Origin: Cytophagaceae bacterium
GTDB lineage: Bacteria > Bacteroidota > Bacteroidia > Cytophagales > Flexibacteraceae
Direction of reading: 5' to 3'
NCBI GenBank assembly: GCA_947458545.1
Contig: CANGYH010000001.1
Location: 62,001 to 126,000 of the forward strand
DNA: 64,000 bases
Part shown: in pieces, positions 1-64,000 of the stretch
Position numbering within the stretch: the stretch's first letter is position 1
Layout: each line of letters starts with the position of its first letter
The notes under the pieces: model-generated
Databases searched by the model: none
What the model was told of the DNA's origin: nothing
What the model saw: only the letters and a program-made list of their open reading frames with translations
Translations under genes and position numbers: made by a program

Positions 1-992
1 GCCGGGTTTTGCCTAGCAGCCCGGCCTTGCCACAACGTGGGTTTGCCCAGGTTAGGTTGCGCTGCCCGGTGTTGAAGGGCCCTTTGTTTTACGCCTTTTT
101 TAATATGCAGGTGGCCTTTTGGCTGCTGCGGCACCGGCACCGGATGGTGGTAGCTGCCGATGCCGATACGTTGCTGGCCGGGTGGGCTGGGGCCCGCCTA
201 ACGGGGGCCTGGCTTGGTTTTGATGCGCACGAATATTTTTCTGAGTTGCCCGAGGTGGTGCGGCGCCCCTGGGTGCAGGCTGCCTGGCGGTGGATAGAGC
301 GGCGGCTTATACCGCAAACAGACCTTGCCTATACGGTAGGGCCCGCGCTGGCCGAGGTTTTTACCCGCCTCTACGGAAGGCCCTTTGGGGTGGTGCGGAA
401 TGTGCCCCTGGCAGCCGCTTACCAGGGGTTGGAGCGCAGGCCTGTTGCCGGGCGCATCGTCTATACGGGTGCCGTAAACGAGGGCCGCGGGCTAGAGCCC
501 TTGCTGGATGCAATGCGCCAACTGCCGGCACATAGCCTGGTGATATGTGGCGATGGGCCGCTGCTGCCTGCCATGCAGGCGTTGGCCGCCGACCTGGGTG
601 TAGCCAACCGCGTTACGTTTACGGGCCGTCTATCACCCGAGGCGCTGCGGGTGCAATTGGCGCAGGCCTGGATAGGCTTCTCTGCCCTGGAGCCCCAGGG
701 CGAGAGCTACCGCCTAAGCCTGACCAACAAGTTTTTTGACTATGTACAGGCGGGCCTGCCCCAGATTTGCCCAGATCTGCCGGAGTACCAGGCCATTTTA
801 GCGGCGCACCCGGTGGGGATAGCCGTGGCGTGTGCAACCGTGCCCATTGTTGCCGCCATTGGCCGCTTGGGCGATGCGGCCGTTTACCAAGAGCTTGAGG
901 CGGCCTGCCCAGCCGCCGCCAGCCGTTTTTGCTGGGAGCGGGAGCAGGCCGTCTTACAAGCGTTGTTTGCGCCTTACCTAGAGCGAGAGTAG
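1..992 (+). CDS. Glycosyltransferase family 4, 5' end outside window
   Basis: Open from the left edge in frame 3 with no convincing start, so the gene begins upstream and about 330 C-terminal residues are visible. The second Rossmann domain shows the GT4 signature: an ICGDGPL stretch near the middle and a later EPQGESYRLSLTNKFFDY segment with the nucleotide-sugar-binding Glu region. Known members transfer sugars from nucleotide donors in the cytoplasm during polysaccharide or LPS synthesis; the acceptor cannot be read from sequence. Its stop lies 15 bases inside the end of the convergent response-regulator gene. A family 2 glycosyltransferase lies at the other end of the window, but nothing links the two. 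Confidence 0.85.
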   Translation, partial: RVLPSSPALPQRGFAQVRLRCPVLKGPLFYAFFNMQVAFWLLRHRHRMVVAADADTLLAGWAGARLTGAWLGFDAHEYFSELPEVVRRPWVQAAWRWIERRLIPQTDLAYTVGPALAEVFTRLYGRPFGVVRNVPLAAAYQGLERRPVAGRIVYTGAVNEGRGLEPLLDAMRQLPAHSLVICGDGPLLPAMQALAADLGVANRVTFTGRLSPEALRVQLAQAWIGFSALEPQGESYRLSLTNKFFDYVQAGLPQICPDLPEYQAILAAHPVGIAVACATVPIVAAIGRLGDAAVYQELEAACPAAASRFCWEREQAVLQALFAPYLERE

Positions 993-1769
993 CTCTTTGA
1001 ACTTGGAGGCCTGGCGACGGCTTACCTCAATCTTGTCTCCGCCTGCCATTTTGAGCAGTAGGCCTCCCGAGAAGTAAGGCTCAACCTGCTCTACCTTTTG
1101 CAGGTTGACCATGTGCTTGCGGTTGGCGCGGAAGAAGTGTGCCGGGTCTAGCCGCTCTTCTAACGCGTTGAGCGAGCGCAAGATCATAGGCTTGCCTTGG
1201 TCTGAGTGCAGGCGGACGTAGTTGCCGATAGACTCGAAGATGCGCACCTGCCCCAGGCGCAGGTAAAAGAATTTCTCGCCGTCTTTGATGAAAACGTGAT
1301 CGTCGGGGCCCAGGATTTTGTCTCGGCTTGGGTGTGGCAGTGCAGGTGCCTCGTAATCTTCTTCCTCGTCGTTGTCGGCATTGTTTGCTGGCTCGTCGGG
1401 CCTGGCGGCTGGGGTGGCTTGGTCTTCCAGTTTCTCTATGGCCAGTTTTAGCCTTTGCGGATCTACGGGCTTAAGCAGGTAATCGGTGGCTGCAAACTCA
1501 AAGGCCTTGATGGCGTACTGGTCGTAGGCGGTAGTGAAGATTACTTGAGGCCGTGCCTCGCCCAAGGCTTGCAACACCTCGAAGCCGTTTTTGCCCGGCA
1601 TCTGAATGTCTAGAAAGACAAGGTCTGGCTGGGTGCGCTGGATCAGATCTACGGCGGCATTGCCGTTGTCGGCCTCATCTATGATGGTGATGTTGGGATA
1701 GCCAGCCAGCAGGCGGCGCAGTTCGGTGCGGGCCAGGCGTTCGTCGTCAATCAGTAAGGCTTTCATCAT
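978..1769 (-). CDS. LytTR-family response regulator
   Basis: 263 residues. An N-terminal receiver domain (about residues 3-118) has acidic residues DDE near the start, phospho-acceptor Asp54 in FLDIQMPG and Lys100 in LLKPVD. An acidic linker (about 120-150) leads to a C-terminal LytTR DNA-binding domain with the typical FFRANRKHMVNL stretch. It would bind DNA once phosphorylated by the sensor kinase encoded 39 bases upstream on the same strand. Two ATGs lie in tandem at the start; either may be used. The 3' end overlaps the convergent glycosyltransferase by 15 bases. Target genes cannot be inferred. Confidence 0.93.
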   Translation of the reverse strand: MMKALLIDDERLARTELRRLLAGYPNITIIDEADNGNAAVDLIQRTQPDLVFLDIQMPGKNGFEVLQALGEARPQVIFTTAYDQYAIKAFEFAATDYLLKPVDPQRLKLAIEKLEDQATPAARPDEPANNADNDEEEDYEAPALPHPSRDKILGPDDHVFIKDGEKFFYLRLGQVRIFESIGNYVRLHSDQGKPMILRSLNALEERLDPAHFFRANRKHMVNLQKVEQVEPYFSGGLLLKMAGGDKIEVSRRQASKFKELLSL

Positions 1770-1808
1770 GGTGCCAGGTAGGTTTGGAAGAGGTTCGGGT
1801 ACGGAGGG

Positions 1809-2888
1809 TTAAAGTGTGGTATAAGCAGGTTGCAGCACGGCAGGCCATACGGCCCGGGCAACTACCCGCCCCGGCCCCGCCTGGAATATATCGAACTGCG
1901 CCTGCTGGCCGAACATCCACTGCAGGCGCAGGCGCGTATTGGCAAGACCAAAGCCACCGTCGGGCCTGAAGGGCGTGCCAACAAGCTCACCGCTGTTTTC
2001 AATCTCCAGGCAGAGCTGCCCGTCTTGGATGTCTGCGCGCAGTTGTAGGCCACCACCTTCAATCGTTTTAGAGATGCCGTGCTTGATGGCATTTTCCACA
2101 AGGGTCTGCACCATCATCGTAGGCACTTGCACCTCCAAGGCCTCGTTGCTGATGCAGATTTCGTATTGGAGGCGGTCTTCGTAGCGCAGCTTTTCTAGCT
2201 CCAGGTAGTCGTGTACGGTTCGAAGTTCTTCTGCCAAGGTAACGGAGCGGTGCCTGTCAGAAATGAGAAACCCCCGCAGCAAGTGGCTGAGTTGGGTGAT
2301 GGATTGCTGGGCCTTGGCAGGGTCTTCTGCCACCAGGGCACGTATAGAGTTGAGGGCGTTGAAGACAAAGTGCGGGTTCATCTGGCTCTTTAGGCGGGCC
2401 AGTTCAGACTCGCGCAAGGTTTGCTCGGCGCGCAGGCGCACAATTTCCTCGTGCCGGTAATTGCGGAAGGCATAGACGGCGCCGTAGATCAGCGTCCAGA
2501 TTAAAAAGACGATGGTGGTGTTTACCCAGATGCTGAAAAGGGCCAGCCAGTCTTGCTGCGCTTGGATGACTGTGCCCGTGGCCATGGCCCATAGGGCGAT
2601 GGCACCTACCAGGGCCGCGGCCATGGCGCCATTGAGTGCTACCACTACCAAGGCCAGTTGCCACACCGGCAGCTTGAGCAATTGCCGCTGCTTAACGACG
2701 AGCCTGAAGGCATGGGTTAAACCCAAACCCCCTGCGCAAAACGCCAGGATAGGCGCAGCAAGGCTGTTGTTGTCGGCCGCAAGCTCCTCGTCTAGCAAAA
2801 AGAAGACGAGTGATATCAGCGCCAGGGTTGCCCAGCCGCTGATTTGCAAGAGCCAATAGAGCCGAGCCCGGCTAAGGTGTGCTATCAT
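1809..2888 (-). CDS. LytS-type sensor histidine kinase
   Basis: 359 residues. Four hydrophobic segments fill residues about 10-140, followed by a short coiled linker and a His_kinase (PF06580-type) domain. The phospho-acceptor is His173 in QMNPHFVFNALN, and the ATP-binding N box reads LVENAIKHG. A glycine-rich GFGLANTRLRL segment closes the HATPase domain. No periplasmic sensor domain is visible, so the stimulus is probably sensed in or at the membrane. It lies 39 bases before the LytTR regulator in the same direction, and the two form a typical two-component pair. No good -7 box was found upstream of the ATG. Confidence 0.93.
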   Translation of the reverse strand: MIAHLSRARLYWLLQISGWATLALISLVFFLLDEELAADNNSLAAPILAFCAGGLGLTHAFRLVVKQRQLLKLPVWQLALVVVALNGAMAAALVGAIALWAMATGTVIQAQQDWLALFSIWVNTTIVFLIWTLIYGAVYAFRNYRHEEIVRLRAEQTLRESELARLKSQMNPHFVFNALNSIRALVAEDPAKAQQSITQLSHLLRGFLISDRHRSVTLAEELRTVHDYLELEKLRYEDRLQYEICISNEALEVQVPTMMVQTLVENAIKHGISKTIEGGGLQLRADIQDGQLCLEIENSGELVGTPFRPDGGFGLANTRLRLQWMFGQQAQFDIFQAGPGRVVARAVWPAVLQPAYTTL

Positions 2889-2948
2889 CGTGAAACGTCC
2901 GTATGGCGAGGGCAGGTAATTGCCATACCCGGCGCATCTGGGGCGAAT

Positions 2949-4397
2949 CTAAACCCGCCTGGTTACTGGCACAACCTCACTTTGGATAAGCGGAAGATGC
3001 AGGGGTTGGTCGGTGGTAGCGGGGGTAGGGGCCAGGGCTTTGGCCAGCACAACCGTTACGTCGTCGGGCAGGTCTGGCGTTGCTTGCCATTGGTTGCCCT
3101 CGGCCATCAGGTCTTCGATATCGGCGCCAAGGTCTGTGCCTGCCAATTGGCGGAAACGGTTGCTGATCTGCTCCCAGCCGAGCATTTTCTGCTGTGCATC
3201 AAACCGCTCTGAGAGGCCGTCAGAAAATGCCAGCAGGTTGTCTCCGGGTGCGAGCCTGGCCTCGGCCTCGGGGTAGCTGGTTGTTTCTGCCAGAAAACCG
3301 ATGAATGGCCCCGGGCCCGTCAGGCGCTCGACGGCCCCGCTGGCCCGTTTTACCAATACGGGAGGCATACCGCTGGCCACAATCCGCACTTTGCCGGGGG
3401 TTAGCTCTAGCAAGATAAGGCCCATGTAGGTGCCTTTTAGCCCAAGCCCTTGCAGGCCCAGGCTCACCTCTCTGAAAACGCCTGCTAGGCCCGCCTGGCC
3501 TGCCATACGCTGAAAAACGGCCTTGGCCGCCGCCACCACAATGGCGGCCTGCATACCATGCCCCGTGGCATCGCCCACGGCCACTATGACGTGGCCTGGC
3601 GCCAGCACCTTGTAGTCGAAGTAGTCTCCGCCGACCTCTTGGCACGTTTGCATGCGGGCCTCAAGCTCCCAGCCGTTGAGCAGCAGGCGGTTGCTTGGGA
3701 TGATGGACTGTTGCAGCTCGCGGGCTTGGGCAAGCTCGGCGCTTTTGCGCGTCAGCTCTTTAGAGACGATGGCCCGGCTGTCGAAAAGCTCTAGGTTTTT
3801 CTCTACCAGGCGCCCTCTGGCGGCAGCGTCTGCCAGCGTTTGCTGGCCAAGCCTTGCAGCAAAAACGCTGCACAACATGGCTTGGGCAAATGCAATGGTA
3901 AAGTGGAAGAACAGCTTGGCATAGCCCACGCTGGCATCCTCAAAAAAGAAGACCTGCCAACCCTGGTTGTGTAGCACGGCAAAGGTGATGTGCTGCAAAA
4001 TGATAAGCACCACGCCCGGCAGGATAGACCGCCTGTCTTGATAGACAACCATGGCTGTGGTGCTGGTAAAGAAGAAGAAGTGCATCTCTGCCAGGCCGTG
4101 CATCTGGTAGATGTGCAACACCACAAACATCTGCAAGGCGATGCCTGCCATTATCCGGGTGATGAGCTGGCCCGGAAAAAGCCATGCAGTGCCGAAAAAG
4201 AGCAGGTCTGCACAGAGGATGGCAGGTAGCGTAACGTTCCACGTTTGGTACCCAAAGGCCAGCCCGAGGCCCATAAGGGTATGTGCCAACAGCCAATACC
4301 GCATGATGGTGTCTCCCCTGAGGTACACCTTTGCCATGGCGCGGTCTTGCAGCGATGATGCCTTTAACAATCGCCGCACCCGGGCAGATAGAGCCAT
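2949..4397 (-). CDS. Membrane-anchored SpoIIE/PP2C-type phosphatase
   Basis: 482 residues. Residues about 30-180 contain five or six hydrophobic segments with many histidines (His95, His100, Glu104, His106, His136, His143, His165). A helical linker (about 185-235) follows, then a SpoIIE catalytic domain with GGDYFD (257-262) and GDATGHG (275-281), the metal-binding aspartates of PPM phosphatases. Such enzymes dephosphorylate STAS anti-anti-sigma factors in partner-switching pathways. The membrane part resembles N-terminal domains I recall from some chemoreceptors and GGDEF proteins, possibly metal- or haem-binding; that is inference. No STAS gene is adjacent. A separate RsbW-like ATPase is encoded at 8056-8505. 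Confidence 0.88.
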   Translation of the reverse strand: MALSARVRRLLKASSLQDRAMAKVYLRGDTIMRYWLLAHTLMGLGLAFGYQTWNVTLPAILCADLLFFGTAWLFPGQLITRIMAGIALQMFVVLHIYQMHGLAEMHFFFFTSTTAMVVYQDRRSILPGVVLIILQHITFAVLHNQGWQVFFFEDASVGYAKLFFHFTIAFAQAMLCSVFAARLGQQTLADAAARGRLVEKNLELFDSRAIVSKELTRKSAELAQARELQQSIIPSNRLLLNGWELEARMQTCQEVGGDYFDYKVLAPGHVIVAVGDATGHGMQAAIVVAAAKAVFQRMAGQAGLAGVFREVSLGLQGLGLKGTYMGLILLELTPGKVRIVASGMPPVLVKRASGAVERLTGPGPFIGFLAETTSYPEAEARLAPGDNLLAFSDGLSERFDAQQKMLGWEQISNRFRQLAGTDLGADIEDLMAEGNQWQATPDLPDDVTVVLAKALAPTPATTDQPLHLPLIQSEVVPVTRRV

Positions 4398-4424
4398 TGA
4401 CGCTTTATACGGATTAAAGAGTGG

Positions 4425-5009
4425 TTAGGTTTCCGCTTTGCGCTGCAAAGTGGGCAAAAGGCAACCGTATACCGGCCCTTTTGGTTTGCGCACGTTGCCA
4501 CGCGCGTAGAAATCTTTTAATGCCTGGGCCACAAAGGCAGTTTGGGCATCGTTGCAGAAGCGCGCGCGGTTGTAGCTGCCGGTGTAAAGCACTTGGCCGC
4601 CAGGGCCCACGAGCACAGCCTGCGGGGTGCAATATATGCCCATAGAGCGGGCCAGCGTCTCTGACGTATCTACCACGGGCCTTAGATGCGCACGGGTTTC
4701 AGGATCTGCCTCGGCACTTACGGCCACCACTGTGAGGCGGCCTTGGTATTGTTGGGCCAGGGCTTCAACCTCTGGCCAGACAAAGCGAGAGCATGGGCAG
4801 GTGGGGCTGTAAAAGTGGTACAGCACCAACTGAGGGGCCGCTTTGCTTAGGCGAGCGGGCGTTTTAGGATAGCCGGCCGGGCGGGGGCGCTCGGCCGTCA
4901 GCTTCCAATCGTTTTGATAGAAGACATAGCCAAAGCAGCCCAGGCACAGCGTTGCCAGGCAAGCAAAGGCCAGCCATCTTAAAAAATCTACGGGTTGGCG
5001 CGGGGGCAT
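4425..5009 (-). CDS. Membrane-anchored thioredoxin-fold protein with CPC motif
   Basis: 194 residues. One N-terminal hydrophobic segment (about 10-31) anchors a periplasmic thioredoxin-like domain. The usual CxxC is replaced by SPTCPCSRF, with Cys71 and Cys73 separated by one residue; further cysteines occur in YCTPQ, FCNDA and the C-terminal YGC. The cis-proline loop is recognisable (YCTPQAVLV). It resembles redoxin-like proteins of Bacteroidota and Proteobacteria (DUF6436-like, from memory). The substrate is unknown. It lies 37 bases downstream of another thioredoxin-fold lipoprotein-sized gene, so co-transcription is likely. Confidence 0.7.
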   Translation of the reverse strand: MPPRQPVDFLRWLAFACLATLCLGCFGYVFYQNDWKLTAERPRPAGYPKTPARLSKAAPQLVLYHFYSPTCPCSRFVWPEVEALAQQYQGRLTVVAVSAEADPETRAHLRPVVDTSETLARSMGIYCTPQAVLVGPGGQVLYTGSYNRARFCNDAQTAFVAQALKDFYARGNVRKPKGPVYGCLLPTLQRKAET

Positions 5010-5046
5010 AGTGGGTAGGCCTACGCCTATTAAGCATAGCCTACGG

Positions 5047-6507
5047 CTATAAACGCTTACGGATTTTTTCCGTTTCGTCTATAAACTGCCCGAGCTTGTC
5101 TGCAGGTACGCGCTTGCCGATAATTTTACGCTCTTTGTCTATTACGTAAATAACAGGGAAGCTGTACACGTCCCAATAGTTGCGGAAGTCTACAACGGTA
5201 TCTGTATCAAAGGTATTGATGCAGCTTAGCTTGTGCTTGCGCACAAACTGTTTCCAGTCTTTGGGGTTGCGTTCGGCACAGGCGGCTATCATCTCTACGC
5301 CTTTTGCTTTGTAATCTTTATAGAAGTGGTCGTTGATTTCGGGCACTTCTTTTTGGCAGTGCCCACAGTTGGGGTCGTAGAAAACGACGATGGTGTATTT
5401 GTTTTTAGCGGCCACCTCGTGCAGGCTGATGGGCATACCGGTAGTGTCTCGCATGATGAGGCGGGGGGCGGCTTTGCCAATCAGCAGTGGGTCTAGGATT
5501 TTGACGCGGTCGGCAATTTTTTTGCGGGTGCTAGAGTCTATCCAGTCTGCCCGGCCGCTCAGGTAGTAGCGCTTGGCCAGATGTACAAATACGGCATCCA
5601 TGCCCATATAAGGGCTAGTTTCGTAGGTGTTGCTCAACATCCAGAGCAAGTAGCGGAACACCTCTTTGTTGCTGGCCGCGGCTTTGTCTAGCACCACATT
5701 GGTCGACTTGTTGATGGAGTCTGGCTCGGGCACGGTGAGGTTGTCCATATAGTACTTCACCTTGCCATGTAGAATGGGCGTGCGCAGCAGCCGCGCGTCA
5801 GAGAAGTCGATGTTGTCGAAGTAGTGGGCGCGGTTGTCGTAAAACTTGTAGGCAGAGTCTGGCCTGCCGTTTTTGGCTAGCGGCGGCTCTGGGCGCTTGG
5901 GGTCTGTCAGGGCGCGGAGCAGGGTTGCTATAAAGGTGCCCGGGTGCTTATCTGCCAATTGGCGGCGGTAGTCGGCCAGGGCATCTTCTTTGTCTTTAAT
6001 CTCTTTGCGCAGGCGCTCTGCCTCTGGCTTGTTGTCTTTGGCGGCTTTCAGTTGGGTGGCCAGGCCGTTTATCTCTGCCCCGCGCTTGGCCACGTATTGG
6101 ATATAGTCATTAAAGACGGCGTTCTCTTTGCTGCCCGAGAATTTAACGTCCTCCGTCAGCCGGCCTGTGTCGGTCTCTACGCTAAAGCTGGGCTCGTTGA
6201 CGATGATTTCGAAATACTTGCGGTTGGGCAGCACCACCATGTAAATGCCTCCGTCTAGCGTCTCGCGCCCGGTAAAGACCATTTTGCCGTTGCCATCTAC
6301 CTTGGCGGTATCTGCCAGGTATTGCTTGTCGCCCATGTGGTAGGCCAGAAAGCAGGTGGTGTCTCGCAGGCCGTGGATGGTAATCTGGTATCGGTAGGCG
6401 TCTTTGGCACCGGCCTGGGCGGCTTTGGTTTGCCCTTTCTTTTGAGCAATGGCAGGTAGGCTTAGGCTGCCGGCAGCCAGCACCAGCATCAGGAGCAAGA
6501 AGCGCAT
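5047..6507 (-). CDS. TlpA-like thiol-disulfide protein with DUF4369/DUF5106-like domains
   Basis: 486 residues with a signal peptide (first ~21 residues, ending AIAQ). The N-terminal part resembles DUF4369 (GLRDTTCFLAYHMGDKQYLADT), a long charged helical middle follows, and a C-terminal thioredoxin domain carries Cys381-Gly-His-Cys384 in NCGHCQKEVPEI and a cis-proline segment FPVIYVID. This three-part architecture is common in periplasmic TlpA-family proteins of Bacteroidota, which reduce or shuffle disulfides of envelope proteins. The natural client is unknown. A TTTG-N23-TAATTTTG promoter is seen 66-100 bases upstream. The downstream CPC redoxin probably shares the transcript. Confidence 0.85.
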   Translation of the reverse strand: MRFLLLMLVLAAGSLSLPAIAQKKGQTKAAQAGAKDAYRYQITIHGLRDTTCFLAYHMGDKQYLADTAKVDGNGKMVFTGRETLDGGIYMVVLPNRKYFEIIVNEPSFSVETDTGRLTEDVKFSGSKENAVFNDYIQYVAKRGAEINGLATQLKAAKDNKPEAERLRKEIKDKEDALADYRRQLADKHPGTFIATLLRALTDPKRPEPPLAKNGRPDSAYKFYDNRAHYFDNIDFSDARLLRTPILHGKVKYYMDNLTVPEPDSINKSTNVVLDKAAASNKEVFRYLLWMLSNTYETSPYMGMDAVFVHLAKRYYLSGRADWIDSSTRKKIADRVKILDPLLIGKAAPRLIMRDTTGMPISLHEVAAKNKYTIVVFYDPNCGHCQKEVPEINDHFYKDYKAKGVEMIAACAERNPKDWKQFVRKHKLSCINTFDTDTVVDFRNYWDVYSFPVIYVIDKERKIIGKRVPADKLGQFIDETEKIRKRL

Positions 6508-6572
6508 AGGGTATGGAGGGTAGTAGGCCTTGAGAATGCCCGTTGAGCAGCAGCCTTGGTTGGGCCCTTTTG

Positions 6573-6607
6573 CAAAATTACCGCAGGTAGGGTGTGGTTA
6601 GCACAAA
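6573..6607 (-). promoter_or_regulatory. Promoter of the thioredoxin-fold gene pair
   Basis: Reading the minus strand, TTTG at 6607-6604 is followed after 23 bases by TAATTTTG at 6580-6573, an exact match to the Bacteroidota -7 consensus TAnnTTTG. Transcription would start about 60 bases before the ATG at 6507. Confidence 0.55.
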
Positions 6608-6730
6608 TGCACCAATAAAGGCCGTAACACAGCTTGCTAAAATTCGTTAACCCCCATTGCCAAAGGCTGGCAGCTGTATGCCCGCCGCTTGGCGATTCCA
6701 ATCCAAACCACCCAAACTACCTCATCTGAC

Positions 6731-7642
6731 ATGAACCACCCAAACGAGGGCCAAATGGCCCTGGGCCGGATAACCGGTGTTTTTCCCAATCGCGATGCTG
6801 CCGAGCAGGTCTTTGATGCTATCCGCGACAGAGGATACGACAAAGGCGACATCGATATCTTGATGAGCCAAGAAACCCGCGACCGTGACTATGGCCAAAC
6901 CGATGCCAGCGACCGCTCTGAGCTGGGAGATAAGGCCATGGAAGGTGCTGGCGTAGGATCGGCCATAGGTGGCACCATCGGCGCGGTGGTTGGTGCCATT
7001 GCCGCCATAGGCACCAGCCTGATCGTACCCGGCCTTGGCTTGGTGGTAGCAGGCCCCGTGGCTGCTGCATTGGCAGGAGCCGGCGCCGGCGGCCTAACGG
7101 GCGGTCTGCTGGGGGCGCTCATCGGCAGCGGTATCCCCGAGGATGAGGCTAAAGACTACGAAGAGCAGCTCAAGCAAGGCGGCACGGCCATAGCCGTAAC
7201 GCCGAGGTCATCAGAGGATGCGCGCTTTATCCGCGATTTGTTTGAGCGCCATGCCACCAACGGCAGCGTTTTCGACAGCCATCTGCGGGCAAACGACCCC
7301 GACTACGACAGCAGCCATACAGAAGGATACCACCCCCGCCAACAGGGTGGCAGCTTCCGCACCCGCCGCATGGGCGACCATGGCTGGCAAAGCGGCCAGC
7401 AGCAACACGGCGGCAGCGGTATGCAAGAGCAAAACACCGACTGGGGTAGCACCGGTGCCGGCACAAGCTCTATGGGATCGGGCATGGGTACCGGCAGTCT
7501 GGGCGGCCATGGTGGCTCTACCAGCCATGTGCCCGGCGTAACGGGCGAAACCTACCAGGGCAGCGGCCAGTCTGGCTCTGGGCTGACGGGCGGTACGCCC
7601 CCTGGCACAGACCGCAACGACAGGACGATACGCGTCGAATAA
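6731..7642 (+). CDS. General-stress-protein-17M-like protein with glycine zipper and Gly/Ser tail
   Basis: 303 residues from the ATG at 6731; an earlier TTG exists but the conserved part begins just after this ATG. Residues about 8-55 resemble the YflT/GSP17M domain (FPNRDAAEQVFDAIRDRGY). A long Gly/Ala-rich hydrophobic stretch (about 75-140) forms two glycine-zipper hairpins, followed by a small alpha/beta segment and a Gly/Ser/Gln/His-rich disordered tail of about 110 residues. Proteins of this class are induced by stress or desiccation in other bacteria; the molecular role is unknown. It stands alone, divergent from the thioredoxin-fold operon. The tail composition is like that of the secreted proteins at 34-35 kb, but there is no signal peptide. 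Confidence 0.65.
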   Translation: MNHPNEGQMALGRITGVFPNRDAAEQVFDAIRDRGYDKGDIDILMSQETRDRDYGQTDASDRSELGDKAMEGAGVGSAIGGTIGAVVGAIAAIGTSLIVPGLGLVVAGPVAAALAGAGAGGLTGGLLGALIGSGIPEDEAKDYEEQLKQGGTAIAVTPRSSEDARFIRDLFERHATNGSVFDSHLRANDPDYDSSHTEGYHPRQQGGSFRTRRMGDHGWQSGQQQHGGSGMQEQNTDWGSTGAGTSSMGSGMGTGSLGGHGGSTSHVPGVTGETYQGSGQSGSGLTGGTPPGTDRNDRTIRVE

Positions 7643-7750
7643 GGCAAGGGCCGCTCAGGCTGCGACGATTAAAGCAAGAAGTGCCGGAATTAACGGCGCT
7701 TCTTTGCTGTTTTCTTATTACCAAACCTTAGTACCTAATCTATTCTCATT

Positions 7751-8059
7751 ATGCCTACTGTTGCGGTTAGCCAGGCTGCCTTCAACAGGCTGCCCATTGG
7801 CCAAAAGCTTGATTTATTACAGCAGCGTGCTGTTTTGCTGTCGGCCCGTGTAAAGAAGGGTTTTGTCATTCTGCTTTATGGCCTTGACGGTTACTACGTT
7901 GAACTATGGCAACGCTACGATACCCGCATCTGCGAGGTGCGGGCGGTGATGAGCTTTAGCAGCCAGGCCGGCCTGTTGCCCTACAAGCGTGTGCGCCAAG
8001 CGGGGAGGGGTAGCTACATCTTACGGTCGTACGATGCTGTGCAGCCCAAGATAAGCTAA
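7751..8059 (+). CDS. Small conserved hypothetical protein
   Basis: 102 residues, basic, no signal peptide. The central segment FVILLYGLDGYYVELWQ predicts beta strands followed by a polar loop, and the end (LLPYKRVRQ) is basic. From memory, short proteins of this shape are found in Hymenobacter-like bacteria, but no function is known. The ATG at 7751 has no Shine-Dalgarno. Its stop codon shares two bases with the stop of the convergent RsbW-like gene (CTAA, 8056-8059). Confidence 0.6.
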   Translation: MPTVAVSQAAFNRLPIGQKLDLLQQRAVLLSARVKKGFVILLYGLDGYYVELWQRYDTRICEVRAVMSFSSQAGLLPYKRVRQAGRGSYILRSYDAVQPKIS

Positions 8060-8505
8060 CCCTGCCCTGCGGCCCGCGCACCCCGGAGGCGTTTGGCCAG
8101 GATGCAGACATTGAGCCCGTCTTCTCTAAAATAGCCCATCTGCATTTGCATACGGCTGATGAGGCGTAGGCCTAGCCCGCCGTTTTGCCCCTTGCGGATG
8201 ATTTCTGAGATAGCCTCGGGCTCGAAGCCGGTCGGGTCGAAGGGTTCGCCTGCGTAGGTGATGCGGGCCTCGGCCCGGGCGGCATACTGCCTGAACTCTA
8301 TGGAGATGGAGCCGCCGCCGCGCATTATGGCTGGGCGCTGGTCAGCATGCTCGATGATATTGGCGCATAGCTCATCTACCGCCATGATGAACTGGTATCC
8401 GTCTCGGCTAGTGGCCAAAGGCCCAAGCTGTACCCGTAGCCACTGGCGGATTTGGGGCAGGGCATGCTCGGCTGCGTCGAAAAGGTGATGGCTACGTTCT
8501 GCCAT
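8056..8505 (-). CDS. RsbW-like ATP-binding protein (anti-sigma or serine kinase type)
   Basis: 149 residues from the ATG at 8505; an in-frame opening further upstream lacks domain homology and would overlap the lipid kinase gene. It is a single HATPase_c domain of the RsbW/SpoIIAB type, with N box VDELCANIIEHA, a PFDPTGF segment and the glycine-rich lid GQNGGLGLRLI. In partner-switching systems such kinases bind a sigma factor or other partner and phosphorylate a STAS protein, reversed by SpoIIE-type phosphatases such as the one at 2949-4397. No STAS protein or sigma factor is in the window. It follows the lipid kinase by 67 bases. Confidence 0.85.
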   Translation of the reverse strand: MAERSHHLFDAAEHALPQIRQWLRVQLGPLATSRDGYQFIMAVDELCANIIEHADQRPAIMRGGGSISIEFRQYAARAEARITYAGEPFDPTGFEPEAISEIIRKGQNGGLGLRLISRMQMQMGYFREDGLNVCILAKRLRGARAAGQG

Positions 8506-8572
8506 GGATGGCGCTGCCCAGGGCCTTTGTGCCGTAGGGTAGGTAGGGGCTGGCAAGAGAAGGTGGGTAAAC

Positions 8573-9454
8573 TTAGATAAATTCTGACAGGTGCAACACA
8601 CGCAAGGCACCCATTTGTACGGTAATATGCGCCTCGCAGATATGGCCCATGGCCTCACCGTCCAGATGGTAGGCTACGGCCCCGGCCGTCTGAATATGTG
8701 CCTGCCGAAACGACACTTGTTGTACGAACGGCAACCGCGGAAGGTTTTTGCTGAAAAGGCCGCCTAATGCCTCGATGGCGCGGAGATGGTCTAAACTACC
8801 GATTTGGGTCAGTACAAGCTTGCCGTCTGACAGGCTGGCGGCTGGGGCTACAAAGGCATTGTTGCCATATTGCGATGCATTGGCGGCCGTCAGGCCAAGC
8901 ATGAGCCCTTGCCAGTTGCCGGCGTCTGTCCGCACGCTCATTTGGATAGGCTGGCGGGCCTGATAGGCCTGCCAGCCTGCCTCTATGTAGGTGCGCAGGC
9001 CGCGGCGGCCTGCCTGGGCAAAGCGCAGCGCCACTTCGGCATCTAGCCCCATGCCCATGGCCATAAAAAAGGGCTGTTCGTTTAGAAAGCCTACGTCCAT
9101 TGGGCTGCAAAACAGGGTAGTAAGGCTCTCTACGGCTAGGCGAGGGGGCAGGTAGATGCCTAGGTGCCGGGCAAGGCCATTGCCGCTGCCCAGTGGCAAG
9201 ATGCCTAGTGCGGCCTGGGTCCCCAACAGGCCAATACCAACCTCTCTTGCCGTGCCGTCTCCTCCTACAGCGATGACGGCATCGTAGCCTGCCTGCGCCG
9301 CCTGGCGGGCCAGCCGGGTGCCGTCGCCGGCCTGAGCCGTGAGCCAAACCTCGGGCTTAATAGCCGTGCCCCGGCACCAGGTAGGAATGTGTGCCGCCAG
9401 CGCCGGCCCGCGCCCATGCCCAGCCTTAGGATTTACAATAAACGCTACGTGCAT
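8573..9454 (-). CDS. Diacylglycerol/lipid kinase family protein (YegS/DagK type)
   Basis: 293 residues, near the family's usual length. The N-terminal NAD-kinase-like fold begins FIVNPKAGHGRG and contains the ATP-binding GGDGTAREVG (residues about 62-71) and the LPLGSGNGLARHLG motif. The C-terminal beta domain ends with HLDGEAM, the conserved segment that closes the active site. Known relatives phosphorylate diacylglycerol or sphingosine-type lipids in the cytoplasmic membrane; sphingolipid substrates are plausible in Bacteroidota but not shown. It lies downstream of the atp operon, beyond a strong terminator, and upstream of the RsbW-like gene. Confidence 0.9.
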   Translation of the reverse strand: MHVAFIVNPKAGHGRGPALAAHIPTWCRGTAIKPEVWLTAQAGDGTRLARQAAQAGYDAVIAVGGDGTAREVGIGLLGTQAALGILPLGSGNGLARHLGIYLPPRLAVESLTTLFCSPMDVGFLNEQPFFMAMGMGLDAEVALRFAQAGRRGLRTYIEAGWQAYQARQPIQMSVRTDAGNWQGLMLGLTAANASQYGNNAFVAPAASLSDGKLVLTQIGSLDHLRAIEALGGLFSKNLPRLPFVQQVSFRQAHIQTAGAVAYHLDGEAMGHICEAHITVQMGALRVLHLSEFI

Positions 9455-9484
9455 AAGGGCCGAGGGAGGAGATTTGAAAGCCCC

Positions 9485-9525
9485 CTACAAAGAAAAGAAC
9501 CTGCCACGGTTGCGGCAGGTTCTTT
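9485..9525 (-). terminator. Terminator of the ATP synthase operon
   Basis: A perfect 12-bp stem (9494-9505 with 9514-9525) and 8-base loop, followed on the minus strand by a T-rich tail (TTTTCTTTG). It lies 24 bases after the atpG stop. Confidence 0.85.
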
Positions 9526-9548
9526 ACGATGGGTATTTGCAATCAGGA

Positions 9549-10439
9549 TTACTTACCAGAGGCCAAAGCCTCTGCACCGCCGACAATCTCGAGGATCTCT
9601 TTGGTGATGGCTGCCTGGCGTGAGCGGTTGTAGGTGATGCGCAACTGCTTGAGCAACTCGCCGGCGTTTTCGGTGGCTTTGTCCATAGCCGTCATACGGG
9701 CACCGTGCTCAGAGGCATTGCTCTCTAGCAAAGCCTTGTAGAACTTGGTGCGCAGCATACGCGGAATGAGCTCTTCTACGATGGTAGCAGCATTGGGCTC
9801 CAAAATGTAGTCTGAGCTTGTGGCGGTAGAAGTAGCATCTGCCGGGGCACTGGCCAGGGGCAGCATCTGCTCTGTAACGACTACCTGCGTGGCCACGTTT
9901 TTGAACTCGTTGTACACAAGAACCACCTCTGCATACTCGGCAGCCAGGTAGCTGTTGATGGCGTAGTTGGCAGCCTCAGCTACGGATTCAAAGTCCAGAT
10001 GCTGGAAAAGATCCTGGTAGCGCTCGATGACGTTGTAGCCTCTGCGGCTGAAAAACTCGCAGCCTTTTTTGCCCACGCAGAGCAGGTGCACGTCGCCGTT
10101 GCGGTGAGCTTCGGCAAAGCGGGTTTGCGTCAGATGCATCACCTGGCGGGTGATGTTGGTGTTGAAGGCGCCACAAAGGCCCCGGTCGCTGGTGATGGCG
10201 ACGATGAGCACGTCTTTGCTGCCATTGGGGCGGCTGAGGGCCAGGTCTAGCGAGTCTCCCAGATTGGCAGACAGGTTAGAGATGATGGCCGAGAGGCGGT
10301 TCTCGAACGGACGCAACTGCACGATGCGGTCTGTGGCCCGGCGCAGTTTAGCGGCCGAGACCATTTTCATGGCCTTGGTAACCTGCTGCGTAGAATTTAC
10401 AGACGTGATGCGGTTGCGTACCTCCTTTAAGCTTGGCAT
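9549..10439 (-). CDS. atpG: ATP synthase F1 subunit gamma
   Basis: 296 residues. This is the central rotor shaft of F1, which couples c-ring rotation to the alpha3beta3 catalytic head. The N-terminal helix is typical (LKEVRNRITSVNSTQQVTKAMKMVSAAKLRRA), the GLCGAFN segment is conserved, and the C-terminal helix reads LRITYNRSRQAAITKEILEIVGGA. It is the last gene of the atpB-E-F-H-A-G cluster, 60 bases after atpA. atpD and atpC are not in the window, which matches the split arrangement known in Bacteroidota. Confidence 0.98.
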   Translation of the reverse strand: MPSLKEVRNRITSVNSTQQVTKAMKMVSAAKLRRATDRIVQLRPFENRLSAIISNLSANLGDSLDLALSRPNGSKDVLIVAITSDRGLCGAFNTNITRQVMHLTQTRFAEAHRNGDVHLLCVGKKGCEFFSRRGYNVIERYQDLFQHLDFESVAEAANYAINSYLAAEYAEVVLVYNEFKNVATQVVVTEQMLPLASAPADATSTATSSDYILEPNAATIVEELIPRMLRTKFYKALLESNASEHGARMTAMDKATENAGELLKQLRITYNRSRQAAITKEILEIVGGAEALASGK

Positions 10440-10499
10440 AGCTTGTATGGGATTGCCAGGCCCGGGCTAATACCCAAGCCTGGCGACGTGCGTTTGAGA

Positions 10500-12077
10500 T
10501 TAATTGTAACGGGCGGCTACGTCTTGGGCCACCTTGCGGATGACGTCTGTCTGCTCGGCGTCGAGCTTGCCGGCGCGGAGGCCGTCTAGCGTGGCAGAGT
10601 AGTTGGCCGAGAGGACCTGCAAGAAGTCTTTCTCGAACTCGCGCACTTTGGTAACGGGTACCTTGTCTAGCAGGCCAGCGTTAGATGCCCAGATGATGGC
10701 CACCTGGTACTCAACCTTGGCAGGCGAGAACTGGGCCTGCTTCAGGATTTCGGTGTTGCGGCGGCCACGCTCGATGGTGCGCTTGGTAGCGGCATCCAGG
10801 TCTGAGCCGAACTTGGCAAATGCCTCCAGCTCGCGGAACTGGGCCTGGTCTAGCTTCAACGTACCGGCTACCTTTTTCATGGATTTGATCTGGGCATTAC
10901 CGCCTACGCGGCTTACCGAGATACCCACGTTCACTGCAGGGCGGATACCTGAGTTAAAGAGGCCGGACTCTAGGAAGATCTGTCCGTCTGTAATAGAGAT
11001 TACGTTCGTCGGGATGTAGGCCGATACGTCACCAGCCTGCGTCTCGATGATGGGCAGCGCCGTCAGAGAGCCACCACCTTTTACCAAGTGCTTGATGCTC
11101 TCGGGCAGGTCGTTCATCTGCTTGGCAATCTCGTCGTTGGCGTTGATTTTAGCGGCACGCTCCAGCAGGCGGCTGTGCAGGTAGAAGACGTCGCCAGGGT
11201 AGGCTTCGCGGCCGGGTGGGCGGCGTAGCAGCAGCGACACCTCGCGGTAGGCTACGGCCTGCTTAGACAGATCGTCGTAGATAACCAATGCCGGGCGGCC
11301 GGTATCGCGGAAGAACTCGCCGATGGCAGCACCCGTGAAGGGGGCAAAGAACTGCATCGGGGCAGGGTCAGAAGCCGAGGCCGATACGATGGTAGTGTAC
11401 GGCATGGCGCCGCCACGCTCCAGGGCAGCCACCACCTGCGCTACGGTAGAGGCTTTCTGGCCAACGGCTACGTAGATGCAGTAAACAGGCTGGCCTTTGT
11501 CGTAAAACTCGCGCTGGTTCAGGATGGTGTCTATGCAGACGGCGGTTTTGCCGGTCTGGCGGTCACCGATTACGAGCTCGCGCTGGCCGCGGCCGATGGG
11601 AATCATGGCGTCGATAGCCTTGATGCCGGTCTGCAGGGGCTCGGTAACGGGCTGGCGGTAGATAACGCCGGGCGCCTTGCGCTCCAGGGGCATCTCGTAC
11701 AGGTCTCCGCTGATGGGGCCTTTGCCGTCAATAGGCTCGCCCAGGGTGTTTACCACGCGGCCAGCCATGCCATTGCCTGTTTTGATAGAGGCAATACGGC
11801 CGGTGCGGCGCACGGTGTCGCCTTCTTTAACGCCTTCGGTCTCGCCGAAGAGTACGGCACCTACGTTGTCTTCTTCCAGGTTGAGTACCATGCCTGCAAG
11901 CCCACCCGGAAACTCGAGCAGCTCGCCGGCGCGGGCCTGGCTGAGGCCGTAAATACGGGCAACACCGTCGCCCACTTGGAGGATGGTGCCAACTTCCTGA
12001 AGCTCGGCCTCTGTGCGGGCACCGGCCAGTTGCTGGCGGAGAATGGAGGTAACCTCGTCGGGTCGTACGTCTACCAT
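10500..12077 (-). CDS. atpA: ATP synthase F1 subunit alpha
   Basis: 525 residues. Non-catalytic nucleotide-binding subunit of the F1 head. Walker A is GDRQTGKT, followed by the [12 protein letters not shown] Walker B region and the SRVGGNAQ signature. The beta-barrel N-terminal domain and C-terminal helical domain are complete. The gene starts at an ATG 118 bases after atpH and is followed by atpG. No insertion or truncation is visible. Confidence 0.98.
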
Positions 12078-12195
12078 GATCTGGGAACTGTTAAAGGGGT
12101 GTTTAAGCGGGCGTGTAGCGCTTCAAACGGGGGTAAGGTTTCTAAAGGCTGGTAAGAACTTGACAGTGCTGTGGCGGTGCTGAACTGGGTAAGGG

Positions 12196-12738
12196 CTAAA
12201 CGCCTGCCTTAAGGCTGCGGCCTACGCGGCCCAACTGGCTGGCTACAGATTGGTCGATTTGCTTGTCGCCCACGCGCAAGACGAAACCACCGATGAGGCT
12301 GGCATCTACGGCTTGCTCAAGCTCTATTTTGAGGCCGCTGATGCGCTCTGCCAAAGTTTGTACCTGTTGCAGGGCAGCAGCCTCTAGCGGGCGGGCCGAG
12401 GTTACTTTGGCTGAGGTGATGCCTTTGCGCAGCAGGTACTGGCGCAAAAACTCTGCAGCAATCTCTTTGAGCAGTGGCTCGCGGCCGCGGCGAGAGAGAA
12501 TCTCGAAGAATTGCACCAGCAGGGGCGTAAACCGCTCGGCATACAGGGCGCGCAAGATGGCCAGCTTTCGCTCAGACGGGATAACCGGCGATGCCAGGGC
12601 CTGGGCCAGGGCGGGCTCTTGCTTCAGCGTGTTGGCAAAGGCCTCAACGTCTGCCTTTACGGTCTCTAGCTCGCCACGCTCGGCGGCCAGCTCCAGCAAA
12701 GAGGCGGCATATCGTTGAGAGGCTGTTGATTGGGCCAT
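12196..12738 (-). CDS. atpH: ATP synthase F1 subunit delta
   Basis: 180 residues, the usual size. Peripheral stalk subunit linking the F1 head to the b subunits. The N-terminal helical bundle begins SQRYAASLLELAAERGE, and the C-terminal part has the conserved Asp/Gly motif VDASLIGGFVLRVGDKQID near residues 144-162. It lies 48 bases after atpF, in the standard order. The 118-base gap to atpA holds no gene or recognisable signal. Confidence 0.96.
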   Translation of the reverse strand: MAQSTASQRYAASLLELAAERGELETVKADVEAFANTLKQEPALAQALASPVIPSERKLAILRALYAERFTPLLVQFFEILSRRGREPLLKEIAAEFLRQYLLRKGITSAKVTSARPLEAAALQQVQTLAERISGLKIELEQAVDASLIGGFVLRVGDKQIDQSVASQLGRVGRSLKAGV

Positions 12739-12786
12739 GGGCTGTTTTCTGCTCTGGGTAGAAGTAGATAAGGCGCGCCTAGTCGC

Positions 12787-13287
12787 CTAGTTGAGCGATG
12801 ATTGAGCTTCTTGGATGTAACTGTTTACCAGCGCCTGCTGTGCGGCGTCGTTGGCCAGCTTCTCCTTCAAAATTTTCTCTGCAATAGAAAGAGAGAGTTC
12901 TGCTACCTGGTTGCGGATCTCTGCCAGGGCGGCGGCTTTCTCTGCCTGGATGCTGTTGCGGGCATCCTCCATGAGGCGGTTGCCTTCGGTGCGGGCTTTC
13001 TCTTGGGCCTCGCCTACGATGGCATTGGCCGTTTGCTGGGCCTCGCGCATCATTTTGTCGCGCTCGGCGCGGGCTTCTTTAAGCAGGTTCTCGTTGCTGG
13101 CCTGCAGCTTGGCCATTTCTTGGCGGGCATGCTGGGCGGCTTTGAGTGCTTCGTCAATCTCGTCCTCGCGTTTTTTGATCGTGGACAAGATGGGCTTCCA
13201 GGCAAATCGGCTCAACACGAAGAGCACGATCAGGAAGGTGAGCGTCTGCCAAAATATGAGCCCGAGGCCAGGGGTAACTAAGTTCAT
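12787..13287 (-). CDS. atpF: ATP synthase Fo subunit b
   Basis: 166 residues. An N-terminal membrane helix (about 9-28, FWQTLTFLIVLFVLSRFAWKP is the junction) is followed by a long, charged, right-handed coiled-coil helix rich in Ala, Glu and Lys that dimerises to form the peripheral stalk. Only one b-type gene is present, as expected outside photosynthetic bacteria. It is preceded by a 180-base gap to atpE containing a small hairpin at 13402-13420. Confidence 0.96.
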   Translation of the reverse strand: MNLVTPGLGLIFWQTLTFLIVLFVLSRFAWKPILSTIKKREDEIDEALKAAQHARQEMAKLQASNENLLKEARAERDKMMREAQQTANAIVGEAQEKARTEGNRLMEDARNSIQAEKAAALAEIRNQVAELSLSIAEKILKEKLANDAAQQALVNSYIQEAQSSLN

Positions 13288-13401
13288 AATGCCTATGCAG
13301 GTTGTGCGGTGCTTGGGTCCGCAGACAAGATCTAGAGCAGGTTGTGAGCGAGCGGTGGGTGGAGGTACCTAACTGTATGGTTTGCCTTGAAAGGCTGGTG
13401 A

Positions 13402-13420
13402 GGGCACCCCATCGGTGCCC
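13402..13420 (-). other. Hairpin between atpE and atpF
   Basis: A perfect 7-bp stem (GGGCACC/GGTGCCC) with a 5-base loop in the 180-base gap that separates atpE from atpF. No T run follows on either strand, so it is not a simple terminator. It could stabilise or process the atpB-E part of the message, which would fit the need for many c subunits; this is inference. Confidence 0.35.
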
Positions 13421-13467
13421 CCGTTCCAACCTAAATTTTGGTCTGAAGCAGGCCCGGAGGCTGATGC

Positions 13468-13731
13468 TTAGGCCAGGGCGATGAGCAGACAAACCACCAC
13501 ACCGAAGAGTGCAACACCCTCGATGAAGGCGGCCGTCAGGATCACGGCACCTTGGATTTTACCGCTAGCCTCAGGCTGGCGTGCGATGGCCTCGGCGGCA
13601 GAACCACCGATGCGGCCGATGCCCATGCCTGCGCCCACTGCGACAAGGCCTGCACCGATACCGGCACCCATTTTAGCAAAACCAGCAGAAGAAGCTACCT
13701 CGGCAGCTTGGAGAAGAATCTCAGACAACAT
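13468..13731 (-). CDS. atpE: ATP synthase Fo subunit c
   Basis: 87 residues. Two membrane helices form a hairpin: a glycine-rich first helix (GAGIGAGLVAVGAGMGIG), a polar RQPEA loop, and a second helix with the ion-binding carboxylate Glu71 in AFIEGVALF. The residue after the Glu is Gly, and the first helix lacks the Gln that sodium-binding c subunits use, so proton coupling is likely. It lies 61 bases after atpB. Confidence 0.97.
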   Translation of the reverse strand: MLSEILLQAAEVASSAGFAKMGAGIGAGLVAVGAGMGIGRIGGSAAEAIARQPEASGKIQGAVILTAAFIEGVALFGVVVCLLIALA

Positions 13732-13792
13732 GTGTACAGTTGGTTATATGAACAGTCGACAAGCGAACGGTTCCAAGTGTTGGGAGGGTGGA

Positions 13793-15004
13793 CTAGACGC
13801 CTGTAGAAGCTTTGGCAGCCTCTACCTGGCCAAACTCATGCTCGTACTCTTGGGCATGGTCGTGGTCGTGCGCATGATCGTGATCATGGTCGGCCACGGC
13901 GCCGCCAAAGTACATAGACGTGAGCAGGGTGAACACGTAGGCCTGTATCAGCGCCACCAGCAGCTCCATGAAGGTCATGGCTACTACGAATATGCTCGAT
14001 ACGATACCTACGGCGTAGCTCTCGAAGATGAAGATCAACGATAGCAACGACAGGATGATGATGTGCCCCGCCGTGATGTTGGCAAAGAGACGAATCATCA
14101 AAGACACTGGCTTGGTAAACAAGCCGATGAACTCTACGGCCGGCATCAGCGGCACAGGGAACTTGAGCCACCAGGGCACACCCGGCGTGTTGAACACGTG
14201 CTGCCAGTAGGCCTTGTTGCCGCTGAAGGTGGTGATGAGGAAGGTGAGCACCGCCAGCGTAAGCGTGACGGCGATGTTGCCTGTAAGGTTGGCGCCGCCG
14301 GGCAGCAGGCCCAGCAGGTTGTTAAACCAGATGAAGAAGAATACCGTGAGCAGGTAAGGCAGGTAACGCTCGTGCTTGGGGCCGATGTTGGGCTTGGCAA
14401 TCTCGTCTCGTACAAAGACGATGATGGGCTCTAGCATGCTCTGCAGGCCGCTTGGGCGCCCTACGCCGCGCTTCTTGTAAGCACCGGCAATACTAAAGAA
14501 TACGATGAACAGCAGCGCCACGCTGATGAACATGGAGGCTACGTTCTTGGTGATGGAAAAGTCGTAGAAGGTGGCCTCGTCGGTACGCTGCAGTTTGTCG
14601 TTCTCGTCTAGGTAATACCCGTTATGGACGATTTTACCGGCCAGGCTGTGGCCATTATCTACAGCATCGGTTTCACCATGCTCGGTATGGGCGGATGCAT
14701 GGCTGGCGGCTTCTGCAGTGGCACCTTCGGCGTGGTGGTGCAGGTGGCTGCTGCTGAAGACCTCTAAACCCTGGCCTGGCTTGTACACAATTACGGGCAG
14801 GTACAGCGTGTAGTGGTGGCCCCCGATGGTGGCAAAGTGCCAGTCGTGCGCATCTACCACGTGGTGCAGGATCAGATGCCCCGGCTCAAATTTTTCTTCT
14901 TTGCCTGCTGCACCCTCGCTGGCCCAAACAGGCACAGTTGTTGCTGCTACGATAGCGAGACCTGCAAACAGGGATTTGAAAAACTTTGTACCGGTAAAAG
15001 ACAT
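13793..15004 (-). CDS. atpB: ATP synthase Fo subunit a, with histidine-rich extensions
   Basis: 403 residues from the ATG at 15004 (an upstream TTG is less likely). After a signal-like N-terminus there is an extended extracytoplasmic part (about 30-165) that includes a His-rich stretch (HLHHHAEG, then several HAS/HTEHG segments). The membrane part carries the conserved stator arginine in MIRLFANITAGH. The C-terminus has an unusual tail with seven histidines alternating with Asp. Long N-termini are usual for Bacteroidota subunit a; the His/Asp tail is not part of the canonical fold. The upstream gene stops 2 bases before this ATG, so the two are coupled. Confidence 0.95.
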   Translation of the reverse strand: MSFTGTKFFKSLFAGLAIVAATTVPVWASEGAAGKEEKFEPGHLILHHVVDAHDWHFATIGGHHYTLYLPVIVYKPGQGLEVFSSSHLHHHAEGATAEAASHASAHTEHGETDAVDNGHSLAGKIVHNGYYLDENDKLQRTDEATFYDFSITKNVASMFISVALLFIVFFSIAGAYKKRGVGRPSGLQSMLEPIIVFVRDEIAKPNIGPKHERYLPYLLTVFFFIWFNNLLGLLPGGANLTGNIAVTLTLAVLTFLITTFSGNKAYWQHVFNTPGVPWWLKFPVPLMPAVEFIGLFTKPVSLMIRLFANITAGHIIILSLLSLIFIFESYAVGIVSSIFVVAMTFMELLVALIQAYVFTLLTSMYFGGAVADHDHDHAHDHDHAQEYEHEFGQVEAAKASTGV

Positions 15005-15006
15005 TA

Positions 15007-15393
15007 TCAAGGTGTGTTCTTGAAAATTTTTCGCAATTTACGTACAAAGGCGGTAACCTCAACCACAGTATATCCTACAAAGCCAACCGTGAGTAAAAGG
15101 ATCATTGCGCGGTTGCGCATGGCGGGCAAAGTAAATACGGCCAAACCGAGGCTGGCCATATAACCTAGCATTCGCAAGCCGCTAACACCCAAATAATATA
15201 AGTAGGCTTCGTCTCGCGCATTTTTTAGTGCCCGCTCCAGCAAGGGTATGCCCAGGCAGAAGCTGGCGTACAGGGCAAGGTTAAACAATTGCGCCAGGCC
15301 CAAGCTGGCGGCTGGGGCCTGGCTTTGCAAAGTAGCGGCTACCAGCAAAGCCCAGCCGGTGTACAAGGCAATGCGAACCCAGAGGTTAGCCAT
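15007..15393 (-). CDS. Four-helix membrane protein leading the atp operon (AtpI-like position)
   Basis: 128 residues with four predicted hydrophobic helices (about 7-24, 30-50, 68-88, 95-115) and a basic C-terminus (VRKLRKIFKNTP). It precedes atpB by 2 bases, the place usually taken by AtpI/AtpZ-type helper proteins, which assist c-ring assembly or ion supply. I see no diagnostic sequence motif, so the assignment rests on size, topology and position. A near-consensus box TACCTTTT lies about 20 bases before the ATG, inside the end of the upstream gene. Confidence 0.6.
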   Translation of the reverse strand: MANLWVRIALYTGWALLVAATLQSQAPAASLGLAQLFNLALYASFCLGIPLLERALKNARDEAYLYYLGVSGLRMLGYMASLGLAVFTLPAMRNRAMILLLTVGFVGYTVVEVTAFVRKLRKIFKNTP

Positions 15394-15408
15394 AGGTTAA
15401 GGTCAGGA

Positions 15409-16059
15409 TTAAAAGGTAAGAGGGTCAAACTTTTGGAAGTGGCCATTTAGGCTGATGCGCGCCCGGGTACGGTTGAGCTCCTCTAAAGTGGGGATCGTGC
15501 GCGCGAGGTGGGCTATCAGGTATTGCTGGCGCTCTTCCTCGTGGGTCATCAAAAAAAGCTCATACTCCTGATCCAGGCTCAGGCCCAGTTTGTGGCCTAG
15601 CGCATAGCTCAGGCTGTTTTGCTGGAGCTTGTTGGCCTCTAGGGTGGCCTCTAGCATTTGGTACAGGCGCTGCACCAGCATTACCAGCTGGGTTTGGGTC
15701 TCACGGTCGGCCTCAGAGTGTGGGTCTGGGTCTAGCACCTCTATGCGCCCCCCTGCGTAGAGCTGACCAGGCGCCGGGTTAGAAAACTCCAGCAGGCGGA
15801 AGCGCCCCACGCAGCTGCAGCGCAGATCTAGTCGGCCGTCAGGATAGCGCTCAACTACTTCCATAATCTCTATCAGCCCACCATAGCCGCAAAGCTTGCC
15901 AGAGATATAAGGTGGGATGCCGAAGGGCTGGTCGTCGGCCAGGCAGTCTGCCGCCAGGCTTTTGTAGCGGTCTTCAAAAATGTGCAGATTGATAGACTCG
16001 CCCACAAAGGGCACCATGCCCAGCGGAAAAAGTGGGGCCAGCGGCACAGGATACGACAT
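15409..16059 (-). CDS. Lon N-terminal (LON substrate-binding) domain protein
   Basis: 216 residues from the ATG at 16059, chosen because the domain starts at once (PLAPLFPLGMVPFVGE). Residues about 5-110 form the LON domain known from the N-terminus of Lon protease; the rest is helical. The protein has no AAA or protease domain, so it is a stand-alone relative of the type found in many bacteria. The full Lon protease is encoded at 41465-43966. It lies 15 bases before the atp leader gene on the same strand, so some atp transcription may start upstream of it. Confidence 0.85.
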   Translation of the reverse strand: MSYPVPLAPLFPLGMVPFVGESINLHIFEDRYKSLAADCLADDQPFGIPPYISGKLCGYGGLIEIMEVVERYPDGRLDLRCSCVGRFRLLEFSNPAPGQLYAGGRIEVLDPDPHSEADRETQTQLVMLVQRLYQMLEATLEANKLQQNSLSYALGHKLGLSLDQEYELFLMTHEEERQQYLIAHLARTIPTLEELNRTRARISLNGHFQKFDPLTF

Positions 16060-16084
16060 AAGCCAGATTGAGCAATTAGGGGTA

Positions 16085-16125
16085 GTATAAAATAAAACGC
16101 CAGCCTTCTGCAAAGAAAGCTGGCG
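16085..16125 (-). terminator. Terminator of rplU-rpmA
   Basis: A 7-bp GC-rich stem (16098-16104 with 16119-16125), extended by an AT-rich inner stem, is followed on the minus strand by TTTTATTTTATA. It sits 35 bases after rpmA. Confidence 0.85.
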
Positions 16126-16159
16126 CTAGTTGCCTTGCCTTTCCGGGGCAGGCACAGAA

Positions 16160-16459
16160 TTACTCGGCTTTGGGCGCGGCGGCCGCAAGGGCGCTACCAG
16201 CAGCCGCAAAAGGCATGATGTTGACGAAAGAGCGGTTGTCGCGCCCTTTGCGGAACTCTACCGTACCATCTACCAGCGCGAAGAGCGTGTGGTCTCGGCC
16301 GATGCCTACGTTTTTGCCAGGATGGTGCTTGGTGCCGCGCTGGCGCACGATGATGTTGCCAGCGATGGCGCCTTGGCCACCGAAAATTTTAACGCCGAGG
16401 CGCTTGCTATGCGATTCGCGTCCGTTCTTGGAACTACCGACGCCTTTCTTGTGTGCCAT
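16160..16459 (-). CDS. rpmA: 50S ribosomal protein bL27
   Basis: 99 residues. The N-terminus [16 protein letters not shown] is diagnostic and reaches towards the peptidyl-transferase centre. Conserved [15 protein letters not shown] and GRDHTLFAL segments follow. The C-terminus has a short Ala-rich extension beyond the usual ~85 residues. It follows rplU by 92 bases, the standard order. Confidence 0.98.
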
Positions 16460-16551
16460 CTTCTTGTCGTTTTGGCCTGGGCTTTTAGCGTTGCTTGTTT
16501 GCCCGGGCGCTTTGGTTTAAACGTTCAGAGGGTAGGAGGAGGGGTGTGCCC

Positions 16552-16860
16552 TTATCCGATGCTGTTGATCTGGATTTGGGTGAAAGACTGGCGGTGGCCA
16601 ATCGTTTTGCGATACGTTTTACGACGCTTCTTTTTGAAGATCCGCACCTTCTCTCCACGGAAGTGGCCGAGCAGTGTAGCTGAAACCTTTACGCCTGATA
16701 CTGTAGGAACACCTACTGCCACGTCGCTGCCATTGGCAGTCAGGAGGACGCGGTCAAATTGCAGGGCAGCGCCAGATTCACCCTCGAGACGATGCACGAA
16801 GAGTTTCTGATCTTTTTCTACTTTGAACTGCTGGCCTGCTATCTCTACGATCGCAAACAT
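16552..16860 (-). CDS. rplU: 50S ribosomal protein bL21
   Basis: 102 residues, the typical length. Starts MFAIVEIAGQQFKVEKDQ and carries the conserved KVRIFKKKRRKTYRKTIGHRQ segment that contacts 23S rRNA. First gene of the rplU-rpmA transcript, with a clear promoter just upstream. Confidence 0.98.
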   Translation of the reverse strand: MFAIVEIAGQQFKVEKDQKLFVHRLEGESGAALQFDRVLLTANGSDVAVGVPTVSGVKVSATLLGHFRGEKVRIFKKKRRKTYRKTIGHRQSFTQIQINSIG

Positions 16861-16880
16861 TACTTTTTGGGATTGGGGTG

Positions 16881-16912
16881 CAAATATAGGGCCGCAGTAA
16901 GCACTTATCCAA
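16881..16912 (-). promoter_or_regulatory. Promoter of rplU-rpmA
   Basis: On the minus strand TTG (16912-16910) is followed after 21 bases by TATATTTG (16888-16881), an exact TAnnTTTG match. The box ends 20 bases before the rplU ATG. Confidence 0.65.
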
Positions 16913-17017
16913 CAACATCTTCAGGCCTGTGTACTTGCCTCTAGAATGCCCGCCGAGGCCGACCTTTGCCAGAACAACGTCTCTTCTATCACACCCAGAG
17001 GCAAAGCCCCCGCCCCT

Positions 17018-18172
17018 ATGAGCGCCAAACCGATGAAGTTTGCCACCAAAGTCATCCACGCAGGCATAGAGCCAGACCCCACCACCGGGGCCGTGATGAC
17101 GCCCATCTACCAGACCAGCACCTACGCCCAGGCCAGCCCCGGCCAGCACAAGGGCTACGAGTATAGCCGCACCCACAACCCTACCCGCACACCGCTGCAA
17201 AACAACATTGCCGCGTTAGAAGAAGGCAAGCACGGCCTATGCTTTGCCAGCGGTATGGCAGCCATTGATGCCGTTGTAAAGCTGCTGGCCCCTGGCGACG
17301 AGGTGATTGCCGGCAACGACCTGTACGGTGGCACCTACCGCATCTTCACCAAGGTGTTTGCCGCTTATGGAATCCAGTTCCGCTTTTTGCCCCTGCACAA
17401 TGCGGGCGAGCTGGAGCGGGCCATCACCCCGAAGACGAAGCTGGTCTGGATTGAAACGCCGACCAATCCCCTGCTCAACATTGCCGATATTGGCGAGATC
17501 TGCCGGGTGGCCAAGGCACACGGGGCGATGTCTGTGGTAGATAATACGTTTGCCACGCCCTACCTGCAGCGGCCGCTTACTCTTGGAGCAGACATCGTGA
17601 TGCACTCGCTGACCAAGTATATGGCGGGCCACAGCGATGTGGTGATGGGGGCGCTGGTAACCAACTCAGACGAGCTGGCCCAGCGGCTGACGTTTATCCA
17701 AAACGCCTGCGGAGCCACTCCCGGCCCGCAAGATTGCTTTTTGGTGCTGCGCGGCCTAAAAACGCTGCACCTGCGCATGGAGCGCCATTGCCAAAATGGC
17801 CGCCGCATTGCAGACTACCTGGCCGCTCACCCAAAGGTAGATAAGGTGTATTACCCTGGCCATGCCAGCCACCCCGGCCATACTATTGCCCAAAAGCAAA
17901 TGGCAGACTTTGCCGGCATGGTAAGCTTTACCCTTAAGGGAGACCGCATGGAGGATGCCGTCCGCTTTATGGAGTCTATTGAGCTCTTTACGCTGGCTGA
18001 GAGCCTTGGCGGTGTAGAGTCGCTCTGCTGCCACCCGGCTACGATGACCCATGCCAGCATCCCCGCGGCCGAGCGTGCTGCCAATGGGCTGAAGGATACC
18101 CTCATTCGCCTTTCCGTAGGTATCGAGGATGCCGACGACCTGATGGCCGACCTGGAGCAGGCTATTGGCTAG
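17018..18172 (+). CDS. Cystathionine gamma-synthase/lyase family PLP enzyme
   Basis: 384 residues from the ATG at 17018; a second ATG 15 bases on (MKFATKVIHAG) is also possible. Cys/Met metabolism PLP family: TPIYQTSTY near the N-terminus, the substrate and phosphate-binding YSRTHNPTRTPL, GLCFASGMAAID, and PLP-binding Lys200 in SLTKYMAGHSDV. The C-terminal domain contains SLGGVESLCCHPATMTH, typical of gamma-synthases and gamma-lyases. Synthase (metB) and lyase (mccB) cannot be told apart by eye. It is a single-gene unit divergent from rplU and ended by a strong hairpin. Confidence 0.88.
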   Translation: MSAKPMKFATKVIHAGIEPDPTTGAVMTPIYQTSTYAQASPGQHKGYEYSRTHNPTRTPLQNNIAALEEGKHGLCFASGMAAIDAVVKLLAPGDEVIAGNDLYGGTYRIFTKVFAAYGIQFRFLPLHNAGELERAITPKTKLVWIETPTNPLLNIADIGEICRVAKAHGAMSVVDNTFATPYLQRPLTLGADIVMHSLTKYMAGHSDVVMGALVTNSDELAQRLTFIQNACGATPGPQDCFLVLRGLKTLHLRMERHCQNGRRIADYLAAHPKVDKVYYPGHASHPGHTIAQKQMADFAGMVSFTLKGDRMEDAVRFMESIELFTLAESLGGVESLCCHPATMTHASIPAAERAANGLKDTLIRLSVGIEDADDLMADLEQAIG

Positions 18173-18230
18173 GCTGCAGAACCAGCGCAGGCATTACACC
18201 GTTAAACAAGCCGACCCAAGCACCGGCAAA

Positions 18231-18264
18231 TGGCCTGATACATCGCTTGTATCAGGCCATTTTT
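18231..18264 (+). terminator. Terminator of the cystathionine gamma-synthase-like gene
   Basis: A perfect 12-bp stem (18231-18242 with 18248-18259), 5-base loop and TTTTT tail. The tail is also the centre of a CATTTTTG box (18258-18265) that could drive the next gene. Confidence 0.9.
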
Positions 18265-18307
18265 GTACGGTTTTGGGGATGCCTCTTCACAATCAAAAGC
18301 ACTAAAC

Positions 18308-18718
18308 ATGGCCCTGACAGGCAGCATACAACAACTGATTTTAAAGCGCTTTAGCGACACCTTTTTAGGCAAAGCCTCGCGTATGCTGGGGCGGCGGGCC
18401 AAGGTGCTCACCCTGCTCACGTTTGTGGTGGGGCGTTTTTCTGAGGTAGGCTCCAAACAGGGTCTGGGGGCTTTCCAGACGGCCGTGCGGATGCTGCGCG
18501 CCAGCGTAAACAAGACCTATCCCCACCTGCCTTGGCGTACCGCCGTGGCCATTCTGGGCGGGTTTTTGTACCTGGCCAGCCCGCTCGACATCATCCCAGA
18601 CTTTTTGCCTGTACTAGGCTTGCTGGATGATGCCTTTTTGCTGGGCAAAATTTTCTCTCTGGCCGAGAAAGACCTGCGCGACTTTGCCGCCTGGGAGCAA
18701 GCCCAGGCCAGAAAGTAA
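18308..18718 (+). CDS. YkvA-family (DUF1232) protein
   Basis: 136 residues from the ATG at 18308. The C-terminal half carries the DUF1232 signature: a hydrophobic helix AVAILGGFLYLASPLDIIPDF, then PVLGLLDDAFLLGKIF. The N-terminal half is basic and amphipathic. Function is unknown across the family; members are small membrane-associated proteins. It follows a strong terminator, so it must have its own promoter, perhaps the CATTTTTG at 18258-18265. Confidence 0.8.
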   Translation: MALTGSIQQLILKRFSDTFLGKASRMLGRRAKVLTLLTFVVGRFSEVGSKQGLGAFQTAVRMLRASVNKTYPHLPWRTAVAILGGFLYLASPLDIIPDFLPVLGLLDDAFLLGKIFSLAEKDLRDFAAWEQAQARK

Positions 18719-18882
18719 AAACCCTGCCTCCAAGGGAGCAGGGCTTTCAGATAACCAAAACCACAAAAACCACACGGGCAGCCTCCATACGGGGCATGCC
18801 CGGTTTTGCTTTTAAAGAAACAAGATTGGCCAATCAATAGCGGTGCTGTAGCCTGTAGACAGGGTGAATTTTCGGCCAAACA

Positions 18883-19593
18883 TCACTTATTTGCGACGAA
18901 AATGAATACAGCAGGTAATCGAGGCCAGGCCAATGCAGGTTGTTTGCGCCAGGTTGCCACGGTCTGCGTCTGGATGCGCTCTTGGCTGCCCTCCAGGTCT
19001 AGGGCCAGGCACAGCAAGGTCTGCGGCTCTAGGGTGGCCAGCAGGGCTTGCCACAGGGCACCGTTGCGGTAGGGGGTATCCATGCAAATTTGAGTCTGCC
19101 CCTGCCGGCGGCTTTCTTGCTCCCATCGTTTAAGGGTTTGTTGGCGCTCGGCCTGGGCTATGGGCACATAGCCTCTGAAGGCGAAGTGCTGGCCACCCAG
19201 CCCGCTGGCGGCCAGCGCCATCAGAAAAGAGCAACTGCCTGGCAGCACCCGCACCGGCACCCCGGCCTGGTGCGCGGCAAGTACAACCTCTGCCCCAGGG
19301 TCGCCTACGGCGGGGTAGCCTGCGTCGGAGAGGAGGCCTACCGTTAGGCCCTGCGCCCAAAGGGCGCGTACGGCGGCCATGTCTAGCCTGCCCTCAGGGC
19401 CGGGGGCCAGCCAAGTGCGTCCGTCGATGTCGAAGGCAGGGTCTAGGGCCCGCACAAACCGCCGCGATGCCTTTAGTGTCTCAACCACCAAAGCCTGGGT
19501 GTGGCCCAGGGCTTCTATCCAGGCAGGGGCAAACCTGTGCCGTGCAGGAGCCGGCTGCAAAGCGCTGGGCAATAACACAAGCTGGGCAGGCAT
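18883..19593 (-). CDS. RsmI-like SAM-dependent (tetrapyrrole-methylase fold) methyltransferase
   Basis: 236 residues. The class III methyltransferase fold is shown by GLLSDAGYPAVGDPGAEVV (about 84-102), the VRVLPGSCSFLMALAASGL loop (about 113-131), and FRGYVP. It belongs to the COG0313 group, which in E. coli methylates C1402 of 16S rRNA. The usual N-terminal motif is divergent here, as in the shorter Bacteroidota paralogues, so an rRNA substrate is inferred. It is divergent from rpsU, with 112 bases between the start codons. Confidence 0.82.
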   Translation of the reverse strand: MPAQLVLLPSALQPAPARHRFAPAWIEALGHTQALVVETLKASRRFVRALDPAFDIDGRTWLAPGPEGRLDMAAVRALWAQGLTVGLLSDAGYPAVGDPGAEVVLAAHQAGVPVRVLPGSCSFLMALAASGLGGQHFAFRGYVPIAQAERQQTLKRWEQESRRQGQTQICMDTPYRNGALWQALLATLEPQTLLCLALDLEGSQERIQTQTVATWRKQPALAWPRLPAVFIFVANK

Positions 19594-19636
19594 AAAAGAG
19601 TGCTGATAATTAGTTGTGCAAACCTAGCGCCTGGCT

Positions 19637-19668
19637 TTTGCGTAACTGCCTGCTCTGTTGTATTTTTG
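19637..19668 (+). promoter_or_regulatory. Promoter of rpsU
   Basis: TTTG (19637-19640), 20 bases, then TATTTTTG (19661-19668), matching the Bacteroidota -33/-7 consensus. The box ends 37 bases before the rpsU ATG. Confidence 0.65.
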
Positions 19669-19705
19669 CAGCCCACTCGTCAATACGGGTGCCATCCAAC
19701 TCGGC

Positions 19706-19900
19706 ATGATCGTCATCAACGTAAAAGAAAACGAGAGCATCGACAAGGCTCTGAAGCGGTTTAAGAAGAAGTTTGAAAAGACCGGCGTAATGCGCGAACT
19801 GCGCGCTCGCCAGTATTTCACGAAAACGTCTGTACGGCGCCGCGAAGAGATTTTGCGTGCTGCCTACCGCCAAAATATGCAAGAGCAAGAGGCCAAGTAG
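19706..19900 (+). CDS. rpsU: 30S ribosomal protein bS21
   Basis: 64 residues from the ATG at 19706. The sequence is diagnostic: N-terminal VNVKENE-like strand (IVINVKENESIDKALKRF), KKFEKTGVMRELRARQYF, and a basic C-terminal helix. In many Bacteroidota rpsU lies just before a XerC-type recombinase gene, as here. Confidence 0.97.
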   Translation: MIVINVKENESIDKALKRFKKKFEKTGVMRELRARQYFTKTSVRRREEILRAAYRQNMQEQEAK

Positions 19901-19971
19901 TCTCTGCCCTCGACGGTGCTGGCCTAAGGCTTACTGCAAAGCCTACGGCAAAGGCAATTTACCCCAGGTGC

Positions 19972-19979
19972 TATTTTTG
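19972..19979 (+). promoter_or_regulatory. -7-like box 6 bases before the xerC start
   Basis: TATTTTTG matches TAnnTTTG exactly and ends 6 bases before the ATG at 19986. A transcript from it would begin at or next to the start codon. No convincing -33 TTG was found. Confidence 0.5.
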
Positions 19980-19985
19980 GCCTAC

Positions 19986-20897
19986 ATGGCCGATAGCACC
20001 TGGGGTTTGTTGTTTGTAGATTATCTGCAATTTGAGCGCCGCTACAGCCTGTTGACGGTAGAGGCTTACAAACGGGACTTGGCCGACTTTGAAGCCCACC
20101 TGGCGGGGCAGGGGGTAGCATCGCTGCTAGAGGCCAACCACCACGACGTGCGCGGCTGGGTATATGCGCTGGCAGAGGCCAAAATGGCGGCGGCCAGCAT
20201 CAACCGGAAGGTGGCTACCCTGCGCACCTTTTATGCCTTTGCCCGGCGGCGTGGTGCCTTGCAGCACAGCCCCGTGCAGGCCATCAGAAACCAAAAGGCG
20301 CCGCAACGTGTGCCTGCCTTTGTGCCTGCCCACCAGGTAGATGCACTGGCCACGCCACCCCCCAGCACCTCAGAGGCCAGCGCCTTTGCACGCGTGCGCG
20401 ATGCCCTGGCCCTGGAGCTGCTTTATGGAACCGGCATACGCCGGGCAGAGGCGTTGAGCCTCACCTTTGGGGCCATAGACTTGGGCCGGAGCGTACTAAC
20501 CGTGACGGGCAAACGCAACAAGACCCGGCAAGTGCCGCTCCACCCACAATTGGTGCAAACCATCCAAACCTACACGGAGGCATTTACCGAGGCCTTTGGC
20601 ACGCCAAAGACTGACCAGCCTCTGCTAGTGACGGATACAGGACAGCCCGCCTACCCGATGCTGTTGCAGCGCCTGGCCAAGCGCACCCTGCAAGGCCTGC
20701 CCAATGTAGAGAAAACCAGCCCCCACGTGCTGCGCCACAGCTTTGCCACCCACCTGCTCGATGCCGGGGCAGATCTGTCGGCCATCAAAAGTTTGTTGGG
20801 GCATGCCAGCCTGGCGGCCACGCAGGTCTATACCCACACCAGCGCAGAAAAACTAAAGGCTGCCTTTGCGGCGGCCCATCCCAAAGGCAAAAAGTAA
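19986..20897 (+). CDS. xerC: Tyrosine recombinase, XerC/XerD type
   Basis: 303 residues from the ATG at 19986. An N-terminal SAM-like DNA-binding domain (about 5-85) is followed by the catalytic domain with the Arg of YGTGIRRAE, HVLRHSFATHLL (His and Arg) and LLGHASLAATQVYTH with the nucleophilic Tyr. Length and motifs fit chromosome-dimer resolvases rather than integrases, and the position after rpsU is the housekeeping one. I would expect it to act with a XerD partner at dif during division. No attachment-site repeats flank the gene, so it is not a mobile-element integrase here. Confidence 0.9.
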   Translation: MADSTWGLLFVDYLQFERRYSLLTVEAYKRDLADFEAHLAGQGVASLLEANHHDVRGWVYALAEAKMAAASINRKVATLRTFYAFARRRGALQHSPVQAIRNQKAPQRVPAFVPAHQVDALATPPPSTSEASAFARVRDALALELLYGTGIRRAEALSLTFGAIDLGRSVLTVTGKRNKTRQVPLHPQLVQTIQTYTEAFTEAFGTPKTDQPLLVTDTGQPAYPMLLQRLAKRTLQGLPNVEKTSPHVLRHSFATHLLDAGADLSAIKSLLGHASLAATQVYTHTSAEKLKAAFAAAHPKGKK

Positions 20898-20917
20898 GGT
20901 GGCGTGCCGGGCTGGGG

Positions 20918-21373
20918 CTAGTCTAGCACCTCCCAGGTGTGGTCTGCCAGCAGGCGCAGCTTGGCCAAGTACGTGTCGTAGCCACGGCTGCGGCCCCACT
21001 CGTGGGGGGCAATCAGGCTAAGCACGTCTTTGTCGTTGTTGTTGTAGAGGTAGTAGATCCGGCCAATCAGCGGCTCAAAGCGCATGGTGGCCAGGTAAAT
21101 ACGCTCCGATAGCTCGCGGCGGCGTTGGATATTTTGGGCTTGCTCGGCCAGCAGGCGCATTTGCTCATAGATCTGGTCCATGTGCATACGCGTCTGTTCT
21201 TCCATGGCGCGGACGGCCAGGCCCTTATGCTTGCCCTCATCCTCTGGCCGGATGACGGCCCCGCCCCGGTCGTACCCGTAGGTAAGGGCACTGGTATTGG
21301 GCTCCACCACCTCTGGCAGGTTGGGCTGGTTGGGCTCGGGCTGAGGCGTGGCGGGCGTTTCGGGCTCTGTCAT
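20918..21373 (-). CDS. DUF2452-like hypothetical protein
   Basis: 151 residues from the ATG at 21373. The N-terminus is Pro/Glu/Thr-rich and probably disordered (about 1-30). The rest is predicted helical, with conserved-looking segments YGYDRGGAVIRPEDEGKHKG, AMEEQTRMHMDQIYEQMRLLA and a C-terminal IAPHEWG. The pattern fits the DUF2452 family as I remember it, known mainly from Bacteroidota; no function is assigned. It may be the last gene of xseB-parA-DUF2452. It converges with xerC, 20 bases between stops. Confidence 0.7.
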   Translation of the reverse strand: MTEPETPATPQPEPNQPNLPEVVEPNTSALTYGYDRGGAVIRPEDEGKHKGLAVRAMEEQTRMHMDQIYEQMRLLAEQAQNIQRRRELSERIYLATMRFEPLIGRIYYLYNNNDKDVLSLIAPHEWGRSRGYDTYLAKLRLLADHTWEVLD

Positions 21374-21443
21374 GCGCAAGTAAGACTGGCGGCGGGGCCT
21401 TAAAGTTTCGATTATTTTACTTCTAGCAGCACTTTGGCAGCCC

Positions 21444-22232
21444 CTAGGCCTTGGCGGGCAGCTTGGCGGCTACCTCTTGGGCCAGGGCCATGTAGGCTAG
21501 GCTGCCTTTGCTTTCGGGGTCGTGCAGTAGTACGGGCAAGCCGTAGCTGGGGCTCTCGCTGAGCTTGATATTGCGCGGAATCATCGTTTGGAAAACGAGC
21601 GATTCGAAGTGGCTGCGGACTTCGTCTGCCACCTGGTTAGAGAGGCGCAACCGGCTGTCGTACATAGTAAGCAAAAAACCCTCTACCTGCAATGCTTTGT
21701 TGAGCCCTTGCTGCACGATCCGGATGGTGTTAAGCAGCTTGCCCAACCCCTCCAGGGCAAAGTACTCGCACTGCACGGGCACCAGCACGCTGTCTGCCGC
21801 CACCAGGGCGTTGAGGGTAATCAGGCCCAGCGAGGGCGAGCAGTCAATAAGCACCACGTCGTAAGCTGTGCCCAGGCTGGCCAGCGCATGCTTGAGGCGC
21901 TGCTCTCGTTGCTCTAGGCCTGCCAGCTCAAGCTCGGCACCTACCAGGTCTATATGGCCGGGTATCAGGGCCAAGCGCTCAATTTGCGTTGGCACCACCT
22001 GATCGGCGGGTGCGGCTGTATCATCCACCAACAGTTGGTAAATAGACTGGGCCGACGTGCCAGGGTCTATACCCAGGCCGCTGGTGGCGTTGGCCTGCGG
22101 GTCTGCGTCTATCAGCAATACCTGTTGGCCGTTTATGGCCAATGCCGCCGCCAGGTTGATGGCGGTGGTGGTTTTGCCCACCCCACCTTTTTGGTTGGCT
22201 ATGGCGATGATTTTGCCTGAAGATGGGGCCAT
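21444..22232 (-). CDS. parA: ParA/Soj-type partition ATPase
   Basis: 262 residues from the ATG at 22232. Deviant Walker A KGGVGKTTT (about residues 15-23) with the signature lysine, Walker A' DADPQANAT, and Walker B region VLIDCSPSLGLIT. It is the chromosomal Soj/ParA length without an N-terminal DNA-binding extension. ParA proteins pattern the nucleoid and move ParB-parS complexes. No parB lies next to it: xseB is 30 bases upstream and a DUF2452-like gene downstream. Confidence 0.93.
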   Translation of the reverse strand: MAPSSGKIIAIANQKGGVGKTTTAINLAAALAINGQQVLLIDADPQANATSGLGIDPGTSAQSIYQLLVDDTAAPADQVVPTQIERLALIPGHIDLVGAELELAGLEQREQRLKHALASLGTAYDVVLIDCSPSLGLITLNALVAADSVLVPVQCEYFALEGLGKLLNTIRIVQQGLNKALQVEGFLLTMYDSRLRLSNQVADEVRSHFESLVFQTMIPRNIKLSESPSYGLPVLLHDPESKGSLAYMALAQEVAAKLPAKA

Positions 22233-22261
22233 AAGGTTACAAGATCGACGGGCCTGCAAAG

Positions 22262-22465
22262 CTAGCGGTTCTTCATCCGCTCCAGCAGGTCGTCCAGGCT
22301 GGTAGATACGTCTCGCAGGCGGGTGCGGCAAAAGGTTACCAGGCCCTCGGCCTCTTGTACGTGGGCCATCATGGTGTCAATGTCCAGATCGCCGTTTTCT
22401 AGCTCTTCTACCAGGGTTTGCAGGCGCTCCATGGCCTCGGCGTAGGTAGGGGGGTGGTTTTCCAT
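22262..22465 (-). CDS. xseB: Exodeoxyribonuclease VII small subunit
   Basis: 67 residues, within the family range. The two-helix hairpin is typical: TYAEAMERLQTLVEELENGDLDIDTMM followed by a second charged helix. It caps the XseA nuclease filament that degrades single-stranded DNA. The large subunit xseA is not in the window; it is often adjacent in Bacteroidota. A TACCTTTG box lies 10 bases before the ATG. Confidence 0.9.
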   Translation of the reverse strand: MENHPPTYAEAMERLQTLVEELENGDLDIDTMMAHVQEAEGLVTFCRTRLRDVSTSLDDLLERMKNR

Positions 22466-22475
22466 GATAGGTAGG

Positions 22476-22483
22476 CAAAGGTA
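22476..22483 (-). promoter_or_regulatory. -7-like box of xseB-parA
   Basis: On the minus strand TACCTTTG (22483-22476) matches TAnnTTTG and ends 10 bases before the xseB ATG, implying a very short leader. A back-to-back box serves bamD about 70 bases away. Confidence 0.5.
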
Positions 22484-22530
22484 GTGCCAGGCACCAAACC
22501 GGGTTTGCCGGCGTTGTAGATGTCGTCTGC

Positions 22531-22562
22531 TTGGCCCTTGCCCGCAAATGGGGCTATTTTTG
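22531..22562 (+). promoter_or_regulatory. Promoter of bamD
   Basis: TTG (22531-22533), 21 bases, then TATTTTTG (22555-22562). The box ends 14 bases before the ATG at 22577, which supports that start over the longer reading frame. Confidence 0.6.
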
Positions 22563-22576
22563 TACTTCTTTTAGCA

Positions 22577-23416
22577 ATGCCCTTGTCTCTTTCTCGTATC
22601 CTGCTCGGCTTTTGGTTGCTTGTGTTTGCGGCTGGCTGCTCTCAGTACCAGCGCCTGATGAAGAGCACCGATGTAGATGAGCGCTACAACGGGGCCATGC
22701 AGTACTTCAAAAAGAAGGACTACTACCACTGTGGGATGCTGCTAGAAGAGACGCTGCCGCTGCTCAAGGGTAGCGCCCGGGCCGACACAGCACAGCTCTA
22801 TTACGCCTATTGCCAGTTTTACGAAAAGCAGTACAACCTGGCGGCCTTTTACTTCAAGACGTTTTACGAGACCTTTCCCCGCTCTACGTTTGCAGAGGAG
22901 GCCGCCTACATGGAGGGCCTGAGCTATTACGAAGACAGCCCCCGCTACGACCTAGACCAAGAGTCTACCAAAGAGGCCATCCGCGTGGTGCAGACTTTTC
23001 TGACCAACTATCCTGAGACGGAGCGCAAAGAAGATTGCAACTTCATCGTAGAGAGCCTACGGTCTAAGCTGGAGCGCAAGGCCTACGGGCAGGCGTTTCT
23101 TTATTACAAGAAAGAGAATTTTCAGGCAGCGGTGATTGCCTTTGAGAACTTTCGCAAAGAGTTTCCGGAGTCTGCCCGCAACGAAGAGGCCCAGGCCCTG
23201 CGCGTAGAGGCCGCCTATCGGTTGGCTGCCAGCTCTGTAGCCAGTAAACAAAAAGACCGCTACGCACAAGTTGTAGAGGCCTACCAAAACTTTGTTGATC
23301 GCTACCCGTCCAGCAAGCGCGCTCAGCGCCTTGAGGACTATTACAGCGCCGCCCAAACCTGGCTGGCAGGCGGCCAAGTACAAAAGCCTGCGGCGGATGC
23401 TGCAAGGCCGAACTAA
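22577..23416 (+). CDS. bamD: Outer-membrane assembly lipoprotein BamD
   Basis: 279 residues from the ATG at 22577. A lipoprotein signal ends at FAAGC, with Cys near residue 22. Five TPR-like repeats follow, including YYAYCQFYEKQYNLAAFYF and FPRSTFAEEAAYMEGLSYY segments typical of BamD/YfiO. BamD works with BamA (encoded at 57571-60048) to insert beta-barrel proteins into the outer membrane. It leads the set bamD, rpoZ, coaBC, DUF4835, an order common in Bacteroidota. Confidence 0.92.
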   Translation: MPLSLSRILLGFWLLVFAAGCSQYQRLMKSTDVDERYNGAMQYFKKKDYYHCGMLLEETLPLLKGSARADTAQLYYAYCQFYEKQYNLAAFYFKTFYETFPRSTFAEEAAYMEGLSYYEDSPRYDLDQESTKEAIRVVQTFLTNYPETERKEDCNFIVESLRSKLERKAYGQAFLYYKKENFQAAVIAFENFRKEFPESARNEEAQALRVEAAYRLAASSVASKQKDRYAQVVEAYQNFVDRYPSSKRAQRLEDYYSAAQTWLAGGQVQKPAADAARPN

Positions 23417-23422
23417 ATCCCT

Positions 23423-23430
23423 TAAATTTG
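23423..23430 (+). promoter_or_regulatory. -7-like box of rpoZ-coaBC
   Basis: TAAATTTG matches TAnnTTTG and lies 54 bases before the rpoZ ATG, immediately after the bamD stop. No clear -33 element was seen. Confidence 0.4.
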
Positions 23431-23484
23431 CAGATTCGGAGCGGCCTGGCCTCCCTCGCATCTTAGCCGGGCATCAAAACACGT

Positions 23485-23811
23485 ATGAGCATGTCTAACA
23501 ACACCAACGCCAGCTTGGTAACCCGCAACATGGCCGATGTGATGAAGCCAACCGGCAACGTCTATCAGTCTATCGTGGTGATTGGCAAGCGGGCCCGCCA
23601 GATTGCCGTTCAGCAGAAAGAAGAGATATCTGGCAAGCTGGCCGAGTTTGCCACCGGTGTTGACAACCTGGAAGAGGTACACGAAAACCGCGAGCAAATC
23701 GAAATCAGCCGCCAGTTTGAGCGCCTGCCTAAGCCTTCTACCCTTGCTGTAGAAGAGTTTTTGGAAGACAAGATCTACTACCGCAAGGTAGAAGACGAGA
23801 ACACGCTCTAG
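23485..23811 (+). CDS. rpoZ: RNA polymerase omega subunit, Bacteroidota type
   Basis: 108 residues; ATGs at 23485 and 23491 are both possible. It matches the Rpb6/omega fold of Bacteroidota (NVYQSIVVIGKRARQI followed by ISGKLAEFAT), with a longer acidic C-terminus (LAVEEFLEDKIYYRKVEDENTL). Omega binds the beta-prime subunit and helps RNA polymerase assembly. Its position between bamD and coaBC supports the call, since the sequence is distant from E. coli RpoZ. Confidence 0.85.
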   Translation: MSMSNNTNASLVTRNMADVMKPTGNVYQSIVVIGKRARQIAVQQKEEISGKLAEFATGVDNLEEVHENREQIEISRQFERLPKPSTLAVEEFLEDKIYYRKVEDENTL

Positions 23812-23857
23812 CCGTAAGCCCAGTGGGTTGCCCCCACGCCTGATAGCGCTGCTAACC

Positions 23858-25087
23858 ATGGATGCCTCTGCACAAACCCCGTATCTGCCCCTGGCCGGGA
23901 GGCGGATACTACTAGGCGTGTGCGGGGGCATTGCCGCTTATAAAAGCGTAATGCTGCTACGCCTGCTTACGCAAGCGGGCGCCCAGGTGCAAGTCTTGAT
24001 GACGGAGGCCGCCCATGCCTTTGTGGGCCCGGCCACGTTTGCGGCCCTATCTGGCAGGCCCGTGCTGACGGACTTTACCCAAGGCCGCACCGGCCAGTGG
24101 AACAACCACGTAGAGCTAGGCCTTTGGGCCAATGCCCTTGTGATAGCGCCTGCCACTGCCGCCACGCTGGCCAAGGCCGCCACAGGCCAAAGCGACTCTC
24201 TGCTGCTGGCCACATACCTCTCTGCCCGGTGCCCCGTGCTCTGGTGCCCGGCCATGGACTTAGACATGTATGCCCACCCAGCCGTGCAGGCCAATCTGAA
24301 CACGCTGGCCGGTTTTGGCAACCTAGTGCTTGCCGCCGCAGATGGCCCCCTGGCCAGCGGGCTTACAGGCCAAGGCCGATTGCCAGAGCCCGAAGAGATT
24401 TTTGAGGCCATCCGCGGGCTGGTGTGTACCAAGCCTGCCTGGCAAGGCAAGCGCATACTGCTAACGGCAGGGCCCACCCGCGAGCCACTAGACCCTGTGC
24501 GGTACATCGGCAACTTCTCGTCTGGCAAGATGGGTTATGCCTTGGCCCACGAGGCCGCCGCAAGGGGTGCTGAGGTTACGCTTGTCTCTGGGCCGACGGA
24601 CCATACCGTGCAAAGCCACCGCATCACTCGTATAGATGTTACGTCTGCCCACCAGATGGCCGATGCCTGCCTGCAGGCAGCAAGCGAGAGCCAGGTCTGG
24701 ATATTTTGCGCCGCCGTGGCAGACTATCGGCCCGAGCAGGTATCTGAAACCAAAACCAAAAAGACGGGCAATGGCTGGAATATCAGCCTGGTAGAAAACG
24801 TTGATATTGCTGCTACGCTGGGCAAGCAAAAGCAGCCCGGGCAGCTCTCCATTGGCTTTGCCCTGGAGAGTGGCCTGGGCCAGGCCGAAGCCGCCGCTAA
24901 GCTGGAGCGCAAGAACCTGGACCTGATTTGCCTCAACTCGCTAGACCAGCCAGGGGGCAGCCCGCTGGGGGCAGACGACAACCAGTATTTGCTGCTAGGC
25001 AAGGGCGGCAAGCAAACCCCACTAGCGCGCAACGCAAAAGCAGCACTGGCTGCACAGATACTCGATGAGGTGGAAAAGCTTTTTTAG
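23858..25087 (+). CDS. coaBC: Bifunctional phosphopantothenoylcysteine decarboxylase / phosphopantothenate-cysteine ligase
   Basis: 409 residues from the ATG at 23858. The N-terminal CoaC flavoprotein domain shows GVCGGIAAYKS, catalytic His in NNHVELGLWA, PATAATLAKAA and the PAMD segment. The C-terminal CoaB domain begins ILLTAGPTREPLDPVRYIGNFSSGKMG and contains the lysine-rich KTKKTGNGW loop. Together they convert phosphopantothenate and cysteine to phosphopantetheine in CoA synthesis. The end overlaps the next gene by 23 bases, so the two are translationally linked. Confidence 0.96.
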   Translation: MDASAQTPYLPLAGRRILLGVCGGIAAYKSVMLLRLLTQAGAQVQVLMTEAAHAFVGPATFAALSGRPVLTDFTQGRTGQWNNHVELGLWANALVIAPATAATLAKAATGQSDSLLLATYLSARCPVLWCPAMDLDMYAHPAVQANLNTLAGFGNLVLAAADGPLASGLTGQGRLPEPEEIFEAIRGLVCTKPAWQGKRILLTAGPTREPLDPVRYIGNFSSGKMGYALAHEAAARGAEVTLVSGPTDHTVQSHRITRIDVTSAHQMADACLQAASESQVWIFCAAVADYRPEQVSETKTKKTGNGWNISLVENVDIAATLGKQKQPGQLSIGFALESGLGQAEAAAKLERKNLDLICLNSLDQPGGSPLGADDNQYLLLGKGGKQTPLARNAKAALAAQILDEVEKLF

Positions 25088-25976
25088 CCTGTGGCTGGTA
25101 GCGGCCCTTGCCGTGCTGCCCAAGGCCGTGGCACAAGAGATATTTTGCCGGGTAACCGTCAACAGCCAGGGCGCCGGCCAGATGGACCCGACCATCTTCC
25201 AGGAGTTGACGCGGCAGATGCAGGATTTTATGAACCAACGCCGCCGCACTAACGACCAGTTTGCCAACGACGAGCGTATCAGTTGCTCTATCGTGCTCAA
25301 CATCACCGGGTCTCCACGGGCTAACCTTTATGAGGCCACGGCTACCATCCTGGCAACCCGGCCTGTGTATGGCACCAGCTTAGAGACGGTGATGTTTAAC
25401 TACCTCGACAATGGCTTCACCTTCGAGTATGTACCGGGCCAGCCGATGGAGTTCGACGACCTGAACCCCAACTATACCGATAACCTGACAAGCCTCCTTT
25501 CTTTTTATGCCTACTTGATTTTGGGCATAGACTACGACAGCTTCTCTAAGCTGGGCGGCAAAAACTTCTACATAAAGGCAGACCAGATTGTACAGGCCGC
25601 TCAGCAGGCACCTTTCAAAGGTTGGAAGCCGTCTGACGGGACAAACAGCCGCAACTGGCTCATAGAGAATTACCTGAACCAGCAATTGATACCCTTTCGC
25701 GAAGGGATATACTACTACCACCGCATGGGGCTAGACAAGTTTGAGCAAGACCCCGAAGCCGCCCGTGCCCGCGTGTTAGACATGCTGCAACGCATACGCG
25801 CCATCCAGCAGGTAAAGCCCATGAGCATCGCCATGAACAGTTGGCTCAACGCTAAGGGGCTAGAGATTGTCAACATCTTTAAGCAGGCCCAACAAAAAGA
25901 TAAGACCCAGGCCTACCAGGTCTTGATGCAGATAGACCCCACAGGCTCTAATACCTACCAACAACTGCAACAATAA
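25065..25976 (+). CDS. DUF4835-type secreted protein
   Basis: 303 residues with a signal peptide (first ~23 residues, ending AVAQ). The mature part is mixed alpha/beta, with conserved-looking VNSQGAGQMDPTIFQELTRQMQDFMN, FDDLNPNYTDNLTSLLSFYAYLILGIDYDSFS and a helical C-terminus. This is the DUF4835 family found next to coaBC in Bacteroidota, related to PorD of gliding and type IX secretion organisms. Its molecular role is not settled. The ATG lies inside the coaBC end. Confidence 0.85.
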   Translation: MRWKSFFSLWLVAALAVLPKAVAQEIFCRVTVNSQGAGQMDPTIFQELTRQMQDFMNQRRRTNDQFANDERISCSIVLNITGSPRANLYEATATILATRPVYGTSLETVMFNYLDNGFTFEYVPGQPMEFDDLNPNYTDNLTSLLSFYAYLILGIDYDSFSKLGGKNFYIKADQIVQAAQQAPFKGWKPSDGTNSRNWLIENYLNQQLIPFREGIYYYHRMGLDKFEQDPEAARARVLDMLQRIRAIQQVKPMSIAMNSWLNAKGLEIVNIFKQAQQKDKTQAYQVLMQIDPTGSNTYQQLQQ

Positions 25977-26035
25977 TTTGCTGCCGGGTAGCCGGGCCGC
26001 AGCCCCCGGCAGCCGATGCACACCCTCTGCCGCGG

Positions 26036-27337
26036 ATGACAGAACGCAAACGTGTAATTGCCATATTAGGCCCGGGCCCCGTCTTTAAGGGCGGCATGGC
26101 CAACTATACAACCTCTTTGTGCCTGGCTATGGCGGCCCAGCCGGGTGTAGAGGTGCACCTCATCAGTTGGACGCAACAGTACCCCAGCATCATACCGCGC
26201 GATTTTAAAGACCGCACCGGCACAGCCAACCCACTAACGGCTGCCGGCGTGCAAGAGCATTACCTGTTAGACTATAACAGACCCGCTACCTGGCGCGCCA
26301 CGGCAGACAAGGTGCGGGCCATAGGCGCCGAGAAACTGATCATTCAATGGAGCATTGCCCTGCAAGGCTGGCCGCTGGCCGCCGTGGCCCGCAGGCTCAA
26401 AGGCTCTGGCATCGAGGTACTGTTCGACCTGCACTTCGTGCGCCAAAAGGAGGAAAGCATCATAGACGGCCTATCGTCTAAGCGGGCGTTCCGCCAGGCA
26501 GATGGCTTTATCGTCCACAGCCTGCGCACCGCCCACGAGCTGGAAGGGCTGCTGCCCAGCCTAAAGCTGAACATTGCCAAGCAAAACCAGGCCCGGGTGC
26601 CCGCAGGCCAAACCAAAGTCATCCGGCTCTACCACCCCGTTTACGACCTCTTTAAGGTGCGGGCAGACTTTGATGCAGAGGCCTTTAAGCGCCAGCATGG
26701 GTTGCGCAAGCATGTATTTCTATTCTTCGGATTTATCCGCAAATACAAGGGCCTGCACTTTTGCATAGAGGCCTTCCGCAAGCTGGCCGCTGAGCGCGAC
26801 GATGTGAGCCTACTCATCGTAGGCGAGTCTTTTTGGAAGACACTTGACCAGACCAAGCTCAGCACCAAGCTCAAGAACGCCCTTTTCAAAACGGCGAAGT
26901 CTGTCTTGCGCCCTGGCGCAGACGACGAAACTAATTACAACCCGCTGGCTCTCATAGAGCAATACGGCCTGCAAGACAGGTGCATGGTCGTAAACAGCTT
27001 TGTGTCTAACGCAGAGGTGTATCAGTACTTCCAGGTCTCGGATGCACTGCTGCTCTTTTACGAGTATGCCACGCCCAGCGGCGTAGAGAGCATGGCTTAC
27101 AACTTCAAGATTCCGATCTTGGCTACGGCCGTAGGGCACTTTCCAGAGACGATTCAAGACGGCGTATCGGGCTACCTAGCCAAAGACGCCGACACCGACG
27201 ACATGGCCCGCGTGATGCGACGCTATTTAGAGCAGCCCATCCCGTGCGAGAACGTTGACATAGAGGCCCGCCATTGGACCTGGGAGGCCTATGCCCAGGC
27301 CATCCTGGCAGGCGAGGCAGTTGTGCCTGCGGTCTAA
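26036..27337 (+). CDS. Glycosyltransferase family 4
   Basis: 433 residues. GT-B fold: the N-terminal GGMANYTTSL loop is the usual acceptor-side glycine motif, and the C-terminal domain has FFGFIRKYKGLHFCIEAF, the PSGVESMAYNFKIPILAT donor-binding segment and a typical final helix. It likely adds a sugar to a lipid or polysaccharide on the cytoplasmic face. From memory recN often follows DUF4835 in this phylum; here a glycosyltransferase does. The 59-base gap before it contains a 7-bp GC-rich inverted repeat and no T run. Confidence 0.88.
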   Translation: MTERKRVIAILGPGPVFKGGMANYTTSLCLAMAAQPGVEVHLISWTQQYPSIIPRDFKDRTGTANPLTAAGVQEHYLLDYNRPATWRATADKVRAIGAEKLIIQWSIALQGWPLAAVARRLKGSGIEVLFDLHFVRQKEESIIDGLSSKRAFRQADGFIVHSLRTAHELEGLLPSLKLNIAKQNQARVPAGQTKVIRLYHPVYDLFKVRADFDAEAFKRQHGLRKHVFLFFGFIRKYKGLHFCIEAFRKLAAERDDVSLLIVGESFWKTLDQTKLSTKLKNALFKTAKSVLRPGADDETNYNPLALIEQYGLQDRCMVVNSFVSNAEVYQYFQVSDALLLFYEYATPSGVESMAYNFKIPILATAVGHFPETIQDGVSGYLAKDADTDDMARVMRRYLEQPIPCENVDIEARHWTWEAYAQAILAGEAVVPAV

Positions 27338-27384
27338 CAATTTTCTGTGGTAACTGCCAGGCCCATGTGCCACCTTTGCAGACG

Positions 27385-27768
27385 GTGTTCTTTCTGTTAC
27401 TCTTTGTGTTTGGCGGGCTCTTGCAACTGTTTTTCCCCTGGTGGGTAACGGGGCTTCTATGCTTTGCCATGGCCCTGGGTTGGAACAAAAGTCGCCATAG
27501 GGCATTTTTAGAGGCCGGCGCAAGCCAAGGGCTGCTGTGGTTGGGCTATGCGTTTTTCCAAGACGCCAACAACCAGCACATTTTAGCCGGGCGCATGGCC
27601 ACACTTTTCTCGCTACCTTACGGCTGGATGATGGCACCCCTTGCGGGCATCCTCGTATTCATTACCTCGGGGCTGGCAGGGTATGCCGGTGCCCGTATTA
27701 GAGACACATTTCTGACACCTTCCAACGCTAATCTACATGGACAATCTGACCCACAACGCCGGCCATAA
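27385..27768 (+). CDS. Small conserved membrane protein
   Basis: About 127 residues if translation starts at the GTG at 27385; a TTG at 27376 is the alternative, and no ATG fits. Three to four hydrophobic segments: VFFLLLFVFGGLLQLFFPWW, an internal LLWLGYAFF, and APLAGILVFITSGLAGYAGA. Proteins with this layout (an FLPWW-like first helix and a final glycine-rich helix) are widespread and uncharacterised in Bacteroidota. A CACCTTTG box (27371-27378) ends 6 bases before the GTG. The 3' end overlaps the next gene by 32 bases. Confidence 0.6.
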   Translation: MFFLLLFVFGGLLQLFFPWWVTGLLCFAMALGWNKSRHRAFLEAGASQGLLWLGYAFFQDANNQHILAGRMATLFSLPYGWMMAPLAGILVFITSGLAGYAGARIRDTFLTPSNANLHGQSDPQRRP

Positions 27769-28297
27769 TGCCGCAGAGATCGCGGCTTTCAAACAAGAGC
27801 TGGGCAACAATGCCTTTTTGCTCAACGACGAGGAGCCCAATAACGACCAGGTGATGCACTTCTTCTTCTTGGGTAAGCACAAGGGGCAAGAGGCCATCTT
27901 CGACGCTGTTGCCTATACACTGGTGCTGGCCTACGACAGCAAAGTGTACGAAACGGCCGAGCAAGAGGCGCAGAAGCAGTTTCCGGGCTTTACACCTGCC
28001 ACTGTGGACGAGGAAACCGGAGAAGAAATCGAAGCCATCGGCCTGACCGAGGAGGTGGAAGAGTTCATAGCCGACCGTATGCTGGCCCTTGAAGAAGAAG
28101 ACGAGATCCGTGTATCAGAATCACTGGTGCTAGACGATGATTTTGGCTACGGCATCGGCCTGGAGGTGGGCCTGAACCAGCCTGCCATTACCCCGGCCGT
28201 CATCGAGCAATTCATCAAAGATTTCAACGCAGGCACCCTGCAGCTAGACACGACCCTCTACAGCTTCCCTGGCGAAGAAGAGGACGACGATGCCTAA
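27737..28297 (+). CDS. Acidic hypothetical protein
   Basis: 186 residues, strongly acidic, with an EEEDDDA end. No signal peptide or membrane segment. The N-terminal half has a HFFFLGKHKGQEAIFDAVAYTLVLAYDS stretch predicted to form strand and helix, and the C-terminal half has an EVGLNQPAITPAVIEQFIKDF segment. I do not recognise the family. The gene overlaps the membrane protein upstream by 32 bases and the thioesterase downstream by 8, so the four genes from 27385 to 29713 are almost certainly one operon. Confidence 0.65.
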   Translation: MDNLTHNAGHNAAEIAAFKQELGNNAFLLNDEEPNNDQVMHFFFLGKHKGQEAIFDAVAYTLVLAYDSKVYETAEQEAQKQFPGFTPATVDEETGEEIEAIGLTEEVEEFIADRMLALEEEDEIRVSESLVLDDDFGYGIGLEVGLNQPAITPAVIEQFIKDFNAGTLQLDTTLYSFPGEEEDDDA

Positions 28298-28724
28298 GAC
28301 CCACCGTCCCTTGCGGCAGGTGCCGCTGCAAGCCCTTAACGATATGTGCCGGCAGAACATGCTGGCACATATCGGTATAGCCTTTACAGATATAGGCACC
28401 CACCACCTAACGGCCACCATGCCCGTAGATGACCGCACCGTGCAACCCTTTCGGCTGCTGCATGGTGGCGCCAGCGTTGTATTGGCAGAGAGCCTCGGCT
28501 CTATGGCCGCCCACCTCACCTTAGAGGAAGGACAAGCCGCCGTCGGCCTGGAGATCAACGCCAACTACCTGAAGGGCGTGCGCAGTGGCAAGGTTACAGG
28601 TACGGCCAGGCCCATCCATACAGGCCGCACCACACAGGTTTGGCAAATAGAGATTGAAGACGAAAGCGGCGACCCCGTATGTATCAGCCGGATTACGATG
28701 GCCGTGTTGCAGACGAAGGCCTAG
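28290..28724 (+). CDS. PaaI-type hotdog-fold thioesterase
   Basis: 144 residues. Single hotdog domain with the catalytic HGGASVVLAESLGSMAA segment (about 54-70) and GLEINANYLKGVRSGKVTGTA on the opposite strand. Relatives hydrolyse hydroxyphenylacetyl-CoA or, in menaquinone makers, 1,4-dihydroxy-2-naphthoyl-CoA. Bacteroidota use menaquinone, so the latter is plausible, but the substrate cannot be read from sequence. It overlaps the upstream acidic gene by 8 bases and the LuxE-like gene by 46. Confidence 0.85.
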   Translation: MPKTHRPLRQVPLQALNDMCRQNMLAHIGIAFTDIGTHHLTATMPVDDRTVQPFRLLHGGASVVLAESLGSMAAHLTLEEGQAAVGLEINANYLKGVRSGKVTGTARPIHTGRTTQVWQIEIEDESGDPVCISRITMAVLQTKA

Positions 28725-29713
28725 CCGCCGAGCGCGCCAGCTTGCGTGCGCAATTTCCCTTTGAAGGGCAACCGTTTGAGGATGCAGCGCTAAAAGTTTT
28801 CAGGTACCAGGCGCGGGCCAATCCGGTGTATGGCCGTTGGCTCATCCTGTTGAGGCGCTCTCCAGAGACCATAGAGCGCCTGGCTGATATACCTTTCCTC
28901 CCCATCCAGTTTTTTAAGACGCAAACTGTATGGTGCCTGCCAGGCCGCTCGGCGTCGCAGATTTTCTGTAGCAGCCGCACCACCGGGCAGGTGCCCAGCC
29001 GACATCTTGTTCATGATCTGGGGCTCTATACTGAAAGCGCCCGCCTCGGATTCGAGCGCGTTTTTGGCCCACTGTCTGGATGCTACTTCATCAGCCTGCT
29101 GCCCAGCTACAGCCAAACTGGCGAAAGTAGCCTGGTACACATGGTGCATGGCTTTGCCCAGGCGGCTGGGCAACGCGAGGGCGCCCATCGCATAGAACCG
29201 ACCATTGCCGACTTGGAGATTGCCCTGGCAGCAGCGCAAGTGCAAGGCAAGCAGCCGGCGCTGTTTGGCGTAACCCATGCCCTGCTGGCCCTGGCAAAGG
29301 CTGGGTCGCTCTCAACACCTTTTCTATTGATCGAGACCGGCGGCATGAAGGGCCGCGGCCCAGAGCTTACCCGGGCCGAGCTGCACCTACGCCTGCAAGA
29401 GGCCTTTCTGGCAGCAGACATCCGGTCTGAGTATGGGATGACGGAGCTGCTTAGCCAAGGCTACACGCAGGCCTCTGGCAGCGAATCGTTCGTGTTTCCG
29501 CCCTGGGTACAGGCCACCCTCCGCGACGTGTACGAGCCGCTGGCCCCAAGCCAAAGGGGCAGGGGAGGCCTTAACCTGATAGACCTGGCCAACCTGGATA
29601 GCTGCGCCTTTATTGCTACGGAAGACCAGGCAGAGGCCACAGAGAGCGGTTTTCGCATCCTGGGCCGGTTAGACCAGGCCGAGATACGCGGGTGCAACCT
29701 GCTGTCCTTGTAA
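28679..29713 (+). CDS. LuxE/PaaK-like acyl-protein synthetase
   Basis: 344 residues. Resembles LuxE-type proteins of the adenylate-forming group: a conserved FRYQARANPVYGRW N-terminal segment, LPSYSQTGESSLVHMV, LLIETGGMKGRG and the adenylation-type EYGMTELLSQGY. LuxE activates fatty acids for transfer to an enzyme; in non-luminous Bacteroidota the acyl group and acceptor are unknown. The 46-base overlap with the thioesterase suggests both act on the same acyl metabolite. The ATG at 28679 leaves about 25 residues before the first conserved segment. Confidence 0.8.
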   Translation: MYQPDYDGRVADEGLAAERASLRAQFPFEGQPFEDAALKVFRYQARANPVYGRWLILLRRSPETIERLADIPFLPIQFFKTQTVWCLPGRSASQIFCSSRTTGQVPSRHLVHDLGLYTESARLGFERVFGPLSGCYFISLLPSYSQTGESSLVHMVHGFAQAAGQREGAHRIEPTIADLEIALAAAQVQGKQPALFGVTHALLALAKAGSLSTPFLLIETGGMKGRGPELTRAELHLRLQEAFLAADIRSEYGMTELLSQGYTQASGSESFVFPPWVQATLRDVYEPLAPSQRGRGGLNLIDLANLDSCAFIATEDQAEATESGFRILGRLDQAEIRGCNLLSL

Positions 29714-29733
29714 GGTAAGGGGCTTGCGCCTTG

Positions 29734-29741
29734 CATTTTTG
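29734..29741 (+). promoter_or_regulatory. -7-like box 7 bases before the 931-residue membrane/TPR gene
   Basis: CATTTTTG, one base from TAnnTTTG, ends 7 bases before the ATG at 29749. No clear -33 element. Confidence 0.4.
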
Positions 29742-29748
29742 TGGCCGG

Positions 29749-32544
29749 ATGGCATTGCAACAACCTTGGTGGCGCATTTTTGGCGCTTGGCAACAGCAAA
29801 ACAGGTGTTTTTGGCTAATCGTAGCGGCGGTGAGCATCTGGGCACTGGCCCGGTATGGCTACCAAGGCTACATGGCCTCTACCGAGTGGCAGCAAGAGCC
29901 CGTGTATAACCCTGGCCAGGCCGGGGTAGCCCAGGTAGGAGACACTTTGCTGCCGGTGCCCAGCTATACCTATGCAATGGTGCAACGGGCAGTGCCAAAC
30001 ACACCACAATTGTCTGCCTGGCCGGCGTTGCTCTATGGTTTCGGCTTTTTGGGTTGTTTTAGCCTATTTGTGGCCTGCCTATCTTTTTTGGGGACGTTTA
30101 GCCTGGCAGACCGTATCCGATTCTATGTGGCGGTGGGGTTGGTAGCCGGGTTTGCGGCGTTTTTGGTATCTGATGCGGCCATCGGCACAGCCGAGGTAGG
30201 GTCTGCGTTTCGGCTGGGGGTAGTTTTACTGAACGCTGGGTTGCTGTACGCCTTTAATCAACTCTGGCCAGGGCAGAGCTTGCAACGCCGCAGCCTTTGG
30301 TTAGCGCTGGGCAACTGGGTTTGGTTTGGGGCCATGTATGCCTTTGGCGGCTGGCCAGCCTATACGTTGTGGGCTGGGTACAGCGCCCCGGTAGCTTTGG
30401 TGCTGGCGTGCCTGCTGGCCTTTCAGTTGGCCTACTTTGTGCCCTATGGGGCACTGCAACTGGCCGTTCGGCAAAACACCAACGGGTTGTTTGCCTTCTT
30501 GCTCGTTTTGCTGTTGGTGGTTGGCAACGTTTTGTTGGCTTACCTGCATTCGGTAGGCCTCTACCGGGGTGCCCTTTTTACGCCCGATGCCCTTTGGGTG
30601 CTGGCCCTGCTGGCCCTGGTGGGCCTAGAGCCTTATGCCACTTTTGTGCAAGAAGAGAGTAACTGGTTTACCCAGCCTGCCCTGGCCAAACCATTGCTGG
30701 CAGGCTGGGCAGGCATGGCTTTCTGCTTCTTGGCATGGACGTTTGCCACAGAAAACGCCCCACTCTATGAGGTTGTAGAGGATGCCACCAACCTATCCAT
30801 CGTAGGGGTATCGGTGGGGTTTTTGGTGTATGTGCTGGTCAACTTCGGCGTGCCTCTGGCCCGGAGCCAGCGCGTAGATAGGGTACTCTTTACGCCGTAT
30901 CAGTTGCCCTTTAGCGCCATCATGGCCACAGGAGCTACAGTTATAACCCTGTTTGTGCTCAACAACAATAACTTCCCCTTCTTTCAGGCAAAGGCAGGCA
31001 TGTACAATGCCGTGGCAGACGGGCACCTGCTGCAACAAGACCTGCAAGGGGCAGACCTTTTCTACCAAGAGAGCACCCACCACGAGCGGTATAACTTCCA
31101 CGCCAATTACATGCTGGCCTTTTTGGCAACAGCCAAGGGGGCCGACGCCCTGGCAGAGGAGTACCTAAAGACGGCCGTTTACACAAAGCCCCGCGCCGAA
31201 GCCTACCTGGCTCTGGCAGAGCGCCATCGCGCCCAGGGCGTGTTTATCGAGCAGGCCCTAGCCCTTACCGAAGGCCGGGCCCAGTTCCCCAAAGACGATC
31301 GGCTGGCCGCCAACCTGCTTATTACCTACCTGGGCAGCAACTTAGCAGACTCTGTAACCAAGCTGGGCCACGGTCTGGTTGCCATGCGTGCAGGGGTGCC
31401 CGCCATGTCTAATTTGCTGGCGGCAGCGGCGTTGGGCAGACTGGGTACAGACGTACCGCTGCCTACCGAGGGGCCGCTGGCCAACCGCCTGCTGGCCGGG
31501 GCCGACAGGCCCGAGCCCTGCGCACTTGTTTTGCCGCAACTGGATACGACCCGGCTGCAGCGTATGGCCTCTTTCTTGGGCCTATACAATGCCCTGATGC
31601 TCTGCCAGGCCCCACGGGTAACGTACAAGAAACTAGATTCTCTGATAGCAGGGGCCTCTGAAGGCTATGCCGAAGATCTACGCTACGCCAAGGCCTGGGC
31701 ATTTTGGCGCAACGGCAACCGGCTAGATGCCTTAGACGAAATAAGGCCCCTTTGCGACAAAGGCAGCCTGAGTGCGCCAACCTACTTTGCCACGGCCATT
31801 GCCTGGGCCACCGAGGCAGGCAACCCACAGCTGGCCGCAGACCTCTACCGCCAGGCACCCGCAACGCTAGACAGCGCCTGGAACCCCGCCCGGCGCAACC
31901 TGCGCTGGCAGGGAGTGCCCTATGCCCAGGTGCCAGAGCCCAGCCGTATTGCCTGGCTGTATGCCAACCCCGGCTACTTAACTGCGGAACAGGTGGGTAA
32001 TCTACTGGCCGATTTTGCCAATCCTGCCCAGCAGCGGGCTTTCTTGCTGGCGGCGTTAAGATCTGCCAAAGCGCAGCCCCCTTATATGTACCTGGCTGCC
32101 GGGCTACCCAGGCTAAGCCCGGCAAAGGGCAACAAGGCGGCAGAAACCCTCAACAAGGCCCTGGCCTACGCCTATGCCGAAGCCCTGCTAGAGGCGGGCA
32201 TAGCCCTAAAACCGCAACTAGCCGGGCCCTGGCTCGGATACCTGGGCGATGTAGCCCTCGTCTTAGAGGCGCTGCAAACCGGCAAAGCCGGGCCTAAAGA
32301 TGTGGCCAATGCGGTAAGGGTCTATCCGTACTCGGCTACGGTCTTAAATCTATGCCTGCGGCAGGCCGCCGAAACACCAGAGATAACCCAGAAGGTCTTC
32401 GAGATTGTTGCCCAGGCCTACGCATCTGACCCTGCCCTGCCAGCCCCTCGACAGGCCTACATCGCGCTGGCCCGCACTTTGAAGCTCGATTACTTTGCAG
32501 ACGAGGCCGAGGCACGCGCCCGAGAAGAGGGGCTGACGCCATAG
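29749..32544 (+). CDS. Large polytopic membrane protein with C-terminal TPR-like region
   Basis: 931 residues from the ATG at 29749. The first ~410 residues hold roughly ten hydrophobic helices (for example [14 protein letters not shown] and [20 protein letters not shown]). The rest is soluble and helical, Ala/Leu/Tyr-rich, with TPR-like units such as [26 protein letters not shown] and [26 protein letters not shown] do not recognise a named family; the layout is known from Bacteroidota genomes as conserved hypothetical membrane/TPR proteins. It follows the LuxE-like gene by 35 bases and precedes a LolD-like ATPase. Confidence 0.65.
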
Positions 32545-32556
32545 CGTCCGGCTGCC

Positions 32557-32564
32557 TACCTTCG
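32557..32564 (+). promoter_or_regulatory. Possible -7 box of the LolD-like ATPase gene
   Basis: TACCTTCG, one base from TAnnTTTG, lies 39 bases before the ATG at 32604. The same variant occurs at 50731-50738 before the TPR gene. Confidence 0.3.
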
Positions 32565-32603
32565 CACATAGCCAAGCCACCCATCGCCTATTTGCCCAAC
32601 GCC

Positions 32604-33326
32604 ATGCCAACCGTCATCGAGACCCAGAACATCGTCAAACGCTACCAGATGGGCGAAGAGGTGGTAGAGGCCCTCAAAGGCGTAACCATTACGATCAACA
32701 GGGGCGAGTATGTAGCCTTTATGGGGCCCTCCGGCTCGGGCAAGTCTACGCTCATGAACATCGTCGGCGCACTCGATACGCCCACCTCGGGCACCTACAT
32801 CCTCAACGGGCAGAGGGTAAGCGAAATGAGCGACAACCAGTTGGCCGCCATACGGAACAAAGAGATCGGCTTCGTCTTCCAGACGTTTAACCTGCTGCCG
32901 CGCAGTACATCTCTAGAGAACGTGGCCCTGCCGCTGGTGTACGCCGGGGTAGGGAAGGCAGAGCGCGAGGCCCGAGCCCGAGATGTGCTCAAAAGCGTAG
33001 GGCTAGACAACCGGGCGGGCCATAAACCCAACGAGCTTAGCGGCGGCCAGCGACAAAGGGTAGCCATTGCCCGCGCCCTGGTGAACAGGCCTTCCATCAT
33101 CTTGGCAGACGAGCCCACCGGCAACCTGGACAGCAGAACGAGCTACGAAATTATGGGCCTCTTCCACGAGCTGCACGCGGCAGGCAATACCATCATTATG
33201 GTAACCCACGAAGAAGACATTGCCGAGTATGCCCACCGCATCATCCGCCTGCGAGACGGGCTTGTAGATGCAGATGCCCCCAATGCTCACATACGACGGC
33301 CAGAGCTATTGGGCCAGGCAGGGTAA
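32604..33326 (+). CDS. ABC transporter ATP-binding protein, LolD/MacB type
   Basis: 240 residues from the ATG at 32604; the TTG 12 bases earlier is unlikely. Walker [11 protein letters not shown]-loop in [18 protein letters not shown], signature LSGGQRQR, Walker [13 protein letters not shown] and H-loop [12 protein letters not shown]. The FNLLP and ADEPTGNLD pattern is typical of the LolD/MacB/FtsE group, which drives lipoprotein release or mechanotransmission rather than channel transport. No FtsX- or LolC-type permease is nearby, so its partner must be elsewhere. Confidence 0.88.
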
Positions 33327-33331
33327 GAGTG

Positions 33332-33484
33332 TTACTTCTGGTTTACCGTCTTGAGCCGCACGTAGAACACCAGCCCGGCCGTCAGCATAAAAAAGAAGTA
33401 GCTGGCTGCCAGCCCCACCGTCATCAACTGATGAATCCCGATGATGAAAAAGGCCACGGCCATAGAGAGTAAGATAATTTTCAT
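33332..33484 (-). CDS. 50-residue membrane protein next to lptC
   Basis: A complete short frame with ATG at 33484 and TAA at 33332. It encodes two hydrophobic helices: MKIILLSMAVAFFIIGIHQL, then ASYFFFMLTAGLVFYVRL, ending KTVNQK. It lies 8 bases after the lptC stop in the same direction, which points to co-transcription. I recall similar short proteins beside lptC in other Bacteroidota, with no known function. The clean two-helix topology, a good start and tight spacing make it likely to be real. Confidence 0.7.
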   Translation of the reverse strand: MKIILLSMAVAFFIIGIHQLMTVGLAASYFFFMLTAGLVFYVRLKTVNQK

Positions 33485-33492
33485 GCAGTGGG

Positions 33493-34017
33493 CTAAAGTT
33501 TGCTGGCGGGTAATACGCCCCTGGGTTTAAGAATTTTATAGGTAGAAAAGTCTTGGCTTGCCGTCAAACCCTCACCCAGCAAAATCTCTTGGGGCGTCTC
33601 TATGCGGACGAATTTGTCGGTATAGACGCGGCGCTCGTAGCGGTTCCACTTAAGCTCCTCGCTGTTTAGCTTTTCTTTTTTCAGGGTGTTTTCTACCACC
33701 ACGTTTCCCTGGCCGGTATATATCTCGGTGGCTTTGTCGTAGTAGCCCTTGTTGGCCGTCAGCCGGCTTTCCTTTTGGCCTTGCAGGTTGTAAAACCAGA
33801 TGGTGATGCCCTTTGGGAAGCTGCGGTTGCCGCTGGCAAACTCGTATTGCAGCGGGGCAGATACATCTACTTTAGGCTGTGCCGAGTCTGAGTAGATGGT
33901 GTGTATGTTGGTGGCCATCACCATAGGCCCACGGTACACTTTGGGGATTTCAGTCGGTTTTTCGGCACAGCCGGCCACGCATCCCCATACCGCAAGCAGA
34001 AACCAAAGGCGAGCCAT
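33493..34017 (-). CDS. lptC: LPS export protein LptC
   Basis: 174 residues from the ATG at 34017. Signal with lipobox VAGC, then an OstA/LptC-type beta-jellyroll: MATNIHTIYSDSAQPKVDVSAP near the start, ANKGYYDKATEIYTGQGNVVVEN in the middle, and IETPQEILLGEGLTASQDFSTYKI at the end. LptC links the inner-membrane LptBFG transporter to the periplasmic LptA bridge. Predicted lipidation rather than a membrane helix is common in Bacteroidota LptC. A CATTTTTG box lies 4 bases before the ATG. Confidence 0.88.
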   Translation of the reverse strand: MARLWFLLAVWGCVAGCAEKPTEIPKVYRGPMVMATNIHTIYSDSAQPKVDVSAPLQYEFASGNRSFPKGITIWFYNLQGQKESRLTANKGYYDKATEIYTGQGNVVVENTLKKEKLNSEELKWNRYERRVYTDKFVRIETPQEILLGEGLTASQDFSTYKILKPRGVLPASKL

Positions 34018-34021
34018 TGCG

Positions 34022-34029
34022 CAAAAATG
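34022..34029 (-). promoter_or_regulatory. -7-like box 4 bases before lptC
   Basis: On the minus strand CATTTTTG (34029-34022) ends 4 bases before the ATG at 34017. Transcription from it would be leaderless. Confidence 0.4.
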
Positions 34030-34119
34030 CACCTGCCGCAACGCTTAGGCTTATCTGGCCGTAACAAGCCTAACCTCGGTAATCTGCCTCGGCGGCTACC
34101 CTAAACTACGCTCTGAACC

Positions 34120-34587
34120 ATGAAAAAACTTTGGATTATTGCTGTCGGCCTGGCTTGTGCAGCCTCTACAGCCACGGCTCAAACCACCGTGACGACCCAG
34201 CCGCAAACCACTACCACAACCACGCAACCCTCCACCACCGTGGTACAGCCTCAGGCCCAGCAACCACAGCCGCAAAACAATACCACCATCGTGGTGCCTG
34301 CTCAGCCACAGCAGCCCCAGGCCACCTCTGCCACCACTACCACCACAACCAGCGATGGCATGGCGGGCAGCACCACCATGCAGCAATCTACCTCAACGTC
34401 TGGTACCGTATCTGCAACTACCTCCACAACTGACATGATGGCTGACAGAGAAGGCAGACGCGGCCGCAGAGACAAAGGCAAAGTAAAGGTGAAGCGCAAC
34501 GCCGATGGCGACATAAAAATCCGCAAGAAAGGTGACGTGCCCACCGGCAGCCAAAGCACCACCACTACCACGACATCGCCCCACTAG
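34120..34587 (+). CDS. Secreted Thr/Gln-rich low-complexity protein
   Basis: 155 residues. Signal peptide MKKLWIIAVGLACAASTATA. The mature part is a Thr/Gln/Pro-rich, probably disordered chain with runs of five or six threonines, then a basic segment (REGRRGRRDKGKVKVKRNADGDIKIRKK) and a Thr-rich end. No domain is recognisable. It shares the MKKLWIIA start with the next gene and is likely its paralogue or partner. A strong terminator follows, so the two are separate transcripts. Confidence 0.65.
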   Translation: MKKLWIIAVGLACAASTATAQTTVTTQPQTTTTTTQPSTTVVQPQAQQPQPQNNTTIVVPAQPQQPQATSATTTTTTSDGMAGSTTMQQSTSTSGTVSATTSTTDMMADREGRRGRRDKGKVKVKRNADGDIKIRKKGDVPTGSQSTTTTTTSPH

Positions 34588-34623
34588 AAGAGCGGGCTTG
34601 GCCGAAAGTTGAGGCTACACCAT

Positions 34624-34659
34624 GGGCCTTGTGCTTTGTTGGCACAAGGCCCTTTTTTT
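34624..34659 (+). terminator. Terminator after the Thr/Gln-rich gene
   Basis: A perfect 11-bp GC-rich stem (34624-34634 with 34642-34652), 7-base loop, then seven T residues. Confidence 0.93.
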
Positions 34660-34768
34660 CGTTAACGAGCCAGCATTCTTTGTAACATAGCCCCGGCCAG
34701 GCCGTAACCAAGGCTAAACCGGCAGGTAAAGTGCTGCCAGTACCACAAAACCCACTCACTCGCAAAAG

Positions 34769-35431
34769 ATGAAAAAGCTTTGGATAATAGCCGCCTTATT
34801 GGCCTCAAGTACCGGTATCGGCCTGGCCCAATCTACAGGAACCTCTACCACCCCTGGCAGCACTACCGGTGGCAACAATGCCAACGGCACCTACCAGCAA
34901 GGTTCTGGCACATACAACCAGGGGAGCAACACCACCGCCCCAGGATCTACCATGCAGTCTAACGGCAGTATGAACGGCGGCACTGGGACAGGCACCTCAG
35001 GCTCTTATGGCGGCTACAACAATGGCAGCAATACGGGCTCTGGCAGCACGGGCAACACAGGCACCACCGGCTCGGGGACGTACGGCTCTGGAAGCACAAA
35101 CAGTGGCTCAACCGGCAGTGGCAGCACCATGGACGGTGGCAGCATGAACAGCGGCAGCATGAACAGCGGCAGCACGGGTATGGAGGGCAGCGGCAACTCC
35201 AGCAATATGGGCTCGTCAGGCACGGGCAGCAGCGCCAAAGGAACTTACCGTAGCACAGAGAGCGGCTCCTATATGTCCTCTCGCACAACGCGCTCAGATG
35301 CGCCTAAGCGCAAGACGAAAACCAAAACCAAGCGCACCACCACCAACGATCGCAACGGTGGGCGCATGGGCACCTCAACGGGGCGCAGCACTCGTACCAG
35401 CACCAGTACTACCAACTCGGGCGGTATATAG
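34769..35431 (+). CDS. Secreted Gly/Ser/Thr/Asn-rich low-complexity protein
   Basis: 220 residues. Signal peptide MKKLWIIAALLASSTGIGLA, almost the same first eight residues as the preceding gene. The mature part is repeats of Gly, Ser, Thr, Asn and Met (STGSGSTMDGGSMNSGSMNS type) with a basic Thr/Lys/Arg end (APKRKTKTKTKRTTTN). This arrangement of a flexible linker with a basic tail is common to both proteins. It may be a surface or matrix protein that binds acidic polymers; this is inference. A hairpin follows. Confidence 0.65.
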   Translation: MKKLWIIAALLASSTGIGLAQSTGTSTTPGSTTGGNNANGTYQQGSGTYNQGSNTTAPGSTMQSNGSMNGGTGTGTSGSYGGYNNGSNTGSGSTGNTGTTGSGTYGSGSTNSGSTGSGSTMDGGSMNSGSMNSGSTGMEGSGNSSNMGSSGTGSSAKGTYRSTESGSYMSSRTTRSDAPKRKTKTKTKRTTTNDRNGGRMGTSTGRSTRTSTSTTNSGGI

Positions 35432-35453
35432 GCATCGGCCAGAGAGTTTCAAG

Positions 35454-35506
35454 GCCCAGAGGCGCGCTTACCCAAGCCAAATGGCGGGGTGGGTGCGCCT
35501 CTGGGC
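35454..35506. terminator. Hairpin between convergent genes
   Basis: A 12-bp perfect stem (35454-35465 with 35495-35506) with a long loop that can pair further. It sits between the stops of the Gly/Ser-rich protein and the PQQ-propeller gene and ends 3 bases from the latter; a TTTTT run follows on the plus strand after 10 bases. It may act in both directions. Confidence 0.6.
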
Positions 35507-35508
35507 AT

Positions 35509-37167
35509 TTAGGGCTTTTTGGGCAAAACTAGCTTGAGAATCTGGCCCTTTCCGATGCCATAAACAACATCACTATTGGGCGATACGATCCACTCGGTAG
35601 CCTGCGCGGCCTTGTTGAGCCAAAGCTGGTTGCTGTCAGCATCGTAGGCGCCTGCATGGCCATTGGCCGCAGGTAAGATGCAATACGGGGCAGCGGCTTG
35701 CTTTGGTAGCCCTAAGCCTTTAATGCGCTTGGCCAGCCATGTGGGGCCTGCAGGGCCGTAGGTTACGGCGGCTACGCCGTCTGCGCCGGCTACAACGGGC
35801 TTGCCTGCCGCGCTTAGCCACAATGCCTTTGCCTTGCCAATCTCAGCTTCTTTGAGCGACAGCTTCCAAACCTGGCGGCCGTCTGCCAGCAGATGGCAAC
35901 TGAGCTGGCCAGGCGTGCAGACAAGCAGGCTATCGCCATAGACCCGCGTATCTACCAAGCCGCCGGGTAGCATCTCTAGTACCCATTGCAGGCGCCCGCT
36001 GTCGGCATCAAGCGCCAAAACCCGGTGTGGCCCCAGCGGCACCAAATCAGCCAGCGTAGTTTCAACCTCCGATCCATCGGCCTGGCGATACTGCACCAGG
36101 GCCTGGCGCTCTACCATGCCCCCGAATTGCACAACCACGCGGTTGCCTGTTACCCAAAGGCGTGGGGCGCAGCCGGCCTGTTTTATCTCTGGGCTGGCCC
36201 ACACGGCCGTGCCATTGCTTTGGCGCACTTTGCGGATGTACTGCCTCTGGCGGCTGCTAAAGTCTAACCAGTAGAGGTTGCCTGCCGGGTCTGTCTGCGG
36301 GGGTGCTACGGCACTGTATAGCCCCGTGGCCAGCAAGGTGCCCGCGGTGCGCGGTGCTGCCGTGGCCAGTGTAGATTCGAAGGCCGCTGTCAGCAGTGGC
36401 TTGCCCGTAGCCAGGCCAAACCGCTGCCTGCCGTTAAGCTCCAGCACGATGCTTGAATCTTGCTCTACAAGCCTGCCAGTGGTACCCTGGCCCGTCAGCT
36501 TCCGCTCCAAGAACCCCTTGTAGGGCTGTTCCCAGAGGATATTACCTGTATTAATGTCGATGCAGACCAGCTGGTTGCGAAAGCCCCCGGCTTGCCAACG
36601 CAGGGGCGCATAATTGGCTATAACCAGAGTACCTGCCCTGGCCGCAGGTTGTAAGGCCAGGCAGGGTGCACCTCTAAAGCCCATGCTTTGCCAAAGCAAC
36701 GCGCCAGTTTTTGCGTCTATGGCAACCAGGCCCTCGGGCGTGCCTACTAAAAGCAGATTGGCCCCAGGTAAGAAAAGGCCGTTTGCCTGGCTGATGAGCG
36801 GAAAGCGGTAGGTGCTCCAAAGCACCTTGCCGGTGGCAGCCTCTACGGCGGCCTGCAAGGGTGTGTTGGGCCTGGTATCTGCCACTAAGAGTATGCCTGC
36901 CTCCCACAGGGGCCAGACACTTTGAATGGCCTGAGCCTTGGGCAATACCTCTGCCCAGGTAAGCTGCCATCGCAGCTTACCTGAGTCTGTGGCAAGGGCG
37001 CAGAGCTGCTTATCGTTGGCGGCGTAGGCCCAGCCGTTGTTATGGCCTATGCCTACGTGCGTAGGGGCAAAGGGCAGGCTTTGCTCCCACTGGGGCACCC
37101 ATGCTTGCTGTGCCTGGCAAAGCCCGGCCCAGGCAAGGCAAACCAATAGCAGCAGTGGGTTTCTCAT
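35509..37167 (-). CDS. Secreted PQQ-type beta-propeller protein
   Basis: 552 residues with a signal peptide (ending LCQA). Repeated blades of the PQQ/quinoprotein type, each with a Trp-containing closing strand: DSGKLRWQL, ATGKVLWSTY, KTGALLWQS, NTGNILWEQP, DSGRLQWVLE. The repeats and length fit a six- to eight-blade propeller. No dehydrogenase active-site residues or CXXCH haem motif are seen, so an enzyme role is not supported; a binding or scaffold role as in BamB is possible. The gene stands alone, convergent with the preceding secreted protein. Confidence 0.75.
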   Translation of the reverse strand: MRNPLLLLVCLAWAGLCQAQQAWVPQWEQSLPFAPTHVGIGHNNGWAYAANDKQLCALATDSGKLRWQLTWAEVLPKAQAIQSVWPLWEAGILLVADTRPNTPLQAAVEAATGKVLWSTYRFPLISQANGLFLPGANLLLVGTPEGLVAIDAKTGALLWQSMGFRGAPCLALQPAARAGTLVIANYAPLRWQAGGFRNQLVCIDINTGNILWEQPYKGFLERKLTGQGTTGRLVEQDSSIVLELNGRQRFGLATGKPLLTAAFESTLATAAPRTAGTLLATGLYSAVAPPQTDPAGNLYWLDFSSRQRQYIRKVRQSNGTAVWASPEIKQAGCAPRLWVTGNRVVVQFGGMVERQALVQYRQADGSEVETTLADLVPLGPHRVLALDADSGRLQWVLEMLPGGLVDTRVYGDSLLVCTPGQLSCHLLADGRQVWKLSLKEAEIGKAKALWLSAAGKPVVAGADGVAAVTYGPAGPTWLAKRIKGLGLPKQAAAPYCILPAANGHAGAYDADSNQLWLNKAAQATEWIVSPNSDVVYGIGKGQILKLVLPKKP

Positions 37168-37220
37168 GCAAGTCGGGGTGTGCTGCTAAGTACGGGCTTC
37201 GGGGTGGATATGGCCAAGCC

Positions 37221-39101
37221 TTAACTCTCTAGCTCTAGCCAGCGGGCGGTAGCAGCCTCTAGTTCACGCTCAAGCACTTGCAGCTCATGGGCAAGCGCCT
37301 GGACCTGGGCAAAGTCTGTCGTCTGGCTCATGGTGTTGGCCAGCTCCTCTTTGCGGGCCTCCAGGTCAGGGATGCGGGTCAGCAGGTTTTCAAGCTCCTT
37401 TTGCTCTTTGAAGCTCAGTTTTTTTGTAGTGCCCGTGGGTGCCGGTGGGGGGGCGGAGGCCGTTGGTGCGGCCGCTGCCGTGGCTTTGGCAGGCATGGTA
37501 GCCTTAGCCTGCTCAAGCTCGTCTTGCTCGTCTCGCCAGCTTGTGTAGTTGCCAGGGTAATCGCGGATAACGCCTTCGCCCTCAAAGACGAAGAGGTGCT
37601 CTACCAGCCTGTCCATAAAGTAGCGATCGTGGCTCACCAGCACCAGACACCCGCCAAACTCTGCCAGAAACTGCTCTAGCACATTAAGCGTGTCTATGTC
37701 CAGGTCGTTGGTGGGCTCGTCCAGAATCAAGAAGTTGGGGTTGGCTACGAGCACCTTCAGCAACTGTAAGCGCCTCCGCTCTCCACCGCTGAGCTTGTCA
37801 ACCACAGCATATTGCTTAGCCGGCGGAAACAAGAACATATCCAACAGCTTACTGGCCGATACCTGCCTGCCATCTGCCAGGGTAACGTACTCGGCTATGG
37901 CCTTAACCTCATCAATCAGGCGCGAGCCTGGCGTCAGGTCGTCTGTGTGCTGGGTATAGTAGCCAGCCAGCGTCGTTTGCCCCCAGAGTACCTCTCCGCT
38001 GTCGGGCAGCAGCTTGCCCGTTATCAGGTTCAAGAAGGTGGATTTGCCCACCCCATTCCGGCCTATTACCCCCACGCGATCTCCCTTGCGGAAGGTATAG
38101 CTGAAGTCTGACACCAGCGTCTGCCCGCCCAGGGCTTTGCTCAGATGCTCGATCTCCAGCACTTTGCCGCCTTGGCGGCGGGCCTGCACCTCAAGTTGTA
38201 CAGAGTCTTTGCGGACGTTTTTGAAGGCTTGCTCTTTTATCTCCTCAAACGCCTCTACGCGGTACTTGGCCTTAGTGCCGCGGGCTTTGGGCTGCCTGCG
38301 CATCCACTCCAGCTCACGCGCATAGAGGTTGCGGGCTTTTTCTATGCTGGCCAGCTCGGCTGCCTCGCGGTCAGCTTTTTTCTCTAGGTAATAAGCATAG
38401 TTGCCTTGGTAGCGGTAAAGCTGCCCCTGGTTCAGCTCAAGGATTACGGAGCTGACGTTGTCCAGAAAATACCTGTCGTGCGTAATCATCAGCAGGGTCG
38501 TCTGGGCAGAGCGCAGGTGGTTTTCCAGCCACTCGATGGCGGCTAGGTCTAGGTGGTTGGTGGGCTCGTCTAGCAAGATCAGGTCTGGCTCTGCCAGCAG
38601 CAACCTTGCCAGGGCCACCCGTTTTATTTGCCCGCCCGACAATTGCGATATGTAGGCATCCAGATTGTCTATACCCAGCTTGCCCAGTATCTGCTTTTGG
38701 CGCGCCTCATAGTCCCAGGCAGATAGCTCGTCCATACGGATGAGCACATGCTGCATTTGCTCGTCGCTGAGCTGGTCTGGATGGAGCATGGCATGCTCGT
38801 AGGCGGCTACGGCGGCGGCAATCTCGTTGCCGGCATCAAAGAGGGTAGCGGCTACCGTCAGGCCTGGGTTCAGCTCTGGTTGTTGCTCCAGGTAGCTCAT
38901 CCGCACGCCCTGCCTAACTGCCACTTGGCCGCCGTCGGCGGGTAGCATGCCTGCCAACGTTTTGAGCAAGGTTGTTTTGCCTGCCCCATTGGGCCCCACC
39001 AAGGCTATTTTCTCTCCTTGTTGCACCCCAAAGGTGAGGGCGTTAAAGAGGGTACGTTCGTCAAAACTTTTAGAGAGGTTTTCGGCCGATAGCAGGTTCA
39101 T
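37221..39101 (-). CDS. ABC-F ATPase, Uup type
   Basis: 626 residues with two ABC domains and no membrane part. Domain 1: Walker A GPNGAGKT, signature LSGGQIKR, Walker B LILLDEPTNHLD. Domain 2: Walker A GRNGVGKS, LSGGERRR, LILDEPTNDLD. A linker with basic residues (RRQPKARGTKAKYR) and a C-terminal coiled coil (about 560-626) match Uup, which binds ribosomes or branched DNA. The C-terminal domain separates it from EttA. A CATCTTTG box lies 7 bases before the ATG. Confidence 0.9.
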   Translation of the reverse strand: MNLLSAENLSKSFDERTLFNALTFGVQQGEKIALVGPNGAGKTTLLKTLAGMLPADGGQVAVRQGVRMSYLEQQPELNPGLTVAATLFDAGNEIAAAVAAYEHAMLHPDQLSDEQMQHVLIRMDELSAWDYEARQKQILGKLGIDNLDAYISQLSGGQIKRVALARLLLAEPDLILLDEPTNHLDLAAIEWLENHLRSAQTTLLMITHDRYFLDNVSSVILELNQGQLYRYQGNYAYYLEKKADREAAELASIEKARNLYARELEWMRRQPKARGTKAKYRVEAFEEIKEQAFKNVRKDSVQLEVQARRQGGKVLEIEHLSKALGGQTLVSDFSYTFRKGDRVGVIGRNGVGKSTFLNLITGKLLPDSGEVLWGQTTLAGYYTQHTDDLTPGSRLIDEVKAIAEYVTLADGRQVSASKLLDMFLFPPAKQYAVVDKLSGGERRRLQLLKVLVANPNFLILDEPTNDLDIDTLNVLEQFLAEFGGCLVLVSHDRYFMDRLVEHLFVFEGEGVIRDYPGNYTSWRDEQDELEQAKATMPAKATAAAAPTASAPPPAPTGTTKKLSFKEQKELENLLTRIPDLEARKEELANTMSQTTDFAQVQALAHELQVLERELEAATARWLELES

Positions 39102-39108
39102 GCGGCTG

Positions 39109-39116
39109 CAAAGATG
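39109..39116 (-). promoter_or_regulatory. -7-like box 7 bases before the Uup-type gene
   Basis: On the minus strand CATCTTTG (39116-39109), with TTTG at 39146-39143 26 bases further upstream. It ends 7 bases before the ATG at 39101. Confidence 0.45.
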
Positions 39117-39158
39117 CCGAATGCCTGGCCTACGGGCAGCGCCAAATCGGCCATAAGC

Positions 39159-39941
39159 CTAAAAGAACCAGCCCAATACACCACCGCTCTTGGCAGGCTT
39201 GCGCGGCTGCGACACCTTGGCGCCCTTGGGGCAGTCTAAGAAGTATGCTTCGGTTTTGGGGCGCTTTTTGGCCGGCGTCTGGGCCACCTGTACGTTGGGC
39301 GGCCTGCGGGCCAGGTCAATCACGGTGTTGCTGCAATCTAGTTTGTGTGGGCGGATGGCTACGCCTACATAGTCTAGCTTGGGGCTAAGCAGCATGTGGG
39401 CCAGCACCGTATCAGGGTCTGCCACCAGCATGTGCAGCACGGCGTCTAGTGGGTCTGCACTGCCTATGTAGTAGGCAGACGCATAGCCGGCCGCATCCGG
39501 CAATTGTTGATGGATACGGTCGTAGTAAGGCGACCCGTCAGAAGACGTGGTGCCCTTCAGTCCATGCCTGCCCATATCCGCAGCTTGGATAGCGGCACTT
39601 TTTGCCAGCCCAAAGGCAGGATTGAGCGGGGTGGCAGGTCCTTTCTTCAGCAACCTACTTTTAACCATCGCATAGCGCGCCGAGGTGGTATCGGCTGCCA
39701 AGGGCAGGTACCGGCGGACAAACGTTGGGCCATCTAGCCGGGCCGTATTCAGAATGAGTATCAGCGATTTTTCTGCCTCCGACAGGTAGGCCTCGGCCTC
39801 GGCAGTATTGGCGCGCTCATAGAGCGATACCCGTCCTTCAAGAATGCCATCGTCGGCATGTACCTGCCCCAGGCTCGGCCTTGCAAAAAGGTTGAGCCCC
39901 AAGTACAACGCCCCCAACAAAAGGATTCGGGTAGCTGACAT
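39159..39941 (-). CDS. Secreted CAP/SCP-like domain protein
   Basis: 260 residues from the ATG at 39941, which begins a signal peptide ending SLGQ. The mature part resembles the CAP superfamily: EKSLILILNTARLDGPTFVRRYL (helix 1), LNPAFGLAKSAAIQAADMGRHGL (helix with the first conserved segment), SPYYDRIHQQ, and LLSPKLDYVGVAIRP at the core strand. The basic C-terminus ends GVLGWFF. CAP proteins bind lipids or cell-wall material in other systems; the role here is unknown. An AACCTTTG box lies 4 bases before the ATG. Confidence 0.7.
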   Translation of the reverse strand: MSATRILLLGALYLGLNLFARPSLGQVHADDGILEGRVSLYERANTAEAEAYLSEAEKSLILILNTARLDGPTFVRRYLPLAADTTSARYAMVKSRLLKKGPATPLNPAFGLAKSAAIQAADMGRHGLKGTTSSDGSPYYDRIHQQLPDAAGYASAYYIGSADPLDAVLHMLVADPDTVLAHMLLSPKLDYVGVAIRPHKLDCSNTVIDLARRPPNVQVAQTPAKKRPKTEAYFLDCPKGAKVSQPRKPAKSGGVLGWFF

Positions 39942-39945
39942 AGGC

Positions 39946-39953
39946 CAAAGGTT
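39946..39953 (-). promoter_or_regulatory. Possible -7 box of the CAP-like gene
   Basis: On the minus strand AACCTTTG (39953-39946), one base from consensus, ends 4 bases before the ATG at 39941. Confidence 0.3.
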
Positions 39954-40122
39954 GCCACTGCTGCACGGCTGGCTGTGCCTCCGTTGCAACACCTTACAAA
40001 TAAAGGCCCAAAGTCTTGATTATTTGCACATTGGGCAAAGAAATTTTTATCATCCCTGCCAGCGGCCGATTGTACAGCCTTCCCGTTTAGCCGCAGGGCT
40101 CGTTCAGCTTACCTTAAGCCCC

Positions 40123-40130
40123 TATTTTAG
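40123..40130 (+). promoter_or_regulatory. Possible -7 box of the degenerate kinase gene
   Basis: TATTTTAG, one base from TAnnTTTG, ends 7 bases before the ATG at 40138. The region 39942-40122 between the two divergent genes shows no other clear signal. Confidence 0.3.
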
Positions 40131-40137
40131 CGGCTAT

Positions 40138-41424
40138 ATGCGGCACTGGCTTAGAACAATGGTTTGGGTAGCAATGGCAGGTATCCTCTGGCCCGGGGGC
40201 AACGCGGCCCAAGGGCAGGCAGATTCTGCACAGCACTACACGCAAGTGGCCCGCCAAGCCCTGGCCGGGCGCAACCTGTCGCTAAGCCTTGCCAACAGCC
40301 AGAAGGCCGTGGCGCTTTACAACACCATTGGCGATAGCCTGACTGCTCGGCAGGCCTACGCCCTCTGGGGAGAGGGTGAGCGCAGGCTAGGCCACGCCTC
40401 GGCAGCAGAGGCACTGCTCCGCAAGGCCGTCCGCCTCAGCCGCCAGGCAGGCGACAATGCCGTGGCCGTGCAGGCACTCTACAGCCTGGCTACCGTGCAA
40501 GACGCTTTGCCCAACCCAGCCGCCGCCGCCTGGACGTGGCGGCAATACGCACTGATGAAGGACAGCCTGCTGGCCTCGCCGCCTCCCGATAATGAGGCGG
40601 CCAACCAACAGGCAACAGAGGCCGCACCCACTAGCGAAACCCAGGCAGGCCCTCCCCAAGACACCGCAGAAGCTCTGGTAACTGACGTTGCTCCTGCGGC
40701 TACCGGCAAAACAAGCCTGGCGTGGTATGCCTGCCTGGCATTAGCGCTTCTGTCGTTGGTGCTTGGGGTAGGGTGGTTGTCTGCCCGCAAGGCCCTTAAG
40801 CGGCATGCCGCTAAAGATTCAGGCCCAGACGTTGCCCCAGATTTTAGGGCTGCACCTTTTGTGCCAAACCTGTTGGTTGGTTTGCAAAATCTGCTGAGCC
40901 AGGCGCGCCTCAGCCTGGTGGCCAAGGCTACGCCTGGCGAGCCCCTGGCAGAGGTAGAGGCAGATATTGCCGCCTGCACCGACGAGCTGCGATACATCCG
41001 CCTGGCCCTGCAGCCCGAGCTGGTGGCCCGCGCCGGTTTTGACGATGCCCTGCAGATTTACATGCGGCACCTGGGCCGCTTGGGCCAGCAGAAACTTACG
41101 GCGCGGATACAGCCCGTGGGCCACCGCCTATCGGCCGAGGCACAGGCCGAGGCGTGGGCGGCCTTGCAACAACTGCTAGACTTTGTACGCAGCGAGCGAG
41201 AAGCCACCGAAATAACTTTTGAGGTCTTAGCCGCCGACACAGAGGTCTTCTTTGTGCTTGAAGACAACGCACCCGCCGCCGAGCCATCTGCCTGGCTGCA
41301 GGCGCCGTCGCCGGCCATGGCGGCGCTCAGGCAGAGCGTAGAGCGTATGGCGGCCCACCTAGAGGTGCGCACCTTGCAGGGTGTGGGCAACTACTACCGT
41401 ATAAAAATCCCAGCCCTGGCTTAG
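40138..41424 (+). CDS. TPR protein with degenerate histidine-kinase-like C-terminus
   Basis: 428 residues. Signal or anchor (1-24), TPR-like helices (about 30-145), a Pro/Ala/Thr-rich linker, one membrane helix (about 194-214), then a cytoplasmic part shaped like a NarL-type (HisKA_3) sensor kinase. Residues 243-262 align with the dimerisation helix but lack the His; 283-310 match the segment after it (DELRYIRLALQPEL). The HATPase-like part (336-428) lacks the N-box Asn and the DNGxG motif (LEDNAPA only). It is therefore probably catalytically inactive. The resemblance is from pattern recognition and needs a profile search. It may regulate another kinase. Confidence 0.6.
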   Translation: MRHWLRTMVWVAMAGILWPGGNAAQGQADSAQHYTQVARQALAGRNLSLSLANSQKAVALYNTIGDSLTARQAYALWGEGERRLGHASAAEALLRKAVRLSRQAGDNAVAVQALYSLATVQDALPNPAAAAWTWRQYALMKDSLLASPPPDNEAANQQATEAAPTSETQAGPPQDTAEALVTDVAPAATGKTSLAWYACLALALLSLVLGVGWLSARKALKRHAAKDSGPDVAPDFRAAPFVPNLLVGLQNLLSQARLSLVAKATPGEPLAEVEADIAACTDELRYIRLALQPELVARAGFDDALQIYMRHLGRLGQQKLTARIQPVGHRLSAEAQAEAWAALQQLLDFVRSEREATEITFEVLAADTEVFFVLEDNAPAAEPSAWLQAPSPAMAALRQSVERMAAHLEVRTLQGVGNYYRIKIPALA

Positions 41425-41436
41425 TGGGCCAGGGCT
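41403..41436 (-). terminator. Terminator of lon, overlapping the end of the convergent gene
   Basis: A perfect 9-bp stem (41412-41420 with 41428-41436) and 7-base loop. On the minus strand it is followed by GGGATTTTTAT. It lies 29 bases past the lon stop and overlaps the last codons of the plus-strand kinase-like gene. Confidence 0.6.
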
Positions 41437-41464
41437 GCGGGTAATCATCCGGTTTTAGCCTGGT

Positions 41465-43966
41465 TTACTGGGGCTGATCGGCCACCGCCTTCTTTTCGTC
41501 CAGCACGAATTTCATCGGTTTAGCCACCATCTCTGGCAGCAGGGCCACGGCCAGTACATCTTCTACCGTGCGGGCAAAGTGCACGGTGATGTCGGCCACG
41601 TCGGCGGCGGTAATCTCTTCAAAGTCTTTCCGGTTCTTTTCGGCCAACACCAGCGTCTCTACGCCGGCGCGGCGGGCGGCCAGCACCTTCTCTTTGATGC
41701 CACCCACAGGCAGCACCACGCCACGCAGGGTGATCTCGCCGGTCATCGCCAGGCGGGGGCGCACCTTTCGTTGGGTAAAGGCAGAGGCCAGGCACGTCAG
41801 CATCGTAATCCCGGCCGAGGGCCCGTCTTTGGGCACGGCCCCTGCGGGCACGTGCACATGCACGTCGTAGCTGGTAAAGAGCCGGTGGTCTATGCCCATG
41901 TCTTCGGCATGGTGGCGCAGATAGCTCAGCGCCGTCATGGCAGACTCTTTCATCACCTCGCCCAATTGGCCAGACAGCGTCAGGCGGCCTGTGCCCCGGG
42001 CCAGGCTCGCTTCTATATAAAGAATCTCGCCGCCAACGGCTGTCCAGGCCAGGCCAATAACCACCCCTGCCTGGTTGGCATCCTGGTAAAGGTCTTTGTC
42101 AAAAATCTGCGCCCCCAGATACTTCTCTACCTCGGCAGGTGTAATTTTTTCTGGGAAGGCCTCTGCCGATGCCTTGGCTTTGGCCAGCTTGCGGCATAGC
42201 TCGCCAATCTTGCGCTCCAGATTGCGCACGCCGCTTTCGCGGGTGTAGTACTCCACAATCTGCTGCAGCGCTCTATCTGTAATGGCAAAGTCTTTGGGTT
42301 TCAGGCCGTTTTCTTCTTTTTGCTTGGGTACCAGGTGGCGCTTGGCAATCTGCATCTTCTCCTCGATGGTGTATCCCGTCACCTCAATAATCTCCATCCG
42401 GTCTCGCAAGGCCGGGTGGATGGTGTCTAGCGCATTGGTGGTGGCAATAAAAAGCACCTTCGAGAGGTCGTACTCTACCTCCAGGTAATTGTCCACAAAG
42501 GTTGAGTTCTGCTCGGGGTCTAGCACTTCCAGTAGGGCAGAGGCAGGGTCTCCGCGGAAGTCAGACCCCAGCTTGTCCAGTTCGTCTAGTATGAACACCG
42601 GGTTAGAGGCCCCCACTTTCTTGATGTTGGATACAATGCGCCCCGGCATGGCACCCACATATGTTTTGCGGTGCCCGCGTATCTCGGCCTCGTCTCGCAC
42701 GCCGCCCAATGACATTCTGACATATTTCCGCCCAAGCGCCTTGCTGATCGACCGCCCCAGGCTGGTCTTGCCCACACCCGGAGGGCCATAAAGGCAAAGG
42801 ATGGGCGCTTTGAGGCTCTGCTTCAGCTTTAGCACGGCCAGATACTCTATGATGCGCTCTTTGACTTTCTCTAGGCCGTAGTGGTCCGTATCTAGCACCT
42901 TCTTGGCGCGGGCCAGGTTAAAGTTATCCTTCGTGTACTCGCCCCAGGGCAGGTCCACCATCAGCTCCACGTAGTTCATCGCTACCGGAAACTCAGCCGC
43001 CATGGGGTTGATGCGGCTCAGCTTATCCAGCTCCTTGTTAAAGTGCTTGGCTACGGCTTCGGGCCAATGCTTCTCCTTGCCCCTGGCACGGATTTTCTCA
43101 ATTTCTGCATCGGTTGAGTCTATGCCCAGCTCGTCTTGCAGCGCTTTAATCTGCTGGCGGATAAAGTACTCCCGCTGCTGCTGGTCCATCTCACCAGAGA
43201 CCTTAGACTGGATCTCATTTTTCAGCTCCAGCATCTGCATGTCCTTCATAAGGTGCGTCAGCAGGGCCTGGGCACGCTCTTTTCCGTCCAGCTGTTCTAG
43301 CAAGCGCTGCTTTTCGTCTAGCGGTGCGTTTACGTTGCTGGCCAAAAAGTGCGTCAGAAAGCCAGGGCTATCTATGTTGTCGAGCGCAATCTGGGCCTCT
43401 TGGGGTAGCTCTGGGCTCAGGCGCAAAATGCGGGTAGCTATGTCTTTAAGGCTCGAGATCAGCGCCCTTGTCTCTTTCTTCTCTTTTTGCGGAAAGGTGT
43501 CTTGCAGATACGTGACGGCTGCCACCATAAACGGGTCGTCTTGGCGCACCTCGCCCAAGGCAAACTTGCGCCGCCCCTGGATGATGATGGTGGTATTACC
43601 ATCAGGCAGTACCATCATGCGGATGATGCGGGCCACGGTACCCACGCCGTGTAGGTCGTCTGCCCCGGGCTCTTCGGCCTGGTTTTTTTGGGCCACAACG
43701 CCGATGGTGCGGTCGCCCTTAAAGGCATTTTTGACCAAAGCAATGCTCTTCTGCCGCCCGACGGTGATGGGCAGCACAACGCCCGGAAAAAGCACCGTGT
43801 TCTTTACCGGCAAGATGGGCAGCTCATCGGGCAATTGCTCTTTGCGGTCGTTCTCTTGATCTTCAGACGTGATGAGCTGGATGAAGTCCCCATTGTCTTG
43901 GTCGTCTTGAGGCTGTGCAAACCATAGGGCGGCCGACAAAGAATTAAGTTTGCTAAAGTTTTTCAA
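41465..43966 (-). CDS. lon: ATP-dependent Lon protease
   Basis: 833 residues if translation starts at the TTG at 43966; no in-frame ATG exists near the conserved region, so a non-ATG start is needed. N-terminal LON domain (ELPILPVKNTVLFPGVVLPI), a helical middle, AAA+ domain with Walker A GPPGVGKTS, and a serine protease domain with Ser717 in DGPSAGITM and Lys760 in GGIKEK. It degrades misfolded and regulatory proteins. It is divergent from the OmpA/PD40 gene; about 80 bases lie between them. Confidence 0.95.
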   Translation of the reverse strand: MKNFSKLNSLSAALWFAQPQDDQDNGDFIQLITSEDQENDRKEQLPDELPILPVKNTVLFPGVVLPITVGRQKSIALVKNAFKGDRTIGVVAQKNQAEEPGADDLHGVGTVARIIRMMVLPDGNTTIIIQGRRKFALGEVRQDDPFMVAAVTYLQDTFPQKEKKETRALISSLKDIATRILRLSPELPQEAQIALDNIDSPGFLTHFLASNVNAPLDEKQRLLEQLDGKERAQALLTHLMKDMQMLELKNEIQSKVSGEMDQQQREYFIRQQIKALQDELGIDSTDAEIEKIRARGKEKHWPEAVAKHFNKELDKLSRINPMAAEFPVAMNYVELMVDLPWGEYTKDNFNLARAKKVLDTDHYGLEKVKERIIEYLAVLKLKQSLKAPILCLYGPPGVGKTSLGRSISKALGRKYVRMSLGGVRDEAEIRGHRKTYVGAMPGRIVSNIKKVGASNPVFILDELDKLGSDFRGDPASALLEVLDPEQNSTFVDNYLEVEYDLSKVLFIATTNALDTIHPALRDRMEIIEVTGYTIEEKMQIAKRHLVPKQKEENGLKPKDFAITDRALQQIVEYYTRESGVRNLERKIGELCRKLAKAKASAEAFPEKITPAEVEKYLGAQIFDKDLYQDANQAGVVIGLAWTAVGGEILYIEASLARGTGRLTLSGQLGEVMKESAMTALSYLRHHAEDMGIDHRLFTSYDVHVHVPAGAVPKDGPSAGITMLTCLASAFTQRKVRPRLAMTGEITLRGVVLPVGGIKEKVLAARRAGVETLVLAEKNRKDFEEITAADVADITVHFARTVEDVLAVALLPEMVAKPMKFVLDEKKAVADQPQ

Positions 43967-44047
43967 TATGAACTGAGTCTATCGGTAGGGGGCAGCGTCT
44001 AATAAGCAGGCACTGTCTGGCTGCCTTGGCAGTTTTATTGGAGCTTA

Positions 44048-46147
44048 TTGTACCACACAATACACGTGCCACTGCCCCCCACCAGACGTTTTCTGCCATT
44101 TTGGTTGCACCTGGCCAAGGGCAAGGGTGTGCCTGCGCCAAGCGGCGGCAAAGGTATTGGCCTGGCCTGGCTTGTGGTATGCCTGCTGGCTTGCGCTTGG
44201 CCAAACCAGGCAAGCGCCCAGCGCCTCAAAGGGCTGCGCGTCGGGGTAGGGGCCAAAGACGAAGACCGGGCCAGGGCAGCGGCCAAAGAGCGGGCGGTGT
44301 TTGTGTTCCCCAACGTCAACAAAGTTTCCTTCTACAACGACCCCGACGAGCTGCGTACCCTCCAAGAGCTGCGCCGCAAGAAGAACTACCGCAAGCTGCT
44401 GCGCCATCTGGAGGACTACGTCTTCAGCTTCGGCGTCATGAACTTTTACCGCCAGCCAGGCATGCTCTGGGAGCTTGGCCAGCTCTACCAGCGCCAAGGC
44501 CAGTTGCAGCGGGCCAAAAACATGTACCGGCTCGCCCTCAAGCACACCCGCGTCGTGCGAGACTCGGTCTATTACCGCCGCGTCTTCGACAGCCTCGACG
44601 CGCCTGAGGCCGTCAAATACGTGCCCCTCAAGTACTACTACGAGCTGGTAGATTTCCGCAAGTCCATAGACACGCTCAAGCCGCCGCACTCTGTGCTTAC
44701 GCCCCTGGGCTCCGAGATCAACGGTAGCTTCGAAGACTACGGCGCGGCCGTCAACCGCAAAGAAGATACGCTCTACTTTACCACCCGCCGCTCTAAAAAA
44801 CGAGCCACGCGGATGGACAACAACCCGCAGTTTAACGAAGACATCTACTTCAGTTGGGGCCAGGAGGGCTATTGGGAGGATGCCGCCCCTGTCAAAGAGC
44901 TTAACTCAGACGACAACGAAGGCTCGCCCTGTCTCTCGCCCGACGGCAGCAAAATCTACTTTAGCCGCTGCTTTGCGCCCGGCGGCTATGGCAACTGCGA
45001 CATCTACGTGGCTAACCGCCTGCCCGGCAACAAATGGAGCCAGCCCCGAAACCTGGGCCCCGGTGTAAACGGCAAGGCCTGGGACAGCCAGCCCAGCCTC
45101 AGCCATACCGGAGACACGCTCTACTTTGCCAGCGACCGCCTCGGCGGGTTTGGCCTGTCAGACCTGTATATGTCGGTTTACCGCCAAGGGCAGTGGCAGC
45201 CCGCCCTCAACATGGGGCCCGTCATCAACACCCGCGGCAACGAGGTGTCGCCCTTTTACCACCCACGCTACCGTGTGCTCTACTTTAGCTCAGACAAGCA
45301 ACTGACCAACTTCGGCAAGTTCGACATCTTTAAAAGCTACTACAGAGGCAATGCATGGCAAGAGCCGGCCAATATTGGCCCGCTCGTCAATGGGGCCGGG
45401 GCCGAGTATTACTTTACCATAGACTACGACAGCAAAAAGCTCTACTACGCCCGCTCAGAAGAAGCCACGCCCGACAACCTAGACCTCTACAGCTTTCCGC
45501 TACCTATGGAAGGCCAGCCACTGGCTACCACCCAGCTCTCGGGCACGCTCAAAGACTCGGCCGGGGTGCCCCTGGCCGGTATCGTATCCGTCATAGACCT
45601 GGACAACGGCATCGAGGTAGCACCCAGAGAGCTGCGCAAAGACGGCACCTTCGACTTTGACCTGATTGCCAACAACAACTACTTGCTCATCTTGCAGGGC
45701 GATGACTTTTTCCGGATAGAGCAGCTCTTCAAACTCAAGGGCGACACCACCGTCAATACGGTGGCGCAGCGGATATCTGCCCAAAAAATCAGCTTTGCCA
45801 TGCTAGACTTTGAGCGTGATAGCTACGACATCCTCCCCGGCATGACGCGCGACCTGGACAACGTGCTCAACTTTTTGATTGACCACCCCACCTACCGCAT
45901 GCGGATAGCCGGCCATACCGACCTGACGGGAGACTCGCTCGCCAACCTAAAGCTGAGCCAGAACCGCGCCGACGCTATCAAGAACTACCTCACCAAAAAC
46001 GACGTTGTAAAGCCAGACCGCATCGTGGCTGTGGGCTATGGCTCGCAGCAGCCCATTGTGCCCGTAGAGCAAACCGAGCAAGACCGACGCACCAACCGCA
46101 GGGTAGAGTTTGAAATCGTTTACCCAGATAAGCAGAAGAAGCCCTGA
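44048..46147 (+). CDS. Outer-membrane OmpA-family protein with PD40 repeats
   Basis: Up to 699 residues; starts TTG 44048 or GTG 44066, both before a hydrophobic signal segment (WLVVCLLACAWPNQASA). A helical TPR-like part (about 75-190) precedes several PD40/WD40-like strands (DGSKIYFSRC, GDTLYFASDR, YRVLYFSSD). A carboxypeptidase-regulatory-like segment (SGTLKDSAGVPLAGIVSVID) leads to a C-terminal OmpA domain that binds peptidoglycan (AGHTDLTGDSLANLKLSQNRADAI). The layout matches PorE-type proteins of the type IX secretion and gliding machinery. Its role here is inferred from architecture only. Confidence 0.85.
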   Translation: MYHTIHVPLPPTRRFLPFWLHLAKGKGVPAPSGGKGIGLAWLVVCLLACAWPNQASAQRLKGLRVGVGAKDEDRARAAAKERAVFVFPNVNKVSFYNDPDELRTLQELRRKKNYRKLLRHLEDYVFSFGVMNFYRQPGMLWELGQLYQRQGQLQRAKNMYRLALKHTRVVRDSVYYRRVFDSLDAPEAVKYVPLKYYYELVDFRKSIDTLKPPHSVLTPLGSEINGSFEDYGAAVNRKEDTLYFTTRRSKKRATRMDNNPQFNEDIYFSWGQEGYWEDAAPVKELNSDDNEGSPCLSPDGSKIYFSRCFAPGGYGNCDIYVANRLPGNKWSQPRNLGPGVNGKAWDSQPSLSHTGDTLYFASDRLGGFGLSDLYMSVYRQGQWQPALNMGPVINTRGNEVSPFYHPRYRVLYFSSDKQLTNFGKFDIFKSYYRGNAWQEPANIGPLVNGAGAEYYFTIDYDSKKLYYARSEEATPDNLDLYSFPLPMEGQPLATTQLSGTLKDSAGVPLAGIVSVIDLDNGIEVAPRELRKDGTFDFDLIANNNYLLILQGDDFFRIEQLFKLKGDTTVNTVAQRISAQKISFAMLDFERDSYDILPGMTRDLDNVLNFLIDHPTYRMRIAGHTDLTGDSLANLKLSQNRADAIKNYLTKNDVVKPDRIVAVGYGSQQPIVPVEQTEQDRRTNRRVEFEIVYPDKQKKP

Positions 46148-46356
46148 TGCTTGTCTGGTACATGTTTTTACCCTTGTTGCCTGCCCGCCTGTAACTATTT
46201 AACCTTTTTTAGAGTGGCAAAATGGTTGCGCAGGCCTCTACTTTTGGTGTTTGGCCAGCGTTGTTATGCAAAGCGCCGGCAGGGTAACTTGCAAGCCTTG
46301 GGTTATACCGGGCCACATGCCGGCCTTGCCGACGCTATCGTCTGTTATCGACTTAG

Positions 46357-48468
46357 ATGAAATTCTCCCTTTTTGGTTTTCGTTTTGCACCGGGTTACCT
46401 GCTTTCTTATGCATTGGTAACGGCTATCTCTTGTGCCAGCTCGTCTAAAGACGATCAAACGCGAGACCGCATCGTGGCGCAGACGGTTTTTGGCACCCTG
46501 CAAAGCCAGCACTTTACGCCCCAGCAGATAGACGATGCGTTCTCCAAAAAGGCCTTTGATGCTTATCTGAAAAATCTGGACGTCAATAAGCGCTTTTTGC
46601 TGCAAGAAGACGTGGACAAGCTCCGCCAACTGGAGCTGTCGATAGACGACGACCTGCGCGAGGGCAACTTCCGCCTCATGCGCCTGGCAGAGTCTCTGCT
46701 GGCCAAGCGCGTGGAGCAGGTGGCCGGCTTCTACCAAGACCTGCTGGCCAAGCCCTTTGACTTTACCGCCAACGAGAGCATAGAGTTTGACTACGACAAG
46801 CGCCGCTTTGCCAAAGACCTGCCAGAGCTAAAGGAAGAGTGGCGCAAGTACGAGAAGTATCAAACCCTGGTGCAGTTGGTACAGAAGATGCAGTCGGGCC
46901 GCAAAAACAAGATTTCTACCGATTCGGTCCGCATCCTGCTCACCCCCGAGCTAGAGAAGCAAGCACGCGAGTCGGTAGGCAAGTCCAACAAAGACTTCTT
47001 CAAGCGCATGAGTCAGGTCAATGAGTCTGACCGGCTCTCTGAGTTTATCAACTCCATCACGCACCTCTACGACCCCCACACCGACTACTTTGCTCCGGCC
47101 AACAAAGAGAACTTCGATATCCAACTCTCGGGCAAACTGGAGGGTATCGGTGCTACGCTGAGCCAAAAAGATGGCTTCATAACCGTGGCCAACGTCGTGG
47201 CAGGGTCAGCCGCATGGCGCCAAGGCCAGCTAAAGGTCAACGACCAGATACTGAAGGTAGCCCAAGACAAAGACGAGGCCGTGGACGTAACGGACATGCG
47301 TATGGACGATGCCATCAAGCTCATCCGTGGCAAAAAGGGCACCCGCGTCGTGCTTACCGTCCGCAAGCCTGAGGGTACCATCCTGGAGATACCCATCGTG
47401 CGAGATGTGGTGATTCTGGAAGATACCTATGCCCGCTCTACCGTCCTAGAGACGGAGAACGGCAAGTCGCTGGTTGGCTACATCAGCCTGCCCAGTTTTT
47501 ATGTGGACTTTAACCGCCCAGACGGCCGCCGCTGCTCCAACGACGTGCGAGACGAAATCCGTCGGCTGAAGGCGGCCGGGGTCAAGTCGCTCGTGTTTGA
47601 CCTGCGCAACAATGGCGGAGGCTCTTTGCCAGACGTGGTGCGCATGGTAGGCTTCTTTATCGACAAAGGCCCCGTGGTGCAGGTGCGCAGCCGCACCCAG
47701 GGTAGCTCTGTGATGGAAGACCGAGACGGCGGCACCCTCTTCGACGGCCCGCTGGTAGTGATGGTCAATCCGCTCTCAGCCTCAGCCTCCGAGATTTTTG
47801 CTGCCGCCGTGCAAGACTACCGCCGGGGCCTCATCCTGGGCTCGCCCCATACCTTCGGCAAGGGCACCGTGCAGCAGATCATAGACTTGGACCAGGTGGC
47901 CAGCTACCAATACAGTGCCTACAAGCCGCTGGGCTCCGTTAAGCTCACCACCCAGAAGTTCTACCGCATCAACGGTGGTGCTACCCAACTGCGAGGCGTA
48001 GCCTCAGACGTGGTGGCGCCAGACGTGTACAAGTACATCAAATACGGCGAAAAAGAGCTTGACAACGCCCTCCCCTGGGATCAGATAGAGCCGGCCGACT
48101 ATAAGCCCATCACCAGCTACGCCAGTGCCATAGACAAAGCCGCAGCCAACAGCCGCAACCGCATCGGCAAGTCAGACTATTTTGCCATGGCAGAGAAGGG
48201 TGCTCTTCGCATGAAAACCCGCGAGGAAGAGCAAAACTTCACGCTCAACATCTTCCAGTACGTAAAAGAAGCCCAAGAGGCAGAAGCCGACAACAAGAAG
48301 ATGCGCCAGTTGGGTGACGCCCTGCCCAAGATCAAAATCAAACCCCTGGCCCTCGACGACGAAGCTGCCTCAGACACGCTGGCCACCGCTCGCCGCAAGA
48401 AGTTCAACGAAGAGGTATCCAAAGACGCCTACATCCTGGAAGCCCTCCGCGCCTGCCAGGAGATGTAG
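46357..48468 (+). CDS. prc: Tail-specific protease Prc (S41 family)
   Basis: 703 residues. Lipoprotein-like signal (first Cys near residue 26), an N-terminal helical domain (about 45-220), a PDZ domain (about 240-330), then the S41 protease core with the Ser of LSASASEIF (about residue 476) and Lys502 in FGKGTVQQI. A DUF3340-like C-terminal part follows. Prc trims or degrades periplasmic proteins from their C-termini and affects murein enzymes. The 209-base gap before it contains a TACTTTTG box at 46239-46246 but no obvious -33. A terminator lies in the opposite gpsA gene. Confidence 0.9.
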   Translation: MKFSLFGFRFAPGYLLSYALVTAISCASSSKDDQTRDRIVAQTVFGTLQSQHFTPQQIDDAFSKKAFDAYLKNLDVNKRFLLQEDVDKLRQLELSIDDDLREGNFRLMRLAESLLAKRVEQVAGFYQDLLAKPFDFTANESIEFDYDKRRFAKDLPELKEEWRKYEKYQTLVQLVQKMQSGRKNKISTDSVRILLTPELEKQARESVGKSNKDFFKRMSQVNESDRLSEFINSITHLYDPHTDYFAPANKENFDIQLSGKLEGIGATLSQKDGFITVANVVAGSAAWRQGQLKVNDQILKVAQDKDEAVDVTDMRMDDAIKLIRGKKGTRVVLTVRKPEGTILEIPIVRDVVILEDTYARSTVLETENGKSLVGYISLPSFYVDFNRPDGRRCSNDVRDEIRRLKAAGVKSLVFDLRNNGGGSLPDVVRMVGFFIDKGPVVQVRSRTQGSSVMEDRDGGTLFDGPLVVMVNPLSASASEIFAAAVQDYRRGLILGSPHTFGKGTVQQIIDLDQVASYQYSAYKPLGSVKLTTQKFYRINGGATQLRGVASDVVAPDVYKYIKYGEKELDNALPWDQIEPADYKPITSYASAIDKAAANSRNRIGKSDYFAMAEKGALRMKTREEEQNFTLNIFQYVKEAQEAEADNKKMRQLGDALPKIKIKPLALDDEAASDTLATARRKKFNEEVSKDAYILEALRACQEM

Positions 48469-48489
48469 CCTACGCCCTGGGCCTGCAAA

Positions 48490-49503
48490 CTACCGCAAAA
48501 CCCCAGCCAGGCGCTCAAATGCCTGCCTGGGGTTTTGCTTTTGGTACAAGATGCCGTGCACCGTCTCTATCACGGGCATGGCCACCCGGTGCCGCTCGTT
48601 CAGCTCGCCGATGCAGCGGCTGGCGTAGTAGCCCTCGGCCACCATGTTCATCTCTAGCTGGGCGGCTTGTACGCTGTAGCCCCGCCCCAACATCGTACCG
48701 AAGGTGCGGTTGCGGCTAAACTGGCTGTAGCTTGTCACCAGCACATCGCCCACGTAGCCGCTGTCGGCCATGCGGCGCGTACAAGGCGGGCAGGTGGCCT
48801 GCACAAAGTCCTCAATCTCTTTGAGGGCGTTGCTCACCAACACGGCCAAAAAGTTATCTCCATAGCGCAGGCCGTGGGCGATGCCACAGGCAATGGCTAC
48901 GATGTTCTTCAAAATGGCGGCATACTCTAAGCCATAAAGGTCTAGGCTCGGGCTGCATGTCATAAATCGGCCTTGTAAGAGTGTGGCCACCTGGGTGGCT
49001 GTCTCCAGGTTGGTGGCCCCTATGGTCAGGTAGCTTTGCTTCTCTAGCGCTACCTCTTCGGCATGGCAGGGCCCGGCCAGAATAGCCTGCCGGGCACCGG
49101 GCACGCCTAAGTGGCGCTCCAGGTAGTCGGTTATCAGCAGATTCTCGCCAGGCACAATGCCCTTGATGCCGCTCACCACCGTGCGGTCTTGCAGCCAGGC
49201 GGGGGCTACCTGCGCCAGTACAGCGCCAACAAAAGCTGCGGGCACCACCAGAAACACAATCTCGGCATCTTGCAGCGCATCTGCCAGGCTATGGGTAGGT
49301 AGCACACGGGCCAGGTCCAGGCTCACGTCAGAGAGGTAGCTCGGGTTGTGGCCGTGGGCCTGCACGTAGGCCACGTCTTCAGGCTTGCGCATCCACCAGC
49401 GCACCTGGTGCCCATTTTCAGATAGCAGTTTTACCTGGGCCGTGCCCCAGCTACCGTTCCCCACTACGGCCAACTTTTTGGCCACGCTTGCTGCCCTTTC
49501 CAT
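48490..49503 (-). CDS. gpsA: Glycerol-3-phosphate dehydrogenase (NAD(P)+)
   Basis: 337 residues. N-terminal Rossmann GNGSWGTA (variant of GxGxWGTA), KGIVPGENLLITDYL, and the C-terminal domain with catalytic Lys in YAAILKNIVAIACGIAHGL. It reduces dihydroxyacetone phosphate to glycerol-3-phosphate for phospholipid synthesis. The ATG at 49503 precedes a GTG (VAKKL) that is the other possible start. The last ~17 codons overlap a terminator that appears to serve prc on the opposite strand. Confidence 0.93.
   Translation of the reverse strand: MERAASVAKKLAVVGNGSWGTAQVKLLSENGHQVRWWMRKPEDVAYVQAHGHNPSYLSDVSLDLARVLPTHSLADALQDAEIVFLVVPAAFVGAVLAQVAPAWLQDRTVVSGIKGIVPGENLLITDYLERHLGVPGARQAILAGPCHAEEVALEKQSYLTIGATNLETATQVATLLQGRFMTCSPSLDLYGLEYAAILKNIVAIACGIAHGLRYGDNFLAVLVSNALKEIEDFVQATCPPCTRRMADSGYVGDVLVTSYSQFSRNRTFGTMLGRGYSVQAAQLEMNMVAEGYYASRCIGELNERHRVAMPVIETVHGILYQKQNPRQAFERLAGVLR
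48495..48542 (+). terminator. Terminator of prc embedded in the gpsA coding end
   Basis: An 18-bp stem with one mismatch (48495-48512 with 48521-48538), 8-base loop and TTTT tail, 27 bases after the prc stop. It lies entirely within the last codons of gpsA on the opposite strand. Confidence 0.75.
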
Positions 49504-49643
49504 ACTACCTATGCCTACATTGGCCGGATGCCAAAACTAAGGCCTGCAGGCGGCCTGTGCTACTGAATCTACTTATCTTTACATGGTTGCTGGCAGAATG
49601 TCCTATCTTGGTTCCATCTAGCCCTGCACGGCAGGCCCTCCGT

Positions 49644-49886
49644 ATGCGTTACCGCTTCTTGATAGCTTGGATGCTTATTGGGCTACTGGCCACCGCGAGC
49701 TGTAACCCGGCCCGAAAGGACGACCAAGACGAAGACGAAAAGAAAGAACACAAAGACAAGCGCCACACGGTACCCCTCATCATCATCCAGGCGCTCAAGC
49801 TCATCTTCAAACTCGTCAACGGTAAAGACACCCAAGTGCTTACCTACGGCAGCGGGGCCCAGCAAGCCATCGTCTGGCACCGCTAG
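49644..49886 (+). CDS. Small lipoprotein, highly charged
   Basis: 80 residues from the ATG at 49644. Lipoprotein signal (MRYRFLIAWMLIGLLATASC) with lipobox TASC near residue 20. A very charged stretch (KDDQDEDEKKEHKDKRH) precedes an amphipathic PLIIIQALKLIFKLV helix and a polar end. Family unknown. It is divergent from gpsA. Its stop shares CTAG with the convergent truA stop. A TATCTTTA-like box upstream (near 49574) is weak. Confidence 0.55.
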   Translation: MRYRFLIAWMLIGLLATASCNPARKDDQDEDEKKEHKDKRHTVPLIIIQALKLIFKLVNGKDTQVLTYGSGAQQAIVWHR

Positions 49887-50650
49887 GGTAGGGGGTAGCG
49901 CACCTCCCACAAATGCAGCCCTTCTGCAGGGGCCAACATGGCCTGCACCTGTTGGCTCTGCATAGCCAGCACCTCTGCCACCCAGGCAGGGGGCCTTTTG
50001 CACTTGCCTACCTCTAAGAGCGCACCTACGATGGCCCGAACCTGCCCCCGCAAAAAACGATTGGCCGAAATGGTAAAGGCCAGCGTAGCCCCGCCGCCGC
50101 CAGGCCCGGCGTGCACCGGCAATGCCTCCCAACTGGCCTGAGACACATGGCACAAATAATGCGACTCTTCTGGCACGGCTTTGGCAAACGAGCGAAAGCT
50201 ATGCTCGCCCAGTAGGCAGGCAGCGGCCGCGTTCATGGCCTGCAGGTCTAGCGTGCGGTAGGGTAGGCGGGCACAGAACCGGTTGTTGAATGGGCTCTTC
50301 TGCAGTGTGCAGAAGTAGCGGTAGGTACGGCTCTGGGCCGAGAAACGGGCGTGTAATTCATCTGCTACCTGGGTGGCTTGCAGGCAGGCTACATCGGGCG
50401 GCAAAAGGGCATTGAGGCGGTAGAGCCAGTCTGCAGGCATCTGCGCCAGGGGTAGATCTACATGGGCTACCTGCCCTTGGGCATGGACACCAGCGTCTGT
50501 GCGGCCACTGCCAACTAAGTGGCAGGGCACTTGGGCCAGTTTAGAAAGCGCATCTTCTACCGTTGCTTGCACGCTGCGGCCCTTGGGCTGGCGTTGCCAG
50601 CCTATAAAGTTTGTGCCGTCGTAGGCTATGGTTAGAAAGTAGCGCGCCAT
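49883..50650 (-). CDS. truA: tRNA pseudouridine synthase TruA
   Basis: 255 residues from the ATG at 50650; the reading frame extends upstream but conserved sequence starts here (MARYFLTIAYDGTNFIGWQ). Catalytic Asp52 lies in GSGRTDAGVHA. TruA modifies U38-U40 in the anticodon arm. A CAACTTTG box ends 8 bases before the ATG, and TTG lies 24 bases further upstream. Its stop overlaps that of the small lipoprotein gene. Confidence 0.95.
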   Translation of the reverse strand: MARYFLTIAYDGTNFIGWQRQPKGRSVQATVEDALSKLAQVPCHLVGSGRTDAGVHAQGQVAHVDLPLAQMPADWLYRLNALLPPDVACLQATQVADELHARFSAQSRTYRYFCTLQKSPFNNRFCARLPYRTLDLQAMNAAAACLLGEHSFRSFAKAVPEESHYLCHVSQASWEALPVHAGPGGGGATLAFTISANRFLRGQVRAIVGALLEVGKCKRPPAWVAEVLAMQSQQVQAMLAPAEGLHLWEVRYPLP

Positions 50651-50658
50651 TCCAGCTG

Positions 50659-50693
50659 CAAAGTTGGCAGCAACCTTACGTATGGCGTGCCAA
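50659..50693 (-). promoter_or_regulatory. Promoter of truA
   Basis: On the minus strand TTG (50693-50691), 24 bases, then CAACTTTG (50666-50659), ending 8 bases before the ATG. The first base of the box differs from TAnnTTTG. Confidence 0.45.
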
Positions 50694-50768
50694 CCGCTTG
50701 TCGGCCAAGGTTGGTAAGGCCGGTGGCAGATACCTTCGGGCTTGTATAACACTGTTGTTTACAGCCTT

Positions 50769-51926
50769 ATGCTGCTAAGACTCGTTTTTCTGCTCGTCCT
50801 TTTTCTGCCTGGCCTGGCACAGGCACAACGCAGCCAAGAGGCCTGGGAGCTGCTCAAAATGCGCCAGCTAGACACGGCCCGGGCCGTGGCAGACTTGGAC
50901 GTTGCCGAAGACCCAGGCAAAACCAGCGCCGAGAGCTGGTATGTGCGCGGTATGATCTACAAGTCTATTTATGACCGCGACGACTACGGCGAGAAGCACC
51001 ACGGCGAGCACATTGACCTAATGGCGTTTGATAGCTACAAGCGGGCCATAGATCTGGATGCTACCCATGCCTACACCACCGGCATACTTGAGGATGTGCT
51101 GGCCCTAACGGAGGACTTCTGCCGCACAGGCCTAGACCTCTTCGAAAAGGGCTACGAAAACCGCAAGCCACACGACCTGGCCGAGGCCGCCAGATACCTG
51201 GATGCCGTGGCTGAGGCCTTTGCCATGCTGGGTCCGCGACAGGTAACCGTCCACAAAAGCCTGCAAGAGTATGGCATAGACAAAAACACGCTGGAGGTTT
51301 GCCGCGCCCTGGCCAAAGACCAGGCAGGCCAGCGCGAGGATGCCGCCCGGATTCTGACGGAGCTGGTAACGGCCAAGTCGTCTGAGCCTGCCGTGTATCT
51401 GTGCCTTAAAGACTATTACCTCTTGCAAGACCGGAAGGGCAAAGCTCTGGAGGTGCTGGAGCGTGGCCGCAAAGCCGCTCCCAAAGACCTGCCCCTGGCC
51501 CTGGCCTACGCCGAGCTATTGGCCGACACCGGCCGCGCTGCCGAAGCCCGTACCCTGGCTACAGGATTGGCCAAAGCCAACCCGCAAGAGGCAGCACCGC
51601 TGGCTACGCTGGGCTTTATAGAAGAGAAGCGCAGCAACCCAGACAAAGCTGAGGCTTATTACCTGCAAGCCATAGAGGTTGAGCCATCTGACTTTATGGC
51701 CAACTTTCGCCTGGGCAAGCTCTACTTTAAACGGGCAGAAGAAGCCAAAGGCCGCAAGGCCACCCAGCTCTACATCCGCGAGCTGCAGCAGCGCTGCATT
51801 GCCTACGCCGAAATTGCTGCCAAGGCAGACCCCAAGCATCCGGGCAACAGCCGAATTCTGCTAGAGCTTTATAATGCGCTCGGCATGGCAGACAAAGCCC
51901 AGCAGCTAAAGCTAGACCTAAACTAG
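50769..51926 (+). CDS. Secreted tetratricopeptide-repeat protein
   Basis: 385 residues from the ATG at 50769 with a signal peptide ending LAQA. The mature protein is helical with TPR units, for example YVRGMIYKSIY, EPAVYLCLKDYYLLQDRKGKALEVLERG, PLALAYAELLADTGRAAEARTLA and PDKAEAYYLQAIEVEPSDFMANFRLG. TPR proteins act as periplasmic scaffolds; no partner can be named. It is divergent from truA. A TACCTTCG box (50731-50738) lies 30 bases before the ATG. Confidence 0.8.
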   Translation: MLLRLVFLLVLFLPGLAQAQRSQEAWELLKMRQLDTARAVADLDVAEDPGKTSAESWYVRGMIYKSIYDRDDYGEKHHGEHIDLMAFDSYKRAIDLDATHAYTTGILEDVLALTEDFCRTGLDLFEKGYENRKPHDLAEAARYLDAVAEAFAMLGPRQVTVHKSLQEYGIDKNTLEVCRALAKDQAGQREDAARILTELVTAKSSEPAVYLCLKDYYLLQDRKGKALEVLERGRKAAPKDLPLALAYAELLADTGRAAEARTLATGLAKANPQEAAPLATLGFIEEKRSNPDKAEAYYLQAIEVEPSDFMANFRLGKLYFKRAEEAKGRKATQLYIRELQQRCIAYAEIAAKADPKHPGNSRILLELYNALGMADKAQQLKLDLN

Positions 51927-52001
51927 GGCCAAAGGCCAAAAAATAGCCCTATGCCAGGTACTGCCTGCGCAATAGCGTAGGAAGGGCCTGTAATTATTGG
52001 C

Positions 52002-52009
52002 TATCTTTG
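52002..52009 (+). promoter_or_regulatory. -7-like box of corA
   Basis: TATCTTTG matches TAnnTTTG, 58 bases before the corA ATG. No TTG at the expected -33 distance. Confidence 0.4.
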
Positions 52010-52067
52010 GCCTGGAACTGGGCTGCGGCGGCCCAACCGGCACCTTGCCTCCCTCCAAAGCCAAGCC

Positions 52068-53018
52068 ATGATCTCTATCTACTACCGCCAACAGGGGCAG
52101 ATACACAAGGCAAGCTCCATTGAGGCGTTGGATAAGATTGAGCCCCTGCAGCTCATCTGGCTTGACCTGAACAACCCCGAGCCCTACGAGAAAAAGCGCA
52201 TCGAGGCCAAGCTAGGCATCGGCCTGCAAGACCTTGAGGAGGCCGAGGAGATCGAGTTCTCTAGCCGCTACCACGAGCTGCCCAATATGGTTATCATCAA
52301 CTCCAACTTTCTGGTGGAGGAGGATGGCAGCTTCGTCAACGAGATCGTCTCGTTCATCCTCAAGAACAACACCCTCATCAGCTACCGCAACGCCGACATT
52401 AAGCCCTTCGGCGAGGCGGTCAAGCGGTTCAAGATCAATGCCAGCCAGTTCCCAGATGGCTTTGCGTTCCTGATTGCCCTCTTCGAGACGCGGATAGACT
52501 TCGACGCCGATACGCTCGAAGACCTGAGCCAGCAGATTACCGACATCTCCAAGCTCATCACGCTCGAAGAAAACCTGTCTGAGGAAGTCCTGCTCGACAT
52601 CACGGCCCTGCAAGAGGCCACCATGACGATCCGCGGTAATATCATTGACAACCAGCGGGTCATCTCGGCCCTGCTGCGGTCAGACTTTGTGCCAGATTCG
52701 GCCTCTACCAAGCTGCGGGTGCTGATCCGAGACATAGGCTCTCTGCTAGACTTTACCAACTTCGCCTTCGAGCGGCTGGAGTTCCTGCAGAACTCTTTCC
52801 TGGGCCGGGTAAACCTGCAGCAGAACCGCATCGTCAAGATCTTTACCGTAGTTACGGTGGTGTTTATGCCACCCACACTCATAGCCAGCATCTACGGGAT
52901 GAACTTCCAGCTCATGCCAGAGCTGAATCTGAAGTGGGGCTACCCCTTTGCCCTCTTGCTGATGTTGGGTAGCTCGCTGGTAACGCTGCTGTACTTCAAG
53001 AAGAAGAACTGGCTCTAG
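52068..53018 (+). CDS. corA: CorA-family magnesium transporter
   Basis: 316 residues. A cytoplasmic alpha/beta domain is followed by long helices that form the funnel and two C-terminal membrane helices. The selectivity signature GMN is at about residues 277-279 (IYGMNFQLMPELNLKW), and the protein ends with basic YFKKKNWL on the cytoplasmic side. It forms a pentameric channel for Mg2+ (also Co2+ and Ni2+). It is a single-gene unit between the TPR gene and pruA. Confidence 0.93.
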   Translation: MISIYYRQQGQIHKASSIEALDKIEPLQLIWLDLNNPEPYEKKRIEAKLGIGLQDLEEAEEIEFSSRYHELPNMVIINSNFLVEEDGSFVNEIVSFILKNNTLISYRNADIKPFGEAVKRFKINASQFPDGFAFLIALFETRIDFDADTLEDLSQQITDISKLITLEENLSEEVLLDITALQEATMTIRGNIIDNQRVISALLRSDFVPDSASTKLRVLIRDIGSLLDFTNFAFERLEFLQNSFLGRVNLQQNRIVKIFTVVTVVFMPPTLIASIYGMNFQLMPELNLKWGYPFALLLMLGSSLVTLLYFKKKNWL

Positions 53019-53068
53019 GCCATTGGCGAGGCCCCTTGGGCAAGCCTGCTTTTTCGCTGGCCAATGCG

Positions 53069-53076
53069 CAACTTTG
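53069..53076 (+). promoter_or_regulatory. -7-like box 5 bases before the pruA start
   Basis: CAACTTTG ends 5 bases before the ATG at 53082, which supports that start over an upstream one within the box. The same box sequence precedes truA. Confidence 0.4.
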
Positions 53077-53081
53077 TTGGC

Positions 53082-54713
53082 ATGAGCCTAGGCACATTCC
53101 ACACACCCATACCCCGCAACGAGCCCGTACAAGACTACCGCCCCGGTAGCCCCGAGCGCGCTGCCCTCAAAGCCGCCCTGGCTGCCCAAAAAGCAGAGGT
53201 GCTAGACGTCCCCATGTACATTGGTGGCCAAGAGGTGCGCACCGGCAAACTGGCCGACTTGCGCCCCCCACACGAGCACAAGCACCTGCTGGGCCGTTTC
53301 CACCAAGGCGACGCCAGCCATGTTGAGCAGGCCATTACCGCAGCGCTGAATGCCAAACCCATGTGGGAGAACCTGCCCTGGGAGCAGCGCGCGGCCATCT
53401 TCTTAAAAGCGGCTGACCTGCTGGCCGGGCCTTACCGTGCCGCCATCAACGCGGCCACCATGCTGGGCCAGAGCAAGAACGCCTACCAGGCAGAGATAGA
53501 CGCCGCATGCGAGATGATTGACTTCTTGCGCTACAACGTAGCCTTTGCCGCCGACATTTACAAGCAGCAGCCCAGCAGCGCCCCCGGCCAGTGGAACCGC
53601 CTGGAGTACCGCCCGCTGGAGGGCTTCGTCTTTGCCCTGACGCCTTTCAACTTCACGGCCATTGCGGGCAACCTGCCCACCAGTGCCGCCCTCATGGGCA
53701 ACACCGTGGTCTGGAAGCCGGCCAACACGCAGATTTACGCCGCGCAACTTCTGATGCGCATCTTCATGGAGGCAGGCCTTCCTGAGGGTGTCATCAACCT
53801 CGTGTATGTAGATGGCCCCACCGCAGGCCAGGTCATCTTAAACCATCCGGACTTTGCCGGTATCCACTTCACCGGATCTACCGGGGTTTTCAACGGCATC
53901 TGGCAGACGGTCGGCCAAAACCTGCACAAGTACAAAAGCTACCCCCGCATCGTGGGCGAGACGGGCGGTAAGGACTTTGTGGTGGCCCACCCCTCGGCCC
54001 ATGTGCAGGCGCTCGTCGTCGGGCTGGTGCGCGGGGCGTTTGAGTACCAGGGCCAGAAGTGCTCTGCCGCCAGCCGGGCCTACATACCGGCCAGCCTCTG
54101 GCCCGCCGTAGAGCAAGGCCTGCGTGCCGAGATGGCCAAGCTCAAAATGGGGTCGGTAGAGGACTTCACCTGCCTCATAAACGCCGTCATTGATGAAAAG
54201 AGCTTCGACAAGCTGGCAGCCGCCATAGACGAGGCCAGGGCCAGTTTCGTGGCCGACGTCCTTATCGGCGGCGGGTACGACAAGAGCCAGGGCTACTTCG
54301 TAGAGCCTACCGTAATACTGGCGCATGATCCGAACTACCGCACCATGTGCGAAGAGCTCTTTGGCCCTGTTCTGACCATTTACGTGTACCAAGATGCCAA
54401 CTGGGCCGACACGCTGCGGTTGGTAGATGAGACGAGCACCTACGCCCTCACGGGTGCCATCTTCAGCCAAGACCGTTACGCCGTAGAAGAGGCCACCAAC
54501 GCCCTGCGCCACGCCGCTGGCAACTTCTATGTGAACGACAAGCCCACGGGCGCCGTAGTGGGCCAACAGCCTTTTGGCGGTGCCCGCAAGTCTGGCACCA
54601 ACGACAAGGCCGGGTCCTACCTAAACCTCCTCCGCTGGGTATCGGCCCGTGCCATCAAAGAGACGTTCGTCTCTCCCACCACGGTAGCCTACCCCTTTAT
54701 GGAGGCGGAGTAG
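53082..54713 (+). CDS. pruA: 1-pyrroline-5-carboxylate dehydrogenase
   Basis: 543 residues from the ATG at 53082. Aldehyde dehydrogenase fold with GETGGKDF (Glu293) and the catalytic Cys327 in GQKCSAASR, and the C-terminal PFGGARKSGTNDKAG substrate loop. Length and motifs fit the stand-alone P5C dehydrogenase that oxidises glutamate-gamma-semialdehyde to glutamate in proline catabolism. No putA-type proline dehydrogenase is adjacent. The gene is followed by the repeat island. Confidence 0.94.
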   Translation: MSLGTFHTPIPRNEPVQDYRPGSPERAALKAALAAQKAEVLDVPMYIGGQEVRTGKLADLRPPHEHKHLLGRFHQGDASHVEQAITAALNAKPMWENLPWEQRAAIFLKAADLLAGPYRAAINAATMLGQSKNAYQAEIDAACEMIDFLRYNVAFAADIYKQQPSSAPGQWNRLEYRPLEGFVFALTPFNFTAIAGNLPTSAALMGNTVVWKPANTQIYAAQLLMRIFMEAGLPEGVINLVYVDGPTAGQVILNHPDFAGIHFTGSTGVFNGIWQTVGQNLHKYKSYPRIVGETGGKDFVVAHPSAHVQALVVGLVRGAFEYQGQKCSAASRAYIPASLWPAVEQGLRAEMAKLKMGSVEDFTCLINAVIDEKSFDKLAAAIDEARASFVADVLIGGGYDKSQGYFVEPTVILAHDPNYRTMCEELFGPVLTIYVYQDANWADTLRLVDETSTYALTGAIFSQDRYAVEEATNALRHAAGNFYVNDKPTGAVVGQQPFGGARKSGTNDKAGSYLNLLRWVSARAIKETFVSPTTVAYPFMEAE

Positions 54714-54958
54714 GCGCTGTGCCCCTAGTCGCGGTATCCCCTAGTGCTGGTCCCGGTCTCCAGACCGGGACCCATCCACAGAAGGCACTGCGGTCTCCAG
54801 ACCGCTGAATGTGGTGGCGTGGGGTTCGGTCTTTGGCACGGGCAGGTATCCGGGCTACGGCTAGCCCGCCCCAGGATGCGGCCGCCTCAGGCTAAAGCCG
54901 TGGGGCTACTAGGATTGCGACGGCTGAAGCCGCCCGCTTTAGCTTCCCATTCACCGAC

Positions 54959-55026
54959 GCTCTCGCCAGCCTCCAGGCTGGTGAGTGGCAGGGTCGGAAG
55001 CGTTCCGCTTCCGCGCCGAAGGCGAA
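54959..55026 (+). repeat. Left arm of a 68-bp inverted repeat
   Basis: The reverse complement of this segment matches 55839-55906 at 61 of 68 positions by eye. Both arms contain the CCAGCCT/AGGCTGG palindrome and the CGCC-GAA-GGCG palindrome. The arms face each other across 812 bases. Confidence 0.85.
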
Positions 55027-55283
55027 GGGCGGCCCTCCCACGTACCCGGCCCGTGTACCTGGTCCCGGTTTGCAACCGGTACCCACCCAAGGTTGCCGGT
55101 TTGCAACCGGCCAGAACGGCAAGCGTCATGTAGGGGCGGACCCGCGTGTCCGCCCGCCTGCGGATGGCGCTTGGGTCAGATATTAGCCGGTACGCTAGTC
55201 CGGCGTCAGCCTAGTTCACCCTAGACTTTAAGTCTAGGGCTACTGCTAAATGCGACGGCTAAAGCCGAACGCTTCTTTTATGC

Positions 55284-55343
55284 TGATTTACAGGACGTTG
55301 GAAAGGATTTTTGTCGTGGAAATGTCGGTGGAAGTGTCGAGTG
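55284..55343 (+). repeat. Unit with TGTCG motifs, copy A
   Basis: Begins TGATTTACAG, then TTTTTGTCG, ATGTCGGTGG and GTGTCGA. It aligns with copies B and C with one single-base shift. Confidence 0.75.
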
Positions 55344-55414
55344 CTTGTCGTTGTAGTGCGGGCTGTTAGCCCGCTAGGCGGATTATGCCCGTAGGTAGGG
55401 GACTTAGCCTAGTT

Positions 55415-55503
55415 GTCGGTTTTTTGGTTAAGGTGTTTTGTATTGATTTACAGGGGTTTGCGTGGAGTTTTTGTCGAGAGATGTCGGTAGGTTTGTCGGG
55501 TGG
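55415..55503 (+). repeat. Unit with TGTCG motifs, copy B
   Basis: An 89-bp unit. It starts with a T-rich GTCGGTTTTTTGGTTA lead, then 29 bases on TGATTTACAG, followed by the TTTTTGTCG, ATGTCGG and TTTGTCG motifs. The last 60 bases match copy C at 41 positions without gaps. Confidence 0.8.
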
Positions 55504-55602
55504 TACGCCAGTCTGAAGACTGCTCGTCCATGGGCGTCACAAGTCATCGCTCCCCTAATCGGGTCGCTAAAGACTTGCGACAGGTTGCCATTAAGACTGT
55601 GT

Positions 55603-55690
55603 GTCTATTTTTTGGTTTTTGGGTTATAGCTTGATTTGCAAGGTGTTGTAAGCGGTTTTTGTCGGAGGTTGTCGGCGGTTTTGTCGAATG
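55603..55690 (+). repeat. Unit with TGTCG motifs, copy C
   Basis: Same order as copy B: T-rich lead, TGATTTGCAA exactly 29 bases later, then TTTTTGTCG, TTGTCGG and TTTGTCG. The motif spacing is conserved although the bases between vary. Confidence 0.8.
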
Positions 55691-55838
55691 TTGGTCTAAG
55701 GGGTGAAATGCCAGGCATAGCCTGGCCGTTAGAGGTTTGAGGGCATAGCCCTCCAACAGCGGGAGGCGGGGGAGCTGCAATTGGGTAAGGTAGAGGGCGG
55801 GTTTTGTGCCTTGGCTTTTTTGTGCCAAGGGACGGTGG

Positions 55839-55906
55839 TTCGCCTTCGGCGCGGTAGCCAGAGGCTTCCGGTCCTGCCACTCACCAGCCTGGAGGCTGGC
55901 GAGAGC
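55839..55906 (-). repeat. Right arm of a 68-bp inverted repeat
   Basis: Partner of 54959-55026 in inverse orientation. The mismatches are clustered at the middle (around 55855-55872), while both ends are identical. Confidence 0.85.
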
Positions 55907-55967
55907 TGTGGGGGCGTAGTATGCTTGAATACGTTCGGCTTTAGCCTGGGGCGGCCTTCTCAACATA

Positions 55968-56000
55968 AAAAAGCCAGCCCTTTTCCAGAGCTGGCTTTTT
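55968..56000 (-). terminator. Bidirectional terminator after the Skp/OmpH genes
   Basis: An 11-bp stem (55968-55978 with 55990-56000) flanked by A5 on one side and T5 on the other, so it works on either strand. It lies 20 bases past the end of the 56021-56734 gene. Confidence 0.85.
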
Positions 56001-56020
56001 GTAGAAAGCCTTCAGCAGGG

Positions 56021-56734
56021 CTACTTCTTGCCCTTCTTGCCGCTGGGGCTGGGGGCGCTGCCGGGTTTGCCGCTGGGGGCAGGTGTATTAGCCTTGGGCG
56101 CAGAAGCACCGGTAGCGTTGGCGGCCGGTTTGGCAGGTTCCTCGTCCTTGAGCTCGGGGTAGCCCAGTTTTTTCAGGACCAGCGGGGTGGCGTCGGCACC
56201 CTCGGCAGCATAAAGCAGCACCTGGTCTGAGTTGAAGATGAAAGTAAAGCCGTTGTCTTTGGCAACGTCGTTGATGGCGGCATAGATTTTATCCAGCTCG
56301 GGCTTCACCAGCTCGCTTTCTTTGTTTTTGAGCTCGCCCTGGGCGTTCTCTTGCAGCGTGCGGATAGACTGCTCCAGGTTGCGCAGTTCGCTCTGCTTGT
56401 CCTGCTTGATGGACTCCATCATTGTCGCCTCGTTCTTTTGGTAGGCGGCAAACTTCTCTTCCAGCTCCTTGATTTTGTCTTGGATGGCTTTCTCGTATTG
56501 TTTGCTGGCTGTCTCTAGCTGGCTTTTGATAACCTTGGTCTGCGGGCTGGCAGCGAGCAGATACTGCACGTTGGTATAACCCAGCTTGATGACACCCGTG
56601 GCGCTAGAGGGGGCCTGGGCTATGGTAGAGGTGGTGGCAGTTGGGGCAGCCTGTAGCGTAGGGGCAGGCGTGCCTTGCTGGGCCAGGGCTGATAGGGCCA
56701 GGCCAAACGTGGCCAGAGTGAGGGTCGCTTTCAT
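56021..56734 (-). CDS. OmpH/Skp-family periplasmic chaperone, Pro/Ala/Lys tail
   Basis: 237 residues with a signal peptide (MKATLTLATFGLALSALAQ). A Skp-like core follows a strand (KLGYTNVQYLL): two long charged helices (about 65-150, EKAIQDKIKELEEKFAAYQK) and the final beta segment TFIFNSDQVLLYAAEG. The C-terminal 45 residues are Pro/Ala/Gly/Lys-rich and disordered, longer than in the family. Skp trimers hold unfolded outer-membrane proteins for BamA. It is downstream of bamA and the paralogous gene at 56898, from which 163 bases separate it. A CATCTTTG box (56837-56830) could start a separate transcript. Confidence 0.88.
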   Translation of the reverse strand: MKATLTLATFGLALSALAQQGTPAPTLQAAPTATTSTIAQAPSSATGVIKLGYTNVQYLLAASPQTKVIKSQLETASKQYEKAIQDKIKELEEKFAAYQKNEATMMESIKQDKQSELRNLEQSIRTLQENAQGELKNKESELVKPELDKIYAAINDVAKDNGFTFIFNSDQVLLYAAEGADATPLVLKKLGYPELKDEEPAKPAANATGASAPKANTPAPSGKPGSAPSPSGKKGKK

Positions 56735-56897
56735 GTTGTGCTTGTTTGCTGCATGGCGCTGGGCGGGTTCTGCAGCAGGCTGGGCCAGGCCCAGCTAAAA
56801 ATCTAAGGGATGAGGTGCTTTTGGCAAGCCAAAGATGCAAACAAATGGGGTGTACTACGGCAACACACGGGATTGGCAACAAGTGCCCGCCAGTGCA

Positions 56898-57539
56898 CTA
56901 CTTGCCTGTAGAGCCGCCACCGCCGCCGCCGGCATTGCCCCCGCCACCCCCAGAGGTAGCCGGAGCACCTTGCTCGCCACGTTTCTTCTTGCCGTCGATG
57001 GTGTCTTTGGGGTCACCCAGGCCGAGCTCTTCCAACACAAAGTCGGTGTAGTCGTGCTTGGGGTCGGTGTAGATCATGACCAGGTCGGCTGACTTGTCGA
57101 ACATGATCTGCACCTTCTTCTTCTTGCAAACCTTCTCTACCGCGTCAAAGACCTTGTCTTGCACAGGCTTGATGAGCTCTTGCTTTTTTAAGAAGTAGAG
57201 CCCCTCAAAGCCAAAAATCTTCTTTTGTTGCTCTTTGGCGGCTTTGTCCTTTTTGTTAATGGCCTCTTGCCGCTCCTTTTTCATCTCCTCGGTCAGCAGC
57301 ACTTCCTCGGCCAGATACTCCTTGCGCAGGCGATCCACCTCGGCGTTCATGCCTTCAATCTCCTTTTGCCAGGTTTGGGTTTGCTTGGTTATCTCGCCCT
57401 GCACGGCCTTGTAGTCTGGCATCTTCTCTAAGATGAACTTAGCATCTATGTAGCCAAACTTCTGGGCCTGAGCTGGGCTGCCTGACCACCCAACGAGCGC
57501 AGCACAGGCAACGGTAATTACGAAACGAAAAAAGCGCAT
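56898..57539 (-). CDS. OmpH/Skp-family periplasmic chaperone, Gly-rich tail
   Basis: 213 residues with a signal peptide ending AQAQ. The Skp core is FGYIDAKFILEKMPDYKAVQGEI at the start, two charged helices (about 45-140) and the C-terminal strand VQIMFDKSADLVMIYTDPKHDYT. It ends in a Gly/Ser-rich tail of about 25 residues. It lies 31 bases after bamA, the usual Bacteroidota order bamA-skp-skp. The two paralogues differ in tail type, which suggests separate roles or partners. Confidence 0.92.
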   Translation of the reverse strand: MRFFRFVITVACAALVGWSGSPAQAQKFGYIDAKFILEKMPDYKAVQGEITKQTQTWQKEIEGMNAEVDRLRKEYLAEEVLLTEEMKKERQEAINKKDKAAKEQQKKIFGFEGLYFLKKQELIKPVQDKVFDAVEKVCKKKKVQIMFDKSADLVMIYTDPKHDYTDFVLEELGLGDPKDTIDGKKKRGEQGAPATSGGGGGNAGGGGGGSTGK

Positions 57540-57570
57540 ACAATCAAGAAGTTAACGCTGCGGCTAGGGC

Positions 57571-60048
57571 TTATCGTATCTGCTGGCCGATGGTGAAGGT
57601 GAAGGGTTGCCGCATACCCTGGGTACCGTCTAGCGGCAGGCCGTAATCTACCCCCAGCAAGCCGAAGGCCGGCATCATGATCCGCACGCCCGCACCTACG
57701 GAACGGTAGATGTTGAAGGGGTTAAAGTCGCGGTAGCGGCCTACGTTATTGCCGCCCTCGGCAAAGCCCAGGATGAAGATGGTGGCCGCCGGGTTGGTGC
57801 TCAAGGCGTAGCGCACCTCCGTCACATACTTGTTGAAGATGATACCCGCACCTTGTGCGCCTTGTGGAGAGATGACGTTATCTCCATAGCCGCGCAGGCC
57901 GATGATATCGTAGCCGATCAAGAAGTTGAAGCCGGTGATACCCGAGCCCCCCATCTTGAACCGCTCGAAGGGACCGATGCCCTGGGCCTCTGTGTAATAG
58001 CCCAAGAAGCCAAAGTGCGCCCGCGTATTGAGCACCAGGTTTTTGGCCAGGGGTACAAAGTAGCTGCCGTCCAGCATCCACTTATGGAACTCCACAAAGC
58101 GGAACCGGTCTGCCGGGTTGGTGTAGCCTCGGAACACGGAGTAAGGCGGCGTGGCCTGCACGCTGATGGAGAAAGAACTGCCCCCCGTCGGGAAGATGGG
58201 GTTGTTGAGCGAGTTGCGCGCCAGCGTCGTATTGAGCGATATCTGGTTGAGCAGCCCGTTGCTGACGGGGATGCCCGGCGTAAAGAAGTTGAACAGGTTG
58301 TACCGCTGATAGCTCAACGATTGAGACATCGTGAAATAATCGTCTGGCCAGCGCAGACGGCGGCCCAGCGACACGTTGGCCGAATTGAGCTCTAGCGAGC
58401 TGCGTATGGTGTTGGAGCGCAGATCCGTAAAGGTGTTCTGCACAGACCTAGACAGACCAATGGTGAGGGCATTGGGCCGCTTGCCCCCCAGCCAAGGCTC
58501 GGTAAAGGCCAGCGTGTAGGTCTGGAACTGCCGCCCGTTGGCCTGGAAGTTGATCGACAGGCGCTGCCCGTCGCCGGCAGGCAACGGCCGCCACTCCGAC
58601 AGCTTGCCTGCGTTGCGTATAGAGAAGTTGTTGAACACCAACCCCAACGTACCCACAAAGCCAAAGAAGCCTCCCCAGCCGCCAGATAGCTGAATCTGGT
58701 CGCTGGGCTTCTCTTCTACCGTATACTTGATATCTACCGTGCCCGTAGAGGGGTTGGGCATCGGTTGAATCCCAATCGTCTCCGGGTTGAAGTAGCCCAG
58801 TTGGCTTAGCTCGCGCTGGGTGCGGATAATGTCAGACCGGCTGAACTTTTGCCCTGGCAGCGTGCGGATTTCGCGCAGCACCACGTGGTCGCTCGTCTTG
58901 GTGTTGCCCTCCAGGATGATGCGGTTGATGATGGCAGGCTGGCCCTCATACACGCGCATCTCCACGTCTATCGAGTCGCCCTCCACGTTTACCTCCACCG
59001 GGTTCACCTGGAAGAACAGGTACCCATCGTCCATATACAGCGACGATACGTCTGCGCCCGTCTGGTTAAACGTCAGGCGCTTTTGCATCAGCTCCTGGTT
59101 GTACACGTCGCCCCGTTTGATGCCCAGCACCGCGCTCAGCGTGCTGGCCGGGTAGAGGTAGTTGCCCGACCAGCTGATGTTGCGGAAGTAGTACTTGCGC
59201 CCTTCCTCCAGCTTTAGCACCACGTTCACGTGCTTGTCGTCCACCTTATAGACGGAGTCTGACAGTACGGCCGCATCGCGGTATCCTTGGGCGTTGTACC
59301 ACTCCACCAGTCGCTCTTTGTCTTTGTCGAACTTGGTGCGGATAAACCGGCTGGCCTTGAAGATGCGCCAGGGGTTCACCTCCTTGGTGTCTTTCAGCTT
59401 CCGCTTGATGGTCTGGTCCGTCTCCAGGCTGTTGCCCTCTACCAGCAACTGGGCAATCTTGACCTTCTGCCCCTTATCAATCACAAAGCGCAGCGTTACG
59501 GTATTGCGGGCCGAGCTGTCGTCTTGTGTCTCTACGCGGACGGTGGTATTGTAAAAGCCCTTGCTTACAAAGAAACGCTTGGCGATGTTGCTGGCGTTTT
59601 TAAGCATGGCATCGGTTACGATGCGGCCGCGCACCAGGCCCACCTTCTCGCGCAGGTCGTTGGCCTCGGCCTTGCGCACGCCCTTAAAGGCAAACCTAGA
59701 GAGGCGCGGCCGCTCTTTGAGCTGCAGCACCAGAAAGATAGAGTCAGCGGTTACGCGCTCGGCTGCTACAGACACGTCTGACAGCAGGCCTTGGTCCCAC
59801 AGTTTGCGGATGGCCTGTGCAATACCCTCTCCGGGGATAGCGACTCGGTCGCCTTCGCGCAGGCCCGAGATAGACACCAGCGCGTCAGGATCCAAGTACT
59901 GTATACCTTCAACGCGGATGCGGCCTAGTACATACTCTTTGGGGGCGTTGTAGTCTGTGGCCAGGGGCTCGGTTTGGGCCGCTGCCAGCCGTGCCCCTGC
60001 CATCAGCAGGAGCCAGAGTAGGCCCAGGCAGCTAAAAAATGGTCTCAT
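57571..60048 (-). CDS. bamA: Outer-membrane assembly factor BamA
   Basis: 825 residues. Signal peptide ending AAAQ, then five POTRA domains (about 40-450), for example the segment RIRVEGIQYLDPDALVSISGLREGD at the start. The C-terminal 16-strand beta-barrel includes the conserved RGYGDNVISP segment of the loop-6 (VRGF-like) motif and ends FTFTIGQQIR. BamA inserts beta-barrels into the outer membrane. Its ATG overlaps the uppS stop (ATGA), so translation is coupled. Confidence 0.96.
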   Translation of the reverse strand: MRPFFSCLGLLWLLLMAGARLAAAQTEPLATDYNAPKEYVLGRIRVEGIQYLDPDALVSISGLREGDRVAIPGEGIAQAIRKLWDQGLLSDVSVAAERVTADSIFLVLQLKERPRLSRFAFKGVRKAEANDLREKVGLVRGRIVTDAMLKNASNIAKRFFVSKGFYNTTVRVETQDDSSARNTVTLRFVIDKGQKVKIAQLLVEGNSLETDQTIKRKLKDTKEVNPWRIFKASRFIRTKFDKDKERLVEWYNAQGYRDAAVLSDSVYKVDDKHVNVVLKLEEGRKYYFRNISWSGNYLYPASTLSAVLGIKRGDVYNQELMQKRLTFNQTGADVSSLYMDDGYLFFQVNPVEVNVEGDSIDVEMRVYEGQPAIINRIILEGNTKTSDHVVLREIRTLPGQKFSRSDIIRTQRELSQLGYFNPETIGIQPMPNPSTGTVDIKYTVEEKPSDQIQLSGGWGGFFGFVGTLGLVFNNFSIRNAGKLSEWRPLPAGDGQRLSINFQANGRQFQTYTLAFTEPWLGGKRPNALTIGLSRSVQNTFTDLRSNTIRSSLELNSANVSLGRRLRWPDDYFTMSQSLSYQRYNLFNFFTPGIPVSNGLLNQISLNTTLARNSLNNPIFPTGGSSFSISVQATPPYSVFRGYTNPADRFRFVEFHKWMLDGSYFVPLAKNLVLNTRAHFGFLGYYTEAQGIGPFERFKMGGSGITGFNFLIGYDIIGLRGYGDNVISPQGAQGAGIIFNKYVTEVRYALSTNPAATIFILGFAEGGNNVGRYRDFNPFNIYRSVGAGVRIMMPAFGLLGVDYGLPLDGTQGMRQPFTFTIGQQIR

Positions 60049-60788
60049 GCAGAAAGGACTTTTCCGAACCGGCGCTCTCTTTTTTGATAGGCAGCAATGG
60101 CCTCTACCAGGTTTTGTTTGGTAAAGTCGGGCCAGAGGGTTTCGGTGATGTAGAGCTCGGTATAGGCCAGTTGCCAGAGTAAAAAGTTAGAGATACGCAG
60201 CTCGCCACTGGTGCGGATGAGCAGCTCGGGGTCTGGCATACCTGCCGTGTTCAGGTAGGCGGCTACGGTCTCTTCTGAGATATCCTCTGGCCGCAGGTGG
60301 CCTTGGGCCACCTGCCGGGCCATATGTTGCATGGCGTGGGCAAGCTCCCAGCGGCCGCTGTAGTTCAGGGCCAGGTTCAGGTTAAGGCCAGTGTTGTCGG
60401 CCGTCATTTGTTTGGCCTCGGCCAGCTCTTGCTGGGCCTGGGCAGGCATGCGAGATATGTCGCCGATGGCAGTAAGCCGGATGCGGTTTTTCATCAGCGT
60501 TTCTATCTCTGCCCTGATGGTATGCACAAAAAGCTCCATCAAGCCAGAGACTTCCTCTTGCGGGCGGCCCCAGTTTTCGGTAGAGAAGGCATACAGGGTC
60601 AGGTGCTTCACGCCAAGCTCGGCACAGCCTTCTGTGGCATTGCGCACGGCCTGTATGGCATTGCGGTGCCCATAAATGCGTTGCTCGCCCTGGCGTTGTG
60701 CCCACCGGCCATTGCCGTCCATTATAACGGCAATATGGCTAGGGATATTTTCGGGCGATGGCAGTTGCGCAAGCAGGCTCTGGGACAT
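60045..60788 (-). CDS. uppS: Undecaprenyl diphosphate synthase
   Basis: 247 residues from the ATG at 60788. Catalytic Asp24 lies in VIMDGNGRWAQ, followed by GHRNAIQAVR, LTLYAFSTENWGRP and the DPELLIRTSGELRISNFLLWQ substrate-binding segment. It makes the C55 carrier lipid for peptidoglycan and O-antigen. It is the first gene of uppS-bamA-skp. A TACCTTTG box ends 9 bases before the ATG. Confidence 0.96.
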   Translation of the reverse strand: MSQSLLAQLPSPENIPSHIAVIMDGNGRWAQRQGEQRIYGHRNAIQAVRNATEGCAELGVKHLTLYAFSTENWGRPQEEVSGLMELFVHTIRAEIETLMKNRIRLTAIGDISRMPAQAQQELAEAKQMTADNTGLNLNLALNYSGRWELAHAMQHMARQVAQGHLRPEDISEETVAAYLNTAGMPDPELLIRTSGELRISNFLLWQLAYTELYITETLWPDFTKQNLVEAIAAYQKRERRFGKVLSA

Positions 60789-60797
60789 AACAGCCTG

Positions 60798-60805
60798 CAA
60801 AGGTA
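60798..60805 (-). promoter_or_regulatory. -7-like box of uppS-bamA-skp
   Basis: On the minus strand TACCTTTG (60805-60798), exact TAnnTTTG, ends 9 bases before the uppS ATG. No -33 TTG was found at the expected distance. Confidence 0.5.
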
Positions 60806-60851
60806 CGCCCTGCACCCCGATGCCTTACCCCACAGATTGGTATGGGCGGCC

Positions 60852-62819
60852 CTACCGGCTGATGATGAGCCTGTCGGTGCCCGTCCAACTGCCTTGCGTT
60901 ACAAAAAGGGTGTAGGCCCCGGGTGCCAGGTGCTCAACCACAATCCGGCCCGCGTGTGTGGTTTGGCCTGCCAATACGACCCGGCCCTGCGCATCTACCA
61001 GTTGATAATCGGCCGTATGGCCCTCTTGCGGCAGGCCCAGTAGCTTAAAGGCCTGGCGGGTAGGGTTGGGTACCAGTTTTACCTTGTGCGCCTGTGCCGC
61101 CTTCAGTTGTGTCAGCAGCGTGAGCCGTGCCTGCCCTTGCCCCAGCACCCAACGCTCAGGGTCGTACAATACCTGTATGGGCTGGCCCCGTAGGGGTAGG
61201 CGGTACAATTGGCTGTTCTGACTGTTGTCTAAGGCTACATCTTCGGTTGCGCCCCCTGCATAGACGATCCGCAGCGGCACTCTGTTGTTAAAGAAGGGCC
61301 CACCTGCTGCACTCGGGGCCTGGTCTATGGTAATTACAAGCGTGTCGCCGAGGGTGCCGTGCTGCCGGCAGTCAATCTGGTAAATGGGATATCCGGCTCC
61401 CTCGTAATAGTCTCTGAAATATTCGCCCATGTCTTGGCCGCTGGCCGTGTTCACATGGCGGATAAAGTCGGGCGTTTTGGCGTAGCCATAACTCAAGGCA
61501 GGGTCTGCCAGGTAGGTGCGGATGGCCGTGTAGAAGGCGGCATCGCCCACAAGCCAGCGGAGGTTGTGCAGCAAATATGCCCCCTTGGCATAACTGAGCG
61601 GGCCATTGAAGATGCGCCCCACGCTGGTGGTATCGTTTACTTTAACGGAGCCGCCAGGGCTTTGCGCAATACCTGCCAGGGTTTGGATTTTCCAGTTCTC
61701 CCAACCGTTCAGATTGCCTCGGTAAAGGCGGGCCAGGCCTTCGCAGTAAGTGGCAAAGCCTTCGTTGAGCCAGATGTCTACCCAACTGCCGCAGGTTACC
61801 TGGTCTCCAAACCACTGGTGGGCCAGCTCGTGGGCCATCAGCTCGTGGTTGAAGTTGACCATGAAAGACATCGTCTGATGCTCCATGCCGCCGCCCCAGC
61901 TAAACTGCGCATGGCCGTACTTTTCTCTGTTGTAGGGGTAGGGCCCAAACAGAGAGTCAAACAGTACGATGGTGGGCACCGTCTGGTCTATCTCTCTGCG
62001 GGTGGGCGCGTCGTTGCTCTCTGGGTAGAGGTAATTCTGCAGCAGCAGGCTGTCTTGCCGCAAGCGGAACTTATAGCTGTACTCCTCATAATTGGTAACC
62101 GAGATGGCTACCAGGTAGGCCGCCGTGGGGTAGGTGCTGCGCCAACGGTAAACATGCCGCCCCGGGGCCGAGGGTGTAATGCTTTGCAGCAAACCATTAG
62201 ATCCTACTTTATTACCTATGGGGCAATCTACGTTTACCTCTACGGTGTCGGTTTTGTCTGCCAGGCTTTGCTTGCAGGGCCACCAGTCTCTGGCGCCAAA
62301 GGGTTGCGAGAGCGTCCAAAGGATAGGTGCCCCGTTGTGCTGGCTTTGTACAAAGCTGCCAAAGCCCGAGGCAGGCGGCACACCCTTGTAATAAATCTGC
62401 ACAGAGTCTATGCGCCCAGGCGCTCCAAGCTGGGGTAGGGGGATCCGCACCACATTGGGCGACGACCGATCTACAGGCAGGCGCTGGGTGCCGTTGTAGC
62501 GGACAGAATCTACGATCAGCTCGGTGGCCAGGTCGAAGTAGAGGGCTTGCAGGTCTCCGCCTACCCAACGGAAGCGGCTCGTAACCGAGCCCGCGATGTA
62601 GCGCTGGCTTGGGTCTGCGCGCAGGTCTAGCCGCTGCCTGACGATGTCTATGTTGTTGGAGCGTGAGTCAAAAGCGCCTGTTGCGATGCGCTGATCAGCC
62701 AGTTGACGCCCTTCTGCCTGCGCTAAATGCCCGAGCCGGGCCATGTAGCCGTTTTGCGCCTGGGTAGGTAGGGCCGCCAGGGCTGCAAGTCCACAAAGTA
62801 TGATAGCAAGCTTTGCCAT
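60852..62819 (-). CDS. Secreted M1-family aminopeptidase with type IX sorting domain
   Basis: 655 residues with a signal peptide ending TQAQ. M1 zinc peptidase: exopeptidase motif GGGMEHQTM (about 309-317), zinc site HELAH (330-334) and Glu353 in NEGFATY. The last ~75 residues begin KVKLVPNPTRQAFKL and end TGTDRLIISR, a typical type IX C-terminal sorting domain, so the enzyme is probably exported through the T9SS and attached to the cell surface or released. The substrate is likely external peptides. It lies upstream of uppS on the same strand with its own region; no good -7 box was found. Confidence 0.92.
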   Translation of the reverse strand: MAKLAIILCGLAALAALPTQAQNGYMARLGHLAQAEGRQLADQRIATGAFDSRSNNIDIVRQRLDLRADPSQRYIAGSVTSRFRWVGGDLQALYFDLATELIVDSVRYNGTQRLPVDRSSPNVVRIPLPQLGAPGRIDSVQIYYKGVPPASGFGSFVQSQHNGAPILWTLSQPFGARDWWPCKQSLADKTDTVEVNVDCPIGNKVGSNGLLQSITPSAPGRHVYRWRSTYPTAAYLVAISVTNYEEYSYKFRLRQDSLLLQNYLYPESNDAPTRREIDQTVPTIVLFDSLFGPYPYNREKYGHAQFSWGGGMEHQTMSFMVNFNHELMAHELAHQWFGDQVTCGSWVDIWLNEGFATYCEGLARLYRGNLNGWENWKIQTLAGIAQSPGGSVKVNDTTSVGRIFNGPLSYAKGAYLLHNLRWLVGDAAFYTAIRTYLADPALSYGYAKTPDFIRHVNTASGQDMGEYFRDYYEGAGYPIYQIDCRQHGTLGDTLVITIDQAPSAAGGPFFNNRVPLRIVYAGGATEDVALDNSQNSQLYRLPLRGQPIQVLYDPERWVLGQGQARLTLLTQLKAAQAHKVKLVPNPTRQAFKLLGLPQEGHTADYQLVDAQGRVVLAGQTTHAGRIVVEHLAPGAYTLFVTQGSWTGTDRLIISR

Positions 62820-62860
62820 GGCTGCGTGTAGTTTGTGGTTGTTAAGGTAAGGCCGCAGCG

Positions 62861-63640
62861 TCAGACGATGCTAAAATCATCGGCATCTTGCCAGGCCGGA
62901 AAGCTCTGCCGGTAGCTGGCCAGGTCTGCATAGCTAAGATTTACCAGGCCAATTTTGTTTTGATTGCCCAACTGTACCAGGGGGGTGCCGTCGTAAGAAA
63001 AAAGGGCAGAATCTCCGGCATAGTCGTGCCCGTTGCCGTCTTTGCCTATGCGGTTTACGCCGGCACAGTAGGCCAGGTTTTCTATGGCGCGCGCCGGCAG
63101 CAGCGACTGCCAGGCCAGGGCCCGGCGGGCAGGCCAGTTGGCAGTATAGAGCAGCAAGTCGTAGGCTTGAGGGTGGTTGCGGCTAAAGACGGGAAAGCGC
63201 AGGTCGTAACACACCAGCGGGCATATGCGCCAGCCCAGATGCTCGAAAACGAGCCGCGCTTGCCCTGGCCGGTAATGCTCATGCTCGCCTGCCATGCGGA
63301 AGAGGTGGCGCTTGTCGTACCAGAGCAACGGCTGGCCGGGCCGGGCCACCAGCAGGCGGTTGTAGCAGGCGCCTTTGTCTGCCGTCATCACCGACCCGAC
63401 GACGGCGGCATTCAGACGGTTGGCCGTCATGCCGAGCCAGCGGCAGGTATCGGTGTTCATCACCTCGGCGTGGCTTGTATCCATGCTGAAGCCGGTGGTA
63501 AACATTTCTGGCAGCACCACAAGGTCTGCCAGGCCGGCTACGTCCTCCAGCATCTCTTCTAGATGGGCACGGTTTTGGGCAGGGGCTTGCCAATGCAGGG
63601 TGGTTTGCACCAAAGCCACGCGCAAGGGGAGGTGTGTCAT
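62861..63640 (-). CDS. Omega-amidase YafV-type nitrilase
   Basis: 259 residues from the ATG at 63640 (a TTG two codons earlier is unlikely). Nitrilase superfamily triad: Glu in LPEMFTTGF, Lys in WYDKRHLF and Cys in LVCYDLRFP. The NRIGKDGNGHDYAGDSALF segment matches the YafV/NIT2 branch, which hydrolyses alpha-ketoglutaramate and similar amides in methionine salvage or glutamine metabolism. It follows the glycosyltransferase fragment on the same strand and ends 41 bases before the aminopeptidase. Confidence 0.88.
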   Translation of the reverse strand: MTHLPLRVALVQTTLHWQAPAQNRAHLEEMLEDVAGLADLVVLPEMFTTGFSMDTSHAEVMNTDTCRWLGMTANRLNAAVVGSVMTADKGACYNRLLVARPGQPLLWYDKRHLFRMAGEHEHYRPGQARLVFEHLGWRICPLVCYDLRFPVFSRNHPQAYDLLLYTANWPARRALAWQSLLPARAIENLAYCAGVNRIGKDGNGHDYAGDSALFSYDGTPLVQLGNQNKIGLVNLSYADLASYRQSFPAWQDADDFSIV

Positions 63641-63670
63641 TATCAACAGAGTTCGTCGGGGGTAAGCTGT

Positions 63671-64000
63671 TTATGCCGGACGTAGCCAGAACCCTGCCAG
63701 CCGCTTGGCCGTGCCAGCCAGCAGGTGGAATGGCAACAGGAGCGGCGGGCAATTCTTAAGGGCATACTTGTAGAAGTTTGCCAGGTTGGCACCACCCCTG
63801 ATGTCTGTAAGGTGTTTGATGTAGTTGCCCCAACTACGCCCCGCCCTGATGGAGCGATCTCCGCTGGCATCGGGGTAGGTGAGGATGGGCGCGTCGTAGT
63901 TGACGAATACCCTGAAGCCTGCGCGGCGTGCTACCATGGTATAATCATAGTCTGCCATGTAGTGCGGAAAGCGTACCGCATCAAAAAGGCCTGCCTTTTC
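63671..64000 (-). CDS. Glycosyltransferase family 2, N-terminal part outside window
   Basis: The frame is open to the right edge, so only the last ~109 residues are present. The visible segment contains DAVRFPHYMADYDYTMVARRAGF, close to the FPHYxADxDxxxRA pattern of family 2 glycosyltransferases, including the acidic residues near the catalytic site. The end is basic and helical (FYKYALKNCPPLLLPFHLL). Likely involved in surface polysaccharide synthesis, with no partner in view. Confidence 0.8.
   Translation of the reverse strand, partial: EKAGLFDAVRFPHYMADYDYTMVARRAGFRVFVNYDAPILTYPDASGDRSIRAGRSWGNYIKHLTDIRGGANLANFYKYALKNCPPLLLPFHLLAGTAKRLAGFWLRPA

Follow-up and report, generated by a model that had tools for sequence, protein, structure and literature searches.

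A palindrome-dense island between convergent genes of a Cytophagaceae bacterium: a probable mosaic of REP-like elements linked to Y1 transposases

The palindrome-rich DNA at positions 54714–55967 of the window, which is the whole 64,000-nucleotide stretch of a Cytophagaceae genome that was analyzed, is in all likelihood a mosaic of REP-like, non-autonomous elements of several Y1 tyrosine (HuH) single-strand transposase systems. It probably represents a heterotypic REP/BIME type island built by HuH Y1 transposases. An earlier, sequence-only reading had left the palindromes without affiliation. However, the modules M1 and M2/M6 are tied to two Y1 genes of the same genome, and M3, M4, and M10 resemble the flanks of genes for REP-associated tyrosine transposases (RAYTs). 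One suggestion of that reading, namely “remnants of a replicating small element,” comes close to this result. M1 and M2/M6 are homologous to terminal repeats of Y1 transposase genes.

Setting and extent of the island

The island fills most of the gap separating two convergent genes. On the left, a plus-strand gene of the aldehyde dehydrogenase family (53064–54713; Pfam Aldedh) probably encodes a delta-1-pyrroline-5-carboxylate (P5C) dehydrogenase, and on the right a minus-strand gene of the OmpH/Skp family follows (56021–56734; Pfam OmpH). Among 80 named relatives listed for a neighboring gene, nearly all belong to Bacteroidota, with protein identities of at most 71%; this list may lack records of the own genome. 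Repeat DNA begins right past the stop of the aldehyde dehydrogenase gene and reaches to approximately position 55957, forming a mosaic of about 10 modules. The depth of matches to other sampled stretches of the same genome is about zero until approximately position 54720, shifts module by module along the island, and is zero again at approximately 55960; because these stretches included islands picked for matching, the depth does not equal a genome-wide count. The region was rightly described as gene-free, as the two longest ORFs wholly within it (129 and 140 amino acids) have no Pfam match and the DNA is repetitive up to both edges. A scan of the window with Rfam 15 at the gathering score gave no matches. 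Just beyond the island, downstream of the OmpH gene, lies a terminator-like hairpin (AAAAAGCCAGCCCT/AGAGCTGGCTTTTT, 55968–56000).

When perfect palindromes (loop 0–8) are counted without overlap, the island has 18, 15, 12, and 4 for minimum arm lengths of 5, 6, 7, and 8 bp, respectively, as compared to means of 7.8, 2.5, 0.5, and 0.2 and maxima of 15, 6, 3, and 1 in 100 dinucleotide shuffles. The sequence-only reading had counted about twenty palindromes; a clear excess over the shuffles stands, but a number near 20 is reached only with 5-bp arms (18), which is the least significant class. The words it had named are present, with two occurrences each of GGTCTCCAGACC and CCGGTTTGCAACCGG, CCAGCCTCCAGGCTGG with an inverted copy, and GGCTnnAGCC. 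Its distinction of the array from CRISPR agrees with inspection, which finds differing palindromes at irregular distances, and we likewise concur that the array is not of the enterobacterial REP type. Elsewhere in the genome, 1-kb bins containing at least three palindromes with 8-bp arms occurred in 3 of 20 sampled 20-kb stretches, of which 16 had arbitrary positions and 4 were placed on RAYT genes, so that such islands are not ubiquitous.

Modular structure

Hairpin pairs make up 7 of the 10 island modules, their two hairpins being 12–17 nt apart. M1 (54746–54808, plus strand) pairs hairpin A (54749–54772) with hairpin B (54790–54805), both of which carry the apex GGTCTCCAGACC. M4 (55057–55116, plus strand) has an M1-like outer scaffold and the apex GGTTTGCAACC in both hairpins, and the hairpins of M10 (55704–55765, minus strand; 55710–55726 and 55739–55753) have GGCATAGCC in common. 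The apices of the two hairpins differ in M3 (54955–55035, plus strand; 54966–54981 and 54995–55013). M2 (54877–54944, minus strand) consists of the hairpin CGGCTTCAGCCG, a spacer, GTAG, and an imperfect second hairpin. M6 (55204–55275, minus strand), which was joined to the M2 family by pattern and by alignment, contains the GTAG-footed hairpin CCCTAGACTTAAAGTCTAGGG and the hairpin CGGCTTTAGCCG. In M9 (55500–55586, minus strand), hairpin B (55509–55522) is accompanied by a hairpin A whose arms (55536–55545/55572–55581) include one G-T pair and enclose a long center.

The form of M5 (55125–55160, plus strand) is that of a canonical REP, with GTAG (55130–55133) and the hairpin GGGCGGAC..GTCCGCCC. 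M8 (55350–55380, plus strand) is composed of GTAG (55353–55356) and the hairpin GCGGGCTgttAGCCCGC; by reading, it resembles the hairpins found on the outer sides of composites elsewhere. The non-palindromic M7 (55276–55345, plus strand), with a repeated TGTCG, is the first of three diverged 89-bp units that start at 55276 and near 55436 and 55624 (41 nt reported, 71% alike). Toward its right end the island contains M3′ (55835–55910, minus strand), an inverted copy of M3; the resulting inverted repeat, which the sequence-only reading overlooked, has 68-nt arms (54959–55026/55839–55906) that are 90% complementary. Finally, M2′ (55925–55957, plus strand) is a truncated, inverted M2-type end (21 nt, 95%).

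A GTAG foot is present in M2, M5, M6, and M8 and absent from M1, M3, M4, and M10, which rules out such a foot as a property of every module. A strict CT rule was dropped as well, since CT at the foot is in weak excess only (13 of 71 first versus 5 of 71 second hairpins) and TG is equally frequent (13 of 71).

Copies in the genome and in relatives

With the whole island as query, at least 108 matches were found in the genome, itself included; this number is a lower bound, 40 of 86 candidates having been scored. Grouped from the match list, parts of the island match at least 38 other places, some of them with a single module. M1 alone has 34 matches including itself. For M9 there are 30, of which 26 extend over at least 68 nt and the best non-self copy is 97% identical, and for M4 there are 15, 10 of them over at least 50 nt and three short ones being M1 copies. 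The pattern of the M2/M6 family has 44 exact hits, and the reversed-pattern control has none. Among the copies judged, those inside ORFs of at least 200 amino acids are 1 of 22 for M1, 3 of 29 for M2/M6, and 1 of 20 for M9; with ORFs of at least 150 amino acids the numbers become 4, 5, and 1. Six-frame ORFs of these two size classes cover 75 and 85%, respectively, of the window plus four long stretches partly selected for their RAYTs. The recurring palindrome families noted by the sequence-only reading are thereby confirmed (15–44 matches per module for four modules; copies mostly outside long ORFs for the three tested), and its reservation that the words might be no commoner than chance, or occur only here, did not hold.

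Fifteen of the 34 M1 copies are preceded, within the 40 nt examined upstream, by a further half of hairpin A, mostly after 5–10 nt. This extra half is a full hairpin in one case, occurs at both flanks of the RAYT gene L002, and may be a cutting site or guide. Short arrays of a GTTGARA-type heptamer adjoin 9 of the 34 copies in the same 40-nt interval. M7-type TGTCG units elsewhere in the genome often directly adjoin M9 copies. Island modules were also seen at or near contig ends (C2:148, C7:147, C5:202847, C9:92522), and the repeats may therefore limit assembly.

In a search of 11 genomes of the family with the island DNA, three genomes other than the own one gave short matches, five in all, of which four concern M5 and one concerns the 89-bp unit. 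The M5 matches in two other family genomes are 28–41 nt long. An orthologue of the P5C dehydrogenase gene is present in all 11 genomes (own included), and neither an OmpH nor a CorA neighbor was detected beside it in the 10 relatives within up to 1.5 kb on each side (three shorter); this comparison showed no empty site, excision, or insertion.

RAYT genes and their hairpin flanks

The genome contains eight genes for Y1 (HuH) transposases. Seven of the proteins pass the NCBI REP_Tyr_transpos cut-off; for the eighth, L001, the cut-off passed is the one for IS200/IS605 transposases. Among solved structures, TnpA_REP (4er8) is nearest in sequence to the RAYT L002, and IS608 TnpA (2a6m) is nearest to L001. 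Six of the RAYTs, 181–189 amino acids long as read, have HxH, WQ, and Y-x-H-x-NP motifs, the last in the variants YLHDNP, YIHQNP, YIHDNP, and YIHENP; L004 and L005 show SHxH in place of NHxH at the HuH motif. The RAYTs are diverged, six being 41–49% identical to the first. Six of the seven are flanked on each side by a hairpin pair that is inverted on the opposite side and whose words are specific to each gene. The seventh, L003 (C9:18257–18661), has no hairpin pair. Adjacent to it are copies of a hairpin that has GTAG at one end and CTAC at the opposite one, similar to the subclass 2.4 REPs with a “double foot” that are reported in the part of PMC6006769 that was compared.

As a control, 817 mismatched left/right pairs were scored; their 99th percentile is 57, and their maximum of 128 presumably stems from related loci. 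Inverted left and right flanks that exceed this percentile were found at 24 of 50 RAYT loci. These comprise six of the seven own loci and 18 of 43 from relatives, which are not independent because some relatives contribute several related loci; the other 25 loci from relatives and L003 did not pass. When the same threshold was applied to 185 ATG-ORFs of 150–400 amino acids, coding or not, from the 20 stretches, two passed, both being RAYTs by position.

M1 matches both flanks of L002 (C1:1593532–1594080) with E-values of 6e-7 and 4e-6 and, judged by its sequence, is homologous to the inverted repeats around this gene. M3, M4, and M10 resemble RAYT flanks less closely. M4 matches an L002 flank at a blastn E-value of 0.005, with an alignment above all 500 shuffles. 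M3 scores 54 and 47 against the L004 flanks (shuffle maxima 28 and 30), and M10 aligns along its whole length with an L008 flank (score 44, shuffle maximum 34). Each of the 48 module–flank comparisons was made with 500 shuffles. Because these do not preserve palindromes and because M1 gave p = 0.006 against a flank of the “wrong” RAYT L008 as well, the resemblances of M3, M4, and M10 are weaker evidence than the homologies of M1 and M2. The weak resemblance of M9 to an L004 flank has a score that shuffles reached. In a blastn comparison of the island with 57 Y1 loci at an E-value of 0.01, own Y1 genes were hit by M1, M2, and M4 only and by none of M3 and M5–M10; for M5, M8, and the 89-bp units, no transposase link was found in this search.

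Hairpin modules at a subclass 1.2 TnpA

L001 (C1:1638817) is a TnpA gene whose product has the signature Y---Q--HH. Like six of the own RAYTs, the gene carries inverted hairpin pairs. Of the three module copies around it, two lie to its left and one to its right, and M2 is 83–90% identical to these three copies over 58–66 nt (E-values of 1e-11 to 1e-13). This similarity indicates that M2/M6 is homologous to the inverted repeats around the subclass 1.2 TnpA. GGCTnnAGCC, which the sequence-only reading presented as scattered through some environmental genomes and not known to have a described function, proved to be a core word of this module. In the own module, the GTAG foot belongs to the second hairpin; by eye, this hairpin occurs in the versions CCCCTGGC/GCCTGGGG, CCCCAGGTT/AACCTGGGG, and CCCTAGACT/AGTCTAGGG, which keep the pairing, and other copies are imperfect or break pairs.

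An L001-type match at an E-value of 1e-20 was found in 32 of 98 genomes searched, with one such gene in the own genome, and the Y---Q--HH signature is present at all 28 loci examined (the own one and 27 from relatives). Inverted flanks above the 99th percentile of the control (41; 756 mismatched pairs) occur at 15 of these 28 loci, three of which exceed it barely (42–47), and 13 failed the test. Two mismatched pairs scored 179 and 407, presumably due to close relatives. A high copy number of the module in relatives was not seen in the one genome tested, which has it at four places around its TnpA and as four short ones elsewhere; a high copy number is hence not general.

A shared apex as a candidate specificity key

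Among 71 neighboring hairpin pairs detected automatically, which take in chance hairpins and related loci, 22 have an identical 3-bp apex, as compared to a mean of 4.4% and a maximum of 14.3% in 2000 permutations. At least one pair with a shared apex exists at 14 of 33 loci, and in 49 of the 71 pairs the apex is not shared. Within the island, M1, M4, and M10 have an exact common apex and M3 and M6 do not. In two cases the apex has changed jointly: M1 and M4 possess similar outer scaffolds and different apices, altered in both hairpins, and the loop differs in both hairpins between the L008 flank and M10. Loop positions matter for recognition by other TnpA_REP enzymes (section compared of PMC8266576), which makes the apex a plausible recognition key.

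Building on these two cases, which are few, we tentatively propose a broader scheme, which may well prove wrong. Two separate branches of Bacteroidota Y1 transposases, RAYTs of subclass 2.6 and TnpA of subclass 1.2, might share one mobile unit, a tandem hairpin pair with the apex as specificity key, while scaffold, foot, and spacer would be lineage-bound. The apex would be exchanged in both hairpins together, and nesting of elements would give rise to concentric islands.

Composite islands and the origin of the array

Pairwise alignments of islands are colinear, with whole modules present or absent and 72–78% identity over hundreds of bases. Some modules are nested in inverted arrangements. 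Inverted M2/M6 neighbors less than 600 bp apart occur eight times, all in the order minus–plus, and one of these pairs encloses the TnpA gene itself; three neighbors within this distance have the same orientation. By eye, L008-like hairpins lie between the copies in six of the seven other inverted pairs, as does M9 in six, and five of the pairs are bordered on one or both sides by an outer GTAG hairpin. The segment inside these composites appears in both orientations. The simplest reading of this arrangement would be that elements inserted into one another and that inversion between the arms followed.

On this basis, the following course of events can be envisaged. The hairpins would form on single-stranded DNA during replication, where the cognate transposase would recognize them and, by cutting and rejoining, copy or move the modules. 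Islands would have grown through the arrival of new elements within or next to older ones, and recombination between inverted copies would have rearranged them. The gap of the convergent genes presumably tolerates such repeat DNA, and any influence on transcript ends or on the stability of mRNA would be a secondary matter. Likewise, the roles as binding sites or RNA hairpins considered by the sequence-only reading may be secondary uses.

Alternatively, the islands could have multiplied passively, by segmental duplication and repeat recombination, with the transposases as bystanders within the same repeats. Colinearity of the islands over hundreds of bases at 72–78% identity would fit this explanation, as would the occurrence of composite inner segments, by reading, in both orientations. 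We nevertheless consider it unlikely, because islands differ by whole modules, each RAYT gene has its own hairpin words on both sides, and M1 matches also exist where no island match is listed (the island list having scored only part of the candidates).

The location between convergent genes would also suit hairpins that serve mainly as RNA or transcription signals, i.e., bidirectional terminators or mRNA stabilizers that were multiplied because they are useful at convergent gene ends. According to the text compared in PMC3733652, most published REPs are located where the adjacent genes are convergent or unidirectional, and an action at the RNA level is considered possible. Such an origin is nonetheless improbable, as about 10 modules exceed the need of a terminator, the separate terminator-like hairpin at 55968–56000 lies outside the repeats, and a terminator role does not predict inverted module pairs around transposase genes, which in the sampled ORFs were found only at RAYTs. 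Still more improbable are binding sites for a host protein such as gyrase or a nucleoid or segregation protein: IHF, DNA polymerase I, and gyrase reportedly bind to the REPs of enterobacteria (part of PMC6006769 compared), but the many distinct stems here (GGTC, GGCT, CCGGTT, GAGGGC) argue against a single sequence-specific protein. A mosaic of transposase-linked elements remains the preferred reading.

With this mosaic reading, a class of Bacteroidota palindromes that otherwise lack an explanation acquires a likely owner. The “atypical structures” of subclass 2.6 receive a defined anatomy, and subclass 1.2, although described as REP-free, becomes tied to hairpin modules at its flanks. As a simple hypothesis, a shared apex might allow related single-strand transposases of the same cell to separate their substrates.

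Comparison with known systems

An island of REP/BIME type is known in kind. As far as was searched, the hairpin-pair anatomy with common apex at subclass 2.6 and the hairpin link of subclass 1.2 are new; in the literature searched, no paper was found on subclass 1.2 hairpins or on a hairpin-pair anatomy of subclass 2.6.

REPs, REPINs, and BIMEs with TnpA_REP are intergenic palindromes that stand inverted around a single tnpA_REP gene, each gene having its own REP family, and that form mosaics (compared parts of PMC6006769, PMC3733652). Like those of E. coli and Pseudomonas, the modules M1, M2/M6, and M9 are short, multi-copy palindromes that are mostly intergenic. The same element also stands inverted around a tnpA_REP gene of the same genome, clearly so for M1 and by resemblance for M3, M4, and M10. 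The RAYT-type modules differ from the REPs of these organisms in lacking a GTAG foot and in consisting of two hairpins in tandem, which often have the same apex. Here, moreover, one island unites modules linked to two Y1 genes (L001, L002) with others that are like the L004 and L008 flanks. It differs from an IS200/IS605 insertion sequence in that several near-identical transposase copies are absent, the own RAYTs being diverged and the L001-type TnpA being single.

Paired hairpins at the ends of RAYT-like genes are not new in themselves, since the compared text of PMC3733652 describes TIRYTs and TIRtrons, RAYT-like genes bounded by TIRs that may recur, some of them self-complementary, and speaks in a figure legend of “double palindromic TIRs.” In that text, these TIRs are from other phyla, and a common apex is not mentioned.

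A further counterpart is TnpA_REP subclass 2.6 (Bertels group 5) of Bacteroidetes, whose genes are flanked by “atypical secondary structures” that recur in the genome and have no GT[AG]G foot (PMC6006769, sections compared). Six own RAYTs approximately fit its features (NH[LIV]H, WQ, YIH[QN]NP, approximately 179 amino acids), with SHxH in two of six; their flanking structures recur in the genome, and M1, M3, M4, and M10 lack a GT[AG]G foot. The main-text sections of PMC6006769 that were compared give no anatomy, whereas here the structures are hairpin pairs, inverted on the opposite side and often with a shared apex. Subclass 1.2 of TnpA_Y1 (Y---Q--HH; Cyanobacteria, Bacteroidetes) is characterized in the same sections as low-copy, “REP: no,” and generally without typical terminal structures. 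The signature at 28 of 28 loci and the single own gene agree with this description; in contrast to it, inverted flanks exceed the control at 15 of the 28 loci, and the genome contains 44 hits of the own module family.
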